A stretch of DNA of 64,000 nt from Candidatus Nitrospira allomarina (GTDB lineage Bacteria; Nitrospirota; Nitrospiria; Nitrospirales; UBA8639): positions 1,857,001-1,921,000 of the forward strand of contig NZ_CP116967.1 of NCBI RefSeq assembly GCF_032050975.1, given 5' to 3'. Below the pieces are notes generated by a model. The model saw nothing but the letters and a program-made list of their open reading frames with translations. It was not told the origin of the DNA and did not search any database. Of the stretch, positions 1 through 64,000 are shown piece after piece; the stretch's first letter is position 1; every line of letters begins with the position of its first letter. Made by a program: the position numbers and the translations under genes.

Positions 1-27
1 TTTTAGCTTCATATAAGGAGCCATAAC

Positions 28-1227
28 ATGGAATATGATCTCGTTTTTGAGGGTGGAGGGGCAAAAGGAATGGTCTTTGTGGGGGCCATGCAGGCATTTG
101 GTGAGGCAGAACACACTATGGGAAGGCTCTTAGGTACCTCAGCTGGGGCGATCACCGCTACGCTTTTGGCGGCGGGTTATACAACTCAAGAAATGCTGGA
201 AGCCCTTGTGGAAGAGCAGGGAGGCCAACCAGTATTTCTTGGGTTTATGGGGGTTCCAGGCCCGTTTGATGAAACTGAGGTGGCAAACAGTGCGATGATT
301 GAATTCTTTAGGGCGGTCGATCTTCCGTTGGTGCCTGAGTTCATCGAGAAGAAGATAGACGGGGCCCTGGTCACGTTACTTTCAAAGAGTAAAAAATACA
401 GCCATTTGTTCTCGTTCGTGGAACGCGGAGGGTGGTTCACGGCTCAAAAATTTCTCGTCTGGATGGAAAAGAAACTCAATACTGGGCAGGTAAATGGGAA
501 AGCGAGACAATTTGGAGGCATGACGCTGCTTGAGTTTTTCCAGGCGACAGGGAAGGAACTTAGTTTAGTGGCTTCAGACACAACTGGCCAACAAGTCTTA
601 GTTCTTAACCATCGTACGGCCCCTCAATGTCCCATTGTCTGGGCAGTACGCATGTCTATGAGTATTCCTCTTGTGTGGGAAGAAGTTGAATGGTTCCCTG
701 AATGGGGTACCTATCGGGAACATGACATTTCTGGCCACCATATCGTTGATGGTGGAGTTTTATCGAATTTCCCAATCGAACTTTTGGTATCAAATGCTCC
801 ACATGTTGTGGCTGTTATGGGTGAGAAAAAGGTGGGAAATATCATTGGTATGCTTATTGATGAAAAACTCCCAGTGCCGAATGCGCCTCTTGTACCCGAG
901 AAGTCTTCCGGCCTTGACTTTGGTCGACTGAAAACCATTCAGCGGTTGAAACGACTTGTTGACACTATGACAAACGCCCACGACAAACAGATTATCGACT
1001 CCCTGAGTGACTTGGTCGTACGTCTACCCGCCAAGGGTTATGGGACGACCGAATTTGACATGACTGACGATCGCCGAAATGCGTTGGTGGCTGCTGGAAA
1101 GCAGGCAATGGGAGACTATGTGGCAGCGTGGGAAGCCGCAGACTCCAAAGGTATAGATCTCGTACATCTTGAACGTGTTCAGGAGGCCTCAACGCGCATC
1201 GCAACTGGGATTCTCAGCGGCGGGTAG
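28..1227 (+). CDS. Patatin-like phospholipase, probable effector of the adjacent STAND NTPase
   Basis: The protein has 399 residues. Patatin-family hallmarks are visible: the oxyanion-hole motif GGGAKG (residues 9-14), the nucleophile elbow GTSAG with Ser38, and the catalytic Asp241 in VDGG. These predict a Ser-Asp dyad lipid acyl hydrolase acting on membrane phospholipids. The start ATG has AAGGAG seven bases upstream (15-20). There is no signal peptide or transmembrane segment, so it should be cytosolic. The next gene on the same strand, 136 bp on, is a STAND NTPase with N-terminal zinc ribbons. Stand-alone patatins next to NTPase sensors are a known arrangement in anti-phage systems such as CBASS and Avs-like loci, where lipase activation damages the membrane. 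That role is inferred here from context; the enzyme class is well supported. A non-defence lipid-turnover role cannot be excluded from sequence alone. Confidence 0.88.
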   Translation: MEYDLVFEGGGAKGMVFVGAMQAFGEAEHTMGRLLGTSAGAITATLLAAGYTTQEMLEALVEEQGGQPVFLGFMGVPGPFDETEVANSAMIEFFRAVDLPLVPEFIEKKIDGALVTLLSKSKKYSHLFSFVERGGWFTAQKFLVWMEKKLNTGQVNGKARQFGGMTLLEFFQATGKELSLVASDTTGQQVLVLNHRTAPQCPIVWAVRMSMSIPLVWEEVEWFPEWGTYREHDISGHHIVDGGVLSNFPIELLVSNAPHVVAVMGEKKVGNIIGMLIDEKLPVPNAPLVPEKSSGLDFGRLKTIQRLKRLVDTMTNAHDKQIIDSLSDLVVRLPAKGYGTTEFDMTDDRRNALVAAGKQAMGDYVAAWEAADSKGIDLVHLERVQEASTRIATGILSGG

Positions 1228-1265
1228 TAAAGTGGGCCGCATGAGTTTTAATTTCTTAACAAAGA

Positions 1266-1294
1266 TTGCTTACCTTTTATATTTGACGTATGAA
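1266..1294 (+). promoter_or_regulatory. Candidate sigma70-type promoter before the zinc-ribbon STAND gene
   Basis: TTGCTT (1266-1271) and TATGAA (1289-1294) are separated by 17 bp, about 70 bp upstream of the chosen ATG. The match to consensus is moderate (4 of 6 in each box). If real, the STAND gene can be transcribed separately from the patatin gene. This is a by-eye match only. Confidence 0.25.
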
Positions 1295-1363
1295 CGAATG
1301 TCGGGAGAAGACTGAAAATAAGTCCGCTTCCAAGTGTGCAATCTTTCCGATTCGGAGGTCGTC

Positions 1364-4300
1364 ATGAAATGTCCTCAGTGTGGTAAGAACGGCCTGGCAG
1401 AGAGTGCTCAGTTCTGTTCTGCGTGCGGTGATAAGCTCCCCAAGCCTAAAAAGGCGGTGGGGCAAATGTCCTGGCCGTGCCCCAACTGTGCATTGGAACT
1501 AGAGAAGCCTGTGCGAGAATGTCCGCAGTGCGGCATCCTGGTCAAGGTTCTCCCCAAAGCGGCGGAGAGGGCTAGTAACTTTGTCGGTCGTTACTCGACA
1601 CTCCGGCGAATCGACTCTTGGATCAGCGGGAATCCGGTGGCCGAGCCTGCCCTAGTGCTCACCGGAGGAGCTGGAAGTGGAAAGTCGGCGCTCATGGCTT
1701 GGCTGTGCGGGGCAGGTCCAGCATCTTCGGATCAGGAAATCGACGCAGTCCGCAAGCGCGTGCACAAATCACTGGATGCAGTCCATTTTTGCATTGCCAC
1801 AACTAGCGGCACTAGCCCCTCTCTTGATCCAGCGCGTTTTGCCACGAAGCTCTCTGAGCAGCTCAGCTTTCGTATCCCTGACTATGGTGCTTGGTTACTC
1901 GCAAACGCTGATAGGCAGACAGAGATCAATGTCAAACAGATAGCAGAATCGGTCTCGGGAACGATGATCGGTGTCCTGGTGGAACACCTTAGCGGGAAAG
2001 ATCCATCTTCCATTTTCTCGGCCATTCTTGAGCCATTGGCTTCCATTCCCCTGCCACAAGGTCAGGTCGTGATCCTAATCGATGCTCTCGATGAGGCCGA
2101 GCTTTGGCCTGCCTCGCCAACCATTGGGGAACTCCTAGCTGGGGCACTTGATGGCGGCGCTGAAGGCGTAGCCGGGCGTGTTCGTTTTGTGGTGAGCACG
2201 CGTCCAGTGGATCTCGTGACGGATCGTTTTCCGCGTGAAGCCCAATGGGACCTGATCGACGATGCAGCTGACGATTCCTCTGATGTTCTTACTTATGTTC
2301 GAGCTCGCTTCAAGAGGTCTGCACCTCATGCAGACCCAGCGTTCGCACAGAAATTTACGGAAGCCAGCCAGGAGAATTTCCTCTACGCCAAGACCGCTCT
2401 GGATTACTGGCTTCCGAGACTCAACCAGCTCGACCCCAAAAAGGAGCTCGACCTGCTGCCTAAGCTCAACGGAATCTATTCCAGCTTTCTGCAACGGGAG
2501 TACGGCTCGAAGGAGGGCAAAAAGCTGTGGAAAGACGAGTCGAAACCACTCCTCGGTACGTTGGGGGTAGCGCAGGAGAAACTGAGCGACGTGCAGTTGC
2601 AGTTCATTTTGAACATCGATGAGATGGGCCGGCTACAGGATGCCTTACAGCAATGCGACCCCTACCTTGAAGGCGATCGGCCCAACGGACCATTCGATCT
2701 CTATCACCAAAGCTTTCGCGAGTTCCTGTTTGATCAAAAACACAACCACAAATTCCCGTTGTCCGAGGCTGATGACAACGCTCGCACGGCCGTACGGTAT
2801 CTGGACCGGTATCGGGGGGACTGGGATAAATGCTTCGACGATTACGGCTTACGGCACACGCCCACTCATCTGGCGGAAGCTGCCCGACACAGCCGGCAAC
2901 CCAAACGCGATGACTTCATCCAGCGGCTGATCTCATTGGTAGGCGATAGCGAGTTCCAGAAAGCCCACGAAAAACGTCTCGGAGATGCGGCGGCCCTTCA
3001 GCGGGACTTGGAACGGACCCTGGAGGAGGCTTGTCACAACGACTCGCCGGTCGCCCTGCGCCTTGTCTTCGATGCGACTAGAGAATTGCAAGCATTTCGC
3101 CACCAACAGATGGACCCCAAGCAGGTGTTCGAGGCGGCAGAAGCGGGAGATCTCGACCGGGCAGAGAAACTTCTTGAGATCTTTTTCGCTGAGCCCCACT
3201 GGCATCGGGCCAGCTTGCTCGTCGCTGTCTGGCTGGCCGCTGCCGGGGCGCGGAGGGATGCGGCCCAAAGTTTTTTTGCCCGGCTGGAAGACGATCCCCT
3301 CGACATTCGGCCGCTGCCAACGTTGTCCGAGCGGGTGTCGGATGCTCTATCCGACACTCCGCCAGAGAGACGCCTCACCGATCTGATACCGCAGGATCAC
3401 CCGGAGCTCATCCAACAGATCCTGCAACGCATGCGCGGCTTGAACGCCGATGAGGAGGTCCTGGCCTCGGAGCTCGACCCGAATTCCTTTGCAGATGTTC
3501 AGGAACAGCTCGATCAGCTGGATCAGCGACAACAGGCGCTCGTCAGCCAACTTGGCGAAGGCGTCGACCCTACCGTGAAGGACCGGGAGGGCACCAGCTA
3601 TTTGGGTGGTATTGACGGACCCCACCTCGTCGCCTATTCGCTAGCAGACTCAGCGAAGGGCGATGACTCGCTGAGCGAATACGTCCAGCTGCTAGCCGCG
3701 AATGGCTACGTCTTCTATCGAAATCGCTCCCTTTGGGGTTTATTCTGCAGCATCCTCCGACACCCGAAGCAAAATTGGGTGAAACAGTTCTCGCGGTTGG
3801 TCTGCGAAGCGGCCCTTGCCGGCAGTCGTGTCCGATTTGCTGAAGGCGTACCCATCGCACAACGGGTAATCGAGAAGGCCAAAGGAAAGCCGAAGCTCCG
3901 ACCTATGTTCGACGAGCTTCTGGTTCTGGCGAAAAGCCGAGCTTCAGAGTTGGAAAAGCAACCTGGACGGGGCCTAACGGAGCCATCGAGAGGACGCGGC
4001 GATACCTGGGGCCACTACAAGCGACTCTTGGGGATCCTGGCAGAAGCGCTGTCGGTCGTTATCGGTGACACCGAGATTGCGAGTAACTTAGTGGATCTGG
4101 CTCTCGATCGTCCATCCGGCTTCGCAGGTTACGAATCCCCAGCCTGCCTCGCATTGGCCGAGTCCGCCCTTATCGCCGGACCTGGGGCGGAGGACCGGAT
4201 TCACAAGGCCCTGCAACGCGCATCGGAGTCGGCCCACTGTGTGCAAGACCCGCCTTTCTGCGCTCGTACCACCAGCCGCTATAACGCCCTCGCTCATGAA

Positions 4301-4876
4301 TGGCGGGATCAGATTTCCATGCCAGTGCAAGCAACCGAACTAGCGAAAAGGATTGATTGCTTCTTAAAGAACCCTTACGCAGCCGAATTTGGTGCTGTCC
4401 ACATCGTCGGTGAGGCCTACCTTGGACGTGCGAATCCTCCGGTTCACCTGGAGATTCCGAGTTGGGCACAGAAGGCTGCTACGCTCCGTGACTTAGCCCG
4501 CTTTTATGAGCGTACACTTGCGGATTTTGTTCGCCTGAACCGGGAGGACATCAGGCGAGCGGACGAGATTCTTCCGATTGGGACCGAGGTCCGAGTGCCG
4601 GATCCCGAAATGAGCTATCTGCTGGCGAGCTACCTCTCTGCCTTGGTCATAGTGACCCCTGGTCTGGACACCGCAAAGCGAACGCGACTGATCCAATCCC
4701 TTGTCCCCATGACGGTCAGCAGTCCAACGGCAATCGACACGGTTCTGGCACGCCTGCTACTCGTTGCGCGCCCCGATGACCCGGAGCTGTTCGCAAGACT
4801 ACCCGACGAACTCAAAATCTTAATGGATGATCCTGGATCTGGATACCGAGAAGCTCTTATGAGTTTTGAGTTTTGA
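1364..4876 (+). CDS. STAND/NACHT-type NTPase with N-terminal double zinc ribbon and long helical C-terminal region
   Basis: The protein has 1170 residues from ATG 1364, which has GGAGG five bases upstream. An in-frame GTG at 1334 lacks a ribosome site. Residues 1-60 hold two zinc ribbons (CPQC...CSAC and CPNC...CPQC). The NTPase core has Walker A GGAGSGKSA near 101-109 and Walker B VVILIDALDEA near 235-245, followed by VRFVVSTRP, typical of STAND/NACHT signalling ATPases. The blocks LYHQSFREFL (about 446-455) and DYGLRHTPTHL (about 493-503) recur in the other two STAND proteins of this island. The remaining ~670 residues are alpha-helical and unrecognised; by analogy with family members they would be the ligand-sensing region. 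No effector domain is fused, and the patatin gene just upstream is the obvious candidate partner. The DNA is visibly more GC-rich than the TPR and WD40 genes that follow. The NTPase class is strong; the sensing role is inferred. Confidence 0.85.
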   Translation: MKCPQCGKNGLAESAQFCSACGDKLPKPKKAVGQMSWPCPNCALELEKPVRECPQCGILVKVLPKAAERASNFVGRYSTLRRIDSWISGNPVAEPALVLTGGAGSGKSALMAWLCGAGPASSDQEIDAVRKRVHKSLDAVHFCIATTSGTSPSLDPARFATKLSEQLSFRIPDYGAWLLANADRQTEINVKQIAESVSGTMIGVLVEHLSGKDPSSIFSAILEPLASIPLPQGQVVILIDALDEAELWPASPTIGELLAGALDGGAEGVAGRVRFVVSTRPVDLVTDRFPREAQWDLIDDAADDSSDVLTYVRARFKRSAPHADPAFAQKFTEASQENFLYAKTALDYWLPRLNQLDPKKELDLLPKLNGIYSSFLQREYGSKEGKKLWKDESKPLLGTLGVAQEKLSDVQLQFILNIDEMGRLQDALQQCDPYLEGDRPNGPFDLYHQSFREFLFDQKHNHKFPLSEADDNARTAVRYLDRYRGDWDKCFDDYGLRHTPTHLAEAARHSRQPKRDDFIQRLISLVGDSEFQKAHEKRLGDAAALQRDLERTLEEACHNDSPVALRLVFDATRELQAFRHQQMDPKQVFEAAEAGDLDRAEKLLEIFFAEPHWHRASLLVAVWLAAAGARRDAAQSFFARLEDDPLDIRPLPTLSERVSDALSDTPPERRLTDLIPQDHPELIQQILQRMRGLNADEEVLASELDPNSFADVQEQLDQLDQRQQALVSQLGEGVDPTVKDREGTSYLGGIDGPHLVAYSLADSAKGDDSLSEYVQLLAANGYVFYRNRSLWGLFCSILRHPKQNWVKQFSRLVCEAALAGSRVRFAEGVPIAQRVIEKAKGKPKLRPMFDELLVLAKSRASELEKQPGRGLTEPSRGRGDTWGHYKRLLGILAEALSVVIGDTEIASNLVDLALDRPSGFAGYESPACLALAESALIAGPGAEDRIHKALQRASESAHCVQDPPFCARTTSRYNALAHEWRDQISMPVQATELAKRIDCFLKNPYAAEFGAVHIVGEAYLGRANPPVHLEIPSWAQKAATLRDLARFYERTLADFVRLNREDIRRADEILPIGTEVRVPDPEMSYLLASYLSALVIVTPGLDTAKRTRLIQSLVPMTVSSPTAIDTVLARLLLVARPDDPELFARLPDELKILMDDPGSGYREALMSFEF

Positions 4877-5081
4877 CCCAACCAAATAAACAAGACCAAG
4901 GAGAACTTGAAAAATTGGTCTTACGTTGTTGCATTGCCGGCGGCAAGTGGAAAGCGGGGAAAAGTTGAGCGAGATTATCCGCAAACTAGCGGTGTGAGCA
5001 GACCTAACTGGGCCTTAGCGAACTGTGGGAATCACGACAATGGCGAGAGGAATATACCAAGCTGAGTGAGTCAGAAAGTAT

Positions 5082-5675
5082 CTAACCGGTTACTCGATTA
5101 TAAGCACTTTGTAATGATGTCATTGCTTTATGAGATTGTTCGTCTGGTATATTGAATTGACAGCTTTCCACTTGAATTCTGAGATCTGCTATTGCAATAG
5201 TAAGAAGCCCTCGCTGCCGATTGGTAGATGTTTGGGTCGCCGCTTTCAGAGCATCTTGATATTCAGTCAGCGCGGCTGTGCCTTCTCCTCGAGAGGGCGG
5301 TAATAGCCCCAGATCAAACTTAAGCTCTAACGCCTTAGGCCCCTTGGCCACCTCCTCTTGAAGATATTTTTCGGCCATTTCAAACTGACCGAGTCGCATG
5401 TGACACCATCCTAAAAGGCCACCATCAACCGTATTAGTAGCATGAGTGACGATAGACTCGTACTTTAATCGAGCTTGGGCGAAGTCACCTTGGTCCCACA
5501 ACACGTCTGCGTAGCGGGCCTGATGCGATAACTCATCAGGTTCAATTGCAAGTGCCTCTTTCAAACACCGCAATGCTTCGTCTAGACGAGGTGGAATCAG
5601 ATGCTCCAAAGCCCAGGCTTTCGTTCTCAAGGCATCGCCATCCTCTGGATTAATCTTGAGAGATTCGTGAATAGT
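5082..5675 (-). pseudogene. C-terminal part of a TPR protein, separated from its N-terminal part by an in-frame TAG
   Basis: This is the continuation, in the same frame, of the reading frame 7778-5676. Directly after the TAG at 5678-5676 come 15 open codons (TIHESLKINPEDGDA), then TTG at 5630, after which the frame stays open for 182 codons. The encoded sequence keeps the TPR periodicity (for example EALRCLKEALAIEPDELSHQARYADVLW), so a full-length protein would have about 898 residues. Independent translation from the TTG at 5630 is possible, but no clear ribosome binding site was seen. Either the gene is a recent nonsense mutant, the stop is read through, or the base is a sequence error. Confidence 0.6.
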
Positions 5676-7778
5676 CTATAGAGATTTCTCAAATAGCCCC
5701 ATTTCTGCCAAAATCTGACTTTTCTGAGTGAGTAGTTCTCCGGCTTCTGGATTATTTTTAATAGCTTCATTCAGTACATTCAATGCGTCTTGGTTACGAT
5801 CAAGATTGATTAATGCCTGAGCTAAGTTCATATGAATCCAGATTTGATTTGGATCCAGGTGGGCTCCTTTTTGCAAGACTTCTGTAGCTTCATCGTTGCG
5901 ATCTAATGCAATTAAGGCTCGGCCTTTTGTCCCTAGAATGGCTGAACCAGATGGATCAATTTTTATTGCTTTATTCAAGTGTTCGAGGGCTTCTTCGCTG
6001 CGTTCCAGGGAAATTAATACATCGCCTAGATTTCTGAGTACAGATAGTGATTCTGGGTTAATTTCTAATGCGCGGGTAAACGAAGAAACCGCTTCTTCGA
6101 ATTTACTTAACGATTCCAATGCCAGTCCTCGGAGTCTCCATGCAAATTCATAGTCTGGTGAGACTTTAATGGCGTGGTCAAGATATTGGAGTGCCTCGTC
6201 GTCCCGATCTAGTTTCCAAAGAGACCGTCCTATGGAGGCATGAAGCTCGGCATTATCTTGGTCGATCTCAAGCCCCAATCTTAGTACCTTAAGCGAATCC
6301 ACATCACGATCTATTTCATGGTAAATGTCCGCCTTAATGATCAGTGCTTCCACATTTTTCGGCTCGAGTGCCAATGATTTTTCGATTGCCTCTAAGCTAT
6401 CTTCTGAGTTGCCAAGGCCGCGAAAATTTCTAGCAAGGGTGGCAAGGGCTTTGGCGTTATCCCGATTGAGTTCAAGCGATCTCCGAAACTCAGTTTGAGC
6501 ATCTTCGAACTGGCCTCTTCTTCGGAATGCTTCTCCCTTAAGATCATGCCATAGATAGGCAAGTTCAGACCGTTTTCGGATGGCCGCATCTAAGGTCGCG
6601 ATATTGAGGTCTCCTTCGTCCAAACACGCCATAGATCCTATGACAGCATCCACGTACTTTGGTTGGGTTCTCGCCAGTGCGTCGTCTATGCGGCCCAGGG
6701 CGTGATACGCTTTGTATGCTTCATGATGTATCAATAATAAATTGATTCCTGATATTTCCTTGCGTAATACTAGGGCAAGAGAACTTATGGCTGCATCGAA
6801 TCGGCCTAATTTATTAAATGCGCTTGCTTTTATACGGATTAAACTCATGGAATCTGGCTTCTTATTTAAGCCCTCCTGAGCGCAACTCAAGGCATCATCA
6901 AAGCATTCCAGTTTAAGGTAGCAATTTGCTCGATGTTCATGGACACTGGAATCCTCTGTGTTTAGAACATAGGCTTGGTCTAATGCTTCTAGAGCTTCTT
7001 CATAGCGTTCTACATCCATAAGATGTTGCCCCAATACTAAGTGAATAAGGCTCGCATTCGGATTAAGCTTAGCTGCTTTCTGGAAGAATTCAGTGGCTTG
7101 ATCCTTGTTTTCGAATTTTTGCAGTGCCCGAGCTTTCATGAGAAGAGCCACTCCCAATCGTGCGTGTTCTTCTGTATCAGAATACAATTGTATAGCCTTT
7201 TCAGCGTGTTGTAGTGTCTGTTCAAATCGCTCTTTAATCCAACACACCAGGCTAAGTCCCACGTGAATATTAGGCTCATCGGGATACTTTTTTACAGCTT
7301 GTTGCAGAAGGGGGAAGGCCTCGTCAGGTTTGTTCGCGGTCAATAGGACAAGACCCTTCCAAGCACGGGCTGCCGTGTGGTGAGGATGATCCTTGAGTAT
7401 TTTGTTCAGACGTCCTAATGGTGATTCAATAGCCTTGATGATTTCCTGATTAGGTCCTAGATTTTCGATCAATTTGAGATACCCCGAAACAGCTTCCTCC
7501 ATTTGATGGTAATCCTGTTCAGGTGTGATCCCCGAAATCTTTTTGGCGAGAATCTTCAGAGCCTTCTCAAAAATTTCGTTTTCTGCTTGGTCCGGCCTTG
7601 CTTCTGGTAGATTGGAGGTCGCTGGGGAAGTTAGATCTGGATTCCTAAACATTCTCTGAAGCCATCTGCCCAACCGTCCGAAGAGATTTTCGGATTGAGA
7701 ACTCTCTTGCATCCCCAAACCTGAGGCTTTACTAAAGACTGGCTTTCGTTTGGTTTTACGTTTTTTTTTCTTTGGCAT
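5676..7778 (-). CDS. TPR-repeat protein (N-terminal 700 residues of a TAG-interrupted gene)
   Basis: A lysine/arginine-rich start (MPKKKKRKTKRKP) and a ~100-residue leader precede a long run of 34-residue TPR units, roughly 17 here and about 20 with the continuation. Typical units read 'AWRLRGLALESLSKFEEAVSS'-style helix pairs with conserved W/L/G/Y, A and P positions. TPR arrays are protein-binding scaffolds; no enzymatic domain, signal peptide or membrane segment is visible. The ATG at 7778 has an AGGTGG-like ribosome site upstream. It is the last gene of the minus-strand set STAND - caspase - NACHT-WD40 - TPR, 133 bp after the WD40 gene. The reading frame ends at TAG 5678-5676 but continues in frame beyond it (see 5082-5675). 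Its role is probably adaptor or regulator of the caspase/NACHT-WD40 pair, inferred from position only. Confidence 0.8.
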   Translation of the reverse strand: MPKKKKRKTKRKPVFSKASGLGMQESSQSENLFGRLGRWLQRMFRNPDLTSPATSNLPEARPDQAENEIFEKALKILAKKISGITPEQDYHQMEEAVSGYLKLIENLGPNQEIIKAIESPLGRLNKILKDHPHHTAARAWKGLVLLTANKPDEAFPLLQQAVKKYPDEPNIHVGLSLVCWIKERFEQTLQHAEKAIQLYSDTEEHARLGVALLMKARALQKFENKDQATEFFQKAAKLNPNASLIHLVLGQHLMDVERYEEALEALDQAYVLNTEDSSVHEHRANCYLKLECFDDALSCAQEGLNKKPDSMSLIRIKASAFNKLGRFDAAISSLALVLRKEISGINLLLIHHEAYKAYHALGRIDDALARTQPKYVDAVIGSMACLDEGDLNIATLDAAIRKRSELAYLWHDLKGEAFRRRGQFEDAQTEFRRSLELNRDNAKALATLARNFRGLGNSEDSLEAIEKSLALEPKNVEALIIKADIYHEIDRDVDSLKVLRLGLEIDQDNAELHASIGRSLWKLDRDDEALQYLDHAIKVSPDYEFAWRLRGLALESLSKFEEAVSSFTRALEINPESLSVLRNLGDVLISLERSEEALEHLNKAIKIDPSGSAILGTKGRALIALDRNDEATEVLQKGAHLDPNQIWIHMNLAQALINLDRNQDALNVLNEAIKNNPEAGELLTQKSQILAEMGLFEKSL

Positions 7779-7911
7779 AAGAGGCCACCTTAGCTGCTAT
7801 GAATAAAAACACAGGGTCTTATATGTATTTCAGATTTTTGGGCAGAAAGGCTGAAGTAATGAGTAGTCCCTTTTTAAAACAATCCCCAATGACACTGATC
7901 TATTCTTAAAG

Positions 7912-10900
7912 TTACCCATGACGGAAATCCACAGAGGCCACATTCCCAGCCTTATCACCAAATAAGACTCTACTATTGGGTCCGATTGCAAGGCATGTGA
8001 TGGGACTAGCTCCAGACCACGTAGCCAATCTTGTTTTTGTATGAAGATCCCAGAAGCTTAGAATGCCTCCAGAGGAACCAGACACCACCACCTGTGATTT
8101 GGAAAACATAGTCAGTGCGGTGATCACATTAGAATTAGTACAAAATTTTGCGATTACACTGTGATTCGCATGATCCCACACAGTTATTATCGAATCTTCC
8201 GAACCCGATAGAACATATGCTCCGTCATCAGAAAAAGTGAGGGTAGAAGCTGTTCTCTCCGACCCTCCCAAGATCCTTTGCAACTCTCCTTTAATAGGAT
8301 CCCAAAGTTTAATGCTCCCATCCGATGCACCAGAATACAGCCTCTTACCATCTGGCGAGAAAACAAGGCTTTGCAAGTTACTCCCAGCAACAATGGTGTG
8401 ACGAGCCTCGCCATTGGGTATATCCCAGACGACAATTTTCTCATCTGAATCGCAAGACGCTGCCACACGTCCGTCAAAAGTTGAGGCAAGGAGATGTATG
8501 TGGTCAGAAACGAGGGTGTTCTCCAATTTAGATATGAAGGTGGGGTCGGTGGCTGTGTCTCTCAAATGAACAGAGGACTCACAACTCTCAGGACTTGCTG
8601 GGAATTCTCGCTCGCCGGTCCAAATATTCCATACGCACGGTGCGTTGCCATAATGATGCGACATCACCTTTTCACATCCGTTGAGTGTCAAAATATTATT
8701 GAGACCCCCTGGGTTAGAGATATAAACAGTGCGGAGCAGATGTCCAGCTTCCATATCCCAAATCTTCACGGAGCCATCCTTGCCAGTCGACACTGCCAAG
8801 CTAGAATTAGGTTCCACCGTAACCTGAGTCACTGCTGCTTCGTGGCCTAAGGTTGCGTCTGAAGTTTTTAACGTTGCCAGATCCCAGGCTCTAATAGTTC
8901 CGTCATCTGAGGCGGAAAAGGCCGTCCTATGGTTGTTGTTCACTACGACTGAACGAATCCTGTCGCTGTGGCCCCCCATGATTCTTTTCGTCTTTCGGGT
9001 TGCTATATCCCAAACTCGCAAAGACTTATCCGAAGCTCCAGAAATAGCCGTGTCGTTGTCAATAAAGGCGAGAGTATCGACCCATCCTCGGTGTCCTTTA
9101 AGAAGACCCACATCAGCTCTCTGCGACAGGTCCAATTTGTGAATCATATAATCGTTATATCCAATTAGAGCAATTAGTCCGTTTGGGCTGACAGCCAGAG
9201 CCTCGGTTCTATTGGCAAGGTCCGAATCTCTATAAGATTTTGCTCCATAGAAAATCTTTGGTCTCACCAAGCCAGGTAGCGTCCAAACGATTACTTTTCG
9301 GTCTATGCAGAGAGAGACAAGACGTTTCCCACTATCAATCACGTGAAGATTCGTCACCCATTTATCCACGCCCTTCTCATTGAGCAATTCACCGGTTTTT
9401 GGATCCCATACTTGTAACAGACCATTCATGGAGCCAGAGATAAGCATGGATCCATCAGGTGTGATTGCAAGGGAGGCAATTTCGTCATTGCATTCAAACT
9501 TCTGAATGAAGGACCCGTCCGCCAGGCTCCAGACATCGATCTCACCTTTCCGAGAGTCAGTGGCACCACCTGTAAAGAGCAGATCATTTCCAGGAGAAAT
9601 CACAATGCCAAGTGCATATCCGCGCAACCCAGTTTTGACGGTGCGAATTTTGTCGCGACTTTCAATATTCCAGATATCCACACACCCATTCGAGAGGGCA
9701 GCGGCCAAGATCAGACCATCACTTGCGAGAGCGAGAGATTTAACGCCAAGTCCGCTTGCTGCAAGAGTAAATAGCTGGCTTTCGTTATCAAGGCTCGCTG
9801 CTCCGATCCAACCCGGTGAGAAGAAAGAACCTTCCTGAGTAGTGAGTGTATTTTCAATTTTTCTACAAAGTTCTATATCACCAAGCCTGTAAAGCTGCAT
9901 CACCAATTGTTGAAGCAGTTTTACCTCACCGTTTTGAATGTCGGTACTCAGATGCGTTTCTCTTGAAAGAGCCTTCTCTAACCGAGACAGTGCTACATAT
10001 TCCTGCTGGTCTACTGATGAATAAGGAGAAAAGTCTCCTAAGAGTAAATGTGTTCCAAGGCGTCGAGCTTTTGCCTCCATGTACTCGGGAGTGCAGAGCA
10101 GTTCTCGATGCTCACCCAAACTACTCTCTGCCAAGTGATTGCTTACTTGCCGGAGGCCGTAGTCATCCACTTGTCCCCAATCAACATCCGCCCAAGTAGT
10201 TGTCTTACCCTGGTAATGGGCAGGAATCTTGCGGTGCCACTCGGTTGGGTTCAGGTAGCATTTGGGATGAGTGCCGCGCGTCTTTGATGCCGTCAGAAAC
10301 TCTCCGACCGTCGCGTGATACAAGCGATACCGCTCACCCTCGCTTTCCAGAAACTGTGTTAAGCGCCCCTTTGCCTCTGCTAAATCTCCATAGTCAACTG
10401 CAATGCCTCCAAGATCTGTGATTTGCTCGAGGGACAGGGGTTCGAACGCCACGGACAGCACACCGAGGATGGGTCTATATATCTCAGCCCAGGCGGAGCG
10501 ATATAGGGCCTTCCCTGTCTCAGCATCTTTCCCCACCAGGACCGCATCGTTCGCTGCCTCTGTTTGGATCTGTCTGAGAAAGAACCCGTATAATCCCTCA
10601 AGATGCTCGGGTAATTCCTTAAGCGTGAGGATTTCGAGTAACGCGTTCTGATGCGTCTTGACTCTTGTAGGATGCGTCGCGTCTCCCATCCCCTTCACCG
10701 CCTGGTCAATCCCTCGCCCGAGTGCATCGAGATAGCCAATGTTTCCATCCGCGCGGTGCAGGGCGCGATCTGGGAAGTTCTTTGCCTCTTCGTCCGTCGT
10801 CATTATTTCCGCTACAGCGTCGATGACCAGCAACTGCTTTAGATAAGACTCCAAGTCTTGCTGCACTCGGCCATCGGACTCCTGGAGCTCAAACGGCCTC

Positions 10901-11691
10901 ACCCATGATGTTTGTTTATCTTGAAACGTCGAGACCGCACCATCTGGCGGACGCGAGGTGAGCACGAAGCGCACATTCGGTGGCAGCTCCGGCGCATTGG
11001 TGAGCCAGGTCAACAGATTATCAGTAGCTTGGTGATAGCGGATTTCATCGAGCGCATCCACGAGAATCACAATCTGCTGTGAAGGGTCAAGTTTGAATAA
11101 CGCTCGAGCGGGATCGATCAATGCCATGTATTGCAGATCTGCCACGGGGACCAGTCGTGGCTCAAGAACGTATTCCCCTACCCGCAACCCGGTGACTTTG
11201 CCTTGCAGTCGTTCAATGTCTTGCTGAATCTGCACGACTTGCTGGTAAAACGGAGAAACAAGGATCCGTTCGATTTCTGCCCCAATCGCTTCACCCCCAG
11301 TCTCGATTGTGCCGATCCGCTGCTCGACGGTTACTCGGATCTGCTCGGGCTTGAAGAGTGCTGGATGGTGGGCCGCGAGTTGATAGCCCAGTCGTAAGAG
11401 AAAGGAGTGCGTTCCGACATCGCTTAAGGGAGAATGCTGGTCACGGCGAATGAAATAGACGGGCCATGCGGGATGATCGTACGCCAATTGCGCGAGAAAG
11501 GCGCTTTTCCCCGCTCCCGGTTCAGCCGTCAGTAAGACAAACCGACAGTCTGGCTCTTGGAGAAGATCGTCTATCTCAGTCGCCAACCATTCACGTCGCA
11601 CAAACCGGGGATTCTCGATATATGAGTTAACGATGGACCGAAAAAAAAGGTCATCTTTGAGTGACGCTGTAGGTGGGGAATTCTCCCTCAT
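7912..11691 (-). CDS. NACHT/STAND NTPase with ~14 C-terminal WD40 repeats
   Basis: The protein has 1259 residues. Walker A AEPGAGKSAF is at 56-65 and Walker B IVILVDALDEI at 207-217, followed by VRFVLTSRPP, a NACHT-type core. RLYHATVGEFL (455-465) and DYGLRQVSNHL (509-519) match blocks in the two neighbouring STAND proteins. From about residue 640 to the end I count fourteen WD-like blade endings (VDIWNI, IDVWSL, LQVWDP, VIVWTL, LRVWDI, IRAWDL, VKIWDM, IVVWDI, IKLWDP, ITVWDH, LSFWDL and weaker ones), enough for two seven-bladed propellers. WD40 propellers in STAND proteins act as ligand sensors or autoinhibitory lids. The gene lies 67 bp downstream of the caspase-like gene on the same strand, so the two are probably co-transcribed, with the caspase as the effector in trans. 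No strong ribosome site precedes the ATG. The architecture is certain; a defence or regulated-cell-death role is inference. Confidence 0.9.
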   Translation of the reverse strand: MRENSPPTASLKDDLFFRSIVNSYIENPRFVRREWLATEIDDLLQEPDCRFVLLTAEPGAGKSAFLAQLAYDHPAWPVYFIRRDQHSPLSDVGTHSFLLRLGYQLAAHHPALFKPEQIRVTVEQRIGTIETGGEAIGAEIERILVSPFYQQVVQIQQDIERLQGKVTGLRVGEYVLEPRLVPVADLQYMALIDPARALFKLDPSQQIVILVDALDEIRYHQATDNLLTWLTNAPELPPNVRFVLTSRPPDGAVSTFQDKQTSWVRPFELQESDGRVQQDLESYLKQLLVIDAVAEIMTTDEEAKNFPDRALHRADGNIGYLDALGRGIDQAVKGMGDATHPTRVKTHQNALLEILTLKELPEHLEGLYGFFLRQIQTEAANDAVLVGKDAETGKALYRSAWAEIYRPILGVLSVAFEPLSLEQITDLGGIAVDYGDLAEAKGRLTQFLESEGERYRLYHATVGEFLTASKTRGTHPKCYLNPTEWHRKIPAHYQGKTTTWADVDWGQVDDYGLRQVSNHLAESSLGEHRELLCTPEYMEAKARRLGTHLLLGDFSPYSSVDQQEYVALSRLEKALSRETHLSTDIQNGEVKLLQQLVMQLYRLGDIELCRKIENTLTTQEGSFFSPGWIGAASLDNESQLFTLAASGLGVKSLALASDGLILAAALSNGCVDIWNIESRDKIRTVKTGLRGYALGIVISPGNDLLFTGGATDSRKGEIDVWSLADGSFIQKFECNDEIASLAITPDGSMLISGSMNGLLQVWDPKTGELLNEKGVDKWVTNLHVIDSGKRLVSLCIDRKVIVWTLPGLVRPKIFYGAKSYRDSDLANRTEALAVSPNGLIALIGYNDYMIHKLDLSQRADVGLLKGHRGWVDTLAFIDNDTAISGASDKSLRVWDIATRKTKRIMGGHSDRIRSVVVNNNHRTAFSASDDGTIRAWDLATLKTSDATLGHEAAVTQVTVEPNSSLAVSTGKDGSVKIWDMEAGHLLRTVYISNPGGLNNILTLNGCEKVMSHHYGNAPCVWNIWTGEREFPASPESCESSVHLRDTATDPTFISKLENTLVSDHIHLLASTFDGRVAASCDSDEKIVVWDIPNGEARHTIVAGSNLQSLVFSPDGKRLYSGASDGSIKLWDPIKGELQRILGGSERTASTLTFSDDGAYVLSGSEDSIITVWDHANHSVIAKFCTNSNVITALTMFSKSQVVVSGSSGGILSFWDLHTKTRLATWSGASPITCLAIGPNSRVLFGDKAGNVASVDFRHG

Positions 11692-11758
11692 AAAGGATAC
11701 TCTGGCTCGTAAAGTGCTTTACAAAAACCTGTTTTTTGAATATCAACATCGCCTAGAA

Positions 11759-12766
11759 TCAAGGTTTTCTGCCCACATTCCCAAACTTTTGTCCAATAGC
11801 CTTCCCTCCCTTTTTTACCTTCACAAAAGTCATTTCGACTTTCGCTTCCCCTCCACTAAAATTCTCGAATTCCTGCCCTATTAAATCCCCTTCGACCTCT
11901 TCTGCCTCGACTTTAGCCTCCATTTTAATGGGCAGGTCATCAAATGGATTGGGGGGGGTCCTTCCTTTGGGAAGACCTTTGCCACCCATGATAAGTGCGA
12001 TTGGAAAGGGTGTACCTTCAAATTTATAATATGGAACCTGTTCGGCATTTTTTTCTGCTTTTGCTGTGCCTGGGACGGTTTTCGCAAGGTAATCCATGAC
12101 TTCTGTCACCAAAACGGTCGAGTGTTCGAACCTACTTGTATGACCAAGCAAGGCTTCAACGAGATGATACGTGAAAATGCTCATCTGGCCATCGTTTCGA
12201 ATCCACGAACGTTGGTCGCTACGTGAGGAACTCAACACGGCCCGGCCTTCGCCTTTTGCCAGGTCAGCAAATCCCGCCGTTTCTGGAGTTATAGGAGAAG
12301 GCTGAATTTCTACCTGGCCAATATCCCCTTTTACGCCCAGACCCTCGGCATGACAACAGTCAAGGACAATAAGTAATCGTTTTGGAGAAATTGCGGTAAT
12401 TTTTTGAGCAAATGCGGCGGCTGGGAGAGCGTAAGCACTTATAGGGAAGGCCATGTCATAAGGGAGGAGATATGCAACATCTGCCTCCAGATGCCCATGT
12501 CCTGAATAATAAATGAAAGCTGTGGTTTCTGTGTTTTTATCTTTTTCGAGTTTCTCATGAAGCCAGTCCATGGCAGTAAGAATATTGGACCTCGTTGCCT
12601 CCTCGGCTGTAAGAACTTTCACATTTTTGGGTAGGTAGCCGCATCGATCTGGGTGAGTGAAAACTTCGTGGAGTTTGTTGATGTCTTCAGCGACTACAGG
12701 TAAATCAAGTTTCCCGACTTTGTTTTTGTCGACTCCAATCAAAACTGCATAACCATGAGTGAACAT
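11759..12766 (-). CDS. Caspase-like (C14 family) cysteine peptidase
   Basis: The protein has 335 residues from ATG 12766, which has GGAGG eight bases upstream; an in-frame ATG at 12781 is less well placed. The caspase-hemoglobinase fold motifs are clear: the N-terminal strand YAVLIGVDKN, the catalytic His in FIYYSGHGH (His90) and the catalytic Cys in LLIVLDCCHAEG (Cys138). The C-terminal tail (~80 residues) is Lys/Gly-rich and unrecognised. Stand-alone caspase-like proteases next to NACHT or WD40 NTPases occur in many bacteria and are proposed abortive-infection effectors. Here the NACHT-WD40 gene follows by 67 bp. No signal peptide is present, so action should be cytosolic. Specificity (Arg/Lys as in metacaspases, or Asp) cannot be decided by eye. 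The substrate could be the TPR protein, the NTPases or host proteins. Confidence 0.9.
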   Translation of the reverse strand: MFTHGYAVLIGVDKNKVGKLDLPVVAEDINKLHEVFTHPDRCGYLPKNVKVLTAEEATRSNILTAMDWLHEKLEKDKNTETTAFIYYSGHGHLEADVAYLLPYDMAFPISAYALPAAAFAQKITAISPKRLLIVLDCCHAEGLGVKGDIGQVEIQPSPITPETAGFADLAKGEGRAVLSSSRSDQRSWIRNDGQMSIFTYHLVEALLGHTSRFEHSTVLVTEVMDYLAKTVPGTAKAEKNAEQVPYYKFEGTPFPIALIMGGKGLPKGRTPPNPFDDLPIKMEAKVEAEEVEGDLIGQEFENFSGGEAKVEMTFVKVKKGGKAIGQKFGNVGRKP

Positions 12767-13179
12767 AGGTTTTTCCTCCATGAAGTAAACACAATAATTA
12801 GATTGGGAGCCATGAGGTTTTCATCTTTAGCTCTTCGGGTGAAATAAATCAATCCCTGGTGCTGTTATCGTGGATGAATGAATAGGATATGGATATGCTA
12901 TGCAATCGGGGATCACTTTTCAGTTTGGTTTTTGTCCTGCTTTTTCTTTGTGCAACATGACATTTTTAACTGGGCTTTGCGTTTACGGGAATTCGAAGCG
13001 GTACTTTCCCGGTATTGTCAATTCAAACAAGGTTTTCCTCCGGCCCCACATGGAGTTCGGATCCTGATCCTTGATAATTCTACAGATTATGTCCAGGCTA
13101 ATTGCTTGTTCAGAGACGAGTTTTGGTTAAGTAGACAATACCCAGCGTCGATATGTCAGCGCTCGTCCGAAAATGGGGT
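12767..13179. other. Intergenic stretch between the third STAND gene and the caspase gene
   Basis: About 410 bp without a convincing gene. Both flanking genes are on the minus strand, so the stretch probably holds the promoter of the caspase - NACHT-WD40 - TPR unit. A good ribosome site for the caspase gene is present just inside it. I see no strong -35/-10 pair, terminator or repeat. Confidence 0.5.
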
Positions 13180-16100
13180 TTACGTTGGAGAGGGGCTGGG
13201 TCGGGAATAGAAGGCGAGCAGACGAGTAGCCAACTCTCGAAGATAAGCATGCCCGGCTGCACGTGGCTGCTCGACCACTCGGAGCAATAACCAAGACGCG
13301 AGGACCTGATCGAGCGCGTCATTCTTTCCTGAGAGTGGTGTCTCTAGCAGCAGTTTCAGGGTGATGGACTTAAGCTCGGCGATCAGCTCAGCTTGCTCGT
13401 GACTTTGCAGGCCGTTGATTCTAGCGATAAGCTGCTCATAAAACCTCGCCAGCTCAAGATACTCTGAGTCGGTTGCGTCGATCAAGGCGCTCGCGCGTTC
13501 GGTATCACCGAGCAGCACCGCCCCGAACACTAGGGGAGCGCTGATCATCTTTCGCTTGTTCGCGTCGTTGGTACCGGCAAGCTGGCGTTGCATGTGCGCT
13601 AGGAGATCGGGAGAGCAGGGCTCCCGAGTGCACCAATCTACGAGACTCTTGCTCAGATCGAATAGCCTCCGCTCGTCGGGGTCCTCGAAGGCGGTGTCCC
13701 GCGCGAAAACCTGTCCCAATATGCGTGCCAACCCCGAGAACTGGCTGTTTTCGCCGTCACGAATCGGATCGCGTTGTCCGGCGATCTCGGCTTCCCATGT
13801 CGCGAGTGCCATGTCTACCTCTCGGGCAGCCCAAGATGGATTGGCCCGTTTCAGTTGCACGGCCAGATCAACCCCGAGGCGCACATTGGCCAGATTCGCT
13901 ACGCTCGAGGGTGGGACCTCCTTGTCGGCGTGAACCTGGAGATCATCGGACACTCCCGTTACGAGTTCCGAGATCGCTCCTTTTTGGATCTCCACCATTC
14001 CTTCCTTCGTATGCAGGCCTTTCAGGAGGTTGCGTGCGATGGCGCCTTGTTCCCAGTCGTTGGCCTGTGTTGTGGTTGCGGAAAAAAGATCCGATGCCCT
14101 TATCGCAACTTCAATCACGCCTTGCTCGCGAGCACTGCCACCCGGGACTTTCACTTGTCCCACGGAGAACAGGACTTGGCCGATGCGTTGCCAAGCCTCG
14201 ACGCGCGCGGTGCTCGCTCCCGACCCGTCTTCCGAGGCTTCTCGCTGAAGCCGCTCCCAGAACTTCGGAAGAGAATTCGCGATTTGCTGGAGCAGTTGGC
14301 CGATTTCTTCGTCGAAGCTCTCTATTCGACCACAGGACTCACAGATCATCGTTTGGTAACGAGAGATATCTGTCGCCGCGTCCGGTGTGGGTAGATATCG
14401 AAACCAGCGACTCCCGACTTTTTCAAGCTCCGATGGCTGATACGCGCGTAAGAGCCCAAGCATCATGGCCACAGCAAGTCCGCGGTCGTTTGGATCGTTA
14501 AGTTCATCGATCAACTCACCCAACCACCGATCGGCCAGCATGAGGTCGAAGCTCATCGCGGCAAGACAGCAATTCAACCGTGAGTTGAAATCGCTTGCTT
14601 GAGATGCACGCTCGTACTCCGTTTCGACCTCGCCGCGCAAGGTCTCGAAATCTTCCGCCTGCTCCAGAAGAAGCCAGCGATTCGCACCGACAGCCGATAG
14701 ATCCAGCCCGACTGATTCGCGCCGTTCTGGACTTCGTGCGACTTCGAGCTGGTTGATGAGCTCGCCCGACCAGGGGGCGGTCTTCGCGACAAGTGCCTTG
14801 ATTATCGACTCCTTTAGGACATCCGCAAATTGCGGCGGTTCTTCGTCACCCCTGCTCGGGCGCCGAGCGGAACTTCGCTTAGCAAGCGCTTCGACGAGGG
14901 CTTCCCTTGACGCTCTGCCTTCCCGCCAGAGTCGTAGCGCCATCCGCCCGCGTTCGTAAACGTTCGCCTCTTCAGCGAGGTCTTCCAGGTGGATTTCTTT
15001 CGCCGCTGCAGCACGAGCCTGGGACTCGCCGTACTCCTCTGGAAGAGTGTTGACTTCCATATCTTGCAAGCCGTTCGCGATTAGCTCTCGAGTCAGACGA
15101 TCAGCTCGATGGTGTATTTCGGGATCGTCGATGCGGCGCAGCCAAGCTAGTCCTTGATCTATCGAATGGATCGAGGGATCAGGGACGGTGGCGTCTGCTT
15201 GGCACGTCTCCAACGCAGCCTCTGCATACGAGTGCCAAGCAGCGACGTTTAACCGGTGGAGAGCGTTGCTCAGCTTGGCCATCGCCGCCGGTCGCAGTGA
15301 GCGTCCTCCCGTGGCTTCGGCCAGCGGCGGTGGAAGCTGATCCGTGATCTTTTCGCACGCTGCCCAAAGAACCTCGTTTAGGCCGGAGCCTGGATTCTTG
15401 GGCGCTTCGTCGACATTGGTTGAAGATCCCGTACCACTTGGCTCACGACAGTCGTGGGACCGCCTGTCGCCAGACTTCGCAAGCGCATCGAGCAGGTCTG
15501 CCATGCCGGTCAGGATGTCGGCGTGCACGGCAATGCTGCCCGGCTGCAGTGCTGGGTCTTTCTCGGCTTCGTCACGGGAACCCTGGACGAAGTTCATCGC
15601 TTGTGAGCGTCGCTCTGCCGCGCGGAGGAAGACGTTACTAATCCATAGCGGATCGAGTTTCTCCGCCCGAACGGATAACGCAAGTAGACGAAACAGCGCC
15701 TGCGTAAGTCCTGCCCAACAGTGGGGGTAACCGCCCTGAAAGAGCCACTGATAGGTCACCTCGGCCAACGCTCGAAAGGTTTCCGGGTCAACTGAGTTGC
15801 CGTTGGCGCCCTCCGAATGAATAAGCAGGGCACGCAGCACGTCACGCCATCCGGTACGCTCGTTCGGGAGCTGGTCCAGCGGGCTCTCGAAGAGGCGTGT
15901 TGTCAGCTTGAGCGCAAGTTCCGGTTCCAGCATGGCCACTCGAGCGAGAAATTGAAGCACGCCCGTATGAGAATTAAAATCGAAATTGCTGCCTTCGCAA
16001 AGATCCACTGAACCTGCCTTGGGAGATTCTCTTGGCGCCCACGGGCGCCGGGAAACGTTGCGTAGCAGCTGAATCGCTTGCTGGTTCGCGCCTAAGTCCA

Positions 16101-17949
16101 TCAACCGCTCAGTGGTGAGGAACGCTGACCAAGGAAGGAGGGGCTCGCCATGGCCCGTCCAAGCGCCGTCCGGCCCATAGCCATTGCGATCCAAGATCGT
16201 TGCGGGATCCTCGTCGAGAAGATCGAGCACGTATCGGCCAGCCGTCCAGCGCTCGGACGCCAGACTCGAGAGCTCGACACACCGTTCCAGCATCATAAGG
16301 AGGTGATCATCTGAATTGGCGTGAGCAGCCGCGCGGGCAACTGCGGCGCAATCCGACCGCGTTTGTGCGATGCCTATGGTGGACAACTGTCGCGCGGCGA
16401 AAGGGCCACGCAGTAGCTCTACGACAGCCTTGAGCTGTTTCGACTGGAGCAGATGCATCGGCAAATGTCTGAGGGCGTAGAGGTTGCGCGAATGGAGCCA
16501 ATCGACGCTCCCTTGTTTCGTGCAGGAGTCCGCGATCAAGGCGTGATAGTGATCTGGCGATCGTAGGGGATAGGGGTTCCGAGTACGATCCTGGCTGAAG
16601 AGGAATTCTGAGAAGGAACGATGGAAGAGAACGATTGTACGCTCGCTACCTTCTCCAGCCTCATCCAGGAAGGGCATGAGCTTGCTCAGAACCTCCTGTA
16701 CGTAGAGCACATCGACACCACAGAATTTGACGACTTCGTCGACTGTCAGTGGAGCCAGCGCGACACCGAGAATGCCGAGGACGGGGACATAGTGCTCTAC
16801 CCAATCGCGGGCGTCTATAGACGAGCGAATCCGTTCGGTCAGTAAGTAGCGATGAATGCCGTCGAGCCCGTGTGGCATCCCTTCAATCGGACTCAGCAGC
16901 AATCTAAACTTGCCATTGCTGGCATCCGCGATGATGGTCTCGAGCAAATGATGGAGAAAGAGAAAGTTCGCACCGCTCGTGCATGCGAGTTTGTGAATTA
17001 GCTCTTCGGCTGGCTCCGCCGCGACGGGAGACTGCTCGTACGCGCTGATCACCCCCGCCTCCGTTAGGCGATGGTGGGTCCACAGTTCCGCCTCGAATTG
17101 TGTGTTGAGTGCGCTTTCCTTCTCGGTCACGTCTATGTAGGCCACGGAATCGGTTGGCTCATCGACGCGGAAACGATTGAGGTGATCCCCGGGTCTGCTG
17201 AGCAACACCCACGTCAGCTCGGCGGCACTCTCCGGTATGTCATCTACCAGTGGGATGAGGCGCAGGATTTCGGGAGATTGATCGATTCCATCAACGATGA
17301 TGACAACGCGCTCTCCCTTTTGTGTCACCTCGAGCCTGCGCAGTGGCTTTATCAGAGCGTCCTGAATCAGTTGGGCTGGCGGCATCCCATCAGTTAGGTC
17401 GCGAAGCTCGTCAATTTTCAGGGTCATTGCTTGCCCGGCGAGTTCACCGATTGCCAGGTCGACCTCGATTAATGCGCGGCAGAAGGCCGAGAGGGAGAGT
17501 TGTCCGACATGCGCTCCAGTGACTGTTCCACCCCTAAGAACTCGCTCGACGCGCACATTGGCACGCACGTTGACCCGCTCGTCCGCGAAGATATCGGAGC
17601 CGTACAACGCGCGCAGCTGCAATCCGATCGCAACTAGGAAGTTCTTAGGATCTGCCCAAACGACTCCGTCGGTACTTCCCGAACCTGCGAAGTAGCAGGG
17701 ACAGTTCCAATGCGCTGCCAGCTGCCCAGCGAAAATACTCTTGCCCGTACCGGGCGTGCCGACGACAAGGATTGTATTCGACGCAATGGAACTGGAACGT
17801 CGATCAGTGGCCGTGAAAGCCTTGTCGAGCCTTCGCAATAACCATTTGCGAGGAACTGCCTCCCGGATCCGGCTCCTGACGTGAGCCGTTGCACCAGCGA
17901 TCCACATTGGTTCGTCTCTCTGCAGCGTCGTCCAGCCCGACTCACTCAT
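13180..17949 (-). CDS. Giant STAND NTPase (1589 residues) with long alpha-solenoid-like C-terminus
   Basis: The ATG at 17949 has GAGGAGA eight bases upstream. Walker A VGTPGTGKSIF is near 63-73 and Walker B VVIIVDGIDQ near 215-224, followed by LTWVLLSRPG. LFHRSFSEFL (441-450) and YALRHLPMHL (491-500) are the same post-NTPase blocks as in the other two STAND proteins of this island. Residues ~510-1589 are helical, rich in Ala, Leu, Glu and Arg, with no WD40 or recognisable catalytic motif; an alpha-solenoid sensor is the likeliest reading. The N-terminus before Walker A is only ~60 residues, so no effector domain is fused. The caspase gene lies 413 bp downstream on the same strand. The base composition is noticeably GC-richer than the caspase/WD40/TPR genes, suggesting a separate origin. 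The NTPase class is firm; ligand and effector are unknown. Confidence 0.82.
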   Translation of the reverse strand: MSESGWTTLQRDEPMWIAGATAHVRSRIREAVPRKWLLRRLDKAFTATDRRSSSIASNTILVVGTPGTGKSIFAGQLAAHWNCPCYFAGSGSTDGVVWADPKNFLVAIGLQLRALYGSDIFADERVNVRANVRVERVLRGGTVTGAHVGQLSLSAFCRALIEVDLAIGELAGQAMTLKIDELRDLTDGMPPAQLIQDALIKPLRRLEVTQKGERVVIIVDGIDQSPEILRLIPLVDDIPESAAELTWVLLSRPGDHLNRFRVDEPTDSVAYIDVTEKESALNTQFEAELWTHHRLTEAGVISAYEQSPVAAEPAEELIHKLACTSGANFLFLHHLLETIIADASNGKFRLLLSPIEGMPHGLDGIHRYLLTERIRSSIDARDWVEHYVPVLGILGVALAPLTVDEVVKFCGVDVLYVQEVLSKLMPFLDEAGEGSERTIVLFHRSFSEFLFSQDRTRNPYPLRSPDHYHALIADSCTKQGSVDWLHSRNLYALRHLPMHLLQSKQLKAVVELLRGPFAARQLSTIGIAQTRSDCAAVARAAAHANSDDHLLMMLERCVELSSLASERWTAGRYVLDLLDEDPATILDRNGYGPDGAWTGHGEPLLPWSAFLTTERLMDLGANQQAIQLLRNVSRRPWAPRESPKAGSVDLCEGSNFDFNSHTGVLQFLARVAMLEPELALKLTTRLFESPLDQLPNERTGWRDVLRALLIHSEGANGNSVDPETFRALAEVTYQWLFQGGYPHCWAGLTQALFRLLALSVRAEKLDPLWISNVFLRAAERRSQAMNFVQGSRDEAEKDPALQPGSIAVHADILTGMADLLDALAKSGDRRSHDCREPSGTGSSTNVDEAPKNPGSGLNEVLWAACEKITDQLPPPLAEATGGRSLRPAAMAKLSNALHRLNVAAWHSYAEAALETCQADATVPDPSIHSIDQGLAWLRRIDDPEIHHRADRLTRELIANGLQDMEVNTLPEEYGESQARAAAAKEIHLEDLAEEANVYERGRMALRLWREGRASREALVEALAKRSSARRPSRGDEEPPQFADVLKESIIKALVAKTAPWSGELINQLEVARSPERRESVGLDLSAVGANRWLLLEQAEDFETLRGEVETEYERASQASDFNSRLNCCLAAMSFDLMLADRWLGELIDELNDPNDRGLAVAMMLGLLRAYQPSELEKVGSRWFRYLPTPDAATDISRYQTMICESCGRIESFDEEIGQLLQQIANSLPKFWERLQREASEDGSGASTARVEAWQRIGQVLFSVGQVKVPGGSAREQGVIEVAIRASDLFSATTTQANDWEQGAIARNLLKGLHTKEGMVEIQKGAISELVTGVSDDLQVHADKEVPPSSVANLANVRLGVDLAVQLKRANPSWAAREVDMALATWEAEIAGQRDPIRDGENSQFSGLARILGQVFARDTAFEDPDERRLFDLSKSLVDWCTREPCSPDLLAHMQRQLAGTNDANKRKMISAPLVFGAVLLGDTERASALIDATDSEYLELARFYEQLIARINGLQSHEQAELIAELKSITLKLLLETPLSGKNDALDQVLASWLLLRVVEQPRAAGHAYLRELATRLLAFYSRPSPSPT

Positions 17950-19009
17950 CGGTAAGTCTCCTCTAGCATGCCTATGCTCTCGGCAACCAGCCGAAATAAA
18001 AACCTACATTGCAAAAAGTTCGTAGCGACCAAATTGGCTTCGCAATAGGAAATTGAAGCCTTCAAATCTGCTAATGACAAGCATTTTATCCGATTTGCAA
18101 TATGTGAGTTCATCAACAAGATACTGGCACATCAATTCGGAGCTAAGTTTCTCTGCGAACTGAGGGTTTGGGGATTCAATATTTTCCCTAATGATGTTAG
18201 TTAGGTGTGGTAATCTATGATGAATCGTTTATGCCATTTATGTTTCCGGTGAAATTTTATAGTCCAGCCTTAAATGAAGATGGCGGCTCATCCAGTGTTC
18301 ATTGAGCCTCCCTAGCCCAGGTACATTGATAAGACGGAGGATTACAGAATCTTTATGCATGGACATGTAAGAAGCTTAGTGTTTTGAAGGTGACCTCATG
18401 AACTCTGATCGCACAGGTTACTTAGGTGACTTTAATAAAGGAGCAAAGTGCACATCGTATGAAGGACTATGGAGTCGAGTCTTGCATGAATACTATTGAT
18501 TTACTTTTTTTATGAGAACTTGACTCTTTTTTCATTAAGCCAGCTCTACTCTGTTTTGTTAAATGTATCCATCAGAACAAATTTGGTGAATAATTACAAT
18601 TTTTCCTTCAAGTGGCACTGCAAAGAGCCTTTGAAAATTTTTTCATCTTTAATATCAGGCTTAGTTGAAAATTTGATCCTTTTTGCAATTCTAGAACCGT
18701 TTCGTCGTCCCATTCCGTTGGAGTGGGCCGCGCAGCGGAAGTTTTTTGGTTTTATTCCTTCCTCGCTACTGTGATCCCAGAGAGAGCAGAGATGGTGAGT
18801 GTGGACTCGGTCAACGTCTCTCTAGGTCCCACCAAACACTGCGCAGTGGGACCGTCAAATTCCCTCCAGAGAATTCTGCATGAATAAGGGAACAATCAGA
18901 GGGTGATGATCGATCCAGAGAGCGTCCATCGTGGCCCCAAGGGGGCCTAACTCGCGGACTTGTTACACGAGAATCCGCAATACGGAGAGAAATTTTGCTG
19001 TAGATTAGC
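17950..19009. other. Gene-poor island edge next to tRNA-Ser
   Basis: More than 1 kb with no convincing protein gene, AT-rich in 18.0-18.7 kb. Contents noted: a 33-codon open frame at 18398-18499 with an AGGTGA ribosome-like site; an 8-bp perfect inverted repeat GGTCCCAC...GTGGGACC (18825-18832 / 18846-18853); and a GGCCCC/GGGGCC hairpin (18933-18947) downstream of the tRNA on its own strand but with no T-run. No integrase, no IS element and no copy of the tRNA 3' end was seen. Confidence 0.5.
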
Positions 19010-19098
19010 TGGCGGAGAGGGTGGGATTTGAACCCACGGTCCCTTGTGAGGACAACGGTTTTCGAGACCGTCCGAATCGGCCACTCTCGCACCTCTCC
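19010..19098 (-). tRNA. tRNA-Ser (anticodon CGA)
   Basis: On the minus strand the 7-bp acceptor GGAGAGG (5' end at 19098) pairs with CCTCTCC, followed by discriminator G and an encoded CCA ending at 19010. The anticodon stem ACGGT/ACCGT encloses loop CTCGAAA, giving anticodon CGA, which reads UCG serine codons. A long variable arm (GTTGTCCTCACAAGGGAC region) and a T-arm GTGGGTTCAAATCCCAC are present, as expected for a class II serine tRNA. It starts 13 nt after the tadA stop codon on the same strand, so it is probably co-transcribed with tadA. Confidence 0.96.
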
Positions 19099-19111
19099 GT
19101 GTTCGTCTATG

Positions 19112-19606
19112 TTATGCGGTAGGAACTGGTTGGGTACTCCGAAGTTGCTGAAAAAAATTCTGTAAGATTGCTCGACAATCATCTGCCAGGATATCTGAGT
19201 CTACCTTCACCCGGTGATTAAACCTGGTCTCCGCTGTGAGATTGCAGATTGACCCACAGGCGCCGGCTTTCGGATCCCATGTGCCAAATACGACACGGGC
19301 AATTCTAGCCTGGATGATGGCTCCTGCACACATGGCGCAGGGTTCCAATGTCACATAGAGAGTGGTGTCCGTCAGACGCCAGGACCCCAGTGCCATCGAA
19401 GCGGATCGAATGGCCATGAGTTCGGCATGGGCGGTCGGATCTTGTGTGCTCTCCCGTTGATTGAAGCCCGTTGCGAGGATTTTTTTATTCTGGACCAGGA
19501 CCGCTCCAACTGGAACTTCTTCCGCACGAAAGGCCTGATGCGCCCAGTCCAACGCCATGCGCATGAATTGAATATCCGTGGTTGGATCCAATACCTCCAT
19601 GGTCAT
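19112..19606 (-). CDS. tadA: tRNA-specific adenosine deaminase TadA
   Basis: The protein has 164 residues. It converts adenosine-34 to inosine in the wobble position of tRNA-Arg(ACG). The zinc and catalytic motifs of the cytidine-deaminase fold are present: HAE in DPTAHAELMAIR and PCAMC in LYVTLEPCAMCAGA. The length is usual for bacterial TadA. The gene is followed within 13 nt by tRNA-Ser on the same strand. In many bacteria this neighbourhood continues with ffs and dnaX; neither is seen here, and the STAND/caspase island occupies the following position instead. Confidence 0.95.
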   Translation of the reverse strand: MTMEVLDPTTDIQFMRMALDWAHQAFRAEEVPVGAVLVQNKKILATGFNQRESTQDPTAHAELMAIRSASMALGSWRLTDTTLYVTLEPCAMCAGAIIQARIARVVFGTWDPKAGACGSICNLTAETRFNHRVKVDSDILADDCRAILQNFFQQLRSTQPVPTA

Positions 19607-19717
19607 ATCAAAAAGTACAGTTGAATGATGATGGTGTGAGTGAAAGTTTTTGTTCCGAAAGGCAAAAAAATGGTAACATAGCCACTATCTGATGTATAGC
19701 CAACCCACCTGGAAATC

Positions 19718-20494
19718 TTGGTGAAATCTTCCGCCAGTAACGTGAGTCAGAGGCTCGTTCCTTTGGAAAAGGTGCAAGCCATGTGGCAGAGTCTTGCCCA
19801 CCACTTTTTTGAGAATCGGTTACCTCTGATTACCATTGAGTGGAGCACACGATTAACCTCATCGGCCGGGTTGTTTGTGAGTCAGATTGGCCCAAGAAGC
19901 TGGTGGGCCTCACGTGAGTATCGACAAGGTGCGGCTCGAGTGATTCGGTTGTCTGCTCCTTTGCTTCGCGATCAACCCGAAGAAGAGCTCCGACGAACGT
20001 TGGCACATGAAATGATTCACCAATGGCAGTTTGATATTCGGAAGCATCGTCCGTCCCATGGGGCGGAATTTCGTGCAATGATGCACAGGATGAATGCGGC
20101 GGGACTTGGGGTGACGGTTCGCCATCAGTTGAATGTGGGTGTTCAGAGACATCATCGCTATGCCTGGCAGTGCCTTCAATGCGGAATGGCTTATCATCGG
20201 CAACGGCGAACGATTTTTCCGAGTCGACATATTTGTAGCCGATGTCGAGGAAAACTTGTCGAAGTTGAATTACATTACACTCAAAAAACTCATGAAGAAT
20301 CGACGGTCGGAGGAGGTGTGAATCACGGAGGCCATCAGACAGAGGATAGATCGGCTGTGCAGATATTGTGTGTGACTGGAATGAGGGATGGCAAAGTCTT
20401 ATCGACGAAAGGCGTCTTTCCCCCGGATGACTTCCGCGAGGAGTTTATCGGCGAGTTTGGCGGCCCGGCGATGGCGCCACCAACGAACGGTTAG
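19718..20494 (+). CDS. SprT-like zinc metalloprotease-domain protein
   Basis: The protein has 258 residues. The SprT/Spartan-type zinc-binding motif HEMIHQWQFD with a downstream HG(AEF) is followed by a C-terminal zinc ribbon (CLQC...CSRC). Proteins of this family are metalloproteases or metal-binding proteins of uncertain bacterial function; eukaryotic Spartan cleaves DNA-protein crosslinks. The frame opens at TTG 19718 directly followed by GTG 19721, without a strong ribosome site, so the exact start is uncertain. The last ~30 residues have low family resemblance and lie opposite the small minus-strand frame 20399-20554. Confidence 0.78.
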   Translation: MVKSSASNVSQRLVPLEKVQAMWQSLAHHFFENRLPLITIEWSTRLTSSAGLFVSQIGPRSWWASREYRQGAARVIRLSAPLLRDQPEEELRRTLAHEMIHQWQFDIRKHRPSHGAEFRAMMHRMNAAGLGVTVRHQLNVGVQRHHRYAWQCLQCGMAYHRQRRTIFPSRHICSRCRGKLVEVELHYTQKTHEESTVGGGVNHGGHQTEDRSAVQILCVTGMRDGKVLSTKGVFPPDDFREEFIGEFGGPAMAPPTNG

Positions 20495-20554
20495 AGCATA
20501 GATCACAATGGTACTTAGGACGAGCAAGAAGCCTGTTGTGATGTTGTCCATAGA
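20399..20554 (-). CDS. Possible small single-span membrane protein
   Basis: The 51-codon frame begins MDNITTGFLLVLSTIVIYAL, a convincing transmembrane helix, followed by a very basic, amphipathic tail ending RGKDAFRR. A TTG 33 bases upstream could also start it. No clear ribosome site was seen. It overlaps the 3' end of the SprT-like gene on the opposite strand by 96 bp. Either this small gene is real and the SprT frame runs on by chance, or the reverse. The hydrophobic-then-basic composition argues for a real product; no function can be assigned. Confidence 0.4.
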   Translation of the reverse strand, partial: SMDNITTGFLLVLSTIVIYALTVRWWRHRRAAKLADKLLAEVIRGKDAFRR

Positions 20555-20729
20555 GGGAGTGTAGAAGAATAAATTTCCAGATGGCAAGGTGGGGGGGCAT
20601 CTTGGGAAGGGTGGCGGTACCTGAAGGAAAATCGCGTTGCCTTAATGTGCGTAATTATATGAAAATATTATGAAATTTAGTATGGTCGTTTAAATTTTCT
20701 CATAAAAAAATGGATGGTACGTTTTCCAA

Positions 20730-21734
20730 ATGGACATCCTGATTCTGTTCGCATCCCTCGTCGTCATTTTGTTAGGGGCGGAGGCGTTTACCAACAGTTT
20801 AGAACATTTTGGAGAGCGACTCGGGATTTCGGAAGGCGTCACCGGTTCGGTATTTGCGGCGGTGGGAACCGCATTGCCGGAAACGATGGTGCCTATCTTT
20901 GCCATCCTGTTGTCTTCTGGTTCTGAAACGTTGCGGCACGAAGTGGGGGTGGGGGCTATTCTGGGGGCCCCCCTGATGCTGTCCACATTAGCCTTCTTTC
21001 TGTTGGGGTTCTTTGCCGCACGGAAAAGAGGGTGGCATGGCACGTTAAATCCTGAGCCGATCGGATTCGCTCGTGATCTGCTCTGGTTTAACTGGGCGTT
21101 TTGTCTGGGAGTGATTGCCGTGTTTGTTCCCCAGGAGTGGGGTTGGGCACGGCCTGCCATTGCGGGTGCACTGGTTATCCTGTATGTGGTGTATTTGTAT
21201 CAAACTATTCGATCTTCAGCCAATTTAGTGGATGATGGCCATGGAACCGAGGCGGATCATCCGCTTTATATGACCATAGCGGGGCTTCCCGATAATTTAA
21301 TGGTGATCTTGTTTCAGGTGGGATGCGGCCTGGGCCTCATTGTGTTAGGGGCGAAGGGTTTTGTGTATGGGATTGAACAGCTTGCCCCCAGGTGGGGCGT
21401 TTCGGCCTTAGCCCTGTCTCTCCTCATTATTCCAATTGCGACTGAATTGCCTGAAAAAGTGAACAGCATTATTTGGATCCGGCGCAATCGGGATACCCTG
21501 GCTGTCGGGAATATTACCGGGGCCATGGTCTTTCAGGGGAGTTTATTGCCAGCCTTGGGAATTATGCTGACAGCCTGGGTTCCGCAACATGAAATTCTCA
21601 TGGGAATGGCGATGACGTTGGTGGCGGCCTGCTATTTGACCTGGGTGTTACGGCGGGGCGTGTTGAAGCCCATTCACCTGGTTATGAACGGTCTGTGTTA
21701 TGTGGTGTTTGTGGTTTCGGTGCTCTTCTGGTAA
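20730..21734 (+). CDS. Sodium/calcium exchanger family (CaCA) inner-membrane protein
   Basis: The protein has 334 residues and about ten hydrophobic spans. The two inverted alpha-repeats of the CaCA family are visible: GTALPETMVPI near residue 48 and ATELPEKVNSI near residue 235, each with the conserved acidic residue in the membrane. Family members exchange Ca2+ or another cation for Na+ or H+. The length suits the short bacterial YrbG/CAX-like forms. It is followed 55 bp on by a hydroxyacid dehydrogenase, without evident functional linkage. The ion specificity cannot be read from the sequence. Confidence 0.85.
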   Translation: MDILILFASLVVILLGAEAFTNSLEHFGERLGISEGVTGSVFAAVGTALPETMVPIFAILLSSGSETLRHEVGVGAILGAPLMLSTLAFFLLGFFAARKRGWHGTLNPEPIGFARDLLWFNWAFCLGVIAVFVPQEWGWARPAIAGALVILYVVYLYQTIRSSANLVDDGHGTEADHPLYMTIAGLPDNLMVILFQVGCGLGLIVLGAKGFVYGIEQLAPRWGVSALALSLLIIPIATELPEKVNSIIWIRRNRDTLAVGNITGAMVFQGSLLPALGIMLTAWVPQHEILMGMAMTLVAACYLTWVLRRGVLKPIHLVMNGLCYVVFVVSVLFW

Positions 21735-21788
21735 TGCCTGGTCTTTGGGTTTTTTAAACATGATGCGCAAAAGAATAAGAGCACAGCG

Positions 21789-22895
21789 ATGGCCCTTCCG
21801 ATAGTTGTTGTCACGCGACGTCTCCCACAACAGGCTTGGGAGGTATTAGGGGCACAGGCCGATCTTGTCTGCTGGGAGCACGATTGCCCCGTTGATCGGA
21901 AATGGTTGTTGGATCATCTTCCCGAGGCAGAGGGTCTGTATTGCCTGTTGACGGACCGGATTGATCAGGAAGTGCTTCAGGTTGGGAAACGGCTTCGGGT
22001 GATCAGCACCATGGCCGTCGGATATGATCATATCGACGTTGCAGAATGTACGATTCGTGGCATTCCGGTTGGACACACACCAGGGATTTTAACTGAAACA
22101 ACGGCGGATTTGGCTTTTGCCTTGCTCCTTTCTGCAGCCAGACGAATTGTCGAAGGGGTTGAATATGTGCGACAGGGACAGTGGAGAACCTGGAGCCCTG
22201 ATCTCTTGCTGGGACAGGATGTGCATGGTGCGACATTAGGCATTGTGGGATTTGGCCGGATCGGGCAGGCCATGGCCAGGCGCGCGCAAGGATTCCAAAT
22301 GGATGTGCTAGCGGTGCCGTCACCGAATGGTGTGAGTGGGTCACCGCAGTCTTCGGTCTCAGTGGAGTCTGGCACTCAGCCTATTGCGAAACCAACAATA
22401 CACCGGAAAGGCTCTGTTGATAAGACGAGTCAGGGCGAACCGATAGGGGCGTCATTTCACGAGGTTGGTCTGCATGAAGCATTAGCACGGGCGGATTTTG
22501 TGAGTCTGCATGTCCCCCTGACCCCTCACACGCACCATTTGATCGGGGAAGCTGAGTTTCGAGCCATGAAGCCTTCAAGTATTCTGATCAATACGGCTCG
22601 TGGAAGCGTGGTTGATCCAGAGGCCCTGTATCACGCCTTAGTGCAGGGCCATATTGGTGGGGCAGCTTTGGATGTGACTGATCCGGAGCCCATTCCTGAG
22701 ACACACCCGCTCCTTACGCTTCCCAACTGTCTGATTATCCCACACTTGGGGAGTGCGTCTGTGGCGACAAGGACCAGAATGGCCTGCATGGCCGCGGAGA
22801 ATATCGGTGCCGGCTTACGCGGAGACGCGCTTCCACACTGTATCAATCCTGAAGTCTACCGTGTGTCACGCAGTCCCGAGACCGGGATGGTATGA
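21789..22895 (+). CDS. D-2-hydroxyacid dehydrogenase (glyoxylate/hydroxypyruvate reductase-like)
   Basis: The protein has 368 residues. The Rossmann motif GIVGFGRIGQ, the substrate Arg in NTARGSVVD, the Glu in DPEP and the catalytic His in IIPHLGSA define the D-isomer 2-hydroxyacid dehydrogenase family, most like the glyoxylate reductase/D-glycerate dehydrogenase group. It interconverts a 2-oxoacid and a D-2-hydroxyacid with NAD(P)H. A polar, low-complexity insertion of about 40 residues (roughly 178-218) lies in the coenzyme domain between the strand after GFGRIG and helix EALARADFV; most relatives lack it. Confidence 0.9.
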   Translation: MALPIVVVTRRLPQQAWEVLGAQADLVCWEHDCPVDRKWLLDHLPEAEGLYCLLTDRIDQEVLQVGKRLRVISTMAVGYDHIDVAECTIRGIPVGHTPGILTETTADLAFALLLSAARRIVEGVEYVRQGQWRTWSPDLLLGQDVHGATLGIVGFGRIGQAMARRAQGFQMDVLAVPSPNGVSGSPQSSVSVESGTQPIAKPTIHRKGSVDKTSQGEPIGASFHEVGLHEALARADFVSLHVPLTPHTHHLIGEAEFRAMKPSSILINTARGSVVDPEALYHALVQGHIGGAALDVTDPEPIPETHPLLTLPNCLIIPHLGSASVATRTRMACMAAENIGAGLRGDALPHCINPEVYRVSRSPETGMV

Positions 22896-23005
22896 ATCTC
22901 TACGAAAATTGCTAGATGACTATTTACACTGGTAAAGGAGCTCGATGATATGGGAGACATCACAGGTCGATCTGACGATTGGCGGTTTCGTCAGGAGGAG
23001 AGATC

Positions 23006-23317
23006 ATGATTCACATCACACCACCGGCCGTGGAAAAATTGAAAGCCCTGATCGAAGAGCACCCCGAGGATCCCATTGTGCGTTTAGCCGTTCGGGACCG
23101 GGATGACAAAGTCCTTGTTTTTTCCATTACTCTTGAAGATGCTGTGACACAGGAGGATTCGGTCTTAGATATTGAAGACCTCATCATTGCCATAGACGGC
23201 TCTTGTGCACAACGGCTGGAGGGCGTCACGGTTGATTATGAGGAGGCTGCTGGATTCAGCTTCCACCACCCGGAACCCCCCGATCCTTATAAATTAAACC
23301 TGATCCTACCTGAATGA
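23006..23317 (+). CDS. HesB/IscA-like domain protein lacking the iron-sulfur cysteines
   Basis: The protein has 103 residues from ATG 23006, which has AGGAGGAGA just upstream; an in-frame start at 22979 is less likely. The start IHITPPAVEKLKALIEEHP resembles the A-type carrier fold (ITxxAxxxL), but the three cysteines that bind Fe-S in IscA/ErpA (mid-domain Cys and C-terminal CxC) are absent; the only Cys is in SCAQR. It therefore probably does not carry a cluster. The role is unknown. It is followed by the RlmL-like gene after ~110 bp. Confidence 0.65.
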   Translation: MIHITPPAVEKLKALIEEHPEDPIVRLAVRDRDDKVLVFSITLEDAVTQEDSVLDIEDLIIAIDGSCAQRLEGVTVDYEEAAGFSFHHPEPPDPYKLNLILPE

Positions 23318-23425
23318 GGGAGACAGAATTGGATAGGGTCTTCATTGAACCCGATTGCGGGAATATTCTTCATCAAGGATTCTTGCTAAGCTTAACCGGT
23401 AACCATACATCCCGCGATTATTCTT

Positions 23426-24613
23426 ATGATGGAAACATTTTTTGCAACCTGTCCTCGTGGCTTAGAAGATGTTCTGAGCCAGGAACTTCAAGAATTAGGC
23501 GGGCAGGAGATTCGATCGACTCCTGGCGGCGTTGAATGCCAGGGCGCTTTTCCTCTTTGCTACCGGCTCAACTTGGAAAGTCGGATTGCCAGCCGTATTT
23601 TGTGGCGGGTGGGGCAGGGGTGGTACCGGGATGAGGAGGACCTGTATCGCCTCGCCTCAAGTCTTCCCTGGCCTGAATATTTTTCCGTGGATTGTCACAT
23701 CAAAGTTCGGCTCATTGCTCAACATTCTCCACTGAAGAGTCTGGAGTTTGCGACGCTACGAGTGAAAGATGCCATTTGTGACCGATTTGTCCGGGCGACA
23801 CAGGCGCGCCCAGAGGTAAGTAAACGACAACCCGATATTCAAATTGTGGTCTTTGTCGATGCAGAGCATGTGGTGTGGTATATCGACACCTCGGGAGATC
23901 CGCTGTTTAAGCGGGGATGGCGGAAAGTGGCGGGAGAGGCGCCGATCCGAGAAAATTTGGCGGCCGGCATCCTCAGGCTTTCAGGTTGGACTGGTGAGCA
24001 AGTCCTGCTTGATCCGATGTGTGGCGCAGGCACATTTTTAATTGAGGCGGCGTTGATGGCCAAAGGAATTGCTCCAGGCCGTGGGCGTGAATTTGCCTTC
24101 CGGTATCTACAGAATTTTAATTGCACGATCTGGGATCAAGTACGCCAAGAGTCGATCAAATCGATACTCCCCGGTTCGGGTCTATCTATTGTGGGGTATG
24201 ATGAGGATGTGAATGCCTTGGCCATGGCCAGAAGAAACCTGGAAGGCTTGGGGTTTGAGGAAATTCACTTAGGTCAGGTGGATGTATTGGATGTGACGCC
24301 TCCTGGGCCAAAAGGTATTCTCGTTACGAATCCTCCTTATGGAGTGAGAATGGGAGACCGGTCGGAGCTGGAGGAGTGGTATCCGAAATTTGGGAATCTG
24401 TTGAAGCAGCGGTTTGCGGGGTGGAGTGTCTATGTCCTCACGGCCGATTCGCGACTTCCTAAACTGATTCACTTAGCGCCATCACGTAAAATCCCCCTGT
24501 TCAATGGCCCGTTGGAATCGAGGCTGTATGAATTTCAGATGGTGGCCGGAGGGAACCGGAAATCGGCAAGGCAGGCCAGGCAACAGGCAGTGATCAGGCC
24601 AGGTCTTAAATGA
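23426..24613 (+). CDS. THUMP-domain class I methyltransferase, RlmL N-domain type (23S rRNA guanine-N2 methyltransferase)
   Basis: The protein has 395 residues. An N-terminal ferredoxin-like/THUMP region (FFATCPRGLEDVLSQEL, about 1-160) is followed by the methyltransferase core with SAM motif DPMCGAGTF near residue 195 and catalytic NPPYG near 295. This is the architecture of the RlmL N-domain that makes m2G2445 in 23S rRNA; the E. coli enzyme carries an extra RlmK domain that is absent here. Two adjacent ATGs (23426, 23429) could start it. The stop overlaps the 3' end of the convergent receiver gene by 8 bp. Confidence 0.88.
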   Translation: MMETFFATCPRGLEDVLSQELQELGGQEIRSTPGGVECQGAFPLCYRLNLESRIASRILWRVGQGWYRDEEDLYRLASSLPWPEYFSVDCHIKVRLIAQHSPLKSLEFATLRVKDAICDRFVRATQARPEVSKRQPDIQIVVFVDAEHVVWYIDTSGDPLFKRGWRKVAGEAPIRENLAAGILRLSGWTGEQVLLDPMCGAGTFLIEAALMAKGIAPGRGREFAFRYLQNFNCTIWDQVRQESIKSILPGSGLSIVGYDEDVNALAMARRNLEGLGFEEIHLGQVDVLDVTPPGPKGILVTNPPYGVRMGDRSELEEWYPKFGNLLKQRFAGWSVYVLTADSRLPKLIHLAPSRKIPLFNGPLESRLYEFQMVAGGNRKSARQARQQAVIRPGLK

Positions 24614-25058
24614 GAGGTTTTCCGGCCATGTTTAAGAGTGAAACCCAGACATCTTCAATGCATCGCAACACATAAATCCATTCGTCACAGGTCTTCGGTC
24701 GTTTAAAAAGATGGCAATTGGGAGGGAAAGAAAAATCTTTTGAGTGACGTGGAGTCTCCTCCGAAAACAAGGCCACCGGAATTAACTGTAAGCGGCGGTC
24801 GCGTTGGAGGCCCTTAATAATTTCTTCTCCCGACAAATCGGGGAGATGATTGGAGAGAAAAATCAGGTCGGGTTGTGGGGCATCCACAAAGGGGTACTCC
24901 TGATTTAAAAAGGCCGTACCTTGTTCGCCATCTTCCGCCTCAAAAATTTCCACGCAGATGATTTGGGCCACCGTCAGTGCTTCTTTGAGGGCTTCTATCT
25001 GAGCGATATCATCCTCGATGGTCAGGATCTTAAATGTGTTTTTGACGGCGCCGCGCAT
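24606..25058 (-). CDS. Receiver-domain protein lacking the phospho-acceptor aspartate
   Basis: About 150 residues from ATG 25058; a GTG at 25100 is an alternative start. The fold matches Rcp1/CheY-like single-domain response regulators: acidic pair IEDD at the start, T/S in VALFSEE and the conserved Lys in LFKRPKT. At the phosphorylation site the expected 'LLDxxLP' reads LIFLSNHLP, so the Asp is Ser. Phosphorelay by the standard mechanism is therefore unlikely; such pseudo-receivers usually act as binding modules. No output domain is present, and no kinase gene is nearby. Confidence 0.72.
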   Translation of the reverse strand: MRGAVKNTFKILTIEDDIAQIEALKEALTVAQIICVEIFEAEDGEQGTAFLNQEYPFVDAPQPDLIFLSNHLPDLSGEEIIKGLQRDRRLQLIPVALFSEETPRHSKDFSFPPNCHLFKRPKTCDEWIYVLRCIEDVWVSLLNMAGKPLI

Positions 25059-25100
25059 GATCCGATGCCCATTATCTTGGTTGAAGCAGACTGCCCACAC

Positions 25101-25427
25101 TTCAGTCTGGTGAAGGATTGACGTCCGATATACGACAGAAAATACGTGTGTTGGCCTATCTGTTTTTTCGGTTGAATCTTGCTGAGATTAAGAGGAAACC
25201 GGCTGAGTCGGATTTTTGATAGAGAAGAATGAGGAGAGAATCCTGATGCCTGGAACAAGTTCTGTTGATTGCAGAGTGGATCGAGGCCCATTAAGCTGAA
25301 AAAGCAGGACACCAAACAGCGTAAATCTCACTCAGTATGAACAAACATAAAACATTCAAGCAAAATAGGGAGATCCCTGTCCCCCTATGGGGTGAGATAA
25401 AGATACGCCTTTGGCCTGATTTACATG
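25101..25427. other. Intergenic stretch without a recognisable gene
   Basis: About 330 bp between two minus-strand genes. No open frame with coding character, no RNA gene, and no clear terminator or repeat was seen. It presumably contains the promoter of the receiver gene. Confidence 0.4.
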
Positions 25428-26216
25428 TTAGCCAGGGAGGCTGCCGAGAAGTTGTTGGATCACCGGGAGGGCATCAGGGCGAGCGGCGATGATGCCATTG
25501 ACGATGGGATGAGGTTGGTTGCATTGAATGGGTTTCAGGTCTCTGTCGAGGACGACCCCTCCCGCCGCTTGAACCAGAAGGAGCGCAGCCGCGATATCCC
25601 ATTCGTTTTGTGTGCCAATATTGATCACCCCGTCAATCTGTCCGGCAGCCACCAGTGCCAATGAATATGCAATGGAACCCATAAGATTGCGGCAATGGGC
25701 GGTTTCTCCCCAGGTGCGAATGGTGGAGCGGTCAATGGGGCCCGTGTTCACCAGGAACGACAAGCGATGTCCGGTAGTCTGGCCGACATGAATGGGGTAG
25801 CCATTGACGGTCGCCGGTTCACCTCGCACGGCACAATAATATTCCTGGGTGGCGGGATTGAAGATTATTCCGATTGAGGCCTGTCCATGGTCGATGAGGG
25901 CAAGGGAGATCGCAAATTGTGGGAGGTTTTTAATAAAGGGTTTGGTCCCATCAATGGGATCCAGGATCCACACACGGTTTTTTTTCAGTCTGATGGGGTT
26001 GTCTGGCGATTCTTCCGAGAGCCAGCCATCATCAGGATAGACGGCGAACAAGGCTTCCTGGACGATGCGATTGACTTCCAGGTCGGCATTGGTCACTGGC
26101 GATCCGTCCGGCTTGATCTGGACGACTAATCCCTCATACTGGATTCTGTGAAGGCAATCACGTGCGCGGAGCAGGGCTTGTCGGATGATGGAGAGTTCTT
26201 GGCGATAATCAGTCAT
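25428..26216 (-). CDS. Inositol-monophosphatase family phosphatase (CysQ/HisN-like)
   Basis: About 262 residues. The Mg2+-binding motifs of the family are complete: EESPDNP (first acidic site), DPIDGTKPF (signature) and EWDIAAALLLVQAAGG (C-terminal site). Members hydrolyse inositol phosphates, 3'-phosphoadenosine 5'-phosphate or histidinol phosphate. The TKPF/FIKNLPQFAISLAL context resembles the histidinol-phosphatase and CysQ-like subgroups, but the substrate cannot be fixed by eye. The frame opens at TTG 26222; ATG 26216 is the more plausible start. Confidence 0.88.
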   Translation of the reverse strand: MTDYRQELSIIRQALLRARDCLHRIQYEGLVVQIKPDGSPVTNADLEVNRIVQEALFAVYPDDGWLSEESPDNPIRLKKNRVWILDPIDGTKPFIKNLPQFAISLALIDHGQASIGIIFNPATQEYYCAVRGEPATVNGYPIHVGQTTGHRLSFLVNTGPIDRSTIRTWGETAHCRNLMGSIAYSLALVAAGQIDGVINIGTQNEWDIAAALLLVQAAGGVVLDRDLKPIQCNQPHPIVNGIIAARPDALPVIQQLLGSLPG

Positions 26217-26433
26217 AATCAAAATGGATGTGGTGCATTGGCCATAGGGAGTAAATGTTCTCTCTTGATATTGTACCCCAGACCATCGGTTAAGTGTGGA
26301 GCGCGCTTAAGGCATCGATCGTAACAGTTCATAGCATGAGAGGTGCGTCTGAGGCTAGATTGACTGTATGGGGGGGAAAGGAAAGGGTTTGGGTGCATGG
26401 AATGAGGCGTGGGGAGAATTTCCGGGACGTAAT

Positions 26434-26665
26434 ATGCAAACGGTAACCGTGAGGCTGAAAATTTCACCTGAACGCTTTCAGGCCTATTACCAGGGTGTGG
26501 TGGAATCTGTGGTGGCGCAGTCACTCGATGGTCGGACGATCCAATTTCCCCGCCAGAGTGCTTCGTCCCTTTGTCTCGCATCAGGGGATCCAGGGGACCT
26601 TTGAGATCACCTTCGATGCGGGGTTGAAGTTTCATTCGATTCGCCTGGCACAGGAAGACAGGTAA
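26434..26665 (+). pseudogene. DUF2835 family small protein, interrupted by a +1 frameshift in a C4 tract
   Basis: From ATG 26434 the frame reads MQTVTVRLKISPERFQAYYQ...SLDGRTIQFP, then loses homology. The next frame picks up exactly there with RVLRPFVSHQGIQGTFEITF...IRLAQEDR and stops at 26663-26665. Removing one C from CCCC at 26548-26551 restores a ~76-residue protein with the DUF2835 pattern (YYQG, DGRT, FPA, LRPF, GIxGxFxxxF). The function of the family is unknown. The gene ends 11 bp before yqaA. A real frameshift or a homopolymer sequencing error are both possible; the homopolymer position favours an error. Confidence 0.7.
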
Positions 26666-26676
26666 GTGCAGCCGCT

Positions 26677-27114
26677 ATGACTGGAGATGGGTATTCCCTC
26701 GTCGGATTATTTCTGAGTGCGTTTCTTTCCTCAACCATATTACCGGGTAGCTCCGAGGTCGTCTTCGTTATTTTGTCTGCACAGGGGCATCTTCCGGCTT
26801 GGAGTCTGCTCGCTACGGCGACGGCAGGCAATACCCTGGGTGGGATGAGTTCCTGGGCCTTGGGGTGGCTTATCGGGTGGTGGTATCCACTCCATGAATT
26901 CACCAAGCCAGCCCACCATTTGGCCGTGGAACGGATTCGAAAGTGGGGTAGTCCGGTGCTGTTATTGTCCTGGGTGCCGGTTATTGGGGATCCGCTGTGT
27001 ATCGCGGCAGGATGGTTGCGGATGGGCTGGGTGCGTGCCCTATTGTGTATTGGGATTGGCAAAGGGTGCCGGTATGTGGTTTTGTTCGCGTTGTTACCCA
27101 GCAATGGCGGGTGA
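26677..27114 (+). CDS. yqaA: YqaA-type small DedA/SNARE-associated inner-membrane protein
   Basis: The protein has 145 residues and is strongly hydrophobic, with the YqaA/DedA signatures: FLSSTILPGSSEVVF near residue 15, GNTLGGMSSWALG near 50 and the SWVPVIGDPLCIAAG block near 98. DedA-superfamily proteins are implicated in lipid translocation and membrane homeostasis; the precise role of YqaA is not known. It starts 11 bp after the DUF2835 gene. Confidence 0.88.
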   Translation: MTGDGYSLVGLFLSAFLSSTILPGSSEVVFVILSAQGHLPAWSLLATATAGNTLGGMSSWALGWLIGWWYPLHEFTKPAHHLAVERIRKWGSPVLLLSWVPVIGDPLCIAAGWLRMGWVRALLCIGIGKGCRYVVLFALLPSNGG

Positions 27115-27257
27115 ACGACGCAGGCGCCTGCCTATAGCATTCAAAAAACGTTGTTGGTATGGTTGGCCTTGCCTCTTAATTGCCTCCTTTTTGATAAATT
27201 GCTTTCCAAACGACCAATTCCTCTAGAGTTCCCAGCCTATTATGGAGGCGTCATATT

Positions 27258-28376
27258 GTGAATGTTCCCCTTCTTGATTTGAAATCCCAATTCGCCAGCA
27301 TCAAAAAGGACATCCAGGTGGTGTTGGAAGAGGTGTGCGCGGAGCAAAGTTTTATTCTGGGCGCCCACGTTCAGAACCTGGAGCAGACCCTAGCGACATA
27401 CATTGGCACAGACCAGGCGATTGGGGTGGCTTCAGGAAGCGATGCGTTGTTGTTGTCGTTGATGGAGGTGGGAGTTCAGCCGGGCGATCGTGTTGTGACG
27501 GTCCCCTTTACATTTTTCGCGTCTGCAGGAGTGATTTCCCGGCTTCATGCGCGTCCGGTGTTTGTCGATGTGACGCCTGATACGTTTAATCTCGATCCCA
27601 CACGGTTAGGGGATAGCCTCACTTCAGATGTCAAAGCCATTCTTCCGGTCCATCTCTTTGGACAATGTGCGGATATGGAAATGATTCTTCAGATTGCCGA
27701 TGCACAGGGAATCCCGGTTATTGAGGATGCCTGCCAGGCCATCGGTGCGTCTCGAAACGGTGTCCGGGCCGGAGCCTTCGGACACACGGGGGGCTTCAGC
27801 TTTTTCCCATCGAAAAATTTAGGGGGATTTGGCGACGGCGGGTTGATTACGACTCGAGACCCGCGGGTGGCCGAGCGACTACGACTCTTGCGTGTGCATG
27901 GGAGCCGATCAGAATATCATCATCATTTAATCGGGATAAACAGTCGGTTGGATGCGCTGCAAGCGGCCATTCTTCAGGTGAAATTTCAGCATTTGGCTGA
28001 GTGGACCGCGAAGCGCCAATCGCATGCGTCCACTTACCAACAGATGTTTCAGGCCTACGGTCTTGATGAGCGAGTGACCGTGCCGATCGTGGCATCCGGC
28101 AATAGTCATGTTTACAATCAGTTCACCATTCGCACCTCGGAGCGAGATGAACTCAGTGCCTACCTGACCCACCATGGAATAGGCAATCGCATTTATTATC
28201 CTGTCCCTCTTCATCTTCAGGAATGTTACCAGGATCTCGGGTATCATAAAGGCGATTTTCCGGTCTCGGAACAGCTCTCCCAAGAGGTGCTCTCTCTTCC
28301 CATTTATCCGGAACTCACCCAGGACCAACTCCAGTATGTGGTCGACACGATCAAACTATTTTTTGATCGACGTTAA
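27258..28376 (+). CDS. DegT/DnrJ/EryC1/StrS family PLP-dependent sugar aminotransferase
   Basis: The protein has 372 residues and starts at GTG 27258 with GGAGG upstream. The fold-type I aminotransferase features of the DegT family are present: GVASGSDALLLSL, IEDACQAIGA and the PLP lysine in SFFPSKNLGGFGDGG (Lys186). It would transfer an amino group from Glu or Gln to a nucleotide-linked keto-sugar, for example for O-antigen or other surface glycan synthesis. No other sugar-pathway gene lies adjacent; the phosphonate-lipid operon starts 0.7 kb further on, beyond the inverted queF. Confidence 0.92.
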   Translation: MNVPLLDLKSQFASIKKDIQVVLEEVCAEQSFILGAHVQNLEQTLATYIGTDQAIGVASGSDALLLSLMEVGVQPGDRVVTVPFTFFASAGVISRLHARPVFVDVTPDTFNLDPTRLGDSLTSDVKAILPVHLFGQCADMEMILQIADAQGIPVIEDACQAIGASRNGVRAGAFGHTGGFSFFPSKNLGGFGDGGLITTRDPRVAERLRLLRVHGSRSEYHHHLIGINSRLDALQAAILQVKFQHLAEWTAKRQSHASTYQQMFQAYGLDERVTVPIVASGNSHVYNQFTIRTSERDELSAYLTHHGIGNRIYYPVPLHLQECYQDLGYHKGDFPVSEQLSQEVLSLPIYPELTQDQLQYVVDTIKLFFDRR

Positions 28377-28427
28377 AGGCGACCATCACAAAGAGGAGAG
28401 GAAAAGCCGATTGGGAAACGAGAGGCG

Positions 28428-28832
28428 CTACTGAGGATAGCGGGCTTGAATCATGCTGCGGAGCCCGCCTCTTGCCGTAAATTCTCCGGTGACGCATGCT
28501 GACACAGGGCGACAGGCTTTGACGAAATCGGACAGAATTTTGTTGACCGCATTCTCATAAAAGATTCCCAGGTTTCGATAGGCGTGGATATAGGTTTTGA
28601 GGGATTTTAACTCAAGACAGAATTTGTCAGGCACATAGGTCAACCGGATTGTGCCAAAATCAGGGAGTCCTGTTTTGGGACAAATAGCCGTATATTCAGG
28701 AATTTCAATGGTAATTTCGTAGCCTGGATATTGGTTCGGCCAGGTTTCAATTTTTGGCAATTTATCGGCAATCCCGCTTTTGGCATGCCGTTCTGAATAG
28801 CCTGACTTTGAAGAATTGCGCGATTTTTTCAT
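28428..28832 (-). CDS. queF: NADPH-dependent 7-cyano-7-deazaguanine reductase QueF
   Basis: About 134 residues from ATG 28832; a TTG at 28868 is an alternative start. The type I QueF motifs are visible: the catalytic Cys in YTAICPKTGLPDFG and the ELKSLKTYIHAYRNLGIFYE QueF signature. It reduces preQ0 to preQ1 in queuosine biosynthesis. The N-terminal ~25 residues are basic and not part of the conserved domain. No other queuosine gene lies in the window. Confidence 0.94.
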   Translation of the reverse strand: MKKSRNSSKSGYSERHAKSGIADKLPKIETWPNQYPGYEITIEIPEYTAICPKTGLPDFGTIRLTYVPDKFCLELKSLKTYIHAYRNLGIFYENAVNKILSDFVKACRPVSACVTGEFTARGGLRSMIQARYPQ

Positions 28833-29093
28833 GCGTTGATGGCTCGTTTCCTTAGTATGGTTCCGCAAGGCCCCCAGTCTACTCTTTTCTGAAATTTCTC
28901 CGCAACCTTATGCCGCCGGTTTCTTGAGAATACCCCTACCCTGGGCTATACTCGCGTGTCATTTGTGGCGCGCTTGGTAATTTGCCGAAGCGATTGTTAT
29001 TCACCATCCAAACGTACCCTGACCCCGATTCTGTATGCGACAGATTTCATGTGTCGAAAAATCGGGGGGGAATTATGAGGTCTGTCTAAGACG

Positions 29094-29606
29094 ATGAGCG
29101 GTATCACGGTGTTGGAAGCTGACGACTTTGTGAAAGGCCTGCAAGGTATTGGATTCGATTTTTTTACCGGTGTGCCGGACACGATTTTGGGGGGAATTAT
29201 TGCCCAGTTAACCGAAGAACGGTTGTATACCCCGGCAGTTCGTGAAGATGAGGCTGTGGCGATGGCCGCAGGAGCCTACCTGGGTGGGAAAATTCCGGTA
29301 GTCTTGATGCAAAATTCCGGATTAGGTAATGCTCTGAATGTTCTAGTTTCTCTCAATCTGATTTATCAGATTCCCTGTTTGCTGTTGGTATCGTGGCGTG
29401 GTTTCGAAGGCAAAGACGCACCTGAGCACCTGGTGATGGGGGAAACCATGACGACGCTTTTGGATACGGTACGGATTCCCCACAGGACCCTGTCCCCGAA
29501 GACGATCGTAGATGATCTGAAATGGACAGCCACAACCTTTATGGAGAAGCGGATCCCTGTCGCCTTATTGTTGAAAAAGGGCATCGTGAAAACCATTCAG
29601 CCCTAG
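29094..29606 (+). CDS. Phosphonopyruvate decarboxylase, alpha (N-terminal, TPP pyrimidine-binding) subunit
   Basis: The protein has 170 residues. FFTGVPDTILGG, the activating Glu in REDEAVAMAAGAYLGG and the MQNSGLGNALN motif match the N-terminal half of phosphonopyruvate decarboxylase. SWRGFEGKDAPEH also fits Ppd better than sulfopyruvate decarboxylase ComD. With the beta subunit downstream it would convert phosphonopyruvate to phosphonoacetaldehyde, the step that drives phosphonate formation. It is the first gene of a six-gene run on the plus strand. A ComDE-type sulfopyruvate decarboxylase is the main alternative; the adjacent PhnW favours phosphonate. Confidence 0.82.
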   Translation: MSGITVLEADDFVKGLQGIGFDFFTGVPDTILGGIIAQLTEERLYTPAVREDEAVAMAAGAYLGGKIPVVLMQNSGLGNALNVLVSLNLIYQIPCLLLVSWRGFEGKDAPEHLVMGETMTTLLDTVRIPHRTLSPKTIVDDLKWTATTFMEKRIPVALLLKKGIVKTIQP

Positions 29607-29757
29607 TGGGATGTTGAGGAAATGTCCTATGGCTCTGTACGGGTTTCTCGATTTGGTGTCGTGAGGAAAGAGCAGCCAATCCGCACTCCTGTTTTGTCTG
29701 TGGACAACAGGGTAGGTGTCAACGCGAAGAAATAACCATTGTGTTGGAGATGCAACG

Positions 29758-30339
29758 ATGATTGGACCAGAAGAAGGGGTCATGCAGAGCCGGGCGCAGG
29801 CGATGGCGGCCATGTTGGAACTGATGACCGATCAACTGCTTATTGTGTGCAACGGGTTTCCCTCACGTGAAGCCTGTAAACTCCGTGATCGGGCTCAAAA
29901 TTTTTATATGATTGGCTCGATGGGCGCGACGGCGGGCATCGGATTGGGATTGGCGCTGGCTCAGCCAGAAAAAACGGTGGTAGTCTTTGATGGCGACGGA
30001 AATGTGCTGATGAGTCTTGGCACGCTGGCCACGATTAGTGCGTTGCGACCGAAAAATCTCATTCATGTGGTCTTTGATAATGAGGTGTATGGGACTACCG
30101 GAAATCAGCCCACCTATTCCAGGGTTGTCGGTTTGGATAAAATGGCCAAAGCGGCAGGATACAAAAATGTTGAGCGAGTCTGGGAACGAGAAGATATTGT
30201 GTATGAGTTTAAGGCCATGTTAGAGGATGATGGGCCGAGTTTTTTGTTGGTCAAGGTGAATGAACAGCTTGAAGATGCGGATCGGATTGACTTGAGTCCA
30301 GCTGAGCTGACGAAACGGTTTAAGGGAAGTGTCACCTAA
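29758..30339 (+). CDS. Phosphonopyruvate decarboxylase, beta (C-terminal, TPP diphosphate-binding) subunit
   Basis: About 193 residues from ATG 29758, which has GGAGATG upstream; a GTG at 29716 is an alternative. The thiamine diphosphate motif GDGNVLMSLGTLATISA is near residue 75 with FDNEVYGTTGNQPT downstream, as in the C-terminal half of Ppd/ComE. A gap of about 150 bp separates it from the alpha gene; the two together (~365-375 residues) equal a usual one-chain Ppd. PhnW follows after 63 bp. Confidence 0.82.
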   Translation: MIGPEEGVMQSRAQAMAAMLELMTDQLLIVCNGFPSREACKLRDRAQNFYMIGSMGATAGIGLGLALAQPEKTVVVFDGDGNVLMSLGTLATISALRPKNLIHVVFDNEVYGTTGNQPTYSRVVGLDKMAKAAGYKNVERVWEREDIVYEFKAMLEDDGPSFLLVKVNEQLEDADRIDLSPAELTKRFKGSVT

Positions 30340-30402
30340 CGGCACACGTATTCGCGTGAAAGCCCACTCGCCAGCCTGTAAGCCTGTAAAGGAAGAGGAT
30401 TC

Positions 30403-31491
30403 ATGATTTTATTCAATCCCGGTCCCGTCAATGTGTCTGAAAGAGTCCGTCAGGCTTTACTTCAACCAGATATCTGTCATCGAGAGTCGGAGTTTTCGGA
30501 ATTATTGGCAGATATTCGGCAAAAATTGTTAAAGATCTTCGTTCCCGGTGAAGAAGACGAGTACACTGCAATCGTGTTGACGGGTTCTGGCACGGCAGCC
30601 GTGGAAGCGGCGTTGATGTCCAGTATCCCTACCGGCAAGCGGGCAATGGTGATTAACAATGGGGTGTATGGCCAACGGATGTCTTCCATGCTGGCGATGC
30701 AGCGTTTGGGTACGCCGGACTTAAAGTATGACTGGGGAATGGTCCCTGATCCGCAGACGATTGATTTGGCGCTGAAGCAACATCCGGAAGTGCACACCGT
30801 CGCCATGGTGCATCATGAAACGACCCTAGGATTGATTAATCCAGTGAAAGAAGTGGCGGAGGTCGTGGACCGGTATAATCGGGTCTTTATGGTGGACTCT
30901 GTGAGCGGCCTGGGGGGAGAGGCCCTGGATATTGCCGGAAATAAATTATACATGGTTGCGGGGGCCGCTCAGAAATGTATTCAAGGTTTTCCAGGTGCCG
31001 CGTTTGTGTTGGTCCGCAAAGGTTTTATGCAGCGGATGATGAAATATCCCAAGCGCTCCTGGTATTTGAGTTTGGCTAATTATTATGAAGAACAGGAGCG
31101 GGGGACGATTCCCTTTACGCCAGCCGTGCAGGTCTATTATGCCTTCCGTGAAGCTATCAATGAACTCTTAGAAGAAGGCCTCGACAACCGGATTCAACGA
31201 TTTAAGGGCTATGCCACCACCATTCGGACGCGTCTGGAAGAGTGGGGTGTCAAGCCGGTACTAGGTCCTACGCTTCAAAGTAATACCTTAACCGCCTTTT
31301 ATCTGCCTGAAGGGTGTGCCTACCAAGGGCTGCATGATGAATTAAAACGGGCCGGATACGTGATCTATGCCGGGCAGGGACAATTGGAAGAGAAAGTGTT
31401 CCGCATTGCCAATATTGGCGCCTTGACCAATCAGAATATTGAAGAATTCCTTTCCGCTTTTCAGTCCATACTTTCGGGAGCCAGAGCGTGA
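30403..31491 (+). CDS. phnW: 2-aminoethylphosphonate-pyruvate transaminase-like aminotransferase
   Basis: The protein has 362 residues of the class V aminotransferase fold. The start LFNPGPVNVSERVRQALL, the HRESEF block and the PLP lysine in AQKCIQGFPG (Lys191; CIQG is typical of PhnW) identify the AEP transaminase group. In a biosynthetic setting it would run toward 2-aminoethylphosphonate from phosphonoacetaldehyde. Its stop overlaps the GTG start of the nucleotidyltransferase gene by 4 bp, indicating translational coupling. Confidence 0.88.
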   Translation: MILFNPGPVNVSERVRQALLQPDICHRESEFSELLADIRQKLLKIFVPGEEDEYTAIVLTGSGTAAVEAALMSSIPTGKRAMVINNGVYGQRMSSMLAMQRLGTPDLKYDWGMVPDPQTIDLALKQHPEVHTVAMVHHETTLGLINPVKEVAEVVDRYNRVFMVDSVSGLGGEALDIAGNKLYMVAGAAQKCIQGFPGAAFVLVRKGFMQRMMKYPKRSWYLSLANYYEEQERGTIPFTPAVQVYYAFREAINELLEEGLDNRIQRFKGYATTIRTRLEEWGVKPVLGPTLQSNTLTAFYLPEGCAYQGLHDELKRAGYVIYAGQGQLEEKVFRIANIGALTNQNIEEFLSAFQSILSGARA

Positions 31492-32249
31492 AGGCAATTA
31501 TTTTTGCCGCGGGTGTGGGGAAGCGGTTGCAAGGCGTGACAGAAGGGCGACCGAAATGCCTGGTCGATCTTGGGGGAAGGACGTTATTATCCCGGCATGT
31601 CGAAGCTCTAGGGCAATTGGGTGTGTGCCAGGTGGTGCTGGTGGTGGGGTACGCTCAGGATCATATTCGAAAAGCCATGGCCGCTGACCCGTTTGTTCAA
31701 GAGGTCCGATGGGTGGTGAATGAACAGTTTACTCGTGGGAGCATAACGTCTTTGTGGGCGGCACGGTTTGAAATGGACGATGATGTGGTGCTTATGGATG
31801 CCGATGTTCTCTATGCCCCATCGATTCTGGCTCGGTTGGTTCATTCTCCCTTTCCCACCGCCTTGTTAATGGATGAGACGGTGAAGCAGGAATCGGAAGA
31901 GTGTATGATTGCCGCAAAGGCTGGTCGAGTCCTTACCTTAAGTAAAAGCCTGCCATCTGCCTATGATGAGGCCGGGGAAGGGGTCGGGTTTCTCAAAGTC
32001 CAAGAACAGGATATTCCAGCACTGTTGCAATCGGTTCAGGCCTATGTTGCAGTTGGAGCGCTTGATATGGAATATGAGGACGCGCTAAAAGAGTTTTTTG
32101 AGAAGGTGCCGGTGGGATACGAAAAAATCGGGGGTCTTCCGTGGATAGAAATTGATTTTCCCAAAGATATAGATCGAGCGGAGTCTGAGATCTTGCCCGC
32201 CGTATTAAGCTTAGAGGAGAATACCAGGGCCACCACACTGAGACCGTAG
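31488..32249 (+). CDS. Nucleotidyltransferase, probable CTP:phosphonate/phosphocholine cytidylyltransferase (PntC/LicC-like)
   Basis: The protein has 253 residues. The N-terminal AIIFAAGVGKRLQGVTEGRPKCLVDL is the sugar-nucleotidyltransferase signature, with metal-binding VLMDADVLY near residue 104 and EIDFPKDIDRAE near the end, as in LicC/PntC-type enzymes. In the phosphonate pathway PntC links CMP to 2-aminoethylphosphonate; the neighbours (Ppd, PhnW upstream, CDP-alcohol phosphatidyltransferase downstream) fit that exactly. It starts with GTG overlapping phnW. The specific substrate is inferred from context. Confidence 0.82.
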   Translation: MKAIIFAAGVGKRLQGVTEGRPKCLVDLGGRTLLSRHVEALGQLGVCQVVLVVGYAQDHIRKAMAADPFVQEVRWVVNEQFTRGSITSLWAARFEMDDDVVLMDADVLYAPSILARLVHSPFPTALLMDETVKQESEECMIAAKAGRVLTLSKSLPSAYDEAGEGVGFLKVQEQDIPALLQSVQAYVAVGALDMEYEDALKEFFEKVPVGYEKIGGLPWIEIDFPKDIDRAESEILPAVLSLEENTRATTLRP

Positions 32250-32259
32250 GAATGAGTGT

Positions 32260-33744
32260 ATGGACGGAATACTTAAACAAGAAGCCACCCATGCGGTCGA
32301 TACGGCAATTTTATTGACGTCGGTCGGCGTCTTTGATCCCGGAGCCGTCGGGACAGGTGATGCGGTTCCGAGTCCCTTGACTCGTGTCGGCGGCATGACG
32401 CTGTTTCAACGAGCGGTGTTCACGTTGCAGCGAGGCGGAATTTCTCAAATTTGGGTGTTGGCTGGGCCGGAAGAACAAGCTCTTCGCCAGTTACTTCGTG
32501 AAGATAGCCGGGTACAGGCTGCCGTTCGTTGGTTGCCGGTTCGGGAATTTCCTCCTCATGACCCGCAGACCTGGGAAGCGCTTGCGGAGGAAATCAATGG
32601 AGCCTGTATGATCGTGGGTTGCCATACCGTGTACTCTCCCGCATTGATCCAGCGCCTGCGAGTTGAAGGATCTCAAGGAAAGGCAGTCGTAGTCGTTGGT
32701 CATCCTGAGGAAGGACATCACCGGGGAAATCCCGGGGTGGCGTTCCGTCCTGAGGGCCTGGAGGGACGATCAACCTCGACTGTGGTCTTCCATGATCAGG
32801 CAGTATCCCAGACGTCACAGTCCTCAACGAAAAGTCAGACTCCTGATCGAAGCCGATTGCCGCTGGTTGGCGATCTTCTAGTTCTCCCTGCCCGGCTTTT
32901 GGGAATATCAGGCGTGTTACATGCTAATGGCACTAATCCACTTCGGTTGGCATTGGAGCAAGCGGCAGTGGAAGGGACGATTCAAACCATTGGCGGAGCA
33001 TCTCATTGGTTTAGAGATGTTCGTGGGCCTAAGGGGGCCCAACTTGCTGAGCGGACGCTGTTGGAGGCACTCCAAACCATTAAAGGCGGTTTGGATGGGT
33101 TGGTGGATCGGTATGTGAATCGTAAATGTTCCGGCCTGCTCACGCATGGGTTTTTACGGTTGGGATGGTCACCGAACATGATTACGATGCTATCCATGGT
33201 CGTGGGGCTCGTGGGTGCGGGGCTTTTTGTGCCTGGGTCCTGGAAACTTGCCATTCTCGGGGGACTGATCTTGCAATTGTCTGTCATCATTGATTGCTGC
33301 GATGGGGAGGTTGCCCGGCTGACGTTTTCAGAATCCAAGTTTGGGCAAGAACTCGATATTTGGGCAGATAATGTCGTGCACATTGTGTTGTTTGCGGCCA
33401 TTGCCTGCGGGGCATTTCTCCAGGGGCCGTGGGAGCAGACGCACCTTCCCCTTCTGCTTGGGGCCTCAGCGGTTTTAGCGAATGTCGTGTCGTTGCTGTT
33501 AGTCAATCATGCGCGGCAATTGCGATCCCGTCCTCGTCAAATTCGGCAACTCACAGAACAAGAGCGGGCCAATATTGAATTTATGTTGGGCAATGTCGCC
33601 AATCGCGATTTTTCCATCATGGTGTTACTAAGTGCTGCTTTTGGCTTCCTGCACTGGTTTTTGGCCCTGGCCGCGATTGGCTCGTGGCTCTTTGTCATGT
33701 CGATGGCCTGGATGCTCCGCCGTAGTCTCATCCCTCGTGCTTAA
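32260..33744 (+). CDS. Nucleotidyltransferase-like domain fused to CDP-alcohol phosphatidyltransferase
   Basis: The protein has 494 residues. Residues ~15-250 resemble a nucleotidyltransferase (PSPLTRVGGMTLFQRAVFTL, GxxQIWVLAG) but lack an obvious GxGxR loop, so the domain may be non-catalytic. From ~275 on comes a CDP-alcohol phosphatidyltransferase with six or so spans and the full signature D-x2-DG-x2-AR-x8-G-x3-D-x3-D beginning at Asp345. It would transfer a CMP-activated head group to a lipid alcohol, or an activated lipid to a polar alcohol. The two-domain layout recalls the inositol-phosphate (IPCT-DIPPS) enzymes. It overlaps the next gene by 8 bp. Confidence 0.85.
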   Translation: MDGILKQEATHAVDTAILLTSVGVFDPGAVGTGDAVPSPLTRVGGMTLFQRAVFTLQRGGISQIWVLAGPEEQALRQLLREDSRVQAAVRWLPVREFPPHDPQTWEALAEEINGACMIVGCHTVYSPALIQRLRVEGSQGKAVVVVGHPEEGHHRGNPGVAFRPEGLEGRSTSTVVFHDQAVSQTSQSSTKSQTPDRSRLPLVGDLLVLPARLLGISGVLHANGTNPLRLALEQAAVEGTIQTIGGASHWFRDVRGPKGAQLAERTLLEALQTIKGGLDGLVDRYVNRKCSGLLTHGFLRLGWSPNMITMLSMVVGLVGAGLFVPGSWKLAILGGLILQLSVIIDCCDGEVARLTFSESKFGQELDIWADNVVHIVLFAAIACGAFLQGPWEQTHLPLLLGASAVLANVVSLLLVNHARQLRSRPRQIRQLTEQERANIEFMLGNVANRDFSIMVLLSAAFGFLHWFLALAAIGSWLFVMSMAWMLRRSLIPRA

Positions 33745-34717
33745 ACTGCTTTTCCTGGTCGTCGGCCTTGCGGCCCTGGTCGGGATTGTTCTCCACATCG
33801 GTCTCGAACCGATTCAGCATACCGTTTCACAATTAGGTCTCCTACATTTCGGGCTCATCCTCCTTCCCATGATTCTGGTATACGGGTTAGAAGCCATGGG
33901 ATGGCAACTTACTCTGGGTTCTCATGCTCGCCATGTCGGGTTCATGCGGTTATTTGCCATCCGGATGGCTGGCGAAACCGTGAATGTCACGACTCCCACG
34001 GCCTATGTCGGCGGGGAGCCCCTGAAGGCCTATCTTCTAAAACGATACGGGGTGCCAATGGTGGATGGGTTGGCGTCCGTGATTACCGCGAAGACCGCTA
34101 TGACCTTCGCCCAAGTGCTTTTTATCTTGCTGGGATTGGCAGTGGCTTTTTGGATACTTGGCGATTCAGGTCATTCCTGGATGGCGATGCTGGTCAGTGT
34201 GGGAGTCTTAGCGTTTGGCGTCGGGCTGTTTGTGCTGCTCCAACGTCGCGGTCTCGGTATGGGGTGCTTGGGCCTTTTACGGGCATGCGGTATCAGGTTC
34301 TCCTTTCTTGAAAAGCGGGAACCACAACTCCAGGAGCTGGACGGCACAATCCGTGGATTTTATTCTCAGCACCGGCAGACCTTTTATGCGGCGTTGGCCT
34401 TATTTTTTTTGGCGTGGATGATGGAAACGCTTGAGGTGTATGCCATTCTCTACTTTCTCGGTGTGGGGATCGATGTGTGGGTAGCCCTCTCAATTGCGGC
34501 GCTCACGGTACTCATTAAAGGCGGAACATTTTTCATTCCAGGAAGCCTGGGTGCACAAGAAGGGGGATACACCTTACTATTGATGACTTTTGGTTATTCG
34601 GAAGTGACGGGAATCACCTTTGCGCTTATTCGACGAATGCGAGAAATTCTCTGGATTGTCTTTGGTCTTGTTTGCCTGATGTTTTTGAAAGGTCAAGGTG
34701 GTGAGCCGGACCAGTGA
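33737..34717 (+). CDS. Multipass membrane protein of the UPF0104/LPG-synthase transmembrane (flippase-like) family
   Basis: About 326 residues starting at GTG 33737, which overlaps the stop of the phosphatidyltransferase gene. Eight or so hydrophobic spans are visible; blocks such as GETVNVTTPTAYVGGEPLKAYLLKRYG and GSLGAQEGGYTLL are the hallmarks of this family (the TM domain of lysylphosphatidylglycerol synthase). Members are thought to move or modify lipids. As last gene of the operon it is well placed to flip the phosphonolipid product. Starting further upstream would place the N-terminus inside the preceding gene in another frame. Confidence 0.83.
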   Translation: MLKLLFLVVGLAALVGIVLHIGLEPIQHTVSQLGLLHFGLILLPMILVYGLEAMGWQLTLGSHARHVGFMRLFAIRMAGETVNVTTPTAYVGGEPLKAYLLKRYGVPMVDGLASVITAKTAMTFAQVLFILLGLAVAFWILGDSGHSWMAMLVSVGVLAFGVGLFVLLQRRGLGMGCLGLLRACGIRFSFLEKREPQLQELDGTIRGFYSQHRQTFYAALALFFLAWMMETLEVYAILYFLGVGIDVWVALSIAALTVLIKGGTFFIPGSLGAQEGGYTLLLMTFGYSEVTGITFALIRRMREILWIVFGLVCLMFLKGQGGEPDQ

Positions 34718-34839
34718 CTTCGTTGAAACGGTAGGGGACAAAGTGGCGGATTCTGTGGAAATATTCGGTGACTTGAACTCTCCGGGTCTATTGTGAATAA
34801 TCGGACCCTCACAGATGGTTGCCGAGAAAGGATAAGGTA

Positions 34840-35274
34840 ATGATGGATATTGAACTGGGAAAGAATACCCTTCGGAATACCGACGGCGTCTTTATCGCTC
34901 ACGGAAAAGAACAGCTTCGTATTGAGTGGTTGGAAGAGGAGAAAAAGCTGGCATTAAGCATGGGTGTGTTTATGCCAACCGGAACAGAAGTGGCCAAATT
35001 GCAACGCAACGTCTGGGAACACAATCCTGGCGATCGTTTTGTCCTGACAGAGTCGCCGGATAGCGTCAAGGTGGAAGATACGACCCTGAAGACTCTCGTC
35101 ATGGAAATCCACAAAAAGCCCCACCAAGCTGTGGCCATCCCTGCTGCAAAATTTTATACCTCAAAAGGCACCCTGTCTGAAATCTCCCCGGAATGGTGGC
35201 GGGTTGGTAACAAAATGGAACTGACCGGTATTGATGCCGACCTCGAAGGGGGCAGCATCGAACTCCCTGAATAA
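34840..35274 (+). CDS. Conserved-looking hypothetical protein
   Basis: About 144 residues from ATG 34840, preceded by an AAGGATAAGG ribosome site. The protein is acidic and soluble, with no signal peptide or membrane span. Two halves can be seen: a hydrophilic N-terminal part and a C-terminal part with VAIPAAKFYTSKGTLSEISPEWW. I recognise no family. It lies 122 bp after the flippase-like gene on the same strand and may or may not belong to that operon. Confidence 0.6.
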   Translation: MMDIELGKNTLRNTDGVFIAHGKEQLRIEWLEEEKKLALSMGVFMPTGTEVAKLQRNVWEHNPGDRFVLTESPDSVKVEDTTLKTLVMEIHKKPHQAVAIPAAKFYTSKGTLSEISPEWWRVGNKMELTGIDADLEGGSIELPE

Positions 35275-35497
35275 CTCGACATCGCCAAACTTCCTCCTCG
35301 TTATAGTAGAAGGGTCAAACGTTATCGCTCCTCCTGCTCAATGGGTATATGGGAAGTGAAGCCATGAAAACAGTTCCCGGCTTATGAAGCCAAGTACTAT
35401 TTTCTCTTGTGGTTGAGCCAAAAAAAAGGGGGAGTCGTGGCGAAACTGCCGTCGATGCTCTAAAGGGCATCGAGAACGGCCATGTCAAAAAGAGAGC

Positions 35498-36433
35498 TTA
35501 CTTCACTGCCGTTTTGGCGCGGGCCATCATGCGACAAAATGAGCAGGTTCCCGCAGTCGTGGGTTGGCTGCACACGGTACAGGGTTGCAAGGTGGTTTGG
35601 TCGATCTGGCTCATTGATGGAGCCACAGAGGACGATTTCTCCTGTCTATCAAGGAATCCCCAATAAAACCGTTGCTTGGTTCCCGGGGATTCCGCTTCTA
35701 AGCGATTAAGCGCGTCTTTATATACCAACATCTTTGCGCCTTTGGCCATCGGGCATTCTTCGACTAAATAGTCAATCCGGTTGACCACGGCATAGGCGGC
35801 AATTTCCCGTTCGGTCATGCGGTAGAGCGGTTTTACTTTCTTCGCAAAGCCTTCGACGGAGGCGGGAAGGCTTGGCGACTGTTTCTGCAAATATTCCTCC
35901 TGCCATTGCAGGACATTGCCCAGAAGTCTAGCCGCCTCATCATCTAAATTATGGCCGGTGGCCATCGCGTCGTAGTGGTTTTGCCAGGCCACCCGATTAA
36001 ACTGATACCGTTTAATCGTGCCACAGGCTGAGCATGTGGGGCGCTTGATCAGATTTGCTAATTCTTTGATCCCGGCTCCCGCATCTTCTTCCACGGTATG
36101 AATCGTCAGTTGGGATCCGCAGGGTTCAGCCACCACTTTGGCAAACTGTTCGACTTTTTCTTTTGACCGGCTGGAATAACCCGGAATGCCTAAATCAACA
36201 TACAAGGCATCGACCCGATACCCTAATTTCAGGAGAATTTCCCAAAGGGTCAGGCTGTCTTTTCCTCCGGAAACGGCAACTAGAACGCGGTCTTCAGGGG
36301 AAAACATCTGTTGAGCCTTAATGGCTCGTTGCACCTGGGTTCGCACAAATTCAGTGAGACAGTCCCCACAAAACGCTGTATTGTGCCTTGGTAGTCCCAG
36401 CACCGCCCGTTTTGGACATTTTCGGCAGCGCAT
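35498..36433 (-). CDS. ttuA: TtuA/Ncs6-type tRNA thiolation enzyme (PP-loop ATPase with two zinc fingers)
   Basis: About 311 residues from ATG 36433, with GGAGGG four bases upstream; upstream in-frame starts would run into the ttuB gene. There is an N-terminal zinc finger (CRKC...CGDC), then the PP-loop VAVSGGKDS near residue 60. CSACG near 138 with the downstream GHNLDDEAA block belongs to the TtcA/TtuA core, and a C-terminal zinc finger (CTVC...CSFC) follows. Two terminal zinc fingers mark the TtuA/Ncs6 class, which adenylates tRNA U and inserts sulfur from a ubiquitin-like carrier. That carrier gene lies immediately upstream, 4 bp away. Confidence 0.88.
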   Translation of the reverse strand: MRCRKCPKRAVLGLPRHNTAFCGDCLTEFVRTQVQRAIKAQQMFSPEDRVLVAVSGGKDSLTLWEILLKLGYRVDALYVDLGIPGYSSRSKEKVEQFAKVVAEPCGSQLTIHTVEEDAGAGIKELANLIKRPTCSACGTIKRYQFNRVAWQNHYDAMATGHNLDDEAARLLGNVLQWQEEYLQKQSPSLPASVEGFAKKVKPLYRMTEREIAAYAVVNRIDYLVEECPMAKGAKMLVYKDALNRLEAESPGTKQRFYWGFLDRQEKSSSVAPSMSQIDQTTLQPCTVCSQPTTAGTCSFCRMMARAKTAVK

Positions 36434-36437
36434 GAGT

Positions 36438-36632
36438 TTACCCTCCGGATATGACCGGGCGGATTTCAATGCTATCCCCATCCGCCACGGTTTCGTCTTC
36501 GGTCATGAGATCCTGCCCGCGTATGATCAAGAAAGCCTCAGGGATTAAATCGAGCTCTTTGAAAATGTCGGCAACCCGTTTGGGGCCTTGAAGGACCAGG
36601 TCACGAGTGGGATGACTAAGATGGACTTTCAT
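36438..36632 (-). CDS. ttuB: Ubiquitin-like sulfur-carrier protein, TtuB/ThiS/MoaD family
   Basis: The protein has 64 residues, a beta-grasp-type sequence ending in the required Gly-Gly (RPVISGG). After thiocarboxylation such a C-terminus donates sulfur; in Thermus the TtuB protein serves TtuA in making 2-thio-ribothymidine and is also conjugated to proteins. The stop codon is 4 bp before the TtuA start and overlaps its ribosome site, so the pair is coupled. No E1-like (TtuC/MoeB) gene is in the window. Confidence 0.87.
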   Translation of the reverse strand: MKVHLSHPTRDLVLQGPKRVADIFKELDLIPEAFLIIRGQDLMTEDETVADGDSIEIRPVISGG

Positions 36633-36873
36633 AGGTTTGAATCATAAAGACAGGTCCCTGGGATTGGCAACTGATTTAAATTATGCGACGTTTTGTCTTC
36701 GCCAGTGGGAATTTTTATTGCTTTACAGCAAGTCCGTTTGCCGAACAACCTCATGGGCCATAAATGTAGAGTGAAAGGATGACCTATGATAGGATGCAGA
36801 TACTTACCGTTCTCACAATTGAAAACCCGTCACGCAAGATAGCTCACTTATTTTGGATAACGAAGGAGCAAGA

Positions 36874-38964
36874 ATGAAACCCGCATGCGATTACCAGGAC
36901 CAGCTTTGTATTAACACCATTCGCACCTTATCGATGGATGCGGTACAAGCCGCAAACTCCGGGCATCCCGGTACCCCGATGGCCTTGGCTCCTGTCGCCT
37001 ATTGGCTTTGGAATCGAATCTTGCGTTCTGATCCGGACGATCCCATCTGGCCGAATCGTGACCGGTTTGTTCTCTCAGCCGGGCATGCGTCAATGTTGCT
37101 CTATTCTCTGTTGCATCTCTGTGGCGTGAAATCGGTGAACGGGCAATATGAGCGATTGGGTGAACTTTCGGTGACGTTGGAGGATATCAAACGGTTCCGG
37201 CAATTAGAGAGTAAATGCCCAGGTCATCCTGAGTATCGTTGGACATCGGGTATCGAAACGACGACCGGTCCCTTAGGTCAGGGTGTCGCAACCAGTGTGG
37301 GCATGGCGATTGCGCAACGATGGATGGCCGGATATTTCAATCGGCCGGATTTTGAAATGTTTAACTATAATGTGTATGCCATTTGTGGTGATGGGTGTCT
37401 CATGGAAGGCGTGTCATCCGAGGCCGCGTCTCTTGCCGGACATCTCAAGTTATCAAATCTCTGTTGGATCTATGACAACAATAAGATCACCATTGAAGGC
37501 CCTACGGACTTGGCCTTTAGCGAAGATGTGGCTACCAGATTTATTGCCTACGGTTGGAATGTGACCCGTGTGGGTGATGCGAATGATCTCAAGATGCTGG
37601 ATCGCGCTTTTGTGACGTTTTTAAAGGAATCAGAGCGTCCAACGTTGATCATTGTGGATAGCCATATCGGGTATGGCGCTCCGAATAAGCAGGATACGCA
37701 TTCCGCTCATGGTGAACCATTAGGTGAAGACGAAATCAGGTTGGCTAAACGCTATTATGGTTGGCCGGAAGACGCACGATTTCTTGTGCCCGAGGAGGTG
37801 CCGGCTCATTTCCAACAGGGTATCGGGAAACGAGGCAAAGAGTTGCGGACCTCATGGATGGCCCGCTTTGCAGAATATCAAGCCCAATATCCGGAATTGG
37901 CTGGCCACTTGTATCAAATGCAACATAGACAATTGCCCGATGGCTGGGACCGTAAAGTTCCTGTTTTTCCGCCTGATGCCAAGGGACTTGCCGGACGGGA
38001 GGTGTCGGGAATCGTCTTGAATGCCTTGGCGGCCACTATTCCCTGGTTCTTCGGTGGTGCCGCAGACCTGGCTCCCTCCACGAAGACTCGATTAACTTTT
38101 GAGGGAGCCGGGGATTTGACTGGCAGCAATCCATCAGGACGGAATATCCATTTTGGGGTTCGGGAGCATGCAATGGGCGCTATTTTGAACGGCCTGTCTT
38201 TGTCAAAAGTTCGCCCCTATGGCTCAGGATTTCTCATCTTTAGCGATTATGCCAGACCGGCGATCCGGTTAAGTGCCTTGATGGAAATCCCCGTCGTGCA
38301 TATCTTTACCCATGATTCCATTGGGGTCGGGGAAGATGGACCGACCCACCAGCCTATTGAACAAATCTCTTCGCTTCGCGCAATTCCCGGGTTAATGGTG
38401 TTCCGCCCTGGAGATGCCAACGAAATTGTCGAAGCCTGGAAGGTGATTATGGAATTGCGGCATGAACCGGTGATTATGATCGTTTCGCGGCAGGCGATTC
38501 CCACACTGGATCGCACGAAATATGCGGCTGCCTCCGGCGTGGCCAAAGGCGCTTATATCCTGGCTGACTCTCCAGATGGGTGCCCAGAGGTCTTATTGCT
38601 CGGAACGGGAAGCGAAGTCCCATTGTGCGTGCAAGCCCATGAGCAATTGGGGCTCGAAGGGATAAAAAGCCGGGTCGTCAGTATGCCTTCCTGGGAATTG
38701 TTTGAACAACAATCGGAAGGCTATCGCCGCTCGGTCATTCCCCCAGATGTCACCGCGCGGGTATCGGTCGAGCAAGCCTCTGTCTTTGGATGGGGGAACT
38801 ATGTCGGAACTCAGGGCCATTCGATAGGGATGAAATCGTTCGGCGCCTCGGCTCCGCTCAAGGAATTAGCTAAAAAATTTGGTTTTACGGTTGAGCATGT
38901 GGTGGCAGCGGCCAAGGCGCAGATTGCACGGCATCAAGCCCATGCGACAACCGCTGACCGCTAA
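36874..38964 (+). CDS. tkt: Transketolase
   Basis: About 696 residues from ATG 36874, with AAGGAG upstream; a TTG at 36853 precedes the ribosome site and is unlikely. The thiamine diphosphate motif GDGCLMEGVSSEA...YDNN, GPLGQGVATSVGMA, and the C-terminal DSIGVGEDGPTHQPIEQ segment are all intact. It transfers two-carbon units in the non-oxidative pentose phosphate pathway. The Tal-Pgi gene follows 27 bp later on the same strand, so the two form an operon. Confidence 0.96.
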   Translation: MKPACDYQDQLCINTIRTLSMDAVQAANSGHPGTPMALAPVAYWLWNRILRSDPDDPIWPNRDRFVLSAGHASMLLYSLLHLCGVKSVNGQYERLGELSVTLEDIKRFRQLESKCPGHPEYRWTSGIETTTGPLGQGVATSVGMAIAQRWMAGYFNRPDFEMFNYNVYAICGDGCLMEGVSSEAASLAGHLKLSNLCWIYDNNKITIEGPTDLAFSEDVATRFIAYGWNVTRVGDANDLKMLDRAFVTFLKESERPTLIIVDSHIGYGAPNKQDTHSAHGEPLGEDEIRLAKRYYGWPEDARFLVPEEVPAHFQQGIGKRGKELRTSWMARFAEYQAQYPELAGHLYQMQHRQLPDGWDRKVPVFPPDAKGLAGREVSGIVLNALAATIPWFFGGAADLAPSTKTRLTFEGAGDLTGSNPSGRNIHFGVREHAMGAILNGLSLSKVRPYGSGFLIFSDYARPAIRLSALMEIPVVHIFTHDSIGVGEDGPTHQPIEQISSLRAIPGLMVFRPGDANEIVEAWKVIMELRHEPVIMIVSRQAIPTLDRTKYAAASGVAKGAYILADSPDGCPEVLLLGTGSEVPLCVQAHEQLGLEGIKSRVVSMPSWELFEQQSEGYRRSVIPPDVTARVSVEQASVFGWGNYVGTQGHSIGMKSFGASAPLKELAKKFGFTVEHVVAAAKAQIARHQAHATTADR

Positions 38965-38991
38965 CTTTATCCTTTCAAGGAGAATCCCATC

Positions 38992-41853
38992 ATGAATCCA
39001 CTCGTCCAACTTCGTGAGATGGGGCAAAGTCCCTGGTATGACTATATTCGTCGTGGTTTGATTACCTCCGGGGACCTACAGACGCTTATTGAGAAGGACG
39101 GCCTCATGGGTATGACCTCGAATCCCTCGATTTTTGAAAAAGCGATTGCAGGGAGTGCAGACTATGATGAAGCGATTGCACAGGTCGCGTCTCAGGTGAC
39201 GAGCGTCAAACAGATTTATGAGGGAGTAGCCATTCGAGACATCCAGGATGCAGCCGATCTTATGCGGACAGTCTATGAGACCTCGGACGGTCGTGATGGC
39301 TATGTGAGCTTGGAGGTTTCCCCGGATTTGGCGTTCGATACACAAGGCACCATCGATGAAGCGGTCCGTTTGTGGCAAACCGTTTCCCGGGACAATGTCA
39401 TGATTAAAGTGCCTGGAACCCCTCAGGGGTTACCCGCCATTGAGGAACTGCTGTCCCAAGGCATCAACATCAATGTGACTCTGTTATTCAGTGTGGTGAT
39501 GTATGAACAGGTGGCCTGGAGTTATATCCGTGGGTTGAAACGGTTGGCAGCGCATAGAGGGAATTTGCATCGTATTGCCTCGGTGGCCAGCTTTTTCGTC
39601 AGTCGAATTGATACTCTGATTGATAAAAAATTAGAGACGAAAATCTCGAAAGAATCCCGTCCTGCCCAACGAGCGATGATGGAAGGTCTTTTGGGAAAGG
39701 TCGCCATTGCGAATGCCAAGCTGGCCTATCAAATCTTTCAGGAAGTCTTTGCGAGCTCCGAATTTCAACCCCTCAAAGCAGAAGGCGCACGAGTCCAGCG
39801 GGTTCTTTGGGCCAGCACGGGGACGAAAAACCCCAAATACCCGGATACTTATTATGTTGATAATCTCATCGGTCCGGATACTGTGAACACAATGCCTGAA
39901 GCGACATTTACGGCTTTCCGGACGCGCGGAACCGTGAAGAATACGATTCAGGAGGGCCTCGCTGAAGCGAAAAAAACCATGCAGCAGTTGGCCGAAGCTG
40001 GAATTTCAATGGAGGAGGTCACCGACACTCTCCTGAAGGATGGCGCACAATTATTTTTGGATGCCTTTGATCAATTAATGGGCGTGATTAGCCGGAAACG
40101 GGCCATCATCTTGGGGGAAAAAGTGGATCGGGTCACCTATTCGGTTGGCCTTCTGCAGCCGAAGATTGACGAGGCGCTCAATGAATTTCAGCATACCAAT
40201 CTGGTTCGCCGTTTGTGGGGCAAAGATCCGTCTGTCTGGCATCACGATCCTGCTCATCAGGAGATTATTCGGAATGCCTTGGGATGGTTGCGAATCACTG
40301 AACAACAACTTTCATCGATACCCCGATTGCTGGATTTGGCAAAAGAGATCAAGGAGGCAGGGTTTCAAGATGTTCTGATCCTGGGTATGGGGGGAAGCAG
40401 CTTGTGTCCGGAAGTCTGCCGGATGACCTTTGGCAAAATTCCCGGATATCCCGAATTACATGTTTTGGATAGTACGGTACCCTCGCAGGTGCGGGCATTT
40501 GAGCATCGGGTCGAATTGGCAAAAACGTTGTGTGTGGTAGCCAGTAAATCGGGATCCACGACCGAACCCCTCGTGTTTCAAAAATATTTCTTTGAGCGTA
40601 TGCGGCAGGTTGTCGGAGAGAAGGCGGGCAATCATTTTGTGGCCATTACCGATCCTGGCTCGTTGCTGGAGCAAGTGGCCAAGGAGCTGCGTTTCCGACA
40701 TATTCTGCCGGGGGTTCCAGAAATTGGCGGGCGATATTCGGCTCTTTCTAATTTTGGCATGGTCCCTGCCGCTTTAATGGGCGTGAATATTGAGCATTTC
40801 TTGTATCGGGCGGAGCGCATGCGTCATTCCTGTGGGGCCAGCGTGCCCCCTCAGGATAATCCGAGTGTGATCCTCGGGACGGTCCTGGGTATATGTGCCA
40901 AGGCTGGAAAGGACAAATTGACTTTTGTGACCTCGCCGGCACTATGGGATCTAGGTGCGTGGTTCGAACAATTGGTGGCTGAAAGCACGGGGAAAGAAGG
41001 AAAGGGAATTATTCCCATTGATGGGGAATCCTTAGGAGACCCTGAGGTCTACGACCAGGATCGGGTCTTTGCCTATATCCGATATGAACAAGGAATTGAT
41101 GTCACGCAGGAAACTAAAGTAAAGGCACTTGAGGCAGCCGGCCATCCGGTGATTCGCATCAACGTCGCCGATCTGATTAATCTTGGTGAGCAATTTTTCT
41201 TATGGGAAATGGCGACGGCGGTGGCCGGAGCTTTGTTAGAGATTAATGCGTTCGATCAGCCAAACGTTCAGGAAAGTAAGGATTACACAAAGAAATATTT
41301 AGAAGCCTTCACCCGGAACGGCACCTTGCCGGATTCCCTCCCTTTCCTGACTGATGGTAATGTGACCGTCTATACCGATGAGCAGAACGCCTCTGTCCTT
41401 AAAGGCAAGGCTTCATTAGAAGCCGTGCTGGGCGCGCATTTCGCTCGTATCCAATCAGGGGATTATTTGGCCATCAATGCCTACGTGGAACGTACCGATC
41501 CGGTTCATGCAATTTTTCAACGCATGCGCACCAACATTCGTGAGAACAAAAAGGTTGCAACCACTTTAGGATATGGCCCACGATTTCTCCATTCCACGGG
41601 GCAATTGCATAAGGGTGGACCCAATTCTGGAGTTTTTATTCAGGTGACATGTGATGATCGGGAAGATCTTTCCATTCCTGGTGAACCATATTCGTTTGGC
41701 GTGTTGAAAGCCGCGCAAGCATTGGGCGATATGCAAAGCCTGAGTAGTCGTCAACGACGGGTCATTCGCCTTCACCTAGAGGCCGATGTTGAAAAGGGGT
41801 TGTCTCGCCTGGAGCAATTAATTGAAGCCAGCATCGGTTCGCATGTTCACTAG
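38992..41853 (+). CDS. tal-pgi: Bifunctional transaldolase/glucose-6-phosphate isomerase
   Basis: The protein has 953 residues; the ATG is preceded by AAGGAG. Residues ~1-370 are transaldolase (TSNPSIFEKAI, Schiff-base lysine Lys139 in MIKVPGTPQG, ASVASFFVSRID). Residues ~400-950 are phosphoglucose isomerase with the sugar-phosphate sites GMGGSSLCPEV and VVASKSGSTTEP. The fusion joins two steps that flank fructose-6-phosphate. It is known in several bacteria but is not the common arrangement. The gene faces zwf; the stop codon lies inside a REP-like inverted repeat. Confidence 0.95.
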   Translation: MNPLVQLREMGQSPWYDYIRRGLITSGDLQTLIEKDGLMGMTSNPSIFEKAIAGSADYDEAIAQVASQVTSVKQIYEGVAIRDIQDAADLMRTVYETSDGRDGYVSLEVSPDLAFDTQGTIDEAVRLWQTVSRDNVMIKVPGTPQGLPAIEELLSQGININVTLLFSVVMYEQVAWSYIRGLKRLAAHRGNLHRIASVASFFVSRIDTLIDKKLETKISKESRPAQRAMMEGLLGKVAIANAKLAYQIFQEVFASSEFQPLKAEGARVQRVLWASTGTKNPKYPDTYYVDNLIGPDTVNTMPEATFTAFRTRGTVKNTIQEGLAEAKKTMQQLAEAGISMEEVTDTLLKDGAQLFLDAFDQLMGVISRKRAIILGEKVDRVTYSVGLLQPKIDEALNEFQHTNLVRRLWGKDPSVWHHDPAHQEIIRNALGWLRITEQQLSSIPRLLDLAKEIKEAGFQDVLILGMGGSSLCPEVCRMTFGKIPGYPELHVLDSTVPSQVRAFEHRVELAKTLCVVASKSGSTTEPLVFQKYFFERMRQVVGEKAGNHFVAITDPGSLLEQVAKELRFRHILPGVPEIGGRYSALSNFGMVPAALMGVNIEHFLYRAERMRHSCGASVPPQDNPSVILGTVLGICAKAGKDKLTFVTSPALWDLGAWFEQLVAESTGKEGKGIIPIDGESLGDPEVYDQDRVFAYIRYEQGIDVTQETKVKALEAAGHPVIRINVADLINLGEQFFLWEMATAVAGALLEINAFDQPNVQESKDYTKKYLEAFTRNGTLPDSLPFLTDGNVTVYTDEQNASVLKGKASLEAVLGAHFARIQSGDYLAINAYVERTDPVHAIFQRMRTNIRENKKVATTLGYGPRFLHSTGQLHKGGPNSGVFIQVTCDDREDLSIPGEPYSFGVLKAAQALGDMQSLSSRQRRVIRLHLEADVEKGLSRLEQLIEASIGSHVH

Positions 41854-41937
41854 GAGCCTGCCGGACTTCGGAGTCAGTTGCACATGTGCCAATCGGTTCA
41901 TAGTCCGCCCTTGACCCCAAGTTCGACAGGCTCCTAG
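41850..41937. repeat. REP-like imperfect inverted repeat between convergent tal-pgi and zwf
   Basis: CTAGGAGCCTG (41850-41860) and CAGGCTCCTAG (41927-41937) are perfect 11-bp inverted copies. The symmetry extends inward with a few mismatches to about 18 bp (CCGGACTT / AAGTTCGA). The left arm contains the tal-pgi stop codon. The position between converging genes suits a bidirectional mRNA stop or protection structure, but there is no T-run; a mobile REP/MITE remnant is the alternative. Confidence 0.7.
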
Positions 41938-42043
41938 TCACGCTCAGGTAGGAGGACGGTGAACCGGGTTGGTGGACAGGGAAGCGGAGGTACTTTTCTC
42001 CCGTTGCGTCATTTGTGCAAGAAAACTTAAGAGCAGGGATGGC

Positions 42044-43594
42044 CTAGATTTTTCGCCAATGGTGCCCGCCCGCATGAATCAGTCGATCGGCTTCGACGGG
42101 CCCCCAGCTACCAGCCGGATATTCGGGTAACCATTTGGTTTCATAGTCACTCCACCCTTCGAGGATATCCGTGACCCATTTCCACGAAGCCTCAACGGCA
42201 TCCCGTCGCATGAACAAGGACGTATCCCCCGCCATGACATCCAACAGCAATCGTTCATAGGCTTCCGGAGAAGGTGCCTTAAAGGCATCACCGTAGTGAA
42301 AGTCCATATCAACCGGATGCGTTTGGGCTTTGGTCCCCGGTACTTTAGAAATAATGCGAAGGGCCATGCCTTCTTCGGGTTGAATACGAAGCGTGAGCAG
42401 GTTCGGAGCCTGGGGAATTTGCGGATTGGCATTAAATAAAATCTGGGGAATGTCCTTGAATTGGACAGCGATTTCGCTGGCGCGCGTCGGCATGGCTTTC
42501 CCCGTGCGAATATAAAATGGCACTCCGGCCCAGCGCCAGTTTTCTACAAAAACTTTTAAGGCCACATATGTCTCCGTAGTGGAGTCAGGTTGGACCCCTT
42601 CCTCTCGTCGATAGCCAGGGACTTCTTGCCCCTTGATGCTGCCATGGGCATACTGGGCCCGAACGGTCATCTTTTCGACGTCTTGTCCGCGAATGGGGCG
42701 CAGTCCCCGTAACACATCCATCCGAGCATTCCGTACCACATCCGGATCCAGCGAGTAGGGGGGCTCCATCGCGATCAGGCAGAGCAGTTGCAAAATGTGA
42801 TTTTGCACCATGTCTCGAAGGGCTCCTGCTGTTTCGTAATAGGTGGCTCGGGTACCGAGGGTGACGGCTTCGCTGACGGTCAATTGCACGTGGTCGATGT
42901 ATTTATGGTTCCATAGCGGTTCAAAGATGGAGTTGGCAAACCGCATGACCATAATATTCTGCACGGTCTCTTTTCCCAGATAATGATCGATGCGATAAAT
43001 TTGGGATTCATCGAAGACATTTCCGATGGCCGTATTAATCGCTCGAGCAGAAGACAAATCGTGTCCAATCGGTTTTTCCACAATGACACGAGAGTACGTG
43101 TCCGCTTGATCGGGGACTGCCACTAACCCGGCCTTCTGGAGCCCCTCGCATGCGGGTGCAAAGGAGGTTGGCGGAATGGCTAAATAAAAAATGCGATTGC
43201 CCGGTAGTTTGAATGGTGATTCAATGTCCTTCAACCGGTCACGGATTTGCCCGTAATAGTCGGAGGCGGAAATATCTCCTGCACAATAAAACAATCGACT
43301 TTGAAATGTTTTCCACTTGTCAGGTTCAAGTGTTTGCCGGGAAAATTGTTCAATGCCTTCACGGGCAATCCCGCGAAAAGCCTCATCCGAAAGAGGCTTC
43401 CGGCCTAATCCCAGTACGGCGAAATTGTCCGGTAACAAGCCGTCCAGGAGCAGGTTGTAGAGGGCCGGCAGAAGTTTACGCTGGGTCAAATCGCCCGAGG
43501 CACCGAAAATAACAATCGTGCACGGTTGAGTTGCTGCGGTTCGGTTGGTCGTGACGGGGGCTTCGGTCCTAGGAGAAGATTCAATGGGTGACAT
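42044..43594 (-). CDS. zwf: Glucose-6-phosphate 1-dehydrogenase
   Basis: The protein has 516 residues. The coenzyme motif GASGDLTQRKL follows a ~25-residue Ser/Thr-rich leader, and the active-site signature RIDHYLGKE is intact. Oxidises glucose 6-phosphate to 6-phosphogluconolactone. The upstream neighbour gnd, 22 bp away on the same strand, performs the next dehydrogenase step; lactonase is not seen in the window. The set GH15-gnd-zwf converges on tkt-tal-pgi, placing both arms of the pentose phosphate pathway together. Confidence 0.96.
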   Translation of the reverse strand: MSPIESSPRTEAPVTTNRTAATQPCTIVIFGASGDLTQRKLLPALYNLLLDGLLPDNFAVLGLGRKPLSDEAFRGIAREGIEQFSRQTLEPDKWKTFQSRLFYCAGDISASDYYGQIRDRLKDIESPFKLPGNRIFYLAIPPTSFAPACEGLQKAGLVAVPDQADTYSRVIVEKPIGHDLSSARAINTAIGNVFDESQIYRIDHYLGKETVQNIMVMRFANSIFEPLWNHKYIDHVQLTVSEAVTLGTRATYYETAGALRDMVQNHILQLLCLIAMEPPYSLDPDVVRNARMDVLRGLRPIRGQDVEKMTVRAQYAHGSIKGQEVPGYRREEGVQPDSTTETYVALKVFVENWRWAGVPFYIRTGKAMPTRASEIAVQFKDIPQILFNANPQIPQAPNLLTLRIQPEEGMALRIISKVPGTKAQTHPVDMDFHYGDAFKAPSPEAYERLLLDVMAGDTSLFMRRDAVEASWKWVTDILEGWSDYETKWLPEYPAGSWGPVEADRLIHAGGHHWRKI

Positions 43595-43615
43595 GTCGAC
43601 CTCGCAAGAATCCGG

Positions 43616-44509
43616 TTATGGTCGGACGCTATGTCCGCCAAAAGCCTTCCGCAGGGCTGCTAACATTTTTTCCGCGAAGGAGGTATCCTGTCGCGAGCGG
43701 AATCGGGTGAATAAAGCGGTCGTCAGAGTGGGAACCGGTACGTCCTTTTCAATGGCATCCATTATCATCCACCGTCCCTCGCCGGAATCCTGGACGTAGC
43801 CTTGTAACTGTTCCAGTTTAGGATCTTTTTTGAGCGCTCCGGCCGCTAGTTCAAGCAGCCAGGACCTGACCACACTGCCATGCATCCAGAGATCGGCGAT
43901 TGTGGCGAGATTCAGGTTATAGTCACTCTTGGACATCAGTTCGAACCCTTCCGCGTATCCCTGCATCATACTGTATTCAATGCCATTGTGAACCATCTTC
44001 ACATAATGCCCCGCGCCATGTCCCCCAACATGGGCCCATCCATTTTCCGGAGCCAAGGTTGTGAAGATCGGGGCCAATCGCTTGACGGGTTCCTGTTTTC
44101 CACCGACCATCAAGCAATAGCCGATTTGCAATCCCCAAATACCCCCACTGGTTCCGGCATCAATATACTGGATGCCACGGGTGTGAAGGTCGGCCGCGCG
44201 GCGAACGTCATCATGAAATTTCGTATTGCCTCCATCGATGATGATATCGTTGGCCTCCAAAATTTGTCCGAGATGTTGTACGGTTTCTTCGGTGGGTTTA
44301 CCTGAGGGGACCATGACCCAGACAACTCGCGGTTTCGGTAATTTGGTGATCAGGTCTTCCAAGGATGAAGACGGATTCGCCCCCTTTTTTTCGGCTTCAC
44401 TGATCAGGGTGGCCGACCGGTCGTAGGCCACGACCCGATGTCCTCCTTGGCTCAACCGGGTGACCATGTTCATTCCCATTTTGCCAAGTCCAATGAAACC
44501 GATATCCAT
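43616..44509 (-). CDS. gnd: 6-phosphogluconate dehydrogenase, decarboxylating, short (NAD-type) form
   Basis: The protein has 297 residues, the short homologue class (YqeC/GndA-like) as opposed to the ~470-residue NADP enzyme. The Rossmann start IGFIGLGKMGMNM, DGGNTKFHDD, DAGTSGGIWG and the catalytic Lys/His region KMVHNGIEYSMMQ are present. Converts 6-phosphogluconate to ribulose 5-phosphate and CO2. It lies 63 bp after the GH15 gene and 22 bp before zwf, so it is probably in one operon. Confidence 0.94.
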   Translation of the reverse strand: MDIGFIGLGKMGMNMVTRLSQGGHRVVAYDRSATLISEAEKKGANPSSSLEDLITKLPKPRVVWVMVPSGKPTEETVQHLGQILEANDIIIDGGNTKFHDDVRRAADLHTRGIQYIDAGTSGGIWGLQIGYCLMVGGKQEPVKRLAPIFTTLAPENGWAHVGGHGAGHYVKMVHNGIEYSMMQGYAEGFELMSKSDYNLNLATIADLWMHGSVVRSWLLELAAGALKKDPKLEQLQGYVQDSGEGRWMIMDAIEKDVPVPTLTTALFTRFRSRQDTSFAEKMLAALRKAFGGHSVRP

Positions 44510-44572
44510 AAGCGATCCTCCTGTGATGTCGAGTGGTGGTCCTTTCAGTCATCATTGATCCTGACGTGAGGG

Positions 44573-46423
44573 TCATACGGACGGTCGATTACGCCTCACA
44601 ACAGTGTGGGCGGCACGTTTCGTATTGAGAGCCAGATCAAGATTGCAGGCCGCCGTTATGAGACCAAAATGAGTAAAGGCCTGCGGGAAATTTCCTAACT
44701 GTTCACCCGAGTGCGAGACTTCCTCGGCATATAAACGAAGATGATTACCATAACTTAACATTTTTTCAAAGATCAGTCGTGCTTCCGTCAATCGCCCCGC
44801 TTTGGTCAGGGCTTCGACTAACCAAAAGGTACACATGCTAAAGGTGCCTTCTTCGCTGTCCAGGCCATCTGAGGCGGCCTTCCCGTTTTCATAACGATAG
44901 ACGAGGCTCCCTAATGACAGTTGCTCGAGTGTGCGGTCAATGGTTGAGAGCATTCGAGGATCAGTTGGAGACACAAAAAAGACCAGAGGCATAATCAGGT
45001 TGGCGGCATCCAACGCTTCGCTATCGTAGGATTGAACGAAGGCTCCAATTTCCGCATTCCAACCCCGTGCCATAATTTCCCGGTAGATCCGGTCGCGTTC
45101 CTCCATCCATCGGGCGCGGTTGCCTGGAAAGCCTCGTTTGTCGGCCAGACGAATGCCGCGATCTAAGGCCACCCAACACATGACTTTGGAATAGACAAAA
45201 TGACGACGTCCTCCTCTGACTTCCCAGATGCCTTCATCCGGTTGCTCCCAATTGTCGCAGACAAAATCCAAGAGGCGACAAAGGTTTACCCAGAGATCAT
45301 AGGAAATGGACGCGCCGTGTTTATTATAGAGATATACCGCGTCCATCAGTGCGCCGTACATATCCATTTGCAGTTGAGACGCGGCTCCATTGCCGATGCG
45401 TACAGGGCGGGAACTGCGGTGGCCATCTAGATGGGGCAATTCTTCTTCGGTCAGATTACGACGACCGTCGATGCCATACATCAATTGGATGGATCCGTCC
45501 GGATTGAGTTCGCAACAACGGGCATTGAGCCAATCCATGAATCGACTGGCTTCCACCGTAAATCCCAGGCGTAATAGCCCGTATATAGAAAAGGCTGCAT
45601 CCCGAATCCAGGTATAACGATAGTCCCAATTTCGGGGACCCCCGATATTTTCCGGAAGACTGGTTGTGGGAGCCGCCACAATGGCTCCGGTGGGGGCATA
45701 GGTCAGCAGTTTGAGGGCTAAGGCGGAACGGTGAACCACTTCCCGCCATCGCCCATCGTATTGGCATTGTGCCAGCCAGCGCTGCCAGAAGGCGGATGTA
45801 TTTCGAAAGGCTTCGTCGCCGGATTCAGGGGTGGATAACAGCTGGTCGCCGTTTTTGCCTTCCAGGTATTCCAAAAAAAACGTCAGGCTTTCGCCCTGAT
45901 GGAGTGTGAATTCTTGATACGCGAAATTTTCCCGCGTATGAAGGGGAATGGGGCTGACCAATCCCACGGATTGATCTCCGGACTGAAAGATGATGCCTTT
46001 CGGTCTGGTCTCGATGTCATGAGGGTTCCGGCCAAAATTAAAAGCGGGTGCGCATTCAAGTCGAAAGGTGACGGTTCCACGGACCACTGAGAGCATTCGG
46101 ATAATTTGGTGGCGGCGAGGCCGGTATCCAGCTTCGTCTGATTCGATGGGCATGAAATCAGTGAGTTCGCCAACACCATCATGTTGCAGAAACCGGGTCA
46201 GCAGAATATTGGTTTCCGGCAGGTACATTTGTCGGGTATTGCCATGTGTGACGGGAGCAATCTTGAAATACCCTCCAATTTTGTGATCAAGAATGGCTCC
46301 AAACAGGCTAGGGGAGTCAAATCGTGGGAGGCAACACCAATCAATCGATCCATCGATCCCAACAAGGGCAATGGTGTGGAGATCTCCAATAATGCCGTAA
46401 TCACCGATATTTTTATAACTCAT
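44573..46423 (-). CDS. Glycoside hydrolase family 15 (glucoamylase/trehalase-type)
   Basis: The protein has 616 residues. The bacterial GH15 start (IGDYGIIGDLHTIALVGIDGSIDWCCLPRFDS), the (alpha/alpha)6 barrel block RNWDYRYTWIRDAAF and both acidic catalytic regions (GIWEVRGG and DSEEGTFSMCTFW) are visible. It would release glucose from alpha-glucans or trehalose inside the cell, as no signal peptide is present. First gene of the operon leading to gnd and zwf, suggesting that released glucose feeds the oxidative pentose phosphate route. Confidence 0.92.
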   Translation of the reverse strand: MSYKNIGDYGIIGDLHTIALVGIDGSIDWCCLPRFDSPSLFGAILDHKIGGYFKIAPVTHGNTRQMYLPETNILLTRFLQHDGVGELTDFMPIESDEAGYRPRRHQIIRMLSVVRGTVTFRLECAPAFNFGRNPHDIETRPKGIIFQSGDQSVGLVSPIPLHTRENFAYQEFTLHQGESLTFFLEYLEGKNGDQLLSTPESGDEAFRNTSAFWQRWLAQCQYDGRWREVVHRSALALKLLTYAPTGAIVAAPTTSLPENIGGPRNWDYRYTWIRDAAFSIYGLLRLGFTVEASRFMDWLNARCCELNPDGSIQLMYGIDGRRNLTEEELPHLDGHRSSRPVRIGNGAASQLQMDMYGALMDAVYLYNKHGASISYDLWVNLCRLLDFVCDNWEQPDEGIWEVRGGRRHFVYSKVMCWVALDRGIRLADKRGFPGNRARWMEERDRIYREIMARGWNAEIGAFVQSYDSEALDAANLIMPLVFFVSPTDPRMLSTIDRTLEQLSLGSLVYRYENGKAASDGLDSEEGTFSMCTFWLVEALTKAGRLTEARLIFEKMLSYGNHLRLYAEEVSHSGEQLGNFPQAFTHFGLITAACNLDLALNTKRAAHTVVRRNRPSV

Positions 46424-46684
46424 GTCCGCTTCTCATTAGGTGAAAATGGCTAAATAAAGAAATACAAAAGCCAATATACCCAAAATTAAACAATAAACAC
46501 TATATATAGCGGTAAATTTATCGATAAGGCTCAATATTTAGATTTTGCTTTAGATAGGACGGGGTCCCCTAAATGATCATTCATCAGCAGCGCAACAGCA
46601 GAATATTTAATTCTGAGATCAAAATCTGAAGGAACGTTATGCTTCGGCGCGTAGAAGACATGAAAATTCAGGAATTCACCAGTG

Positions 46685-46882
46685 CTACACGCGGATATCA
46701 ATGAGGCCTGTTGAGCGATCTTTGCGGGGTGGTGGTTCTTCCGAGTGTTGCTCAATATCCTTTTGTTGTTTTTTTCTATTGCGGCTATAAAAACTTCCTT
46801 TTTGGCCCACATCTCCATCCTGGACCGAGGAGGTAGATTGAGGGGCGGAGAGAGTTGGCGGGGGTGGATTGGTGATTTCCAT
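46685..46882 (-). CDS. Possible small hydrophilic, disordered protein
   Basis: 65 codons; the ATG has AAGGTG a few bases upstream. The product is proline-rich at the start (MEITNPPPPTLSAPQ), then highly charged (Lys, Arg, Glu, Gln), without a hydrophobic segment. I recognise no family. It lies alone in a 780-bp interval between GH15 (46423) and amgK (47205). The remaining parts of that interval show no gene, repeat or clear promoter. It may be a chance frame. Confidence 0.35.
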   Translation of the reverse strand: MEITNPPPPTLSAPQSTSSVQDGDVGQKGSFYSRNRKKQQKDIEQHSEEPPPRKDRSTGLIDIRV

Positions 46883-47204
46883 AGAGCACCTTCCATTGTG
46901 GGTGATTATGGTGAATTGTGAGAATTTTCCCTCTCTTAATACTACTTATCGTCAAAACGTTCTCAATCTTAAATGGAGGTATGGATAGAAGGATGGCGCC
47001 TGCACTGTTCCATCCTCCTCGGAGAGATTTTGCCTTTTCGCGTTGAAGCGGCTTCGACGCGCAAGCAGGCAAGCAGGTCGTCATTTGTTGATGTGCGGGT
47101 TTTTTCCCATTGGTACCCTAGGCAGGGGAATTCAGTTGTCAAAATGAGTGTCTCCTATTTCCATTTGATGACAAGAAGTTGGTATGCCCGTATAATCGAA
47201 AGCA

Positions 47205-48314
47205 ATGAAGCCTCAAACTTCCCTGTCTTTGATGGGTGTTGATCTCTCGGGTGTGGCCTCTACTCTCCGTACACATCTCCCATTTCCTGCCCAACTAGAG
47301 CAATGCGTGCCGTTGGCGGGGGATGCTTCGAATCGTCGTTATTACCGGTTGCACCTTTCCATGGCTCCCGTTTCCTCTGTGATTCTGATGAAGTTAGCCG
47401 ATCCGGAAGGGTTTAAAGCTTCTGAGGAGGCCGTAAGTGGAGCCGGGGGAGACGTCACTGAATTGCCGTTCACGAATATTCTGAAACATCTGCAGAAGAA
47501 TGGCGTTCAGGTACCTATGTTATATTTTTACGATGAATCCTGCGGCCTGCTCTATCTCGAAGATTTTGGAGACGTGACGCTGGCCCAAGCATGGCAGGAA
47601 TCTACCCCGGCTATCGGGGAGGATCTATACTGTAAGGCTGTAGATCAGCTCGTTCGGCTTCATCTCCAGGCCTCACATCCTTCCAGTGTCCCCTGTGTGG
47701 CGTTGACAAGATCTTTTGATGTTCCCCTGTATCTCTGGGAGTTTGACCATTTTTTGGAATATGGCATTGTTGCGAGAGAGGGGCCCATGCGTGTCGACGA
47801 CCAAGTGCCGGTTTGCGAGGAATTTCAGAAGATGGCCGAATGGTTAGCCTCGCAACCGCCTGTTTTTACCCATCGTGATTATCATTCCCGCAACTTAATG
47901 GTGGATGGGGAACGGCTTGGCGTCATTGATTTTCAAGATGCCTTGATGGGACCCGTGACATATGATTTGGCCTCTCTGCTGAGGGATTCCTATATCGCTC
48001 TTGATGAAGGGGTAATTGATCGTCTTATTATTCGTTACGTAGAAGCCATGCGCCAGAATCTATCATTTTCGCAACAATCGGCTATGTTATTCCATGATCC
48101 TGAAGCGTTTCGTCGGTTGTTTGACTTCACGAGTATTCAACGCAATCTAAAGGCTGCCGGTCGGTTTGTGTATATTGACCGAGTAAAGGGTAATTCACGC
48201 TTTTTGGCCTCAATTCCCCACACGCTAAAGAATGTTCGTGCCAATTTGGAAAAATATCCTCAACTCCATCGACTGCTCACCCATCTGTCTCCGTATATCT
48301 CTGAATGGCGTTAG
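47205..48314 (+). CDS. amgK: Anomeric sugar kinase of the aminoglycoside phosphotransferase fold (AmgK-like)
   Basis: The protein has 369 residues. GDASNRRYYRL near residue 38, the catalytic loop FTHRDYHSRNLM and the metal loop VIDFQDALMGPVTYDL identify the APH fold. The nucleotidyltransferase gene 10 bp downstream makes the classic AmgK-MurU pair, which salvages MurNAc by anomeric phosphorylation and uridylylation, bypassing de novo UDP-MurNAc synthesis. The sugar specificity is inferred from the pairing. Confidence 0.88.
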   Translation: MKPQTSLSLMGVDLSGVASTLRTHLPFPAQLEQCVPLAGDASNRRYYRLHLSMAPVSSVILMKLADPEGFKASEEAVSGAGGDVTELPFTNILKHLQKNGVQVPMLYFYDESCGLLYLEDFGDVTLAQAWQESTPAIGEDLYCKAVDQLVRLHLQASHPSSVPCVALTRSFDVPLYLWEFDHFLEYGIVAREGPMRVDDQVPVCEEFQKMAEWLASQPPVFTHRDYHSRNLMVDGERLGVIDFQDALMGPVTYDLASLLRDSYIALDEGVIDRLIIRYVEAMRQNLSFSQQSAMLFHDPEAFRRLFDFTSIQRNLKAAGRFVYIDRVKGNSRFLASIPHTLKNVRANLEKYPQLHRLLTHLSPYISEWR

Positions 48315-48324
48315 CTTCTTGCAT

Positions 48325-49059
48325 ATGAAGGCCATGATTTTGGCCGCGGGTCTTGGCACTCGCCTTCGTCCCTTGACCAACACGATTCCCAAACCGTTAT
48401 TGCCGGTTGCGGGGACGCCGCTCATTATTTGGAATTTGTTGTTATTGCGAACATATGGAATTCGGGACGTTATCATCAATCTGCATTATTTAGGTAAAAT
48501 GATCGAAGAAGCGATCGGGGACGGATCCCGCTGGGACATGCAGGTGAAATATTCCCATGAATCAATCCTGTTAGGAACGGGTGGAGGATTAAAAGCGGCT
48601 GAGTGGTTTTTTGAGCAACACCCGTTTTTGGTAATTAATGGGGATACGTTGATCGAGTTGGATGTGAAGAGATTGGTAGAGTTTCATCGGACTCATGGTG
48701 GTGTGGCCACGTTAGTGCTTCGCGACGATCCGCAAGCCGCTCAATGGGGGGCCGTAGATTCGGACGCACAAAATCGTATTTTCAGAATAAATGGTCGGGG
48801 AATGAGCCAAGCTGAATTGCCTGACGCCCTGGTTCAACGGATGTTTGCGGGCGTTCATATTCTCCATCCTTCTGTCCTCCACGATGCCCCTGCGGATAAG
48901 GCGTTTTCCATCATCGACTCCTATACGAATGAGCTTGCGCGGGGTTCCAAAATATTTGGATTTCTTCATACCGACTATTGGTCCGATATTGGAACAGTGG
49001 CACGTTATGCTCAGGCGGAAGCCGATGCCGAGGCCGGAGTGATCTTCCCCAAGACCTAA
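48325..49059 (+). CDS. murU: Nucleotidyltransferase MurU-like (N-acetylmuramate-1-phosphate uridylyltransferase)
   Basis: About 244 residues from ATG 48325, 10 bp after the amgK stop; an in-frame start at 48232 lies inside amgK. The signature MILAAGLGTRLRPLTNTIPKPLLPV, LGTGGGLKAA and FLVINGDTLIELD are those of sugar-1-phosphate nucleotidyltransferases. With AmgK it would give UDP-MurNAc in cell-wall recycling. A mannose- or glucose-1-phosphate enzyme is the alternative if context is ignored. Confidence 0.88.
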   Translation: MKAMILAAGLGTRLRPLTNTIPKPLLPVAGTPLIIWNLLLLRTYGIRDVIINLHYLGKMIEEAIGDGSRWDMQVKYSHESILLGTGGGLKAAEWFFEQHPFLVINGDTLIELDVKRLVEFHRTHGGVATLVLRDDPQAAQWGAVDSDAQNRIFRINGRGMSQAELPDALVQRMFAGVHILHPSVLHDAPADKAFSIIDSYTNELARGSKIFGFLHTDYWSDIGTVARYAQAEADAEAGVIFPKT

Positions 49060-49273
49060 GAAGGGTCGCCTGTTAGGCTGCACAGCATTTCCCCCCATGA
49101 AGAGTTGTCTGGCTGGTGCCGTGAGTGCGTTGGTGAGGAAGTGGCGCCAATAATCGCCCCGCTTTTGAAGGGTTGACGTTAGGGAAACCTTGCCAAAAGA
49201 TATCGATATCGGGTTTATTATCTAAATACTCCCTGTGGTTTTTCCCATTTTTTGCGGCAGGGTGAAGGTAATT

Positions 49274-51220
49274 GTGGCCACTTTTGAACGACTCCATCAC
49301 TTGCTCGAACAGTCTTTGAGAGATTTTCAAGCTGAATCGAGTGACCTTTCCGATACGCAAGAGCAGGAACTCACGCAGGCCCTTCACCGATTGAAGGGCC
49401 GACTCACCCAAATTCTTTCGACAACTTCCGAGCCACCCCCTCTTGCCAATTTACTTTCGGTTCGCGATCAGACGGTTTCGCTTCCCGCTCGGATTACTCT
49501 CCCCGAACCATCTCAGATCCATTTCGTGACTTCCTGTGATGGTACAATCCTCATGGCAAATGAGGTGGGGAGTCATATCCTGGGGATGGATCTGGCAGAA
49601 ATAGGGCAGGTGTCCATTGCCGATTATGTTGCTCATGAGGAATGGAAGATTCTTCGAGGCCATCTTTGTGCGATTGATGCTACTCCGAAGATACTGAATA
49701 GAGTGCTGACAATTCTCCCAACAGGGAGACCATCGCAAAAGATCCTATGTGTGGTCGTGCCCATGCTTGATCAGTCGCAGAAGGTGGTCGCGTGGCATTG
49801 GGGATTGACTCCGGAGGCGGAATCCTCTTCCGTTCAGCCTTTTATCCAATTGGTGAAGAGTCTCGAATCCCAACTAATTGCCGGTCAGAGCGTGGATATG
49901 TGTCTGACGCAGATTTGTGATGGCCTTGTGCGGATTTTTGGTTTTGCTTTTGTGTGGCTGACTACTATGGGAAAGGGATGTGCGCCCCAGTTACGCGCAC
50001 ATGCGATGACTGGGGAGTTTGATTGGGAGACGCAAGGGACTCTGTGGTGGAGCCAGGTTTCGCAGCAAGGGGAGCTAATTCAGGCCTGCGAGGGTTCTGA
50101 AATATCACTACTTTCTCCGTGCTGTCCGTCCACAAGTCCCATGGCCTGGTCTCCGCCTGGATTCCGGTGTCATCAAACCTGGGGTGTCCCACTGGCTTTG
50201 GATGAGGATTGTTTCGGTATGCTGGTGGTGTGTTCTGAAGGTCCACAGCCGGTTGATCCGACGGTGCTTGGGTGGTTGCAAGTATTAGGTTGTGAGATCG
50301 AACGGTTGATGGCACGTGGAAGACAGCTGGATCTTTGGCGATTGCAAAGTGTGGCTATGGGCTCCGTATTTGATCCCGTCTGTGTGACAGATGCGCAAGG
50401 TCGTTTGGAATGGGGGAATGATGCCTATGCGGCCTTGCGTGGTTCCTCGATTCAATCGTTGTTGGGTTCTCCGTTGAATTCGTTCCCTCATGAGGAACTC
50501 CAAGACAGAATGTCCCTGTCAGATCCCTCTGCCCAAGAGTTCAGTTACCTAAAGACCGAGGTGATGCAAACGGGAAGCAATGGCCAATCTCTGGTTTTCG
50601 AGCAAGTGGTTACTCCTTTGCTCAATGATCAGGGGGACCCAATACATTTTGTCGTGATGTTGCATGATGTGACCGCTCGAAAGACACAAGAACTCCTGAT
50701 GAAGCATCATGCCTATTACGATCCGTTAACCGATCTCCCAAATCGAATTATGTTTAAAGATCGCCTAGAACAGTCGTTGGCGCAAGCCAGGCGAAATGGG
50801 ACCTTACTGGCATTATTCTTTTTGGATCTCGATAATTTTAAAACTATCAATGATTATCATGGACATCAAACCGGAGACCGTGTATTGCGTATCGTAGCGG
50901 AGCGGTTAGCAACTTGTGTGCGATCAACCGATACCGTCGCCCGATTGTGCGGGGATGAATTTACCGTTATTCTTCAAGGGCTTGAACATATTCAGGATAT
51001 TCGTCAGGTGGCCCTGAAAATTTTAGAATGTCTTATTCCGCCCATTCGATTGGGAAAAGAAAAAATCCCTATACAGATTAGTATTGGAATTTCCGTCTAT
51101 CCCAAAGATTCCACGGATCCCCATCGGTTGGTGGAAATTGCCGATCAGGCAATGTATCGGGCCAAAGAACGTGGTGGACAGTGCTGGTATTTTGCCACCC
51201 CTGAATGGAATGATGAATAA
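49274..51220 (+). CDS. Diguanylate cyclase with PAS/GAF sensor regions and a CGDEF active site
   Basis: About 648 residues from GTG 49274, with GAAGG upstream; GTG 49235 or 49262 are alternatives. A helical N-terminus is followed by a PAS-like region (HFVTSCDGTILMANEVG), a GAF-like region around 200-350, a second PAS (DPVCVTDAQGRLEWGNDAYAAL) and a C-terminal GGDEF domain. In the latter the signature reads CGDEF (TGC codon at 50948). The allosteric I-site RxxD (RSTD) is intact, eight residues upstream. It would make c-di-GMP from GTP if the Gly-to-Cys change is tolerated. No transmembrane span is present. A c-di-GMP riboswitch lies 7.4 kb downstream in this window. Confidence 0.86.
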   Translation: MATFERLHHLLEQSLRDFQAESSDLSDTQEQELTQALHRLKGRLTQILSTTSEPPPLANLLSVRDQTVSLPARITLPEPSQIHFVTSCDGTILMANEVGSHILGMDLAEIGQVSIADYVAHEEWKILRGHLCAIDATPKILNRVLTILPTGRPSQKILCVVVPMLDQSQKVVAWHWGLTPEAESSSVQPFIQLVKSLESQLIAGQSVDMCLTQICDGLVRIFGFAFVWLTTMGKGCAPQLRAHAMTGEFDWETQGTLWWSQVSQQGELIQACEGSEISLLSPCCPSTSPMAWSPPGFRCHQTWGVPLALDEDCFGMLVVCSEGPQPVDPTVLGWLQVLGCEIERLMARGRQLDLWRLQSVAMGSVFDPVCVTDAQGRLEWGNDAYAALRGSSIQSLLGSPLNSFPHEELQDRMSLSDPSAQEFSYLKTEVMQTGSNGQSLVFEQVVTPLLNDQGDPIHFVVMLHDVTARKTQELLMKHHAYYDPLTDLPNRIMFKDRLEQSLAQARRNGTLLALFFLDLDNFKTINDYHGHQTGDRVLRIVAERLATCVRSTDTVARLCGDEFTVILQGLEHIQDIRQVALKILECLIPPIRLGKEKIPIQISIGISVYPKDSTDPHRLVEIADQAMYRAKERGGQCWYFATPEWNDE

Positions 51221-51853
51221 GCGTTGTTATGGTGTTTCACCCCTCCTGTATTCGTCCAGAAAGCTAAAATCCAGCGATATTCCAGAAAGAATTTTTCTAG
51301 TATCTCATAACGATAACTCCCCCCAAAAATGGATCTTGTTCATGCCTGTGTCAAGGTGACAGTGCCCGTTATGTCTCCTCAACAAAAAAAGACTCATTGA
51401 TCCTATGTATGCTTATCCCGCCCAGGCATCTCTCATCTCTAGGCGCCCCTCAAAAGCGTTGAGGAAATGCCACGATTGTTGAGTAAATGCTGCTTTAGTT
51501 CTGCACCCACCTCTCCTTGGTGTATGGGTTTTATTTAAATCCTCATTTAACATTCCCCTGAGTCCTGTGCCGCATTGTGAGAAGGAATTTAAAGATGGTT
51601 CTTAGCCGGATCATCCCGTGAAATCTCTAACTCTGCAGTAGATCTATGAAATTTGAGGGAATTGGTATGGTCACTTTTCTTCGGGCTGTTCGGAAATGTT
51701 GAGTTTTCCGTCACCGTGACTTCCGACGAGCAGTTCTTCTTGTATTCGGGATATTTCCTGGCCTTGTTTTTGCAATTTTTTATTGTTGTGGACGATCTAT
51801 AAAAGATATTTCACGGGTTATTCGGAGTAGCTGTTGAACAAGGAGTTTGTAAT
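51221..51853. other. Intergenic region upstream of the Pal-like lipoprotein
   Basis: About 630 bp without a convincing gene. Contains a 13-bp near-direct repeat GTTGAGGAAATGC / GTTGAGTAAATGC (51458-51470, 51478-51490), 20 bp apart, and a palindrome GTCACCGTGAC (51710-51720), either of which could be a regulator site. A good AAGGAG ribosome site precedes the next gene. Confidence 0.4.
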
Positions 51854-52597
51854 ATGACTGTTCATTCATGGACCCGCAGAATCTACGTTTGGGTACTAGT
51901 GATCCTGATGATGATGGTCACCGGGTGTGCCCATCGGTCCACACATGGAGTTCATAAGTATGGCAAAAAATCCGGTGCGCCAACTTTGGTGGCCTCGCAG
52001 GGAGATTTTTCAACGGGATCCTCGGAACAAGCATTAAACAAGGAGACGTCCACTGGAGAAGGGTATTTTCCTGAAGGGACAGGAGCGTTGTCCGACCTTC
52101 TTGCGGAAGATCCCTTGATTCGGGAGGACCACACATTCGACTCAGGTCTCACGCCTTCTGACTCTCTCAATGATTATTGGGGTAATCGTACTCGGGCCGA
52201 ACAATTGACCGCACAAAGCGGCTTACGAGATGTGCATTTTGAATTTGATAGTTTTCAACTCAATGAACAAGCTAAGGCGACGTTAGTGGCCAACGCGGAG
52301 TGGCTAAAAGCTCATCCGTATGCTGAGATTACCATTGAAGGACATTGCGATGATCGCGGGACGGCTTCCTATAATCATGTTTTAGGTGAGAAGCGTGCCA
52401 TTCGCACCAAAACCTACCTCACCAGTTTGGGAGTCCCCGGCGAGCGACTTCATGTGATGTCATTCGGCAAGGAGAATCCGGCCTGTTGGGATTCAACCGA
52501 ACCGTGTTTCCAGAAGAATCGGCGCGCTCATCTCGTTCTAGATATTAGTGTGGCATCGACGCCAATGCCTTATGTCGCCGACCGCCGGGATTGGTAG
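51854..52597 (+). CDS. pal: Pal-like OmpA-domain outer-membrane lipoprotein
   Basis: The protein has 247 residues. An N-terminal signal with lipobox MVTGC (Cys25) is followed by a ~90-residue polar linker, then an OmpA/Pal peptidoglycan-binding domain (VHFEFDSFQLNEQAKATL, ITIEGHCDDRGTASYNHVLGEKRA). Pal tethers the outer membrane to peptidoglycan as part of Tol-Pal. The lipoprotein/CpoB-like gene follows after 54 bp, the usual pal-cpoB order, though the linker is longer than in E. coli Pal and tolB is not in the window. Confidence 0.92.
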   Translation: MTVHSWTRRIYVWVLVILMMMVTGCAHRSTHGVHKYGKKSGAPTLVASQGDFSTGSSEQALNKETSTGEGYFPEGTGALSDLLAEDPLIREDHTFDSGLTPSDSLNDYWGNRTRAEQLTAQSGLRDVHFEFDSFQLNEQAKATLVANAEWLKAHPYAEITIEGHCDDRGTASYNHVLGEKRAIRTKTYLTSLGVPGERLHVMSFGKENPACWDSTEPCFQKNRRAHLVLDISVASTPMPYVADRRDW

Positions 52598-52651
52598 AGA
52601 TTTGTTGCCGGGCATGGCCCGTCAATGGTTTGAGAGAGGATTAAAAAGACT

Positions 52652-53074
52652 ATGCTAAGCCCTCATTCATTTTCGTTTCGTTTAAGTGTTCGATTTGTCA
52701 TTATCGGGATGAGTGTGATCTTGGCAGGGTGTGTGGCTCAGCAGGCGGATGTGGTACGAATCAAACGGGAATTAGACGCCAAGATCGGTCAGTTGGATAA
52801 GAGCAAAACATCACTTCAGCAAGCCGTGAGTGAGGCCAATACGGCCTTGGAGAAAGCGAATTCCCTTATTGCCAAGCAGCGGCTAGAGATTCAGGAGTTG
52901 CTGCATGCTCGCGCCGAAGTGATGGACCAAGTTGCTACCTTAAAGGAGACGGACCTCTCTCAGGTTCGTGGAGGGCTTGAAAGCAATCAGAACCAGGTCA
53001 ACGAATTAACAAAAAAAATGGCGCGGTATGACGCGGATATGAAGGAAGTCAAAAACCCAGCTTCAGCAATCTGA
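52652..53074 (+). CDS. Coiled-coil lipoprotein, N-terminal part of a frameshifted CpoB/YbgF-like gene
   Basis: The frame covers 140 codons: a signal peptide with lipobox ILAGC (Cys27), then a continuous coiled coil. The last ~8 residues (NPASAI and preceding) break the heptad pattern. In the next frame the coiled coil continues without interruption (KTQLQQSEPLVHQLRDRLAG...) through to the TPR gene at 53166. Dropping one A from AAAAA at 53051-53055 joins the two into one ~476-residue lipoprotein. This is therefore most likely one gene with a +1 frameshift or a homopolymer error. Confidence 0.75.
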   Translation: MLSPHSFSFRLSVRFVIIGMSVILAGCVAQQADVVRIKRELDAKIGQLDKSKTSLQQAVSEANTALEKANSLIAKQRLEIQELLHARAEVMDQVATLKETDLSQVRGGLESNQNQVNELTKKMARYDADMKEVKNPASAI

Positions 53075-53165
53075 GCCTCTGGTCCATCAACTTCGGGATC
53101 GTTTAGCAGGGGAGGAACAAGTCCTGACAGAGCAAGGAGGTAAGTTAGGCGAGTTCCGGACTTCG

Positions 53166-54083
53166 TTGGTGGATTATCAACAGGTGCTATCTTCTCTTCG
53201 TCAACAAGTTACCCAACATGAGCAGCAGGTCGCAGATTTACGCAGACAACTTGATCTCAAATCTCAACAACGTGATGCCCAGGCGCAGCAAGTTCAGGCA
53301 AATTTTGAAGAGGTTCGGCGAAGTATACAGTCGGTGGTAGGGACGTTAGAAAAATTCAGCGTCACATTCGGGGGGCGATTGGATGAACACGAGCAAAAAC
53401 TCTCTCGCATGGCTGGACAACCCGGGAGCCCCCTTTCCTCAAATGCTTATATGCACGAAAGCCTCGATCCGTCGGCGCGGGGAGGGGTAGGCCGAGATTT
53501 CCTTTCTCAACGCACTCCACTATCGCCTCGGTCGGATGCAATGGCTGGCTCACAATCCCCAAAGGAGAGTTCTCGTCCGGTTGTGACCGGGTCGGTTGCC
53601 GCGTATGCTCCCACATCCCAGCTATCGAGAACGTTGCCGGCTCCGGTAGGGACTTCAGAGGCGGGTTCTTCCCGTCCTGTCGATACCCGAAACGCTCAGG
53701 TGCTATACGACCGGTCGATGTCGCTTCTTCGTCAGGGGAACTTTGCCGAGGCTTCCACTGGGTTTTCGACATTTTTGCGAACATTTGCTGACTCTCCCTT
53801 GGCTTCCAATGCACAATACTGGTTGGGTGAATGTTATTACGGCGAAAGACGGTTTCAAGAAGCCATTGATGAATTTGAACGAGTATTTGCCTTTTACCCT
53901 TCCAGCAATAAAGTGCCGGCATCTCTACTGAAAATCGCCTATTCGCACATGGAATTACGCGAATTACCCATGGCTCGGTCAGTCTTTCAACAACTTGTAC
54001 GAACTCATCCCCAAAGCCCAGAAGCCGAGAAAGCGTATGGTCGTCTACAAGAAGTGAATACCTTCCTCGATAATCCTTCCTAA
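53166..54083 (+). CDS. cpoB: CpoB/YbgF-like TPR protein, C-terminal part of a frameshifted lipoprotein gene
   Basis: 305 codons from TTG 53166, but the frame is open upstream to about 53043 and matches the interrupted lipoprotein before it. A coiled coil (to about residue 90), a Ser/Pro/Gly-rich linker, then three TPR units of the YbgF type (QVLYDRSMSLLRQGNFAEAS, NAQYWLGECYYGERRFQEAI, KVPASLLKIAYSHMELRELP). CpoB coordinates Tol-Pal with cell-wall synthesis at division. No own signal peptide is present, which agrees with the frame being the second half of one lipoprotein. Confidence 0.82.
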   Translation: MVDYQQVLSSLRQQVTQHEQQVADLRRQLDLKSQQRDAQAQQVQANFEEVRRSIQSVVGTLEKFSVTFGGRLDEHEQKLSRMAGQPGSPLSSNAYMHESLDPSARGGVGRDFLSQRTPLSPRSDAMAGSQSPKESSRPVVTGSVAAYAPTSQLSRTLPAPVGTSEAGSSRPVDTRNAQVLYDRSMSLLRQGNFAEASTGFSTFLRTFADSPLASNAQYWLGECYYGERRFQEAIDEFERVFAFYPSSNKVPASLLKIAYSHMELRELPMARSVFQQLVRTHPQSPEAEKAYGRLQEVNTFLDNPS

Positions 54084-54524
54084 GCTTCCAATTTTTCCAG
54101 TGTCGTTTTTATTGTCGTTGGCTCCTGGAGTCTACTCTGAGTTTGTCACCTGTGCTGACTCACCGCGGTATTCTTTTCTGAGGGAGGAAGTCTCCCTGCA
54201 CCGTTTCTTACCTATACCGGCCAGCCGTTGGTTTGAATCCATTTGAGGAAGATATGAGGCAGAAGGTGGAAAACGGAGGCGGAAGGTCAACGCTCGTTCC
54301 CTCGTATCATCATGCCCGACATTGTTTATCGGTCGTCCATCTTAAGAAGACGAAAAGAGGAAAGGGGATACCTTTTCCGATGGACCTCTGATGCCGATCT
54401 GAGGGGATGAGGGAAAGAGATTGCGGAATATTCAGGGCCAGGCGCCGGAATGAAAGCATTAATTTGTCGGGTGACGGGAGGGTATGAGATGCTAGAAGGA
54501 AGGCGTCAACAGATCGTTGGATAG
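54084..54524. other. Intergenic stretch without a recognisable gene
   Basis: About 440 bp between the convergent cpoB-like and DUF362 genes. No convincing open frame, RNA gene or terminator with T-run was seen. Confidence 0.4.
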
Positions 54525-55556
54525 TCAAAGCTTAGATGAACGAAGGCCTTGGTGGGCGGGGATCTCCGGGACCAGGGCGAAAGGGCGGTGTACTGATCGC
54601 CAAGATTCTCCGCGTTGTTCAATCAGCGATTCGTGAATAGGACCTAACCACTGGTCGGCTTTTCGAAGGTATTCGATTTTATCTGGATTGATTCCCATAA
54701 TCCGGCAGCAAGTGGCATCGACGGCCGGAAGATTCCTTCCCATGACCAGGACTCCGGATTGGACAGGTGTCCCCATTATCGGACCATCCCCTTCCATTCC
54801 GATTATGCCGTCGACAATGGCGAACTGAGGCTTGAGCGTCGCATTGATATCCAAAATGGACTGCGGGATTCCAGCCTGGTGTAACACATTCTTCGGCCAT
54901 CCGTAATAATTTCCAGGCATCACGCCAAAAAAATTTTTCATGGACAGGGTCGCACCAGCCCAATGGTGCGTTTTCATCTTGGCCAGCGAGACAACCCAAT
55001 CGACCTCCTTGACTATTCGAGGAAGGGTCAATGAGGCCATCCTTGTCTGACCACCCAGGTTAGGCATAACAACCCCCTCCATTGTATTCAGATCTCGAAA
55101 GGAGATGTGATCTTCGTACAGCACATCTGCCAAGCCGGATTCCTCTAAGACTAAAAGCGTATCGTGGCGATGTCCTGGCCCTTCACCTACGACGACAGAC
55201 GTCGCACCCAGGGAAAGGAATGCCTCGACGGTTCCTCGTACGACCAAAGGATGGGTATTGATATGCGATAACGATTGATGTGGCTCAACCAAATTCGGTT
55301 TTAACAAAATGCGTTTGCCTTTGATCTCTAATGGAGTGATTCCCAATTCTTGGAACCCTTGGCGAATGAGATTCGCCAAGTCTGTATTATATGTTTCCGC
55401 ATGACCGATGAACGTGTGAGCGGTTAGCCGAGGGGCTGCCAACCAATGAAGCAGGGAAAACCCTGAAACAGCTAATCCCCCTCCGACCAAACAGGCCTGC
55501 AGCAATTGCCTTCTGGAAAGCGTTGGCTGTCCTGTGTGTGTGGGTGGAGTGATCAT
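54525..55556 (-). CDS. DUF362 domain protein with Tat-type signal
   Basis: The protein has 343 residues. An N-terminal twin-arginine-like motif (LSRRQLLQACL) followed by a hydrophobic stretch points to Tat export, possibly membrane-anchored. The DUF362 core is clear: ILLKPNLVEP, VVVGEGPGH, WVVSLAKMKTHHWAGATLSMKNFFGVMPG and AIVDGIIGMEGDGP. The biochemical role of the family is not established; many members occur with Fe-S proteins, but no CxxC cluster is seen here. It starts 55 bp downstream of the prenyltransferase-like gene on the same strand and may be co-transcribed. Confidence 0.88.
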   Translation of the reverse strand: MITPPTHTGQPTLSRRQLLQACLVGGGLAVSGFSLLHWLAAPRLTAHTFIGHAETYNTDLANLIRQGFQELGITPLEIKGKRILLKPNLVEPHQSLSHINTHPLVVRGTVEAFLSLGATSVVVGEGPGHRHDTLLVLEESGLADVLYEDHISFRDLNTMEGVVMPNLGGQTRMASLTLPRIVKEVDWVVSLAKMKTHHWAGATLSMKNFFGVMPGNYYGWPKNVLHQAGIPQSILDINATLKPQFAIVDGIIGMEGDGPIMGTPVQSGVLVMGRNLPAVDATCCRIMGINPDKIEYLRKADQWLGPIHESLIEQRGESWRSVHRPFALVPEIPAHQGLRSSKL

Positions 55557-55611
55557 CGAAATATTTCTTGCCTATTCAGTTTCAGTGGCAAGTAGAAGAA
55601 GCAGGCATTTC

Positions 55612-56550
55612 TTAGGAAAAAGATCTGAATAACGAGTGCAGCCCATGAGAGGCTTTCACGGCGCACAGGAGCAAGGCTAGAGAGGGAAGGGGATAGGGCC
55701 CATACCGTCCTTGCAGTTGCAAACTCGACCTGGCCAATTCCTTCGTGTTTGCGGGTTTCAACCCCCAGGCTCCTAAGCCCAAGAGGGCCCAACCAAGTGA
55801 AATGGGAGTCCGGAGGTGAGGGAGTTCATGTGAGAGATAGTCAAGGCTTCGTTTTATCTCGCGGATGGGGGTGGTGCCCGCCAGAGCTTGCAGAGCGATG
55901 GCGGAGCACTCAGGGAGCGGATGTAACTCTCTTCTGAACACTGTGGTACTGCCGAAATTCCATCCACCATCTGTCAGTTGGCGATTAATGAGCATCTGTT
56001 GCCCGGCAATGGCGCGAGGATGAGTGCTTAATCCCACCTCTTTTAAGGCCAGCAGAGCGAGGGCAGTTGGTACAACCCAGCTGTGGGTGTCGGCAATCCA
56101 TGGCCAACCTAGGATGGCGGTGTCGTGCCCAATAATTGAAGGATCTGGGGTAGGAAAATGTCGGCCGGTAAACCCTATGAGATAGTCGACAGCCCGGGAT
56201 TGCGCTTCTTGATACTGGGGAATGCCTTCCCATGCGAAGATGGCGAGTGGTGTTGGCCAAGATGCCTCTGGGTGAGAGAGAGAGATGCTCACGCGTCCGT
56301 CGTCCGCCTGTTGTGAAGCTAAATATGCCCTTCCTCGGTTACAGCTTTCATGATCGAATTCATATGCGGACATTGAGATAATGGCCCAGGCGGTTGCGTC
56401 CGGCCGTGCCTCTTCTCCGGAATGATATGGAAATCCCCCATTTGGTTTTTGCCATGATTGGAGAAGCTCAAGAGCATGACGAAATTGTATTTGAATCATA
56501 AGAGAAAAATTTAGGTTTCCGTGCAATTCGATTAAGGTTTGATATTCCAT
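55612..56550 (-). CDS. Prenyltransferase/squalene-cyclase-like alpha/alpha-toroid protein
   Basis: The protein has 312 residues; an inner ATG at 56499 is an alternative start. QW-type repeats of the terpene cyclase/prenyltransferase fold recur: LQSWQKPNGGFPY, YLASQQADDGRVS and INRQLTDGGWNFG. The DxDD motif of squalene-hopene cyclases is not seen. The protein is half the length of such cyclases, so a single toroid with a binding rather than cyclising role is likely. Paired with a DUF362 gene. Function not assigned. Confidence 0.75.
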   Translation of the reverse strand: MEYQTLIELHGNLNFSLMIQIQFRHALELLQSWQKPNGGFPYHSGEEARPDATAWAIISMSAYEFDHESCNRGRAYLASQQADDGRVSISLSHPEASWPTPLAIFAWEGIPQYQEAQSRAVDYLIGFTGRHFPTPDPSIIGHDTAILGWPWIADTHSWVVPTALALLALKEVGLSTHPRAIAGQQMLINRQLTDGGWNFGSTTVFRRELHPLPECSAIALQALAGTTPIREIKRSLDYLSHELPHLRTPISLGWALLGLGAWGLKPANTKELARSSLQLQGRYGPYPLPSLALLLCAVKASHGLHSLFRSFS

Positions 56551-57009
56551 GTTGTTCGGTTTAAATCGCGGAAACCTTAAGAAATTACAGATTTTACTTT
56601 GGTCATACCCTTACCTCCCTTCCGTCATTCCCGCTGGTAGTTAGCGTAAACCCATCCGAAGAATTCCATAGATGGATTCCGGGTAATAATGTCGAGCAGA
56701 CCGTGAAAGGATGGTAATAATAGTACTCGTCGGAAAGTGGGATGAACAAAGCATAAACCGACAAATGCGGCTCATGCCTGCCGTCTCCTTTCGTCATGCG
56801 TCTTTCGGGTTACGACTGCAGACAGCCTAACCCGGCCTACGCAACTCTGCAGCCGCGCAGAGTCTCGCGTTTATTAAGGATAGGTCAGATTAGCAATGGG
56901 GTTCCCGACAATATGTCCTCCAGATGGATTCCGATGCAAATGCAAGGGAAAGACGAGAGTCGGAGGGAGAATTGGTGCGGTGGCATGCAAAAGGGGAACG
57001 GACTAAGGC
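56551..57009. other. Intergenic region with short inverted repeats
   Basis: About 460 bp with no convincing gene. Contains a near-palindrome GAATTCCAT-AG-ATGGATTC followed by GGATTCCGGGT near 56660-56690, and a perfect 7-bp hairpin ACTCTGC/GCAGAGT (56844-56850 / 56857-56863). The 'CCGTCATTCCCGC' string near 56618 is of a kind seen in dispersed REP elements. Confidence 0.4.
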
Positions 57010-58020
57010 TTACGGGTGTAACCCCGGCATGTCTGTGGAACATTTACTGAACGCCATCTCCTGTTCGGGAGCGACAAATACTCCGTCAGCCTGGATTTCC
57101 TTTCCAGGCACAACCTGCCTTGCCACGTAAATGATGCAGGCGGCAGTCAATACACCACCGAATACGTCGATCAGGTGATGCCCTCCATGGATAAGCACTC
57201 CTGGAAGGACGAACAGATTGATGACGATCAGTATGGGAAACCACCAGCGAGTGGTGCGTGCTGCATACATAGCCAAAACGGCCATGATCGTGTGATACGA
57301 GGGAAAAGCCACCAGGCCTTCCATATCCTTTGGAGAAATGAATTTTGGTCCTTCAGCCCCTAGACGCAATAGTTCGGCACCATAGGACGAGCCAACAAGC
57401 GGTCTCGCCGCCTGCTCAATTGTGCCGGAAATATCATAGAGCACGCTGGTGCCAAATGCCGGAAACAGCGCCCAAAATCCAAGGGTTGCCAGACCTGAAG
57501 CGGTAATTGAAAGGATGAAGACATGGAGTTCTTTTTGCTTGCCTCCAAATCCTAAAATAATAAAAAGTAATGCCATTTGCGGGATGGAAGATAAATAAGC
57601 ATAACGCGTCAATTCATTAAACAATGGATGGCGACCGGCAAATTGAACAATGTCTGGCCATGAATACCCGAACCAAGCATCGATTTGGACCAGAAACGGA
57701 TCAATGGGTTCTCGCCAAAGCGGGAGCAACAGATAACCGAAAACTGATAGCACAATTGTAAACAGAAGAAGCATGCCAGTGGCCATCAGTGTCATGGAGA
57801 TACGCTCACTACGCCCGCTTGAACGATAGAACAGTCCCACAGTAATGATGAAAATTCCCAAGGCAAAAAATAGGGTATAGGAAAACCAATCAAAGCCAAT
57901 TTTGCGCACAAGAATCACGGCAAGGTCGAAGATCGCGAGCACGAAAATGGTATTGCGTAAAAATCGTTCAACCGGCCATAGAAAGGGTTTTCCAAGAGTC
58001 AAGTTTCCCAGTCTCATCAT
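57010..58020 (-). CDS. PAP2-superfamily membrane phosphatase/phosphotransferase
   Basis: The protein has 336 residues and ~8 hydrophobic spans. The C-terminal PAP2 motifs VAFPSYHTIMAVL (phosphatase motif 2 His) and HGGHHLIDVFGG (motif 3 His/Asp) are present, arranged as in the inositol-phosphorylceramide-synthase-like 'PAP2_3' branch. It would hydrolyse or exchange lipid phosphate head groups in the membrane. It could participate in the lipid chemistry encoded at 29-35 kb, but there is no positional link. Confidence 0.85.
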   Translation of the reverse strand: MMRLGNLTLGKPFLWPVERFLRNTIFVLAIFDLAVILVRKIGFDWFSYTLFFALGIFIITVGLFYRSSGRSERISMTLMATGMLLLFTIVLSVFGYLLLPLWREPIDPFLVQIDAWFGYSWPDIVQFAGRHPLFNELTRYAYLSSIPQMALLFIILGFGGKQKELHVFILSITASGLATLGFWALFPAFGTSVLYDISGTIEQAARPLVGSSYGAELLRLGAEGPKFISPKDMEGLVAFPSYHTIMAVLAMYAARTTRWWFPILIVINLFVLPGVLIHGGHHLIDVFGGVLTAACIIYVARQVVPGKEIQADGVFVAPEQEMAFSKCSTDMPGLHP

Positions 58021-58644
58021 TTATTTCCCTCGGTTCTGAATTTGGTCACTGGTGTGCGGATACAGAGCGCCCTGGTAAATAGAACCTATAAAAAATTCCA
58101 ACTGATCTAACCCCATCGTTCAATGGGGTGTTCATTGTTGGAGTTAAAGTAAGAAAGGGCATTGGAAATGGCCCGGATATTATAGACTGGGCAATCGTGA
58201 AGGTGCCTTGAAGTCTTCGATCGAAGGTCTTTTCGGGATATTTCGTTGTTATCTTGAAAATGTGTCAAAGTTTCCTTTGTGAAAAATCCTCATTCATCAC
58301 CTTGACCAAAGAGAGGAGGCAGCAATCGCTCTTCACATTCCGTTTGAAGTTTCACGGAGAATTTCTCCAATTTCCATTAGTCTCACTCCTCACGTTTCCT
58401 CAGGTGCATTCCATCCAAAAATTTAAGCTGTTCTGGACAATTTCGATCTCCTTGGTCAACAAAGGGAGGTAAACCATTGTACCGGTAAACAATATGAAAC
58501 ATATTCAACAAAAAACCATCGGCAAGTTTTCCCTGAAGAGGTCGATAATGAAGCATGAAAACAAAGAGTCACAGAATACGAAATGGAAAATTTTCTTGGG
58601 TCTATGAGCATTTATTCATGACCATGAAACATGGATTCGGTCGG
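58021..58644. other. Intergenic leader region upstream of the Tad locus riboswitch
   Basis: About 620 bp between the divergent PAP2 gene and the riboswitch. No convincing gene was seen; short frames lack coding character. The promoter of the pilus operon should lie here, but no strong sigma70 or sigma54 site stands out by eye. Confidence 0.4.
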
Positions 58645-58738
58645 GTGCCCCTTCCCGATAAGGGCGAACACGTCGAAATGCGTGGGCGCAAAACCACGGG
58701 TCAGGGTTGGTCCCTGATAGCCGGGTTGCCGAAGGCAC
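58645..58738 (+). promoter_or_regulatory. Cyclic di-GMP-I (GEMM-I) riboswitch aptamer
   Basis: All elements of the GEMM-I aptamer occur in order. P1 is closed by GTGCC (58645-58649) with GGCAC (58734-58738) and TTC with GAA. Then follow AGGGCGAAC; a P2 stem CACG/CGTG capped by a GAAA tetraloop; the tetraloop receptor GGGCGCAAAACCACGGGTC; a perfect P3 hairpin TCAGGG-TTGGT-CCCTGA; and TAGCCGGGTTGCCG. It ends 90 bp before the first Flp pilin, so c-di-GMP should control pilin expression. The expression platform is not obvious: a 7-bp stem follows but no T-run. An on- or off-switch cannot be decided by eye. Confidence 0.88.
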
Positions 58739-58828
58739 GGAGAGCCAAGGGGCAACGTCTGCGTCAGAATTTTCCGGGCAGTCTGGCGTAACGAAAGTAT
58801 TTACCTTCGCCCGTTAAGGAGATGCGCT

Positions 58829-59002
58829 ATGGTTAACCAAGTAATGCGTTTCGTGAATGATGATGAGGGAGCCACCGCGATTGAGTACGGTTTGTTAGCT
58901 GCTTTGATTGCCGCAGTGATTGTCACGGCCGTGACTGCTGTAGGGACTGCGCTCAGCGGTACCTTTACTACGATTTCTACCAGTGTTGCGGCTCCGAGCT
59001 AA
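58829..59002 (+). CDS. flp: Flp/Fap-type pilin 1
   Basis: The protein has 57 residues; AAGGAG lies eight bases before the ATG. A short basic/polar leader ends in Gly before ATAIEYGLLAALIAA, the Flp prepilin cleavage site with the conserved Glu5-Tyr6, followed by one hydrophobic helix and a Ser/Thr-rich tail. After cleavage by the TadV/CpaA-type peptidase encoded at 62107 it would be the main pilus subunit. First gene after the c-di-GMP riboswitch. Confidence 0.92.
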   Translation: MVNQVMRFVNDDEGATAIEYGLLAALIAAVIVTAVTAVGTALSGTFTTISTSVAAPS

Positions 59003-59033
59003 GTGAGACCTCCTTCCCGCAGTTGATGATTAG

Positions 59034-59100
59034 AAGTGCCGTTCCCGATAGAAGTTTATCGGGGCGGTACTTCGGCGGGAAGCCGCCTCTGAATGGCGGC
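59034..59100 (+). terminator. Pair of strong stem-loops between the two pilin genes
   Basis: Stem-loop 1: AAGTGCCG (59034-59041) with CGGTACTT (59065-59072) plus inner CCCGATA/TATCGGG, fifteen pairs with one wobble. Stem-loop 2: GCCGCC (59082-59087) with GGCGGC (59095-59100), followed by GCAGTTTT. The second may be a weak terminator; the first looks like a protective 3' end for an abundant pilin mRNA, uncoupling it from the downstream genes. Confidence 0.55.
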
Positions 59101-59153
59101 GCAGTTTTGAGAGGTGACGCGAAGGTCAGGTAAAGGATAGGGAGGCCAGCATC

Positions 59154-59357
59154 ATGCAGACAATTCTCCTGAATCATTGTCATCAATGGGTAAAAAACTT
59201 CCTCGTTGATGAAGAAGGTGCCACGGCAATTGAATACGCACTCTTGGCCTCACTGATCGGTGCCACGGCATTGAGTGCTCAAGCAGCTTTGGGAAATGCG
59301 GTTGGGAACATGTATACGCAAGTCATGGGTGTCATCGCGGGGGCCTTGGGGAGTTAG
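59154..59357 (+). CDS. flp: Flp/Fap-type pilin 2
   Basis: The protein has 67 residues. The leader is longer than in pilin 1 (MQTILLNHCHQWVKNFLVDEEG), with cleavage before ATAIEYALLASLIG; Glu5 and Tyr6 are conserved. The C-terminal part (NAVGNMYTQVMGVIAGALGS) differs from that of pilin 1, so the two are diverged paralogues, perhaps major and minor subunits. It follows the intergenic stem-loops and precedes tadE by about 250 bp. Confidence 0.9.
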   Translation: MQTILLNHCHQWVKNFLVDEEGATAIEYALLASLIGATALSAQAALGNAVGNMYTQVMGVIAGALGS

Positions 59358-59604
59358 CGGGATACTGATAAAGACTGTTCTCAATGGTATCGAAGGGGTA
59401 CTCACCAAAAAAAATTGCTCAAGTCTTTTAACTGACGCATTTAGATGTCCTAGCGTTCCCGCATTTTTCTATACCATGGTCCGTACCATACCGGACTTGT
59501 GATGCATCCGATCTATATCTAACGGTAGTGTCAGTGGAATTTGACGGTATGGCCTGATCGCTGCCCTCCAATCCATTTAGATAGCCGAATGGGAACAAAG
59601 AGGC

Positions 59605-60030
59605 ATGAGTGAGCACCGAATCAAACAAGTACTAAAGCTGAGACAATCCGAGCGTGGCTCGACGGCGGTAGAGTTTGCTCTCATTCTACCGATTCTTGCG
59701 TCACTTGCATTTGGAGCGATCGATTTTGGGCGCATGTTGTGGTTTAAGGAAGTTTTGGTGAATGCGACCCGTGTGGGAGCGCGCCAGGGGACATTATTTG
59801 CTTCGGGCAATGGCCAGGCAGAAATTGAAGCAGCCATCACGGCTTCTCTTGCAGCGGGAGGGGTGGATCCATCAGGGCTCTCGGTGGTGGTTAATGGGGT
59901 CGGAAGCCCACAGGGACAGCCGTTAAATGTGGTGTCTACCATCCCCTGGAATTATTTTGTCATCGATAAACTCATTCCTGCGATTTCGACTCCCAACCTA
60001 CAAGCCTCTGTAACCATGATGATGGAATAA
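59605..60030 (+). CDS. tadE: TadE-like minor pseudopilin
   Basis: The protein has 141 residues. The N-terminus RGSTAVEFALILPILASLAFGAIDFGRM is the TadE signature: a prepilin-like site before STAVEF and a single membrane helix, then a periplasmic domain. TadE-type pseudopilins assist Flp pilus assembly. It precedes the TadG-like gene by about 50 bp. Confidence 0.9.
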   Translation: MSEHRIKQVLKLRQSERGSTAVEFALILPILASLAFGAIDFGRMLWFKEVLVNATRVGARQGTLFASGNGQAEIEAAITASLAAGGVDPSGLSVVVNGVGSPQGQPLNVVSTIPWNYFVIDKLIPAISTPNLQASVTMMME

Positions 60031-60080
60031 GGCGAGGTGGAATGTCTTGTTCAAATCTTCAATGTAACGGAGAAGCGAAT

Positions 60081-61190
60081 ATGTGGAAAAAACAACGTTG
60101 GTCCATTGTCTCACCGCTCTTGAACCAACGGGGCGTCGCGGCAATCAATGGGGCGTTTATGGCGGTCGCAATGGGCATCATGGCAGGTGTGACGATTGAT
60201 GTCGGGCATGCCTTGCTCACACAAAATGAATTGCACAATGCCTCGGATGCCGCCGCGCTGGCCGCTGCGAGACAATTGGGTGTGACCTATCTTACCTTGA
60301 CCATCGCAGAGCAGCAGGACATGGGACGGGCACTCACTGGCAATGAACAATCACAAGTAACTGCTCAGGCGACTGCTGCGGCATTTGCCAACAGTGCTTC
60401 AGATGTCAGTAACTTGTCTCTTTCGCAGGGAGATGTTGAGTTTGGGATATGGGATTTCAATGCGCAGACGTTCAACCCAACGGTGAACCGGCCGAATGCC
60501 ATTCGCGCGACTGTCCGACGTGATGGTGCGGCCAATGGTGCGATATCGACATTTTTTGCCGGTATGTTAGGTATGAGTACTATGAATATTTCCACCAGTT
60601 CGATTGCTGCATTAGGGACTTCAGGAGGACCTGTCCCACCGGGAGTGGCCGATGTGCCGTTTGCAATTTCCACTAACTGGTTCAACGGAGTCGCCAACTG
60701 CGATGGGGGTATACAATTTTCTCCGACTGGGCCGAATGGCTGTGCGGGATGGCACGTTTTTGATCAGAATCCGGCTAATGCGAATACGCTCCGAAATACT
60801 ATTGATGGGTTGAAAGATGGAAGCTATCAAAGTCCAGGGATCATCCCAGGGCAGACTCACTTTACGTTTACCGGTGGAGAAGTTGCTTCTGCCTTTCCCA
60901 ATCTGATCGATCTCTGGGATGCGAAGAAACAATGGAATAGTGATACTGGACAGTATGAATGGGATATCAATCTACCGGTATATCAAGATGGAGGATCTTG
61001 TAGTAATCCCAGTGGTTCTATCACCATTGTGGGGTATGCTAAAGCGGTGGTGACCAACGTCAAGAAAAAGGATATTCAAGCGGAAGTGAAATGTGATGGT
61101 TTCTTTGATGGAACGCCAAATCCCAACCAGGCTGGTGGGGGCGCTGGGGCGCTTCAGCCCTTATCGGTTTATCCAAGATTAGTGTCCTGA
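60081..61190 (+). CDS. tadG: TadG-like pilus assembly protein
   Basis: About 369 residues from ATG 60081, with GGAG eight bases upstream; ATG 60042 is an alternative. The start QRGVAAINGAFMAVAMGIMAGVTIDVGHALLTQNELHNASDAAALAAARQLG is the typical TadG/TadE-like N-terminal helix and 'DAAALAAA' block. The rest is a Gly/Asn-rich extracytoplasmic region without a visible von Willebrand (MIDAS) domain. It would be membrane-anchored in Tad pilus assembly. Confidence 0.85.
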   Translation: MWKKQRWSIVSPLLNQRGVAAINGAFMAVAMGIMAGVTIDVGHALLTQNELHNASDAAALAAARQLGVTYLTLTIAEQQDMGRALTGNEQSQVTAQATAAAFANSASDVSNLSLSQGDVEFGIWDFNAQTFNPTVNRPNAIRATVRRDGAANGAISTFFAGMLGMSTMNISTSSIAALGTSGGPVPPGVADVPFAISTNWFNGVANCDGGIQFSPTGPNGCAGWHVFDQNPANANTLRNTIDGLKDGSYQSPGIIPGQTHFTFTGGEVASAFPNLIDLWDAKKQWNSDTGQYEWDINLPVYQDGGSCSNPSGSITIVGYAKAVVTNVKKKDIQAEVKCDGFFDGTPNPNQAGGGAGALQPLSVYPRLVS

Positions 61191-62106
61191 TGATGGGTGG
61201 ACAGACTGGAGCCTGAGAAGGGTTCTCTGCGACTGTTGTTCACCGGACTGGAGAAGTCAAGGCCAAGCCTCTGGAAATTTTTTAATGGTCTCCTTCTCAA
61301 TATTTTTCAAGGTTCAAATCGTGAGTCTCCGCATGTATGCACATGCGCTTCCTGCCTGAAAAAACATCTGACGGAGAACTCATTTTCGTTCCGTTGTTGG
61401 TCCCGAGTGAATTTCAACGGCAATGTCTCTATCCTTCCATCATTCTCGCTTATGGGAGCATCCCTACTCGCAGCATCGATGAATCCCTTTTGCCGCATTC
61501 TTGCCCGGTAAAAAATGAAAGTGGTGAGAAAGAACTCAGAGCCTGACTCTTTCCAATCCAATCCAATTCCTGACCCCTCGCTTAATTCTCATAACTCTCT
61601 GTGGGTATTTCCCGACATTGGTAATCGGGAGTTCATCTGCTCCCATCAGCAACGGCATTTGTAATCGGGAGCCTATTTTACTCCACTTCTGATGGATCCT
61701 CGCTAATCACCAGCGGAGTGAGTGGAGAGGGGCGGGCGGGTGATGGGAGGGAGGCTCCCGTTTGACGTAAGGGTGAGTGCGTCCTGCTGAGTGACCGTGA
61801 GGATGACCAGAAGAAAAGCTCGTAGTTTATGGAGGAGAAAAAGATGGATTTTCAAGGATCAAAGGCGAGCATGACCAGGGAAAGTGAAATCAAAGCTTAG
61901 TAAATAAAATACAAAACTTCTAGGGTTTATGAATACTTTTTGGGTACAAACCTTCAGAAAGTCGGGCAACTGACCGAAACAGGAACTGTTTGTGTAATCG
62001 TGGTTCGTTAATGTTTCTGACATGAATGAAAAACGGTATCTCCCGGCCATGAATCATTCCTCACGTTACAGTAAATGACCTGGTAAAAAACCTATTTTAG
62101 GGCTCA
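61191..62106. other. Intergenic region within the Tad locus, with a spaced direct repeat
   Basis: About 910 bp without a convincing gene; short frames on both strands lack coding character. A 16-bp repeat CATTKGTAATCGGGAG (one mismatch) occurs at 61616-61631 and 61656-61671, exactly 40 bp apart, so both copies would face the same side of the helix. This could be a regulator site for the downstream tadV-cpaB-cpaC genes. Confidence 0.45.
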
Positions 62107-62640
62107 ATGAATATGGAGACATTTCTTCCATTATTTGGATTAGCAATAGGGTTAGTGGTGGCAGCGGTTACGGATGTTCGGGAAGGGCGGATTCCCAATT
62201 GGCTGACGGGTTCCTTGGCCGTCTTTGGAATTGGAGTGAATAGTATGGAGTATGGTTGGGAGGGATTCCTGTTTAGTCTCGGCGGTCTGATCATGGGGTT
62301 GGTCTGCTTGATATTTTTTTATTTGAAAGGTGGGATGGGCGCCGGAGACGTGAAATTGCTTGGAGCGATTGGAACAATCCTGGGTCCGGGTCAGGTGGTC
62401 TTTGCGTTTGCGTTTGCAGCCATGTTGGGGGGGCTATATAGCATAGCTCTGTTGTCCACTCAGGGTGGCATGCGCCACGCCTGGGATCGGATGTTTCTCC
62501 TTTTGTCGACTCTGAAGGTGATCAGGACTATTCCGGTTTCGGGCGCACAAACTCCCACCGAGCCAAAGTTACGGTATGCCCTAGTTTTAGGGCTGGGTAC
62601 TGTGATCGCCAAAACGTTGTTTTATTATGACGTGTTGTAA
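62107..62640 (+). CDS. cpaA: Prepilin peptidase TadV/CpaA (A24 family)
   Basis: The protein has 177 residues and six or so membrane spans. The aspartyl protease motifs are intact: the first Asp in VTDVREGRIPN and the second in GMGAGDVKLLGAIG (GxGD). It lacks the N-terminal methyltransferase domain of PilD, as usual for Tad loci. It would remove the leaders of the Flp pilins and TadE encoded upstream. CpaB follows after ~180 bp. Confidence 0.92.
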   Translation: MNMETFLPLFGLAIGLVVAAVTDVREGRIPNWLTGSLAVFGIGVNSMEYGWEGFLFSLGGLIMGLVCLIFFYLKGGMGAGDVKLLGAIGTILGPGQVVFAFAFAAMLGGLYSIALLSTQGGMRHAWDRMFLLLSTLKVIRTIPVSGAQTPTEPKLRYALVLGLGTVIAKTLFYYDVL

Positions 62641-62819
62641 CTCGTGTTCGCTTGGTTCTACGTGTTGAAAATGAGCAATCGGAGAAGATTCTTTACGTTG
62701 TCTATTAAGAATGGCATTTGCCATCCGATATGCAGAGGTAGACAAATTGAAACCTCAGGATTGCTAGGTATGAATAAAAATTTCGGTTTGGATTTGGTGA
62801 AGAAGGGGGAGGAAGTCTC

Positions 62820-63662
62820 ATGGGACAAAAACGGCCACTCGTATTTTTAGGAATCGCGATGATTATTGCCCTGGTGACGACCGTCATGGTGTATCGGTGG
62901 CTTCAGGGACAACGAATGATCGAAACCGATGCTCCTGAAGTAGTGATGGAAGGTGTGAGTGTCGCAGTGGCCAGTGCCGATATCCCCTGGGGGACTCCAC
63001 TCGGTGAAAAAGCCGTTCGAGTAATGATGTATCCTGAAGAAGGTGTCCCCGTAGGTCACTTTAAGGACACGGCATCTTTAAATGGTCGAGTCGTGCTGAC
63101 AAACCTGAAAAAAAATGAGCCAATTTTAGAATCGAAATTGGCTCCGATTGATGTGAAAACGGGCGGAGTATCCGCGGTCATGGATCCCAATAAACGGGCA
63201 ATGGCTGTAAAAGTGAATGAAGTGGTTGGCCTTCCGGGATTTGTGCAGCCAGGAGATCGGGTTGATGTGATGGCGACCTTTGAGGATCCCAGGTCTAAAA
63301 AGAAGGACAATGGCGGTGGGAAGGAGGAGGTGACCAAGGTCGTCCTTGAGAACACGCTCGTGTTAGCGATCGATACGCAAATGGAACGATCAGCTGGAGA
63401 GGAAAAGCCCACTCCCGTAAAAGTCATTACGCTGGAGGTGTCGTTGGAGGAGGCCGAAAGGTTGGCCATGGCCGAAAATGGTGGGAAGTTACGATTGGCC
63501 TTACGAAGTCCACTGAATCCTGAGGTGAAGAAAACCAAAGGTGCCGACTTTAAGGATTTGATGCGTTCCCACCAACTCATTCCTCCGCCGCCCAGAGGGG
63601 GAAAGCCAAAAGAGCAAGTTGAGGTGATCCAGGGGACAACGCGGAAAACGATGAAATTTTAA
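62820..63662 (+). CDS. cpaB: Flp pilus assembly protein CpaB/RcpC
   Basis: The protein has 280 residues; GGGGGAGGAAG precedes the ATG. It has an N-terminal membrane anchor (LVFLGIAMIIALVTTVMVY), then a SAF-like domain (VSVAVASADIPWGTPLGEKAV...GRVVLTNLKKNEPI), then AVKVNEVVGLPGFVQPGDRVDVMATF, the CpaB hallmark. It acts in the periplasm at the pilus secretin. The secretin gene follows. Confidence 0.93.
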   Translation: MGQKRPLVFLGIAMIIALVTTVMVYRWLQGQRMIETDAPEVVMEGVSVAVASADIPWGTPLGEKAVRVMMYPEEGVPVGHFKDTASLNGRVVLTNLKKNEPILESKLAPIDVKTGGVSAVMDPNKRAMAVKVNEVVGLPGFVQPGDRVDVMATFEDPRSKKKDNGGGKEEVTKVVLENTLVLAIDTQMERSAGEEKPTPVKVITLEVSLEEAERLAMAENGGKLRLALRSPLNPEVKKTKGADFKDLMRSHQLIPPPPRGGKPKEQVEVIQGTTRKTMKF

Positions 63663-63708
63663 GAGGGTCGTCGAGAGTGACGCGATGATCGTTAGGAAAG
63701 GTAAGGAT

Positions 63709-64000
63709 ATGAATCAGACTCACGGTTTTCCATTCAGGAGCATGGTGTTGGCTCTGGGCCTGGTCCTTGTGGGCTACACGGGAGCCTTGGGAGAAGGTCT
63801 CACCACCCAAGCGGTCCACGTCAATGAGCCCCAAAGCCTACGACTGACGGTCGGAGAGTCAAAAATTGTGGAGCGGGAGACGGCATTTAAACGTGCGTCG
63901 GTCGCCAATCCTAAAGTGGCGGATCAAATTGTGCTCTCCAGTAAGCAAATATACCTGACCGGAATCGAAGTTGGGACGACGACCCTGACCCTATGGGGTC
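63709..64000 (+). CDS. cpaC: CpaC/RcpA pilus secretin, N-terminal part cut by the window end
   Basis: ATG 63709 with AGGAAAGG upstream; ATG 63685 is in frame too. A signal peptide (SMVLALGLVLVGYTGALG) is followed by the secretin N-terminal region SLRLTVGESKIVERE...RASVANPKVADQIVLSSKQIYLTGIEVGTTTLTLWG, which is the standard start of CpaC/T2SS-like secretins. It is open to the last base; the secretin channel domain lies outside the window. Confidence 0.9.
   Translation, partial: MNQTHGFPFRSMVLALGLVLVGYTGALGEGLTTQAVHVNEPQSLRLTVGESKIVERETAFKRASVANPKVADQIVLSSKQIYLTGIEVGTTTLTLWG

Follow-up and report, generated by a model that had tools for sequence, protein, structure and literature searches.

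A Tad operon in a UBA8639-type member of the Nitrospirales is preceded by an RNA that, judged by its ligand-contact bases, is a canonical c-di-GMP-I (GEMM-I) aptamer, and this aptamer lies inside a conserved upstream open reading frame (uORF) that opens just after an apparent FliA-type promoter and closes within a covarying hairpin beside the ribosome-binding site of the first Flp pilin. The window, by which we mean the whole 64 kb stretch of DNA that was analysed, was taken from a closed genome of 4.55 Mb (positions 1857001-1921000). Compared with named genomes, its CpaB protein matched MAGs of the Nitrospirales, the nearest being UBA8639 at 98%. When searched against Rfam with cmscan at gathering thresholds, it yielded this aptamer as its sole riboswitch (E 3e-13), which is complete and ends 95 nt upstream of the first Flp pilin. 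The first-pass annotation had placed a complete GEMM-I aptamer at this locus and expected a c-di-GMP-I match at 58640-58740, both of which were confirmed by the RF01051 match and by the Tad operon that follows it. Its prediction that a c-di-GMP-I riboswitch controls Flp pilins is also well supported by the covariance model, the ligand-contact residues, and conservation, although it overlooked the FliA-type promoter, the uORF running through the aptamer, the pseudoknotted platform, and a second aptamer ahead of a sigma factor gene. The genes of the operon are arranged in the order flp1, flp2, tadE, tadG, prepilin peptidase, cpaB, secretin, cpaE-like, tadA, tadB, tadC, and a TPR protein gene, which places the pilin, prepilin peptidase, CpaB, secretin, TadZ, TadA, and TadB/C functions of an Flp/Tad operon in a single run (Table 1). 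Approximately 16 kb downstream of the riboswitch, the minus strand encodes an HD-domain protein with DUF3391 (HD-GYP-like; L054:17125-18384), which is a possible c-di-GMP phosphodiesterase.

Table 1. Features of the Flp leader, the Tad operon, and the sigma factor locus (window positions unless marked as genome)
Feature	Position	Strand	Support
Predicted FliA (sigma-28)-type promoter: GCAAGTTT 58522-58529, N11, GTCGATAA 58541-58548	58522-58548	+	conserved in 14 genomes, two genera
uORF, 78 aa, possibly leaderless, through aptamer, ending in P4 3' arm	58555-58791	+	
Closing helix UGCCCCUU 58646-58653 / AAGGGGCA 58747-58754, enclosing the aptamer	58646-58754	+	100% of cells paired, 15 genomes
c-di-GMP-I (GEMM-I) aptamer, G20/A47/C92	58654-58734	+	RF01051 65.6 bits, RF03167 65.6 bits; compensatory changes in P2 and P3
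Hairpin P4, loop CGGGC 58775-58779, with uORF stop codon 58789-58791 inside	58756-58793	+	covariation, 15- and 18-genome alignments
GCCCG 58809-58813, predicted pseudoknot partner of the P4 loop, adjoining Shine-Dalgarno AAGGAG 58816-58821	58809-58821	+	
Flp pilin 1	58829-59002	+	PF04964, 62.3 bits, above cut-off
Flp pilin 2	59154-59357	+	PF04964, 30 bits, slightly below 32.2 cut-off
TadE-like and TadG-like proteins	59605-61190	+	PF07811; PF13400/PF09977
Prepilin peptidase, CpaB/RcpC, start of secretin	62107-64000	+	PF01478, PF16976; PF00263
CpaE-like, TadA ATPase, TadB, TadC, TPR protein	beyond window, same operon		PF13614, PF00437, PF00482 twice, TPR
Aptamer, terminator-like hairpin, and FliA/WhiG sigma factor gene	genome 3555183-3556165	-	

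The genus was sampled with 20 genomes and the aptamer-Flp pair was counted only where the contig permits the test, which excluded G012, for instance, as its contig begins 82 bases ahead of the Flp match. All 15 testable genomes have an aptamer ahead of their first Flp gene, starting ~197 nt before the Flp domain. Other genera of the family likewise have an aptamer before Flp, which is either adjacent, located 500-630 nt away with a small ORF in between, or duplicated, the last being the case for three genera (L091-L093) with two aptamers ~530-560 nt apart and a small ORF between them. At Rfam gathering thresholds, aptamers were detected at none of three second Flp loci inside the family and at none of 17 Flp loci outside of it. 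As the pair is present in every testable genome of this genus and recurs in related genera, yet is absent from the outside loci, we can conclude that the aptamer-Flp association is far beyond chance and is a trait of this family's lineage.

Upstream of the aptamer, the arrangement GCAAGTTT-N11-GTCGATAA-N6-ATG-N84-CGGG is common to 14 genomes (13 of the genus and one of another genus) with no indels and a single base change in one -35 box. The E. coli FliA consensus is TAAAGTTT-N11-GCCGATAA, to which the two halves of the box exhibit a partial fit of 6/8 and 7/8. A scan of the genome allowing up to one mismatch returned 13 box matches versus 4 for the reversed control, with the exact strict pattern occurring in the Flp leader only. 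One-mismatch boxes are located 120 bp upstream of flagellin (PF00669), before a flagellar-rod-like ORF (judged by eye; the fragment gave no Pfam match), and before a Tad-like protein (judged by eye). Given this partial consensus match and its sharing with flagellar genes of the same genome, the box is apparently a FliA-type promoter, and a search of the Flp leader region for a sigma-70 promoter found none. Two to four genomes lack the box or differ upstream, including G002 and G010 of the genus, which are without it. A FliA-type box is also present 10 nt upstream of another aptamer (genome 2463531-2463657), which has C at position 20 and precedes response regulators.

The frame opened by the ATG crosses the entire aptamer. 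Its 29 codons ahead of the aptamer are equal in length in the 14 genomes and contain zero stops, while their BLOSUM score reached 1272, compared with -1173 (sd 752) in column shuffles that ignore phylogeny (0/300). Over the same codons in related genomes, pN/pS was 0.52 in the uORF frame versus 1.28 and 1.19 in the other two frames, and column shuffles, which likewise do not model phylogeny, gave 0.88 (sd 0.145) with 0/200 reaching 0.52. These codon statistics show coding selection on the uORF over the 29 codons before the aptamer. The uORF stretch downstream of the aptamer exhibits no protein-level conservation, and the uORF as a whole has no Pfam or NCBIfam match. In most genomes, stop codons inside the aptamer or shortly beyond it block the remaining two frames. 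The uORF stop is found 34-44 nt ahead of the Flp ATG in 15/15 genomes and falls within the P4 3' arm every time, even where a loop deletion alters the frame. In sister genera, the motif W..EH..[LIM]T.K is retained in a small ORF at the equivalent place.

The RNA around and beyond the aptamer forms a covarying platform. Among 15 genomes, two pairs of the closing helix have undergone compensatory changes (CG to UA and GC to UA), as have pairs of P2, P3, and P4, and the pseudoknot between the P4 loop and the bases preceding the Shine-Dalgarno sequence is paired with one compensatory pair (CGAGCA/UGCUCG as an example). All of the whole-structure measures for these genomes exceed slid controls and also exceed every shuffle, except for pair types (18/500). 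An 18-genome alignment agrees with this structure, its platform alignment being less sure. Across 17 leaders, the complementarity between the loop and the pre-Shine-Dalgarno bases summed to 93 versus 61.6 (sd 3.2) for shuffled loops (0/500). A 5' UCGGG/CCCGA hairpin proposed by RNAalifold is invariant and hence without covariation signal. Rfam was searched for a family covering P4 and the pseudoknot and held none. Another genus has an equivalent hairpin ahead of its Flp genes, in part with no aptamer next to it, which argues that the hairpin/pseudoknot element is separable from the riboswitch. At L101, L102, and L104, the hairpin and its loop/pre-Shine-Dalgarno pseudoknot occur before Flp without an adjacent aptamer and constitute a candidate new cis-regulatory RNA. 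No intrinsic terminator was found on the plus strand between the aptamer and Flp, and terminator matches in the wider region numbered two versus 1.4 expected. A competing switch between P1 and the closing helix was dropped, as the two share no bases.

In the mechanism we propose, transcription would start from the FliA-type promoter, probably right at the uORF AUG, and ribosomes on the uORF would traverse the canonical c-di-GMP-I aptamer and terminate within P4. The hairpin and its pseudoknot at the pre-Shine-Dalgarno bases would limit Flp translation, whereas translation of the uORF would open both, i.e. translational coupling. The bound aptamer could alter either the frequency of ribosome passage or the firmness of the stacking between the closing helix and P4. 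Coupling is indicated by the placement of the uORF stop within P4, as in cases from M. tuberculosis (PMC11260477). Counting against the proposal, a few genomes are without the FliA-type box or diverge upstream, folding gave Shine-Dalgarno access that is independent of the aptamer, and sister genera with tandem aptamers have an earlier stop, located directly after the second aptamer in G061 and G080, or a frameshifted ORF, due to a one-base insertion in G076. On balance, translational control coupled to uORF translation is the likeliest of the readings considered, at about even odds, and we lean only marginally toward the bound aptamer keeping Flp translation low.

A somewhat unlikely alternative is that of an ordinary translational c-di-GMP-I riboswitch acting directly upon P4 and the Flp ribosome-binding site, with the uORF being incidental or encoding a separate small protein. 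Such an arrangement would account for the conserved and covarying aptamer and platform, and the W..EH..LT.K small ORF does persist in genera having a different overlap of the Flp-proximal region. However, the frame, length, and stop position of the uORF are kept in 15/15 genomes, and nearest-neighbour folding found no effect of aptamer state on Shine-Dalgarno accessibility. Thus, no simple switch of the usual kind is visible in the folding model, and alternative pairing between the aptamer and the Shine-Dalgarno sequence was set aside for the same reason. It is improbable that c-di-GMP instead controls transcription of the operon, through Rho-dependent termination upon failed uORF translation rather than through translation initiation. 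A ribosome stalled on the uORF would leave RNA exposed, and one study reports Rho-dependent control involving a riboswitch and a uORF in another bacterium (PMC12810186), but the location of the covarying pairing at the Shine-Dalgarno sequence is a better fit to translation.

The identity of the ligand bears upon all of these readings. Positions 20, 47, and 92 follow Vc2 numbering, and we take the "GGC" of the Rfam name c-di-GMP-I-GGC to denote these three positions, based upon the RF03167 model consensus. RF03167 is the label listed for the window aptamer, with RF01051 tied at the same place, and the score lies above the gathering thresholds of both models (59 and 35 bits, respectively). In the Rfam alignment, however, the base following CGC (position 47) is A in the window versus G in the RF03167 model, and the GGC-variant identity was therefore dropped. 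Position 20 is G rather than the A of cGAMP-type GEMM-I aptamers, and the ligand-contact bases G20, A47, and C92 of RF01051 are all present. Since the bases exhibit the canonical c-di-GMP pattern and the models score equally, the RF03167 label is a misleading near-tie artefact, and c-di-GMP is the expected ligand. That the ligand is cGAMP or another compound, as the top Rfam label and the A20 aptamers elsewhere in the genome might suggest, is very unlikely in view of the G20/A47/C92 bases, the equal RF01051 score, and the GGDEF domains of the genome. Asp occupies the selectivity site in six of the seven, and the Ser/Thr of Hypr (cGAMP) enzymes occurs in 0/6 domains read (L053 excepted), so no Hypr enzyme was seen. 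It is hardly credible that the aptamer, despite lying wholly inside a conserved ORF, is a decaying relic within a protein-coding gene, given its invariant ligand-contact bases, helices that covary across 15-18 genomes, and a downstream ORF half devoid of protein conservation.

The genome contains nine c-di-GMP-I matches above the RF01051 cut-off. Two near-identical aptamers at genome positions 1139946 and 1143022 (L055:3947-4023 and L055:7023-7099) precede paralogues whose fibronectin-III-like domain was assigned by eye and differ at position 20, with A and G, respectively, while both of their counterparts in the relative G001 have G20. This natural G20A pair may differ in ligand, cGAMP versus c-di-GMP. 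Nitrospiraceae-like genomes (f3; L153-L155, L160) have a single c-di-GMP-I aptamer before a flagellar-rod-like protein (by eye). Concerning the source of the signal, the first-pass annotation had suggested that it may be local, due to a diguanylate cyclase encoded 7.4 kb upstream. A PAS/GGDEF protein is indeed present there (49235-51220), but its signature is CGDEF rather than GGDEF, which makes its activity uncertain. As c-di-GMP diffuses and the genome encodes seven GGDEF domain proteins, the notion of a local source is weak.

Two FliA/WhiG sigma factors above cut-off are encoded in the genome, one scoring 264 bits and the other 196 bits (cut-off 189.6). The latter is preceded by a c-di-GMP-I aptamer with G20, A47, and C92, and five additional genomes of the genus share this aptamer-sigma pair, as does one genome of genus g5, where the identity of the sigma factor was judged by eye from translated ORFs. 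A terminator scan of the sigma leader reported none, though a 38-nt stretch folded alone gives a terminator-like hairpin of -15.1 kcal/mol followed by seven U. The placement of this second aptamer suggests a c-di-GMP feed-forward loop onto Tad via the FliA/WhiG sigma factor, with c-di-GMP potentially acting upon Tad twice, in transcription and in translation. The complete scheme, in which the riboswitch works only on a translated, FliA-driven, leaderless uORF ending in a gate that the pseudoknot forms at the ribosome-binding site of Flp, while a second riboswitch sets the FliA/WhiG sigma factor that reads the box, is tentative and, taken as a whole, doubtful.

The Flp leader resembles known RF01051 riboswitches in its complete aptamer, its canonical ligand-contact bases, and its position ahead of a surface-structure gene, but differs from them in its predicted control of Flp/Tad pilins, its location inside a conserved ORF, its lack of a terminator, and its pseudoknotted Shine-Dalgarno platform. 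In the B12 riboswitches of M. tuberculosis metE and ppe2, a translated uORF located inside or beside the aptamer was found experimentally to affect the downstream gene (PMC11260477). The ligand, phylum, and aptamer are different here, and the ORF, which opens at an apparent FliA-type promoter, spans the aptamer in its entirety, the evidence being that of sequence alone. The Tad operon of Bdellovibrio is driven by FliA (PMC5430801). The FliA promoter of that organism has the form TTAAG-N16-CCGATA (PMC3627812), and Bdellovibrio also has a c-di-GMP riboswitch RNA, merRNA, without a conserved downstream ORF (PMC3627812). Control of Tad by a flagellar sigma factor, predicted here, and a c-di-GMP riboswitch RNA in the organism are features in common, but a riboswitch in the Tad leader is not mentioned in either Bdellovibrio report. 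Within a partial coverage of the literature, we found no paper on such c-di-GMP, sigma factor, and Tad regulation in relatives of nitrite oxidisers. There are few descriptions of aptamers located in translated ORFs, and a lineage-wide case would allow the study of a ribosome and a ligand-bound aptamer contending on one RNA. For these floc- and biofilm-forming relatives of nitrite oxidisers, the locus would connect c-di-GMP, a flagellar-type sigma factor, and Tad pili directly through RNA, and the arrangement could link pilus production to the decision between swimming and attachment.
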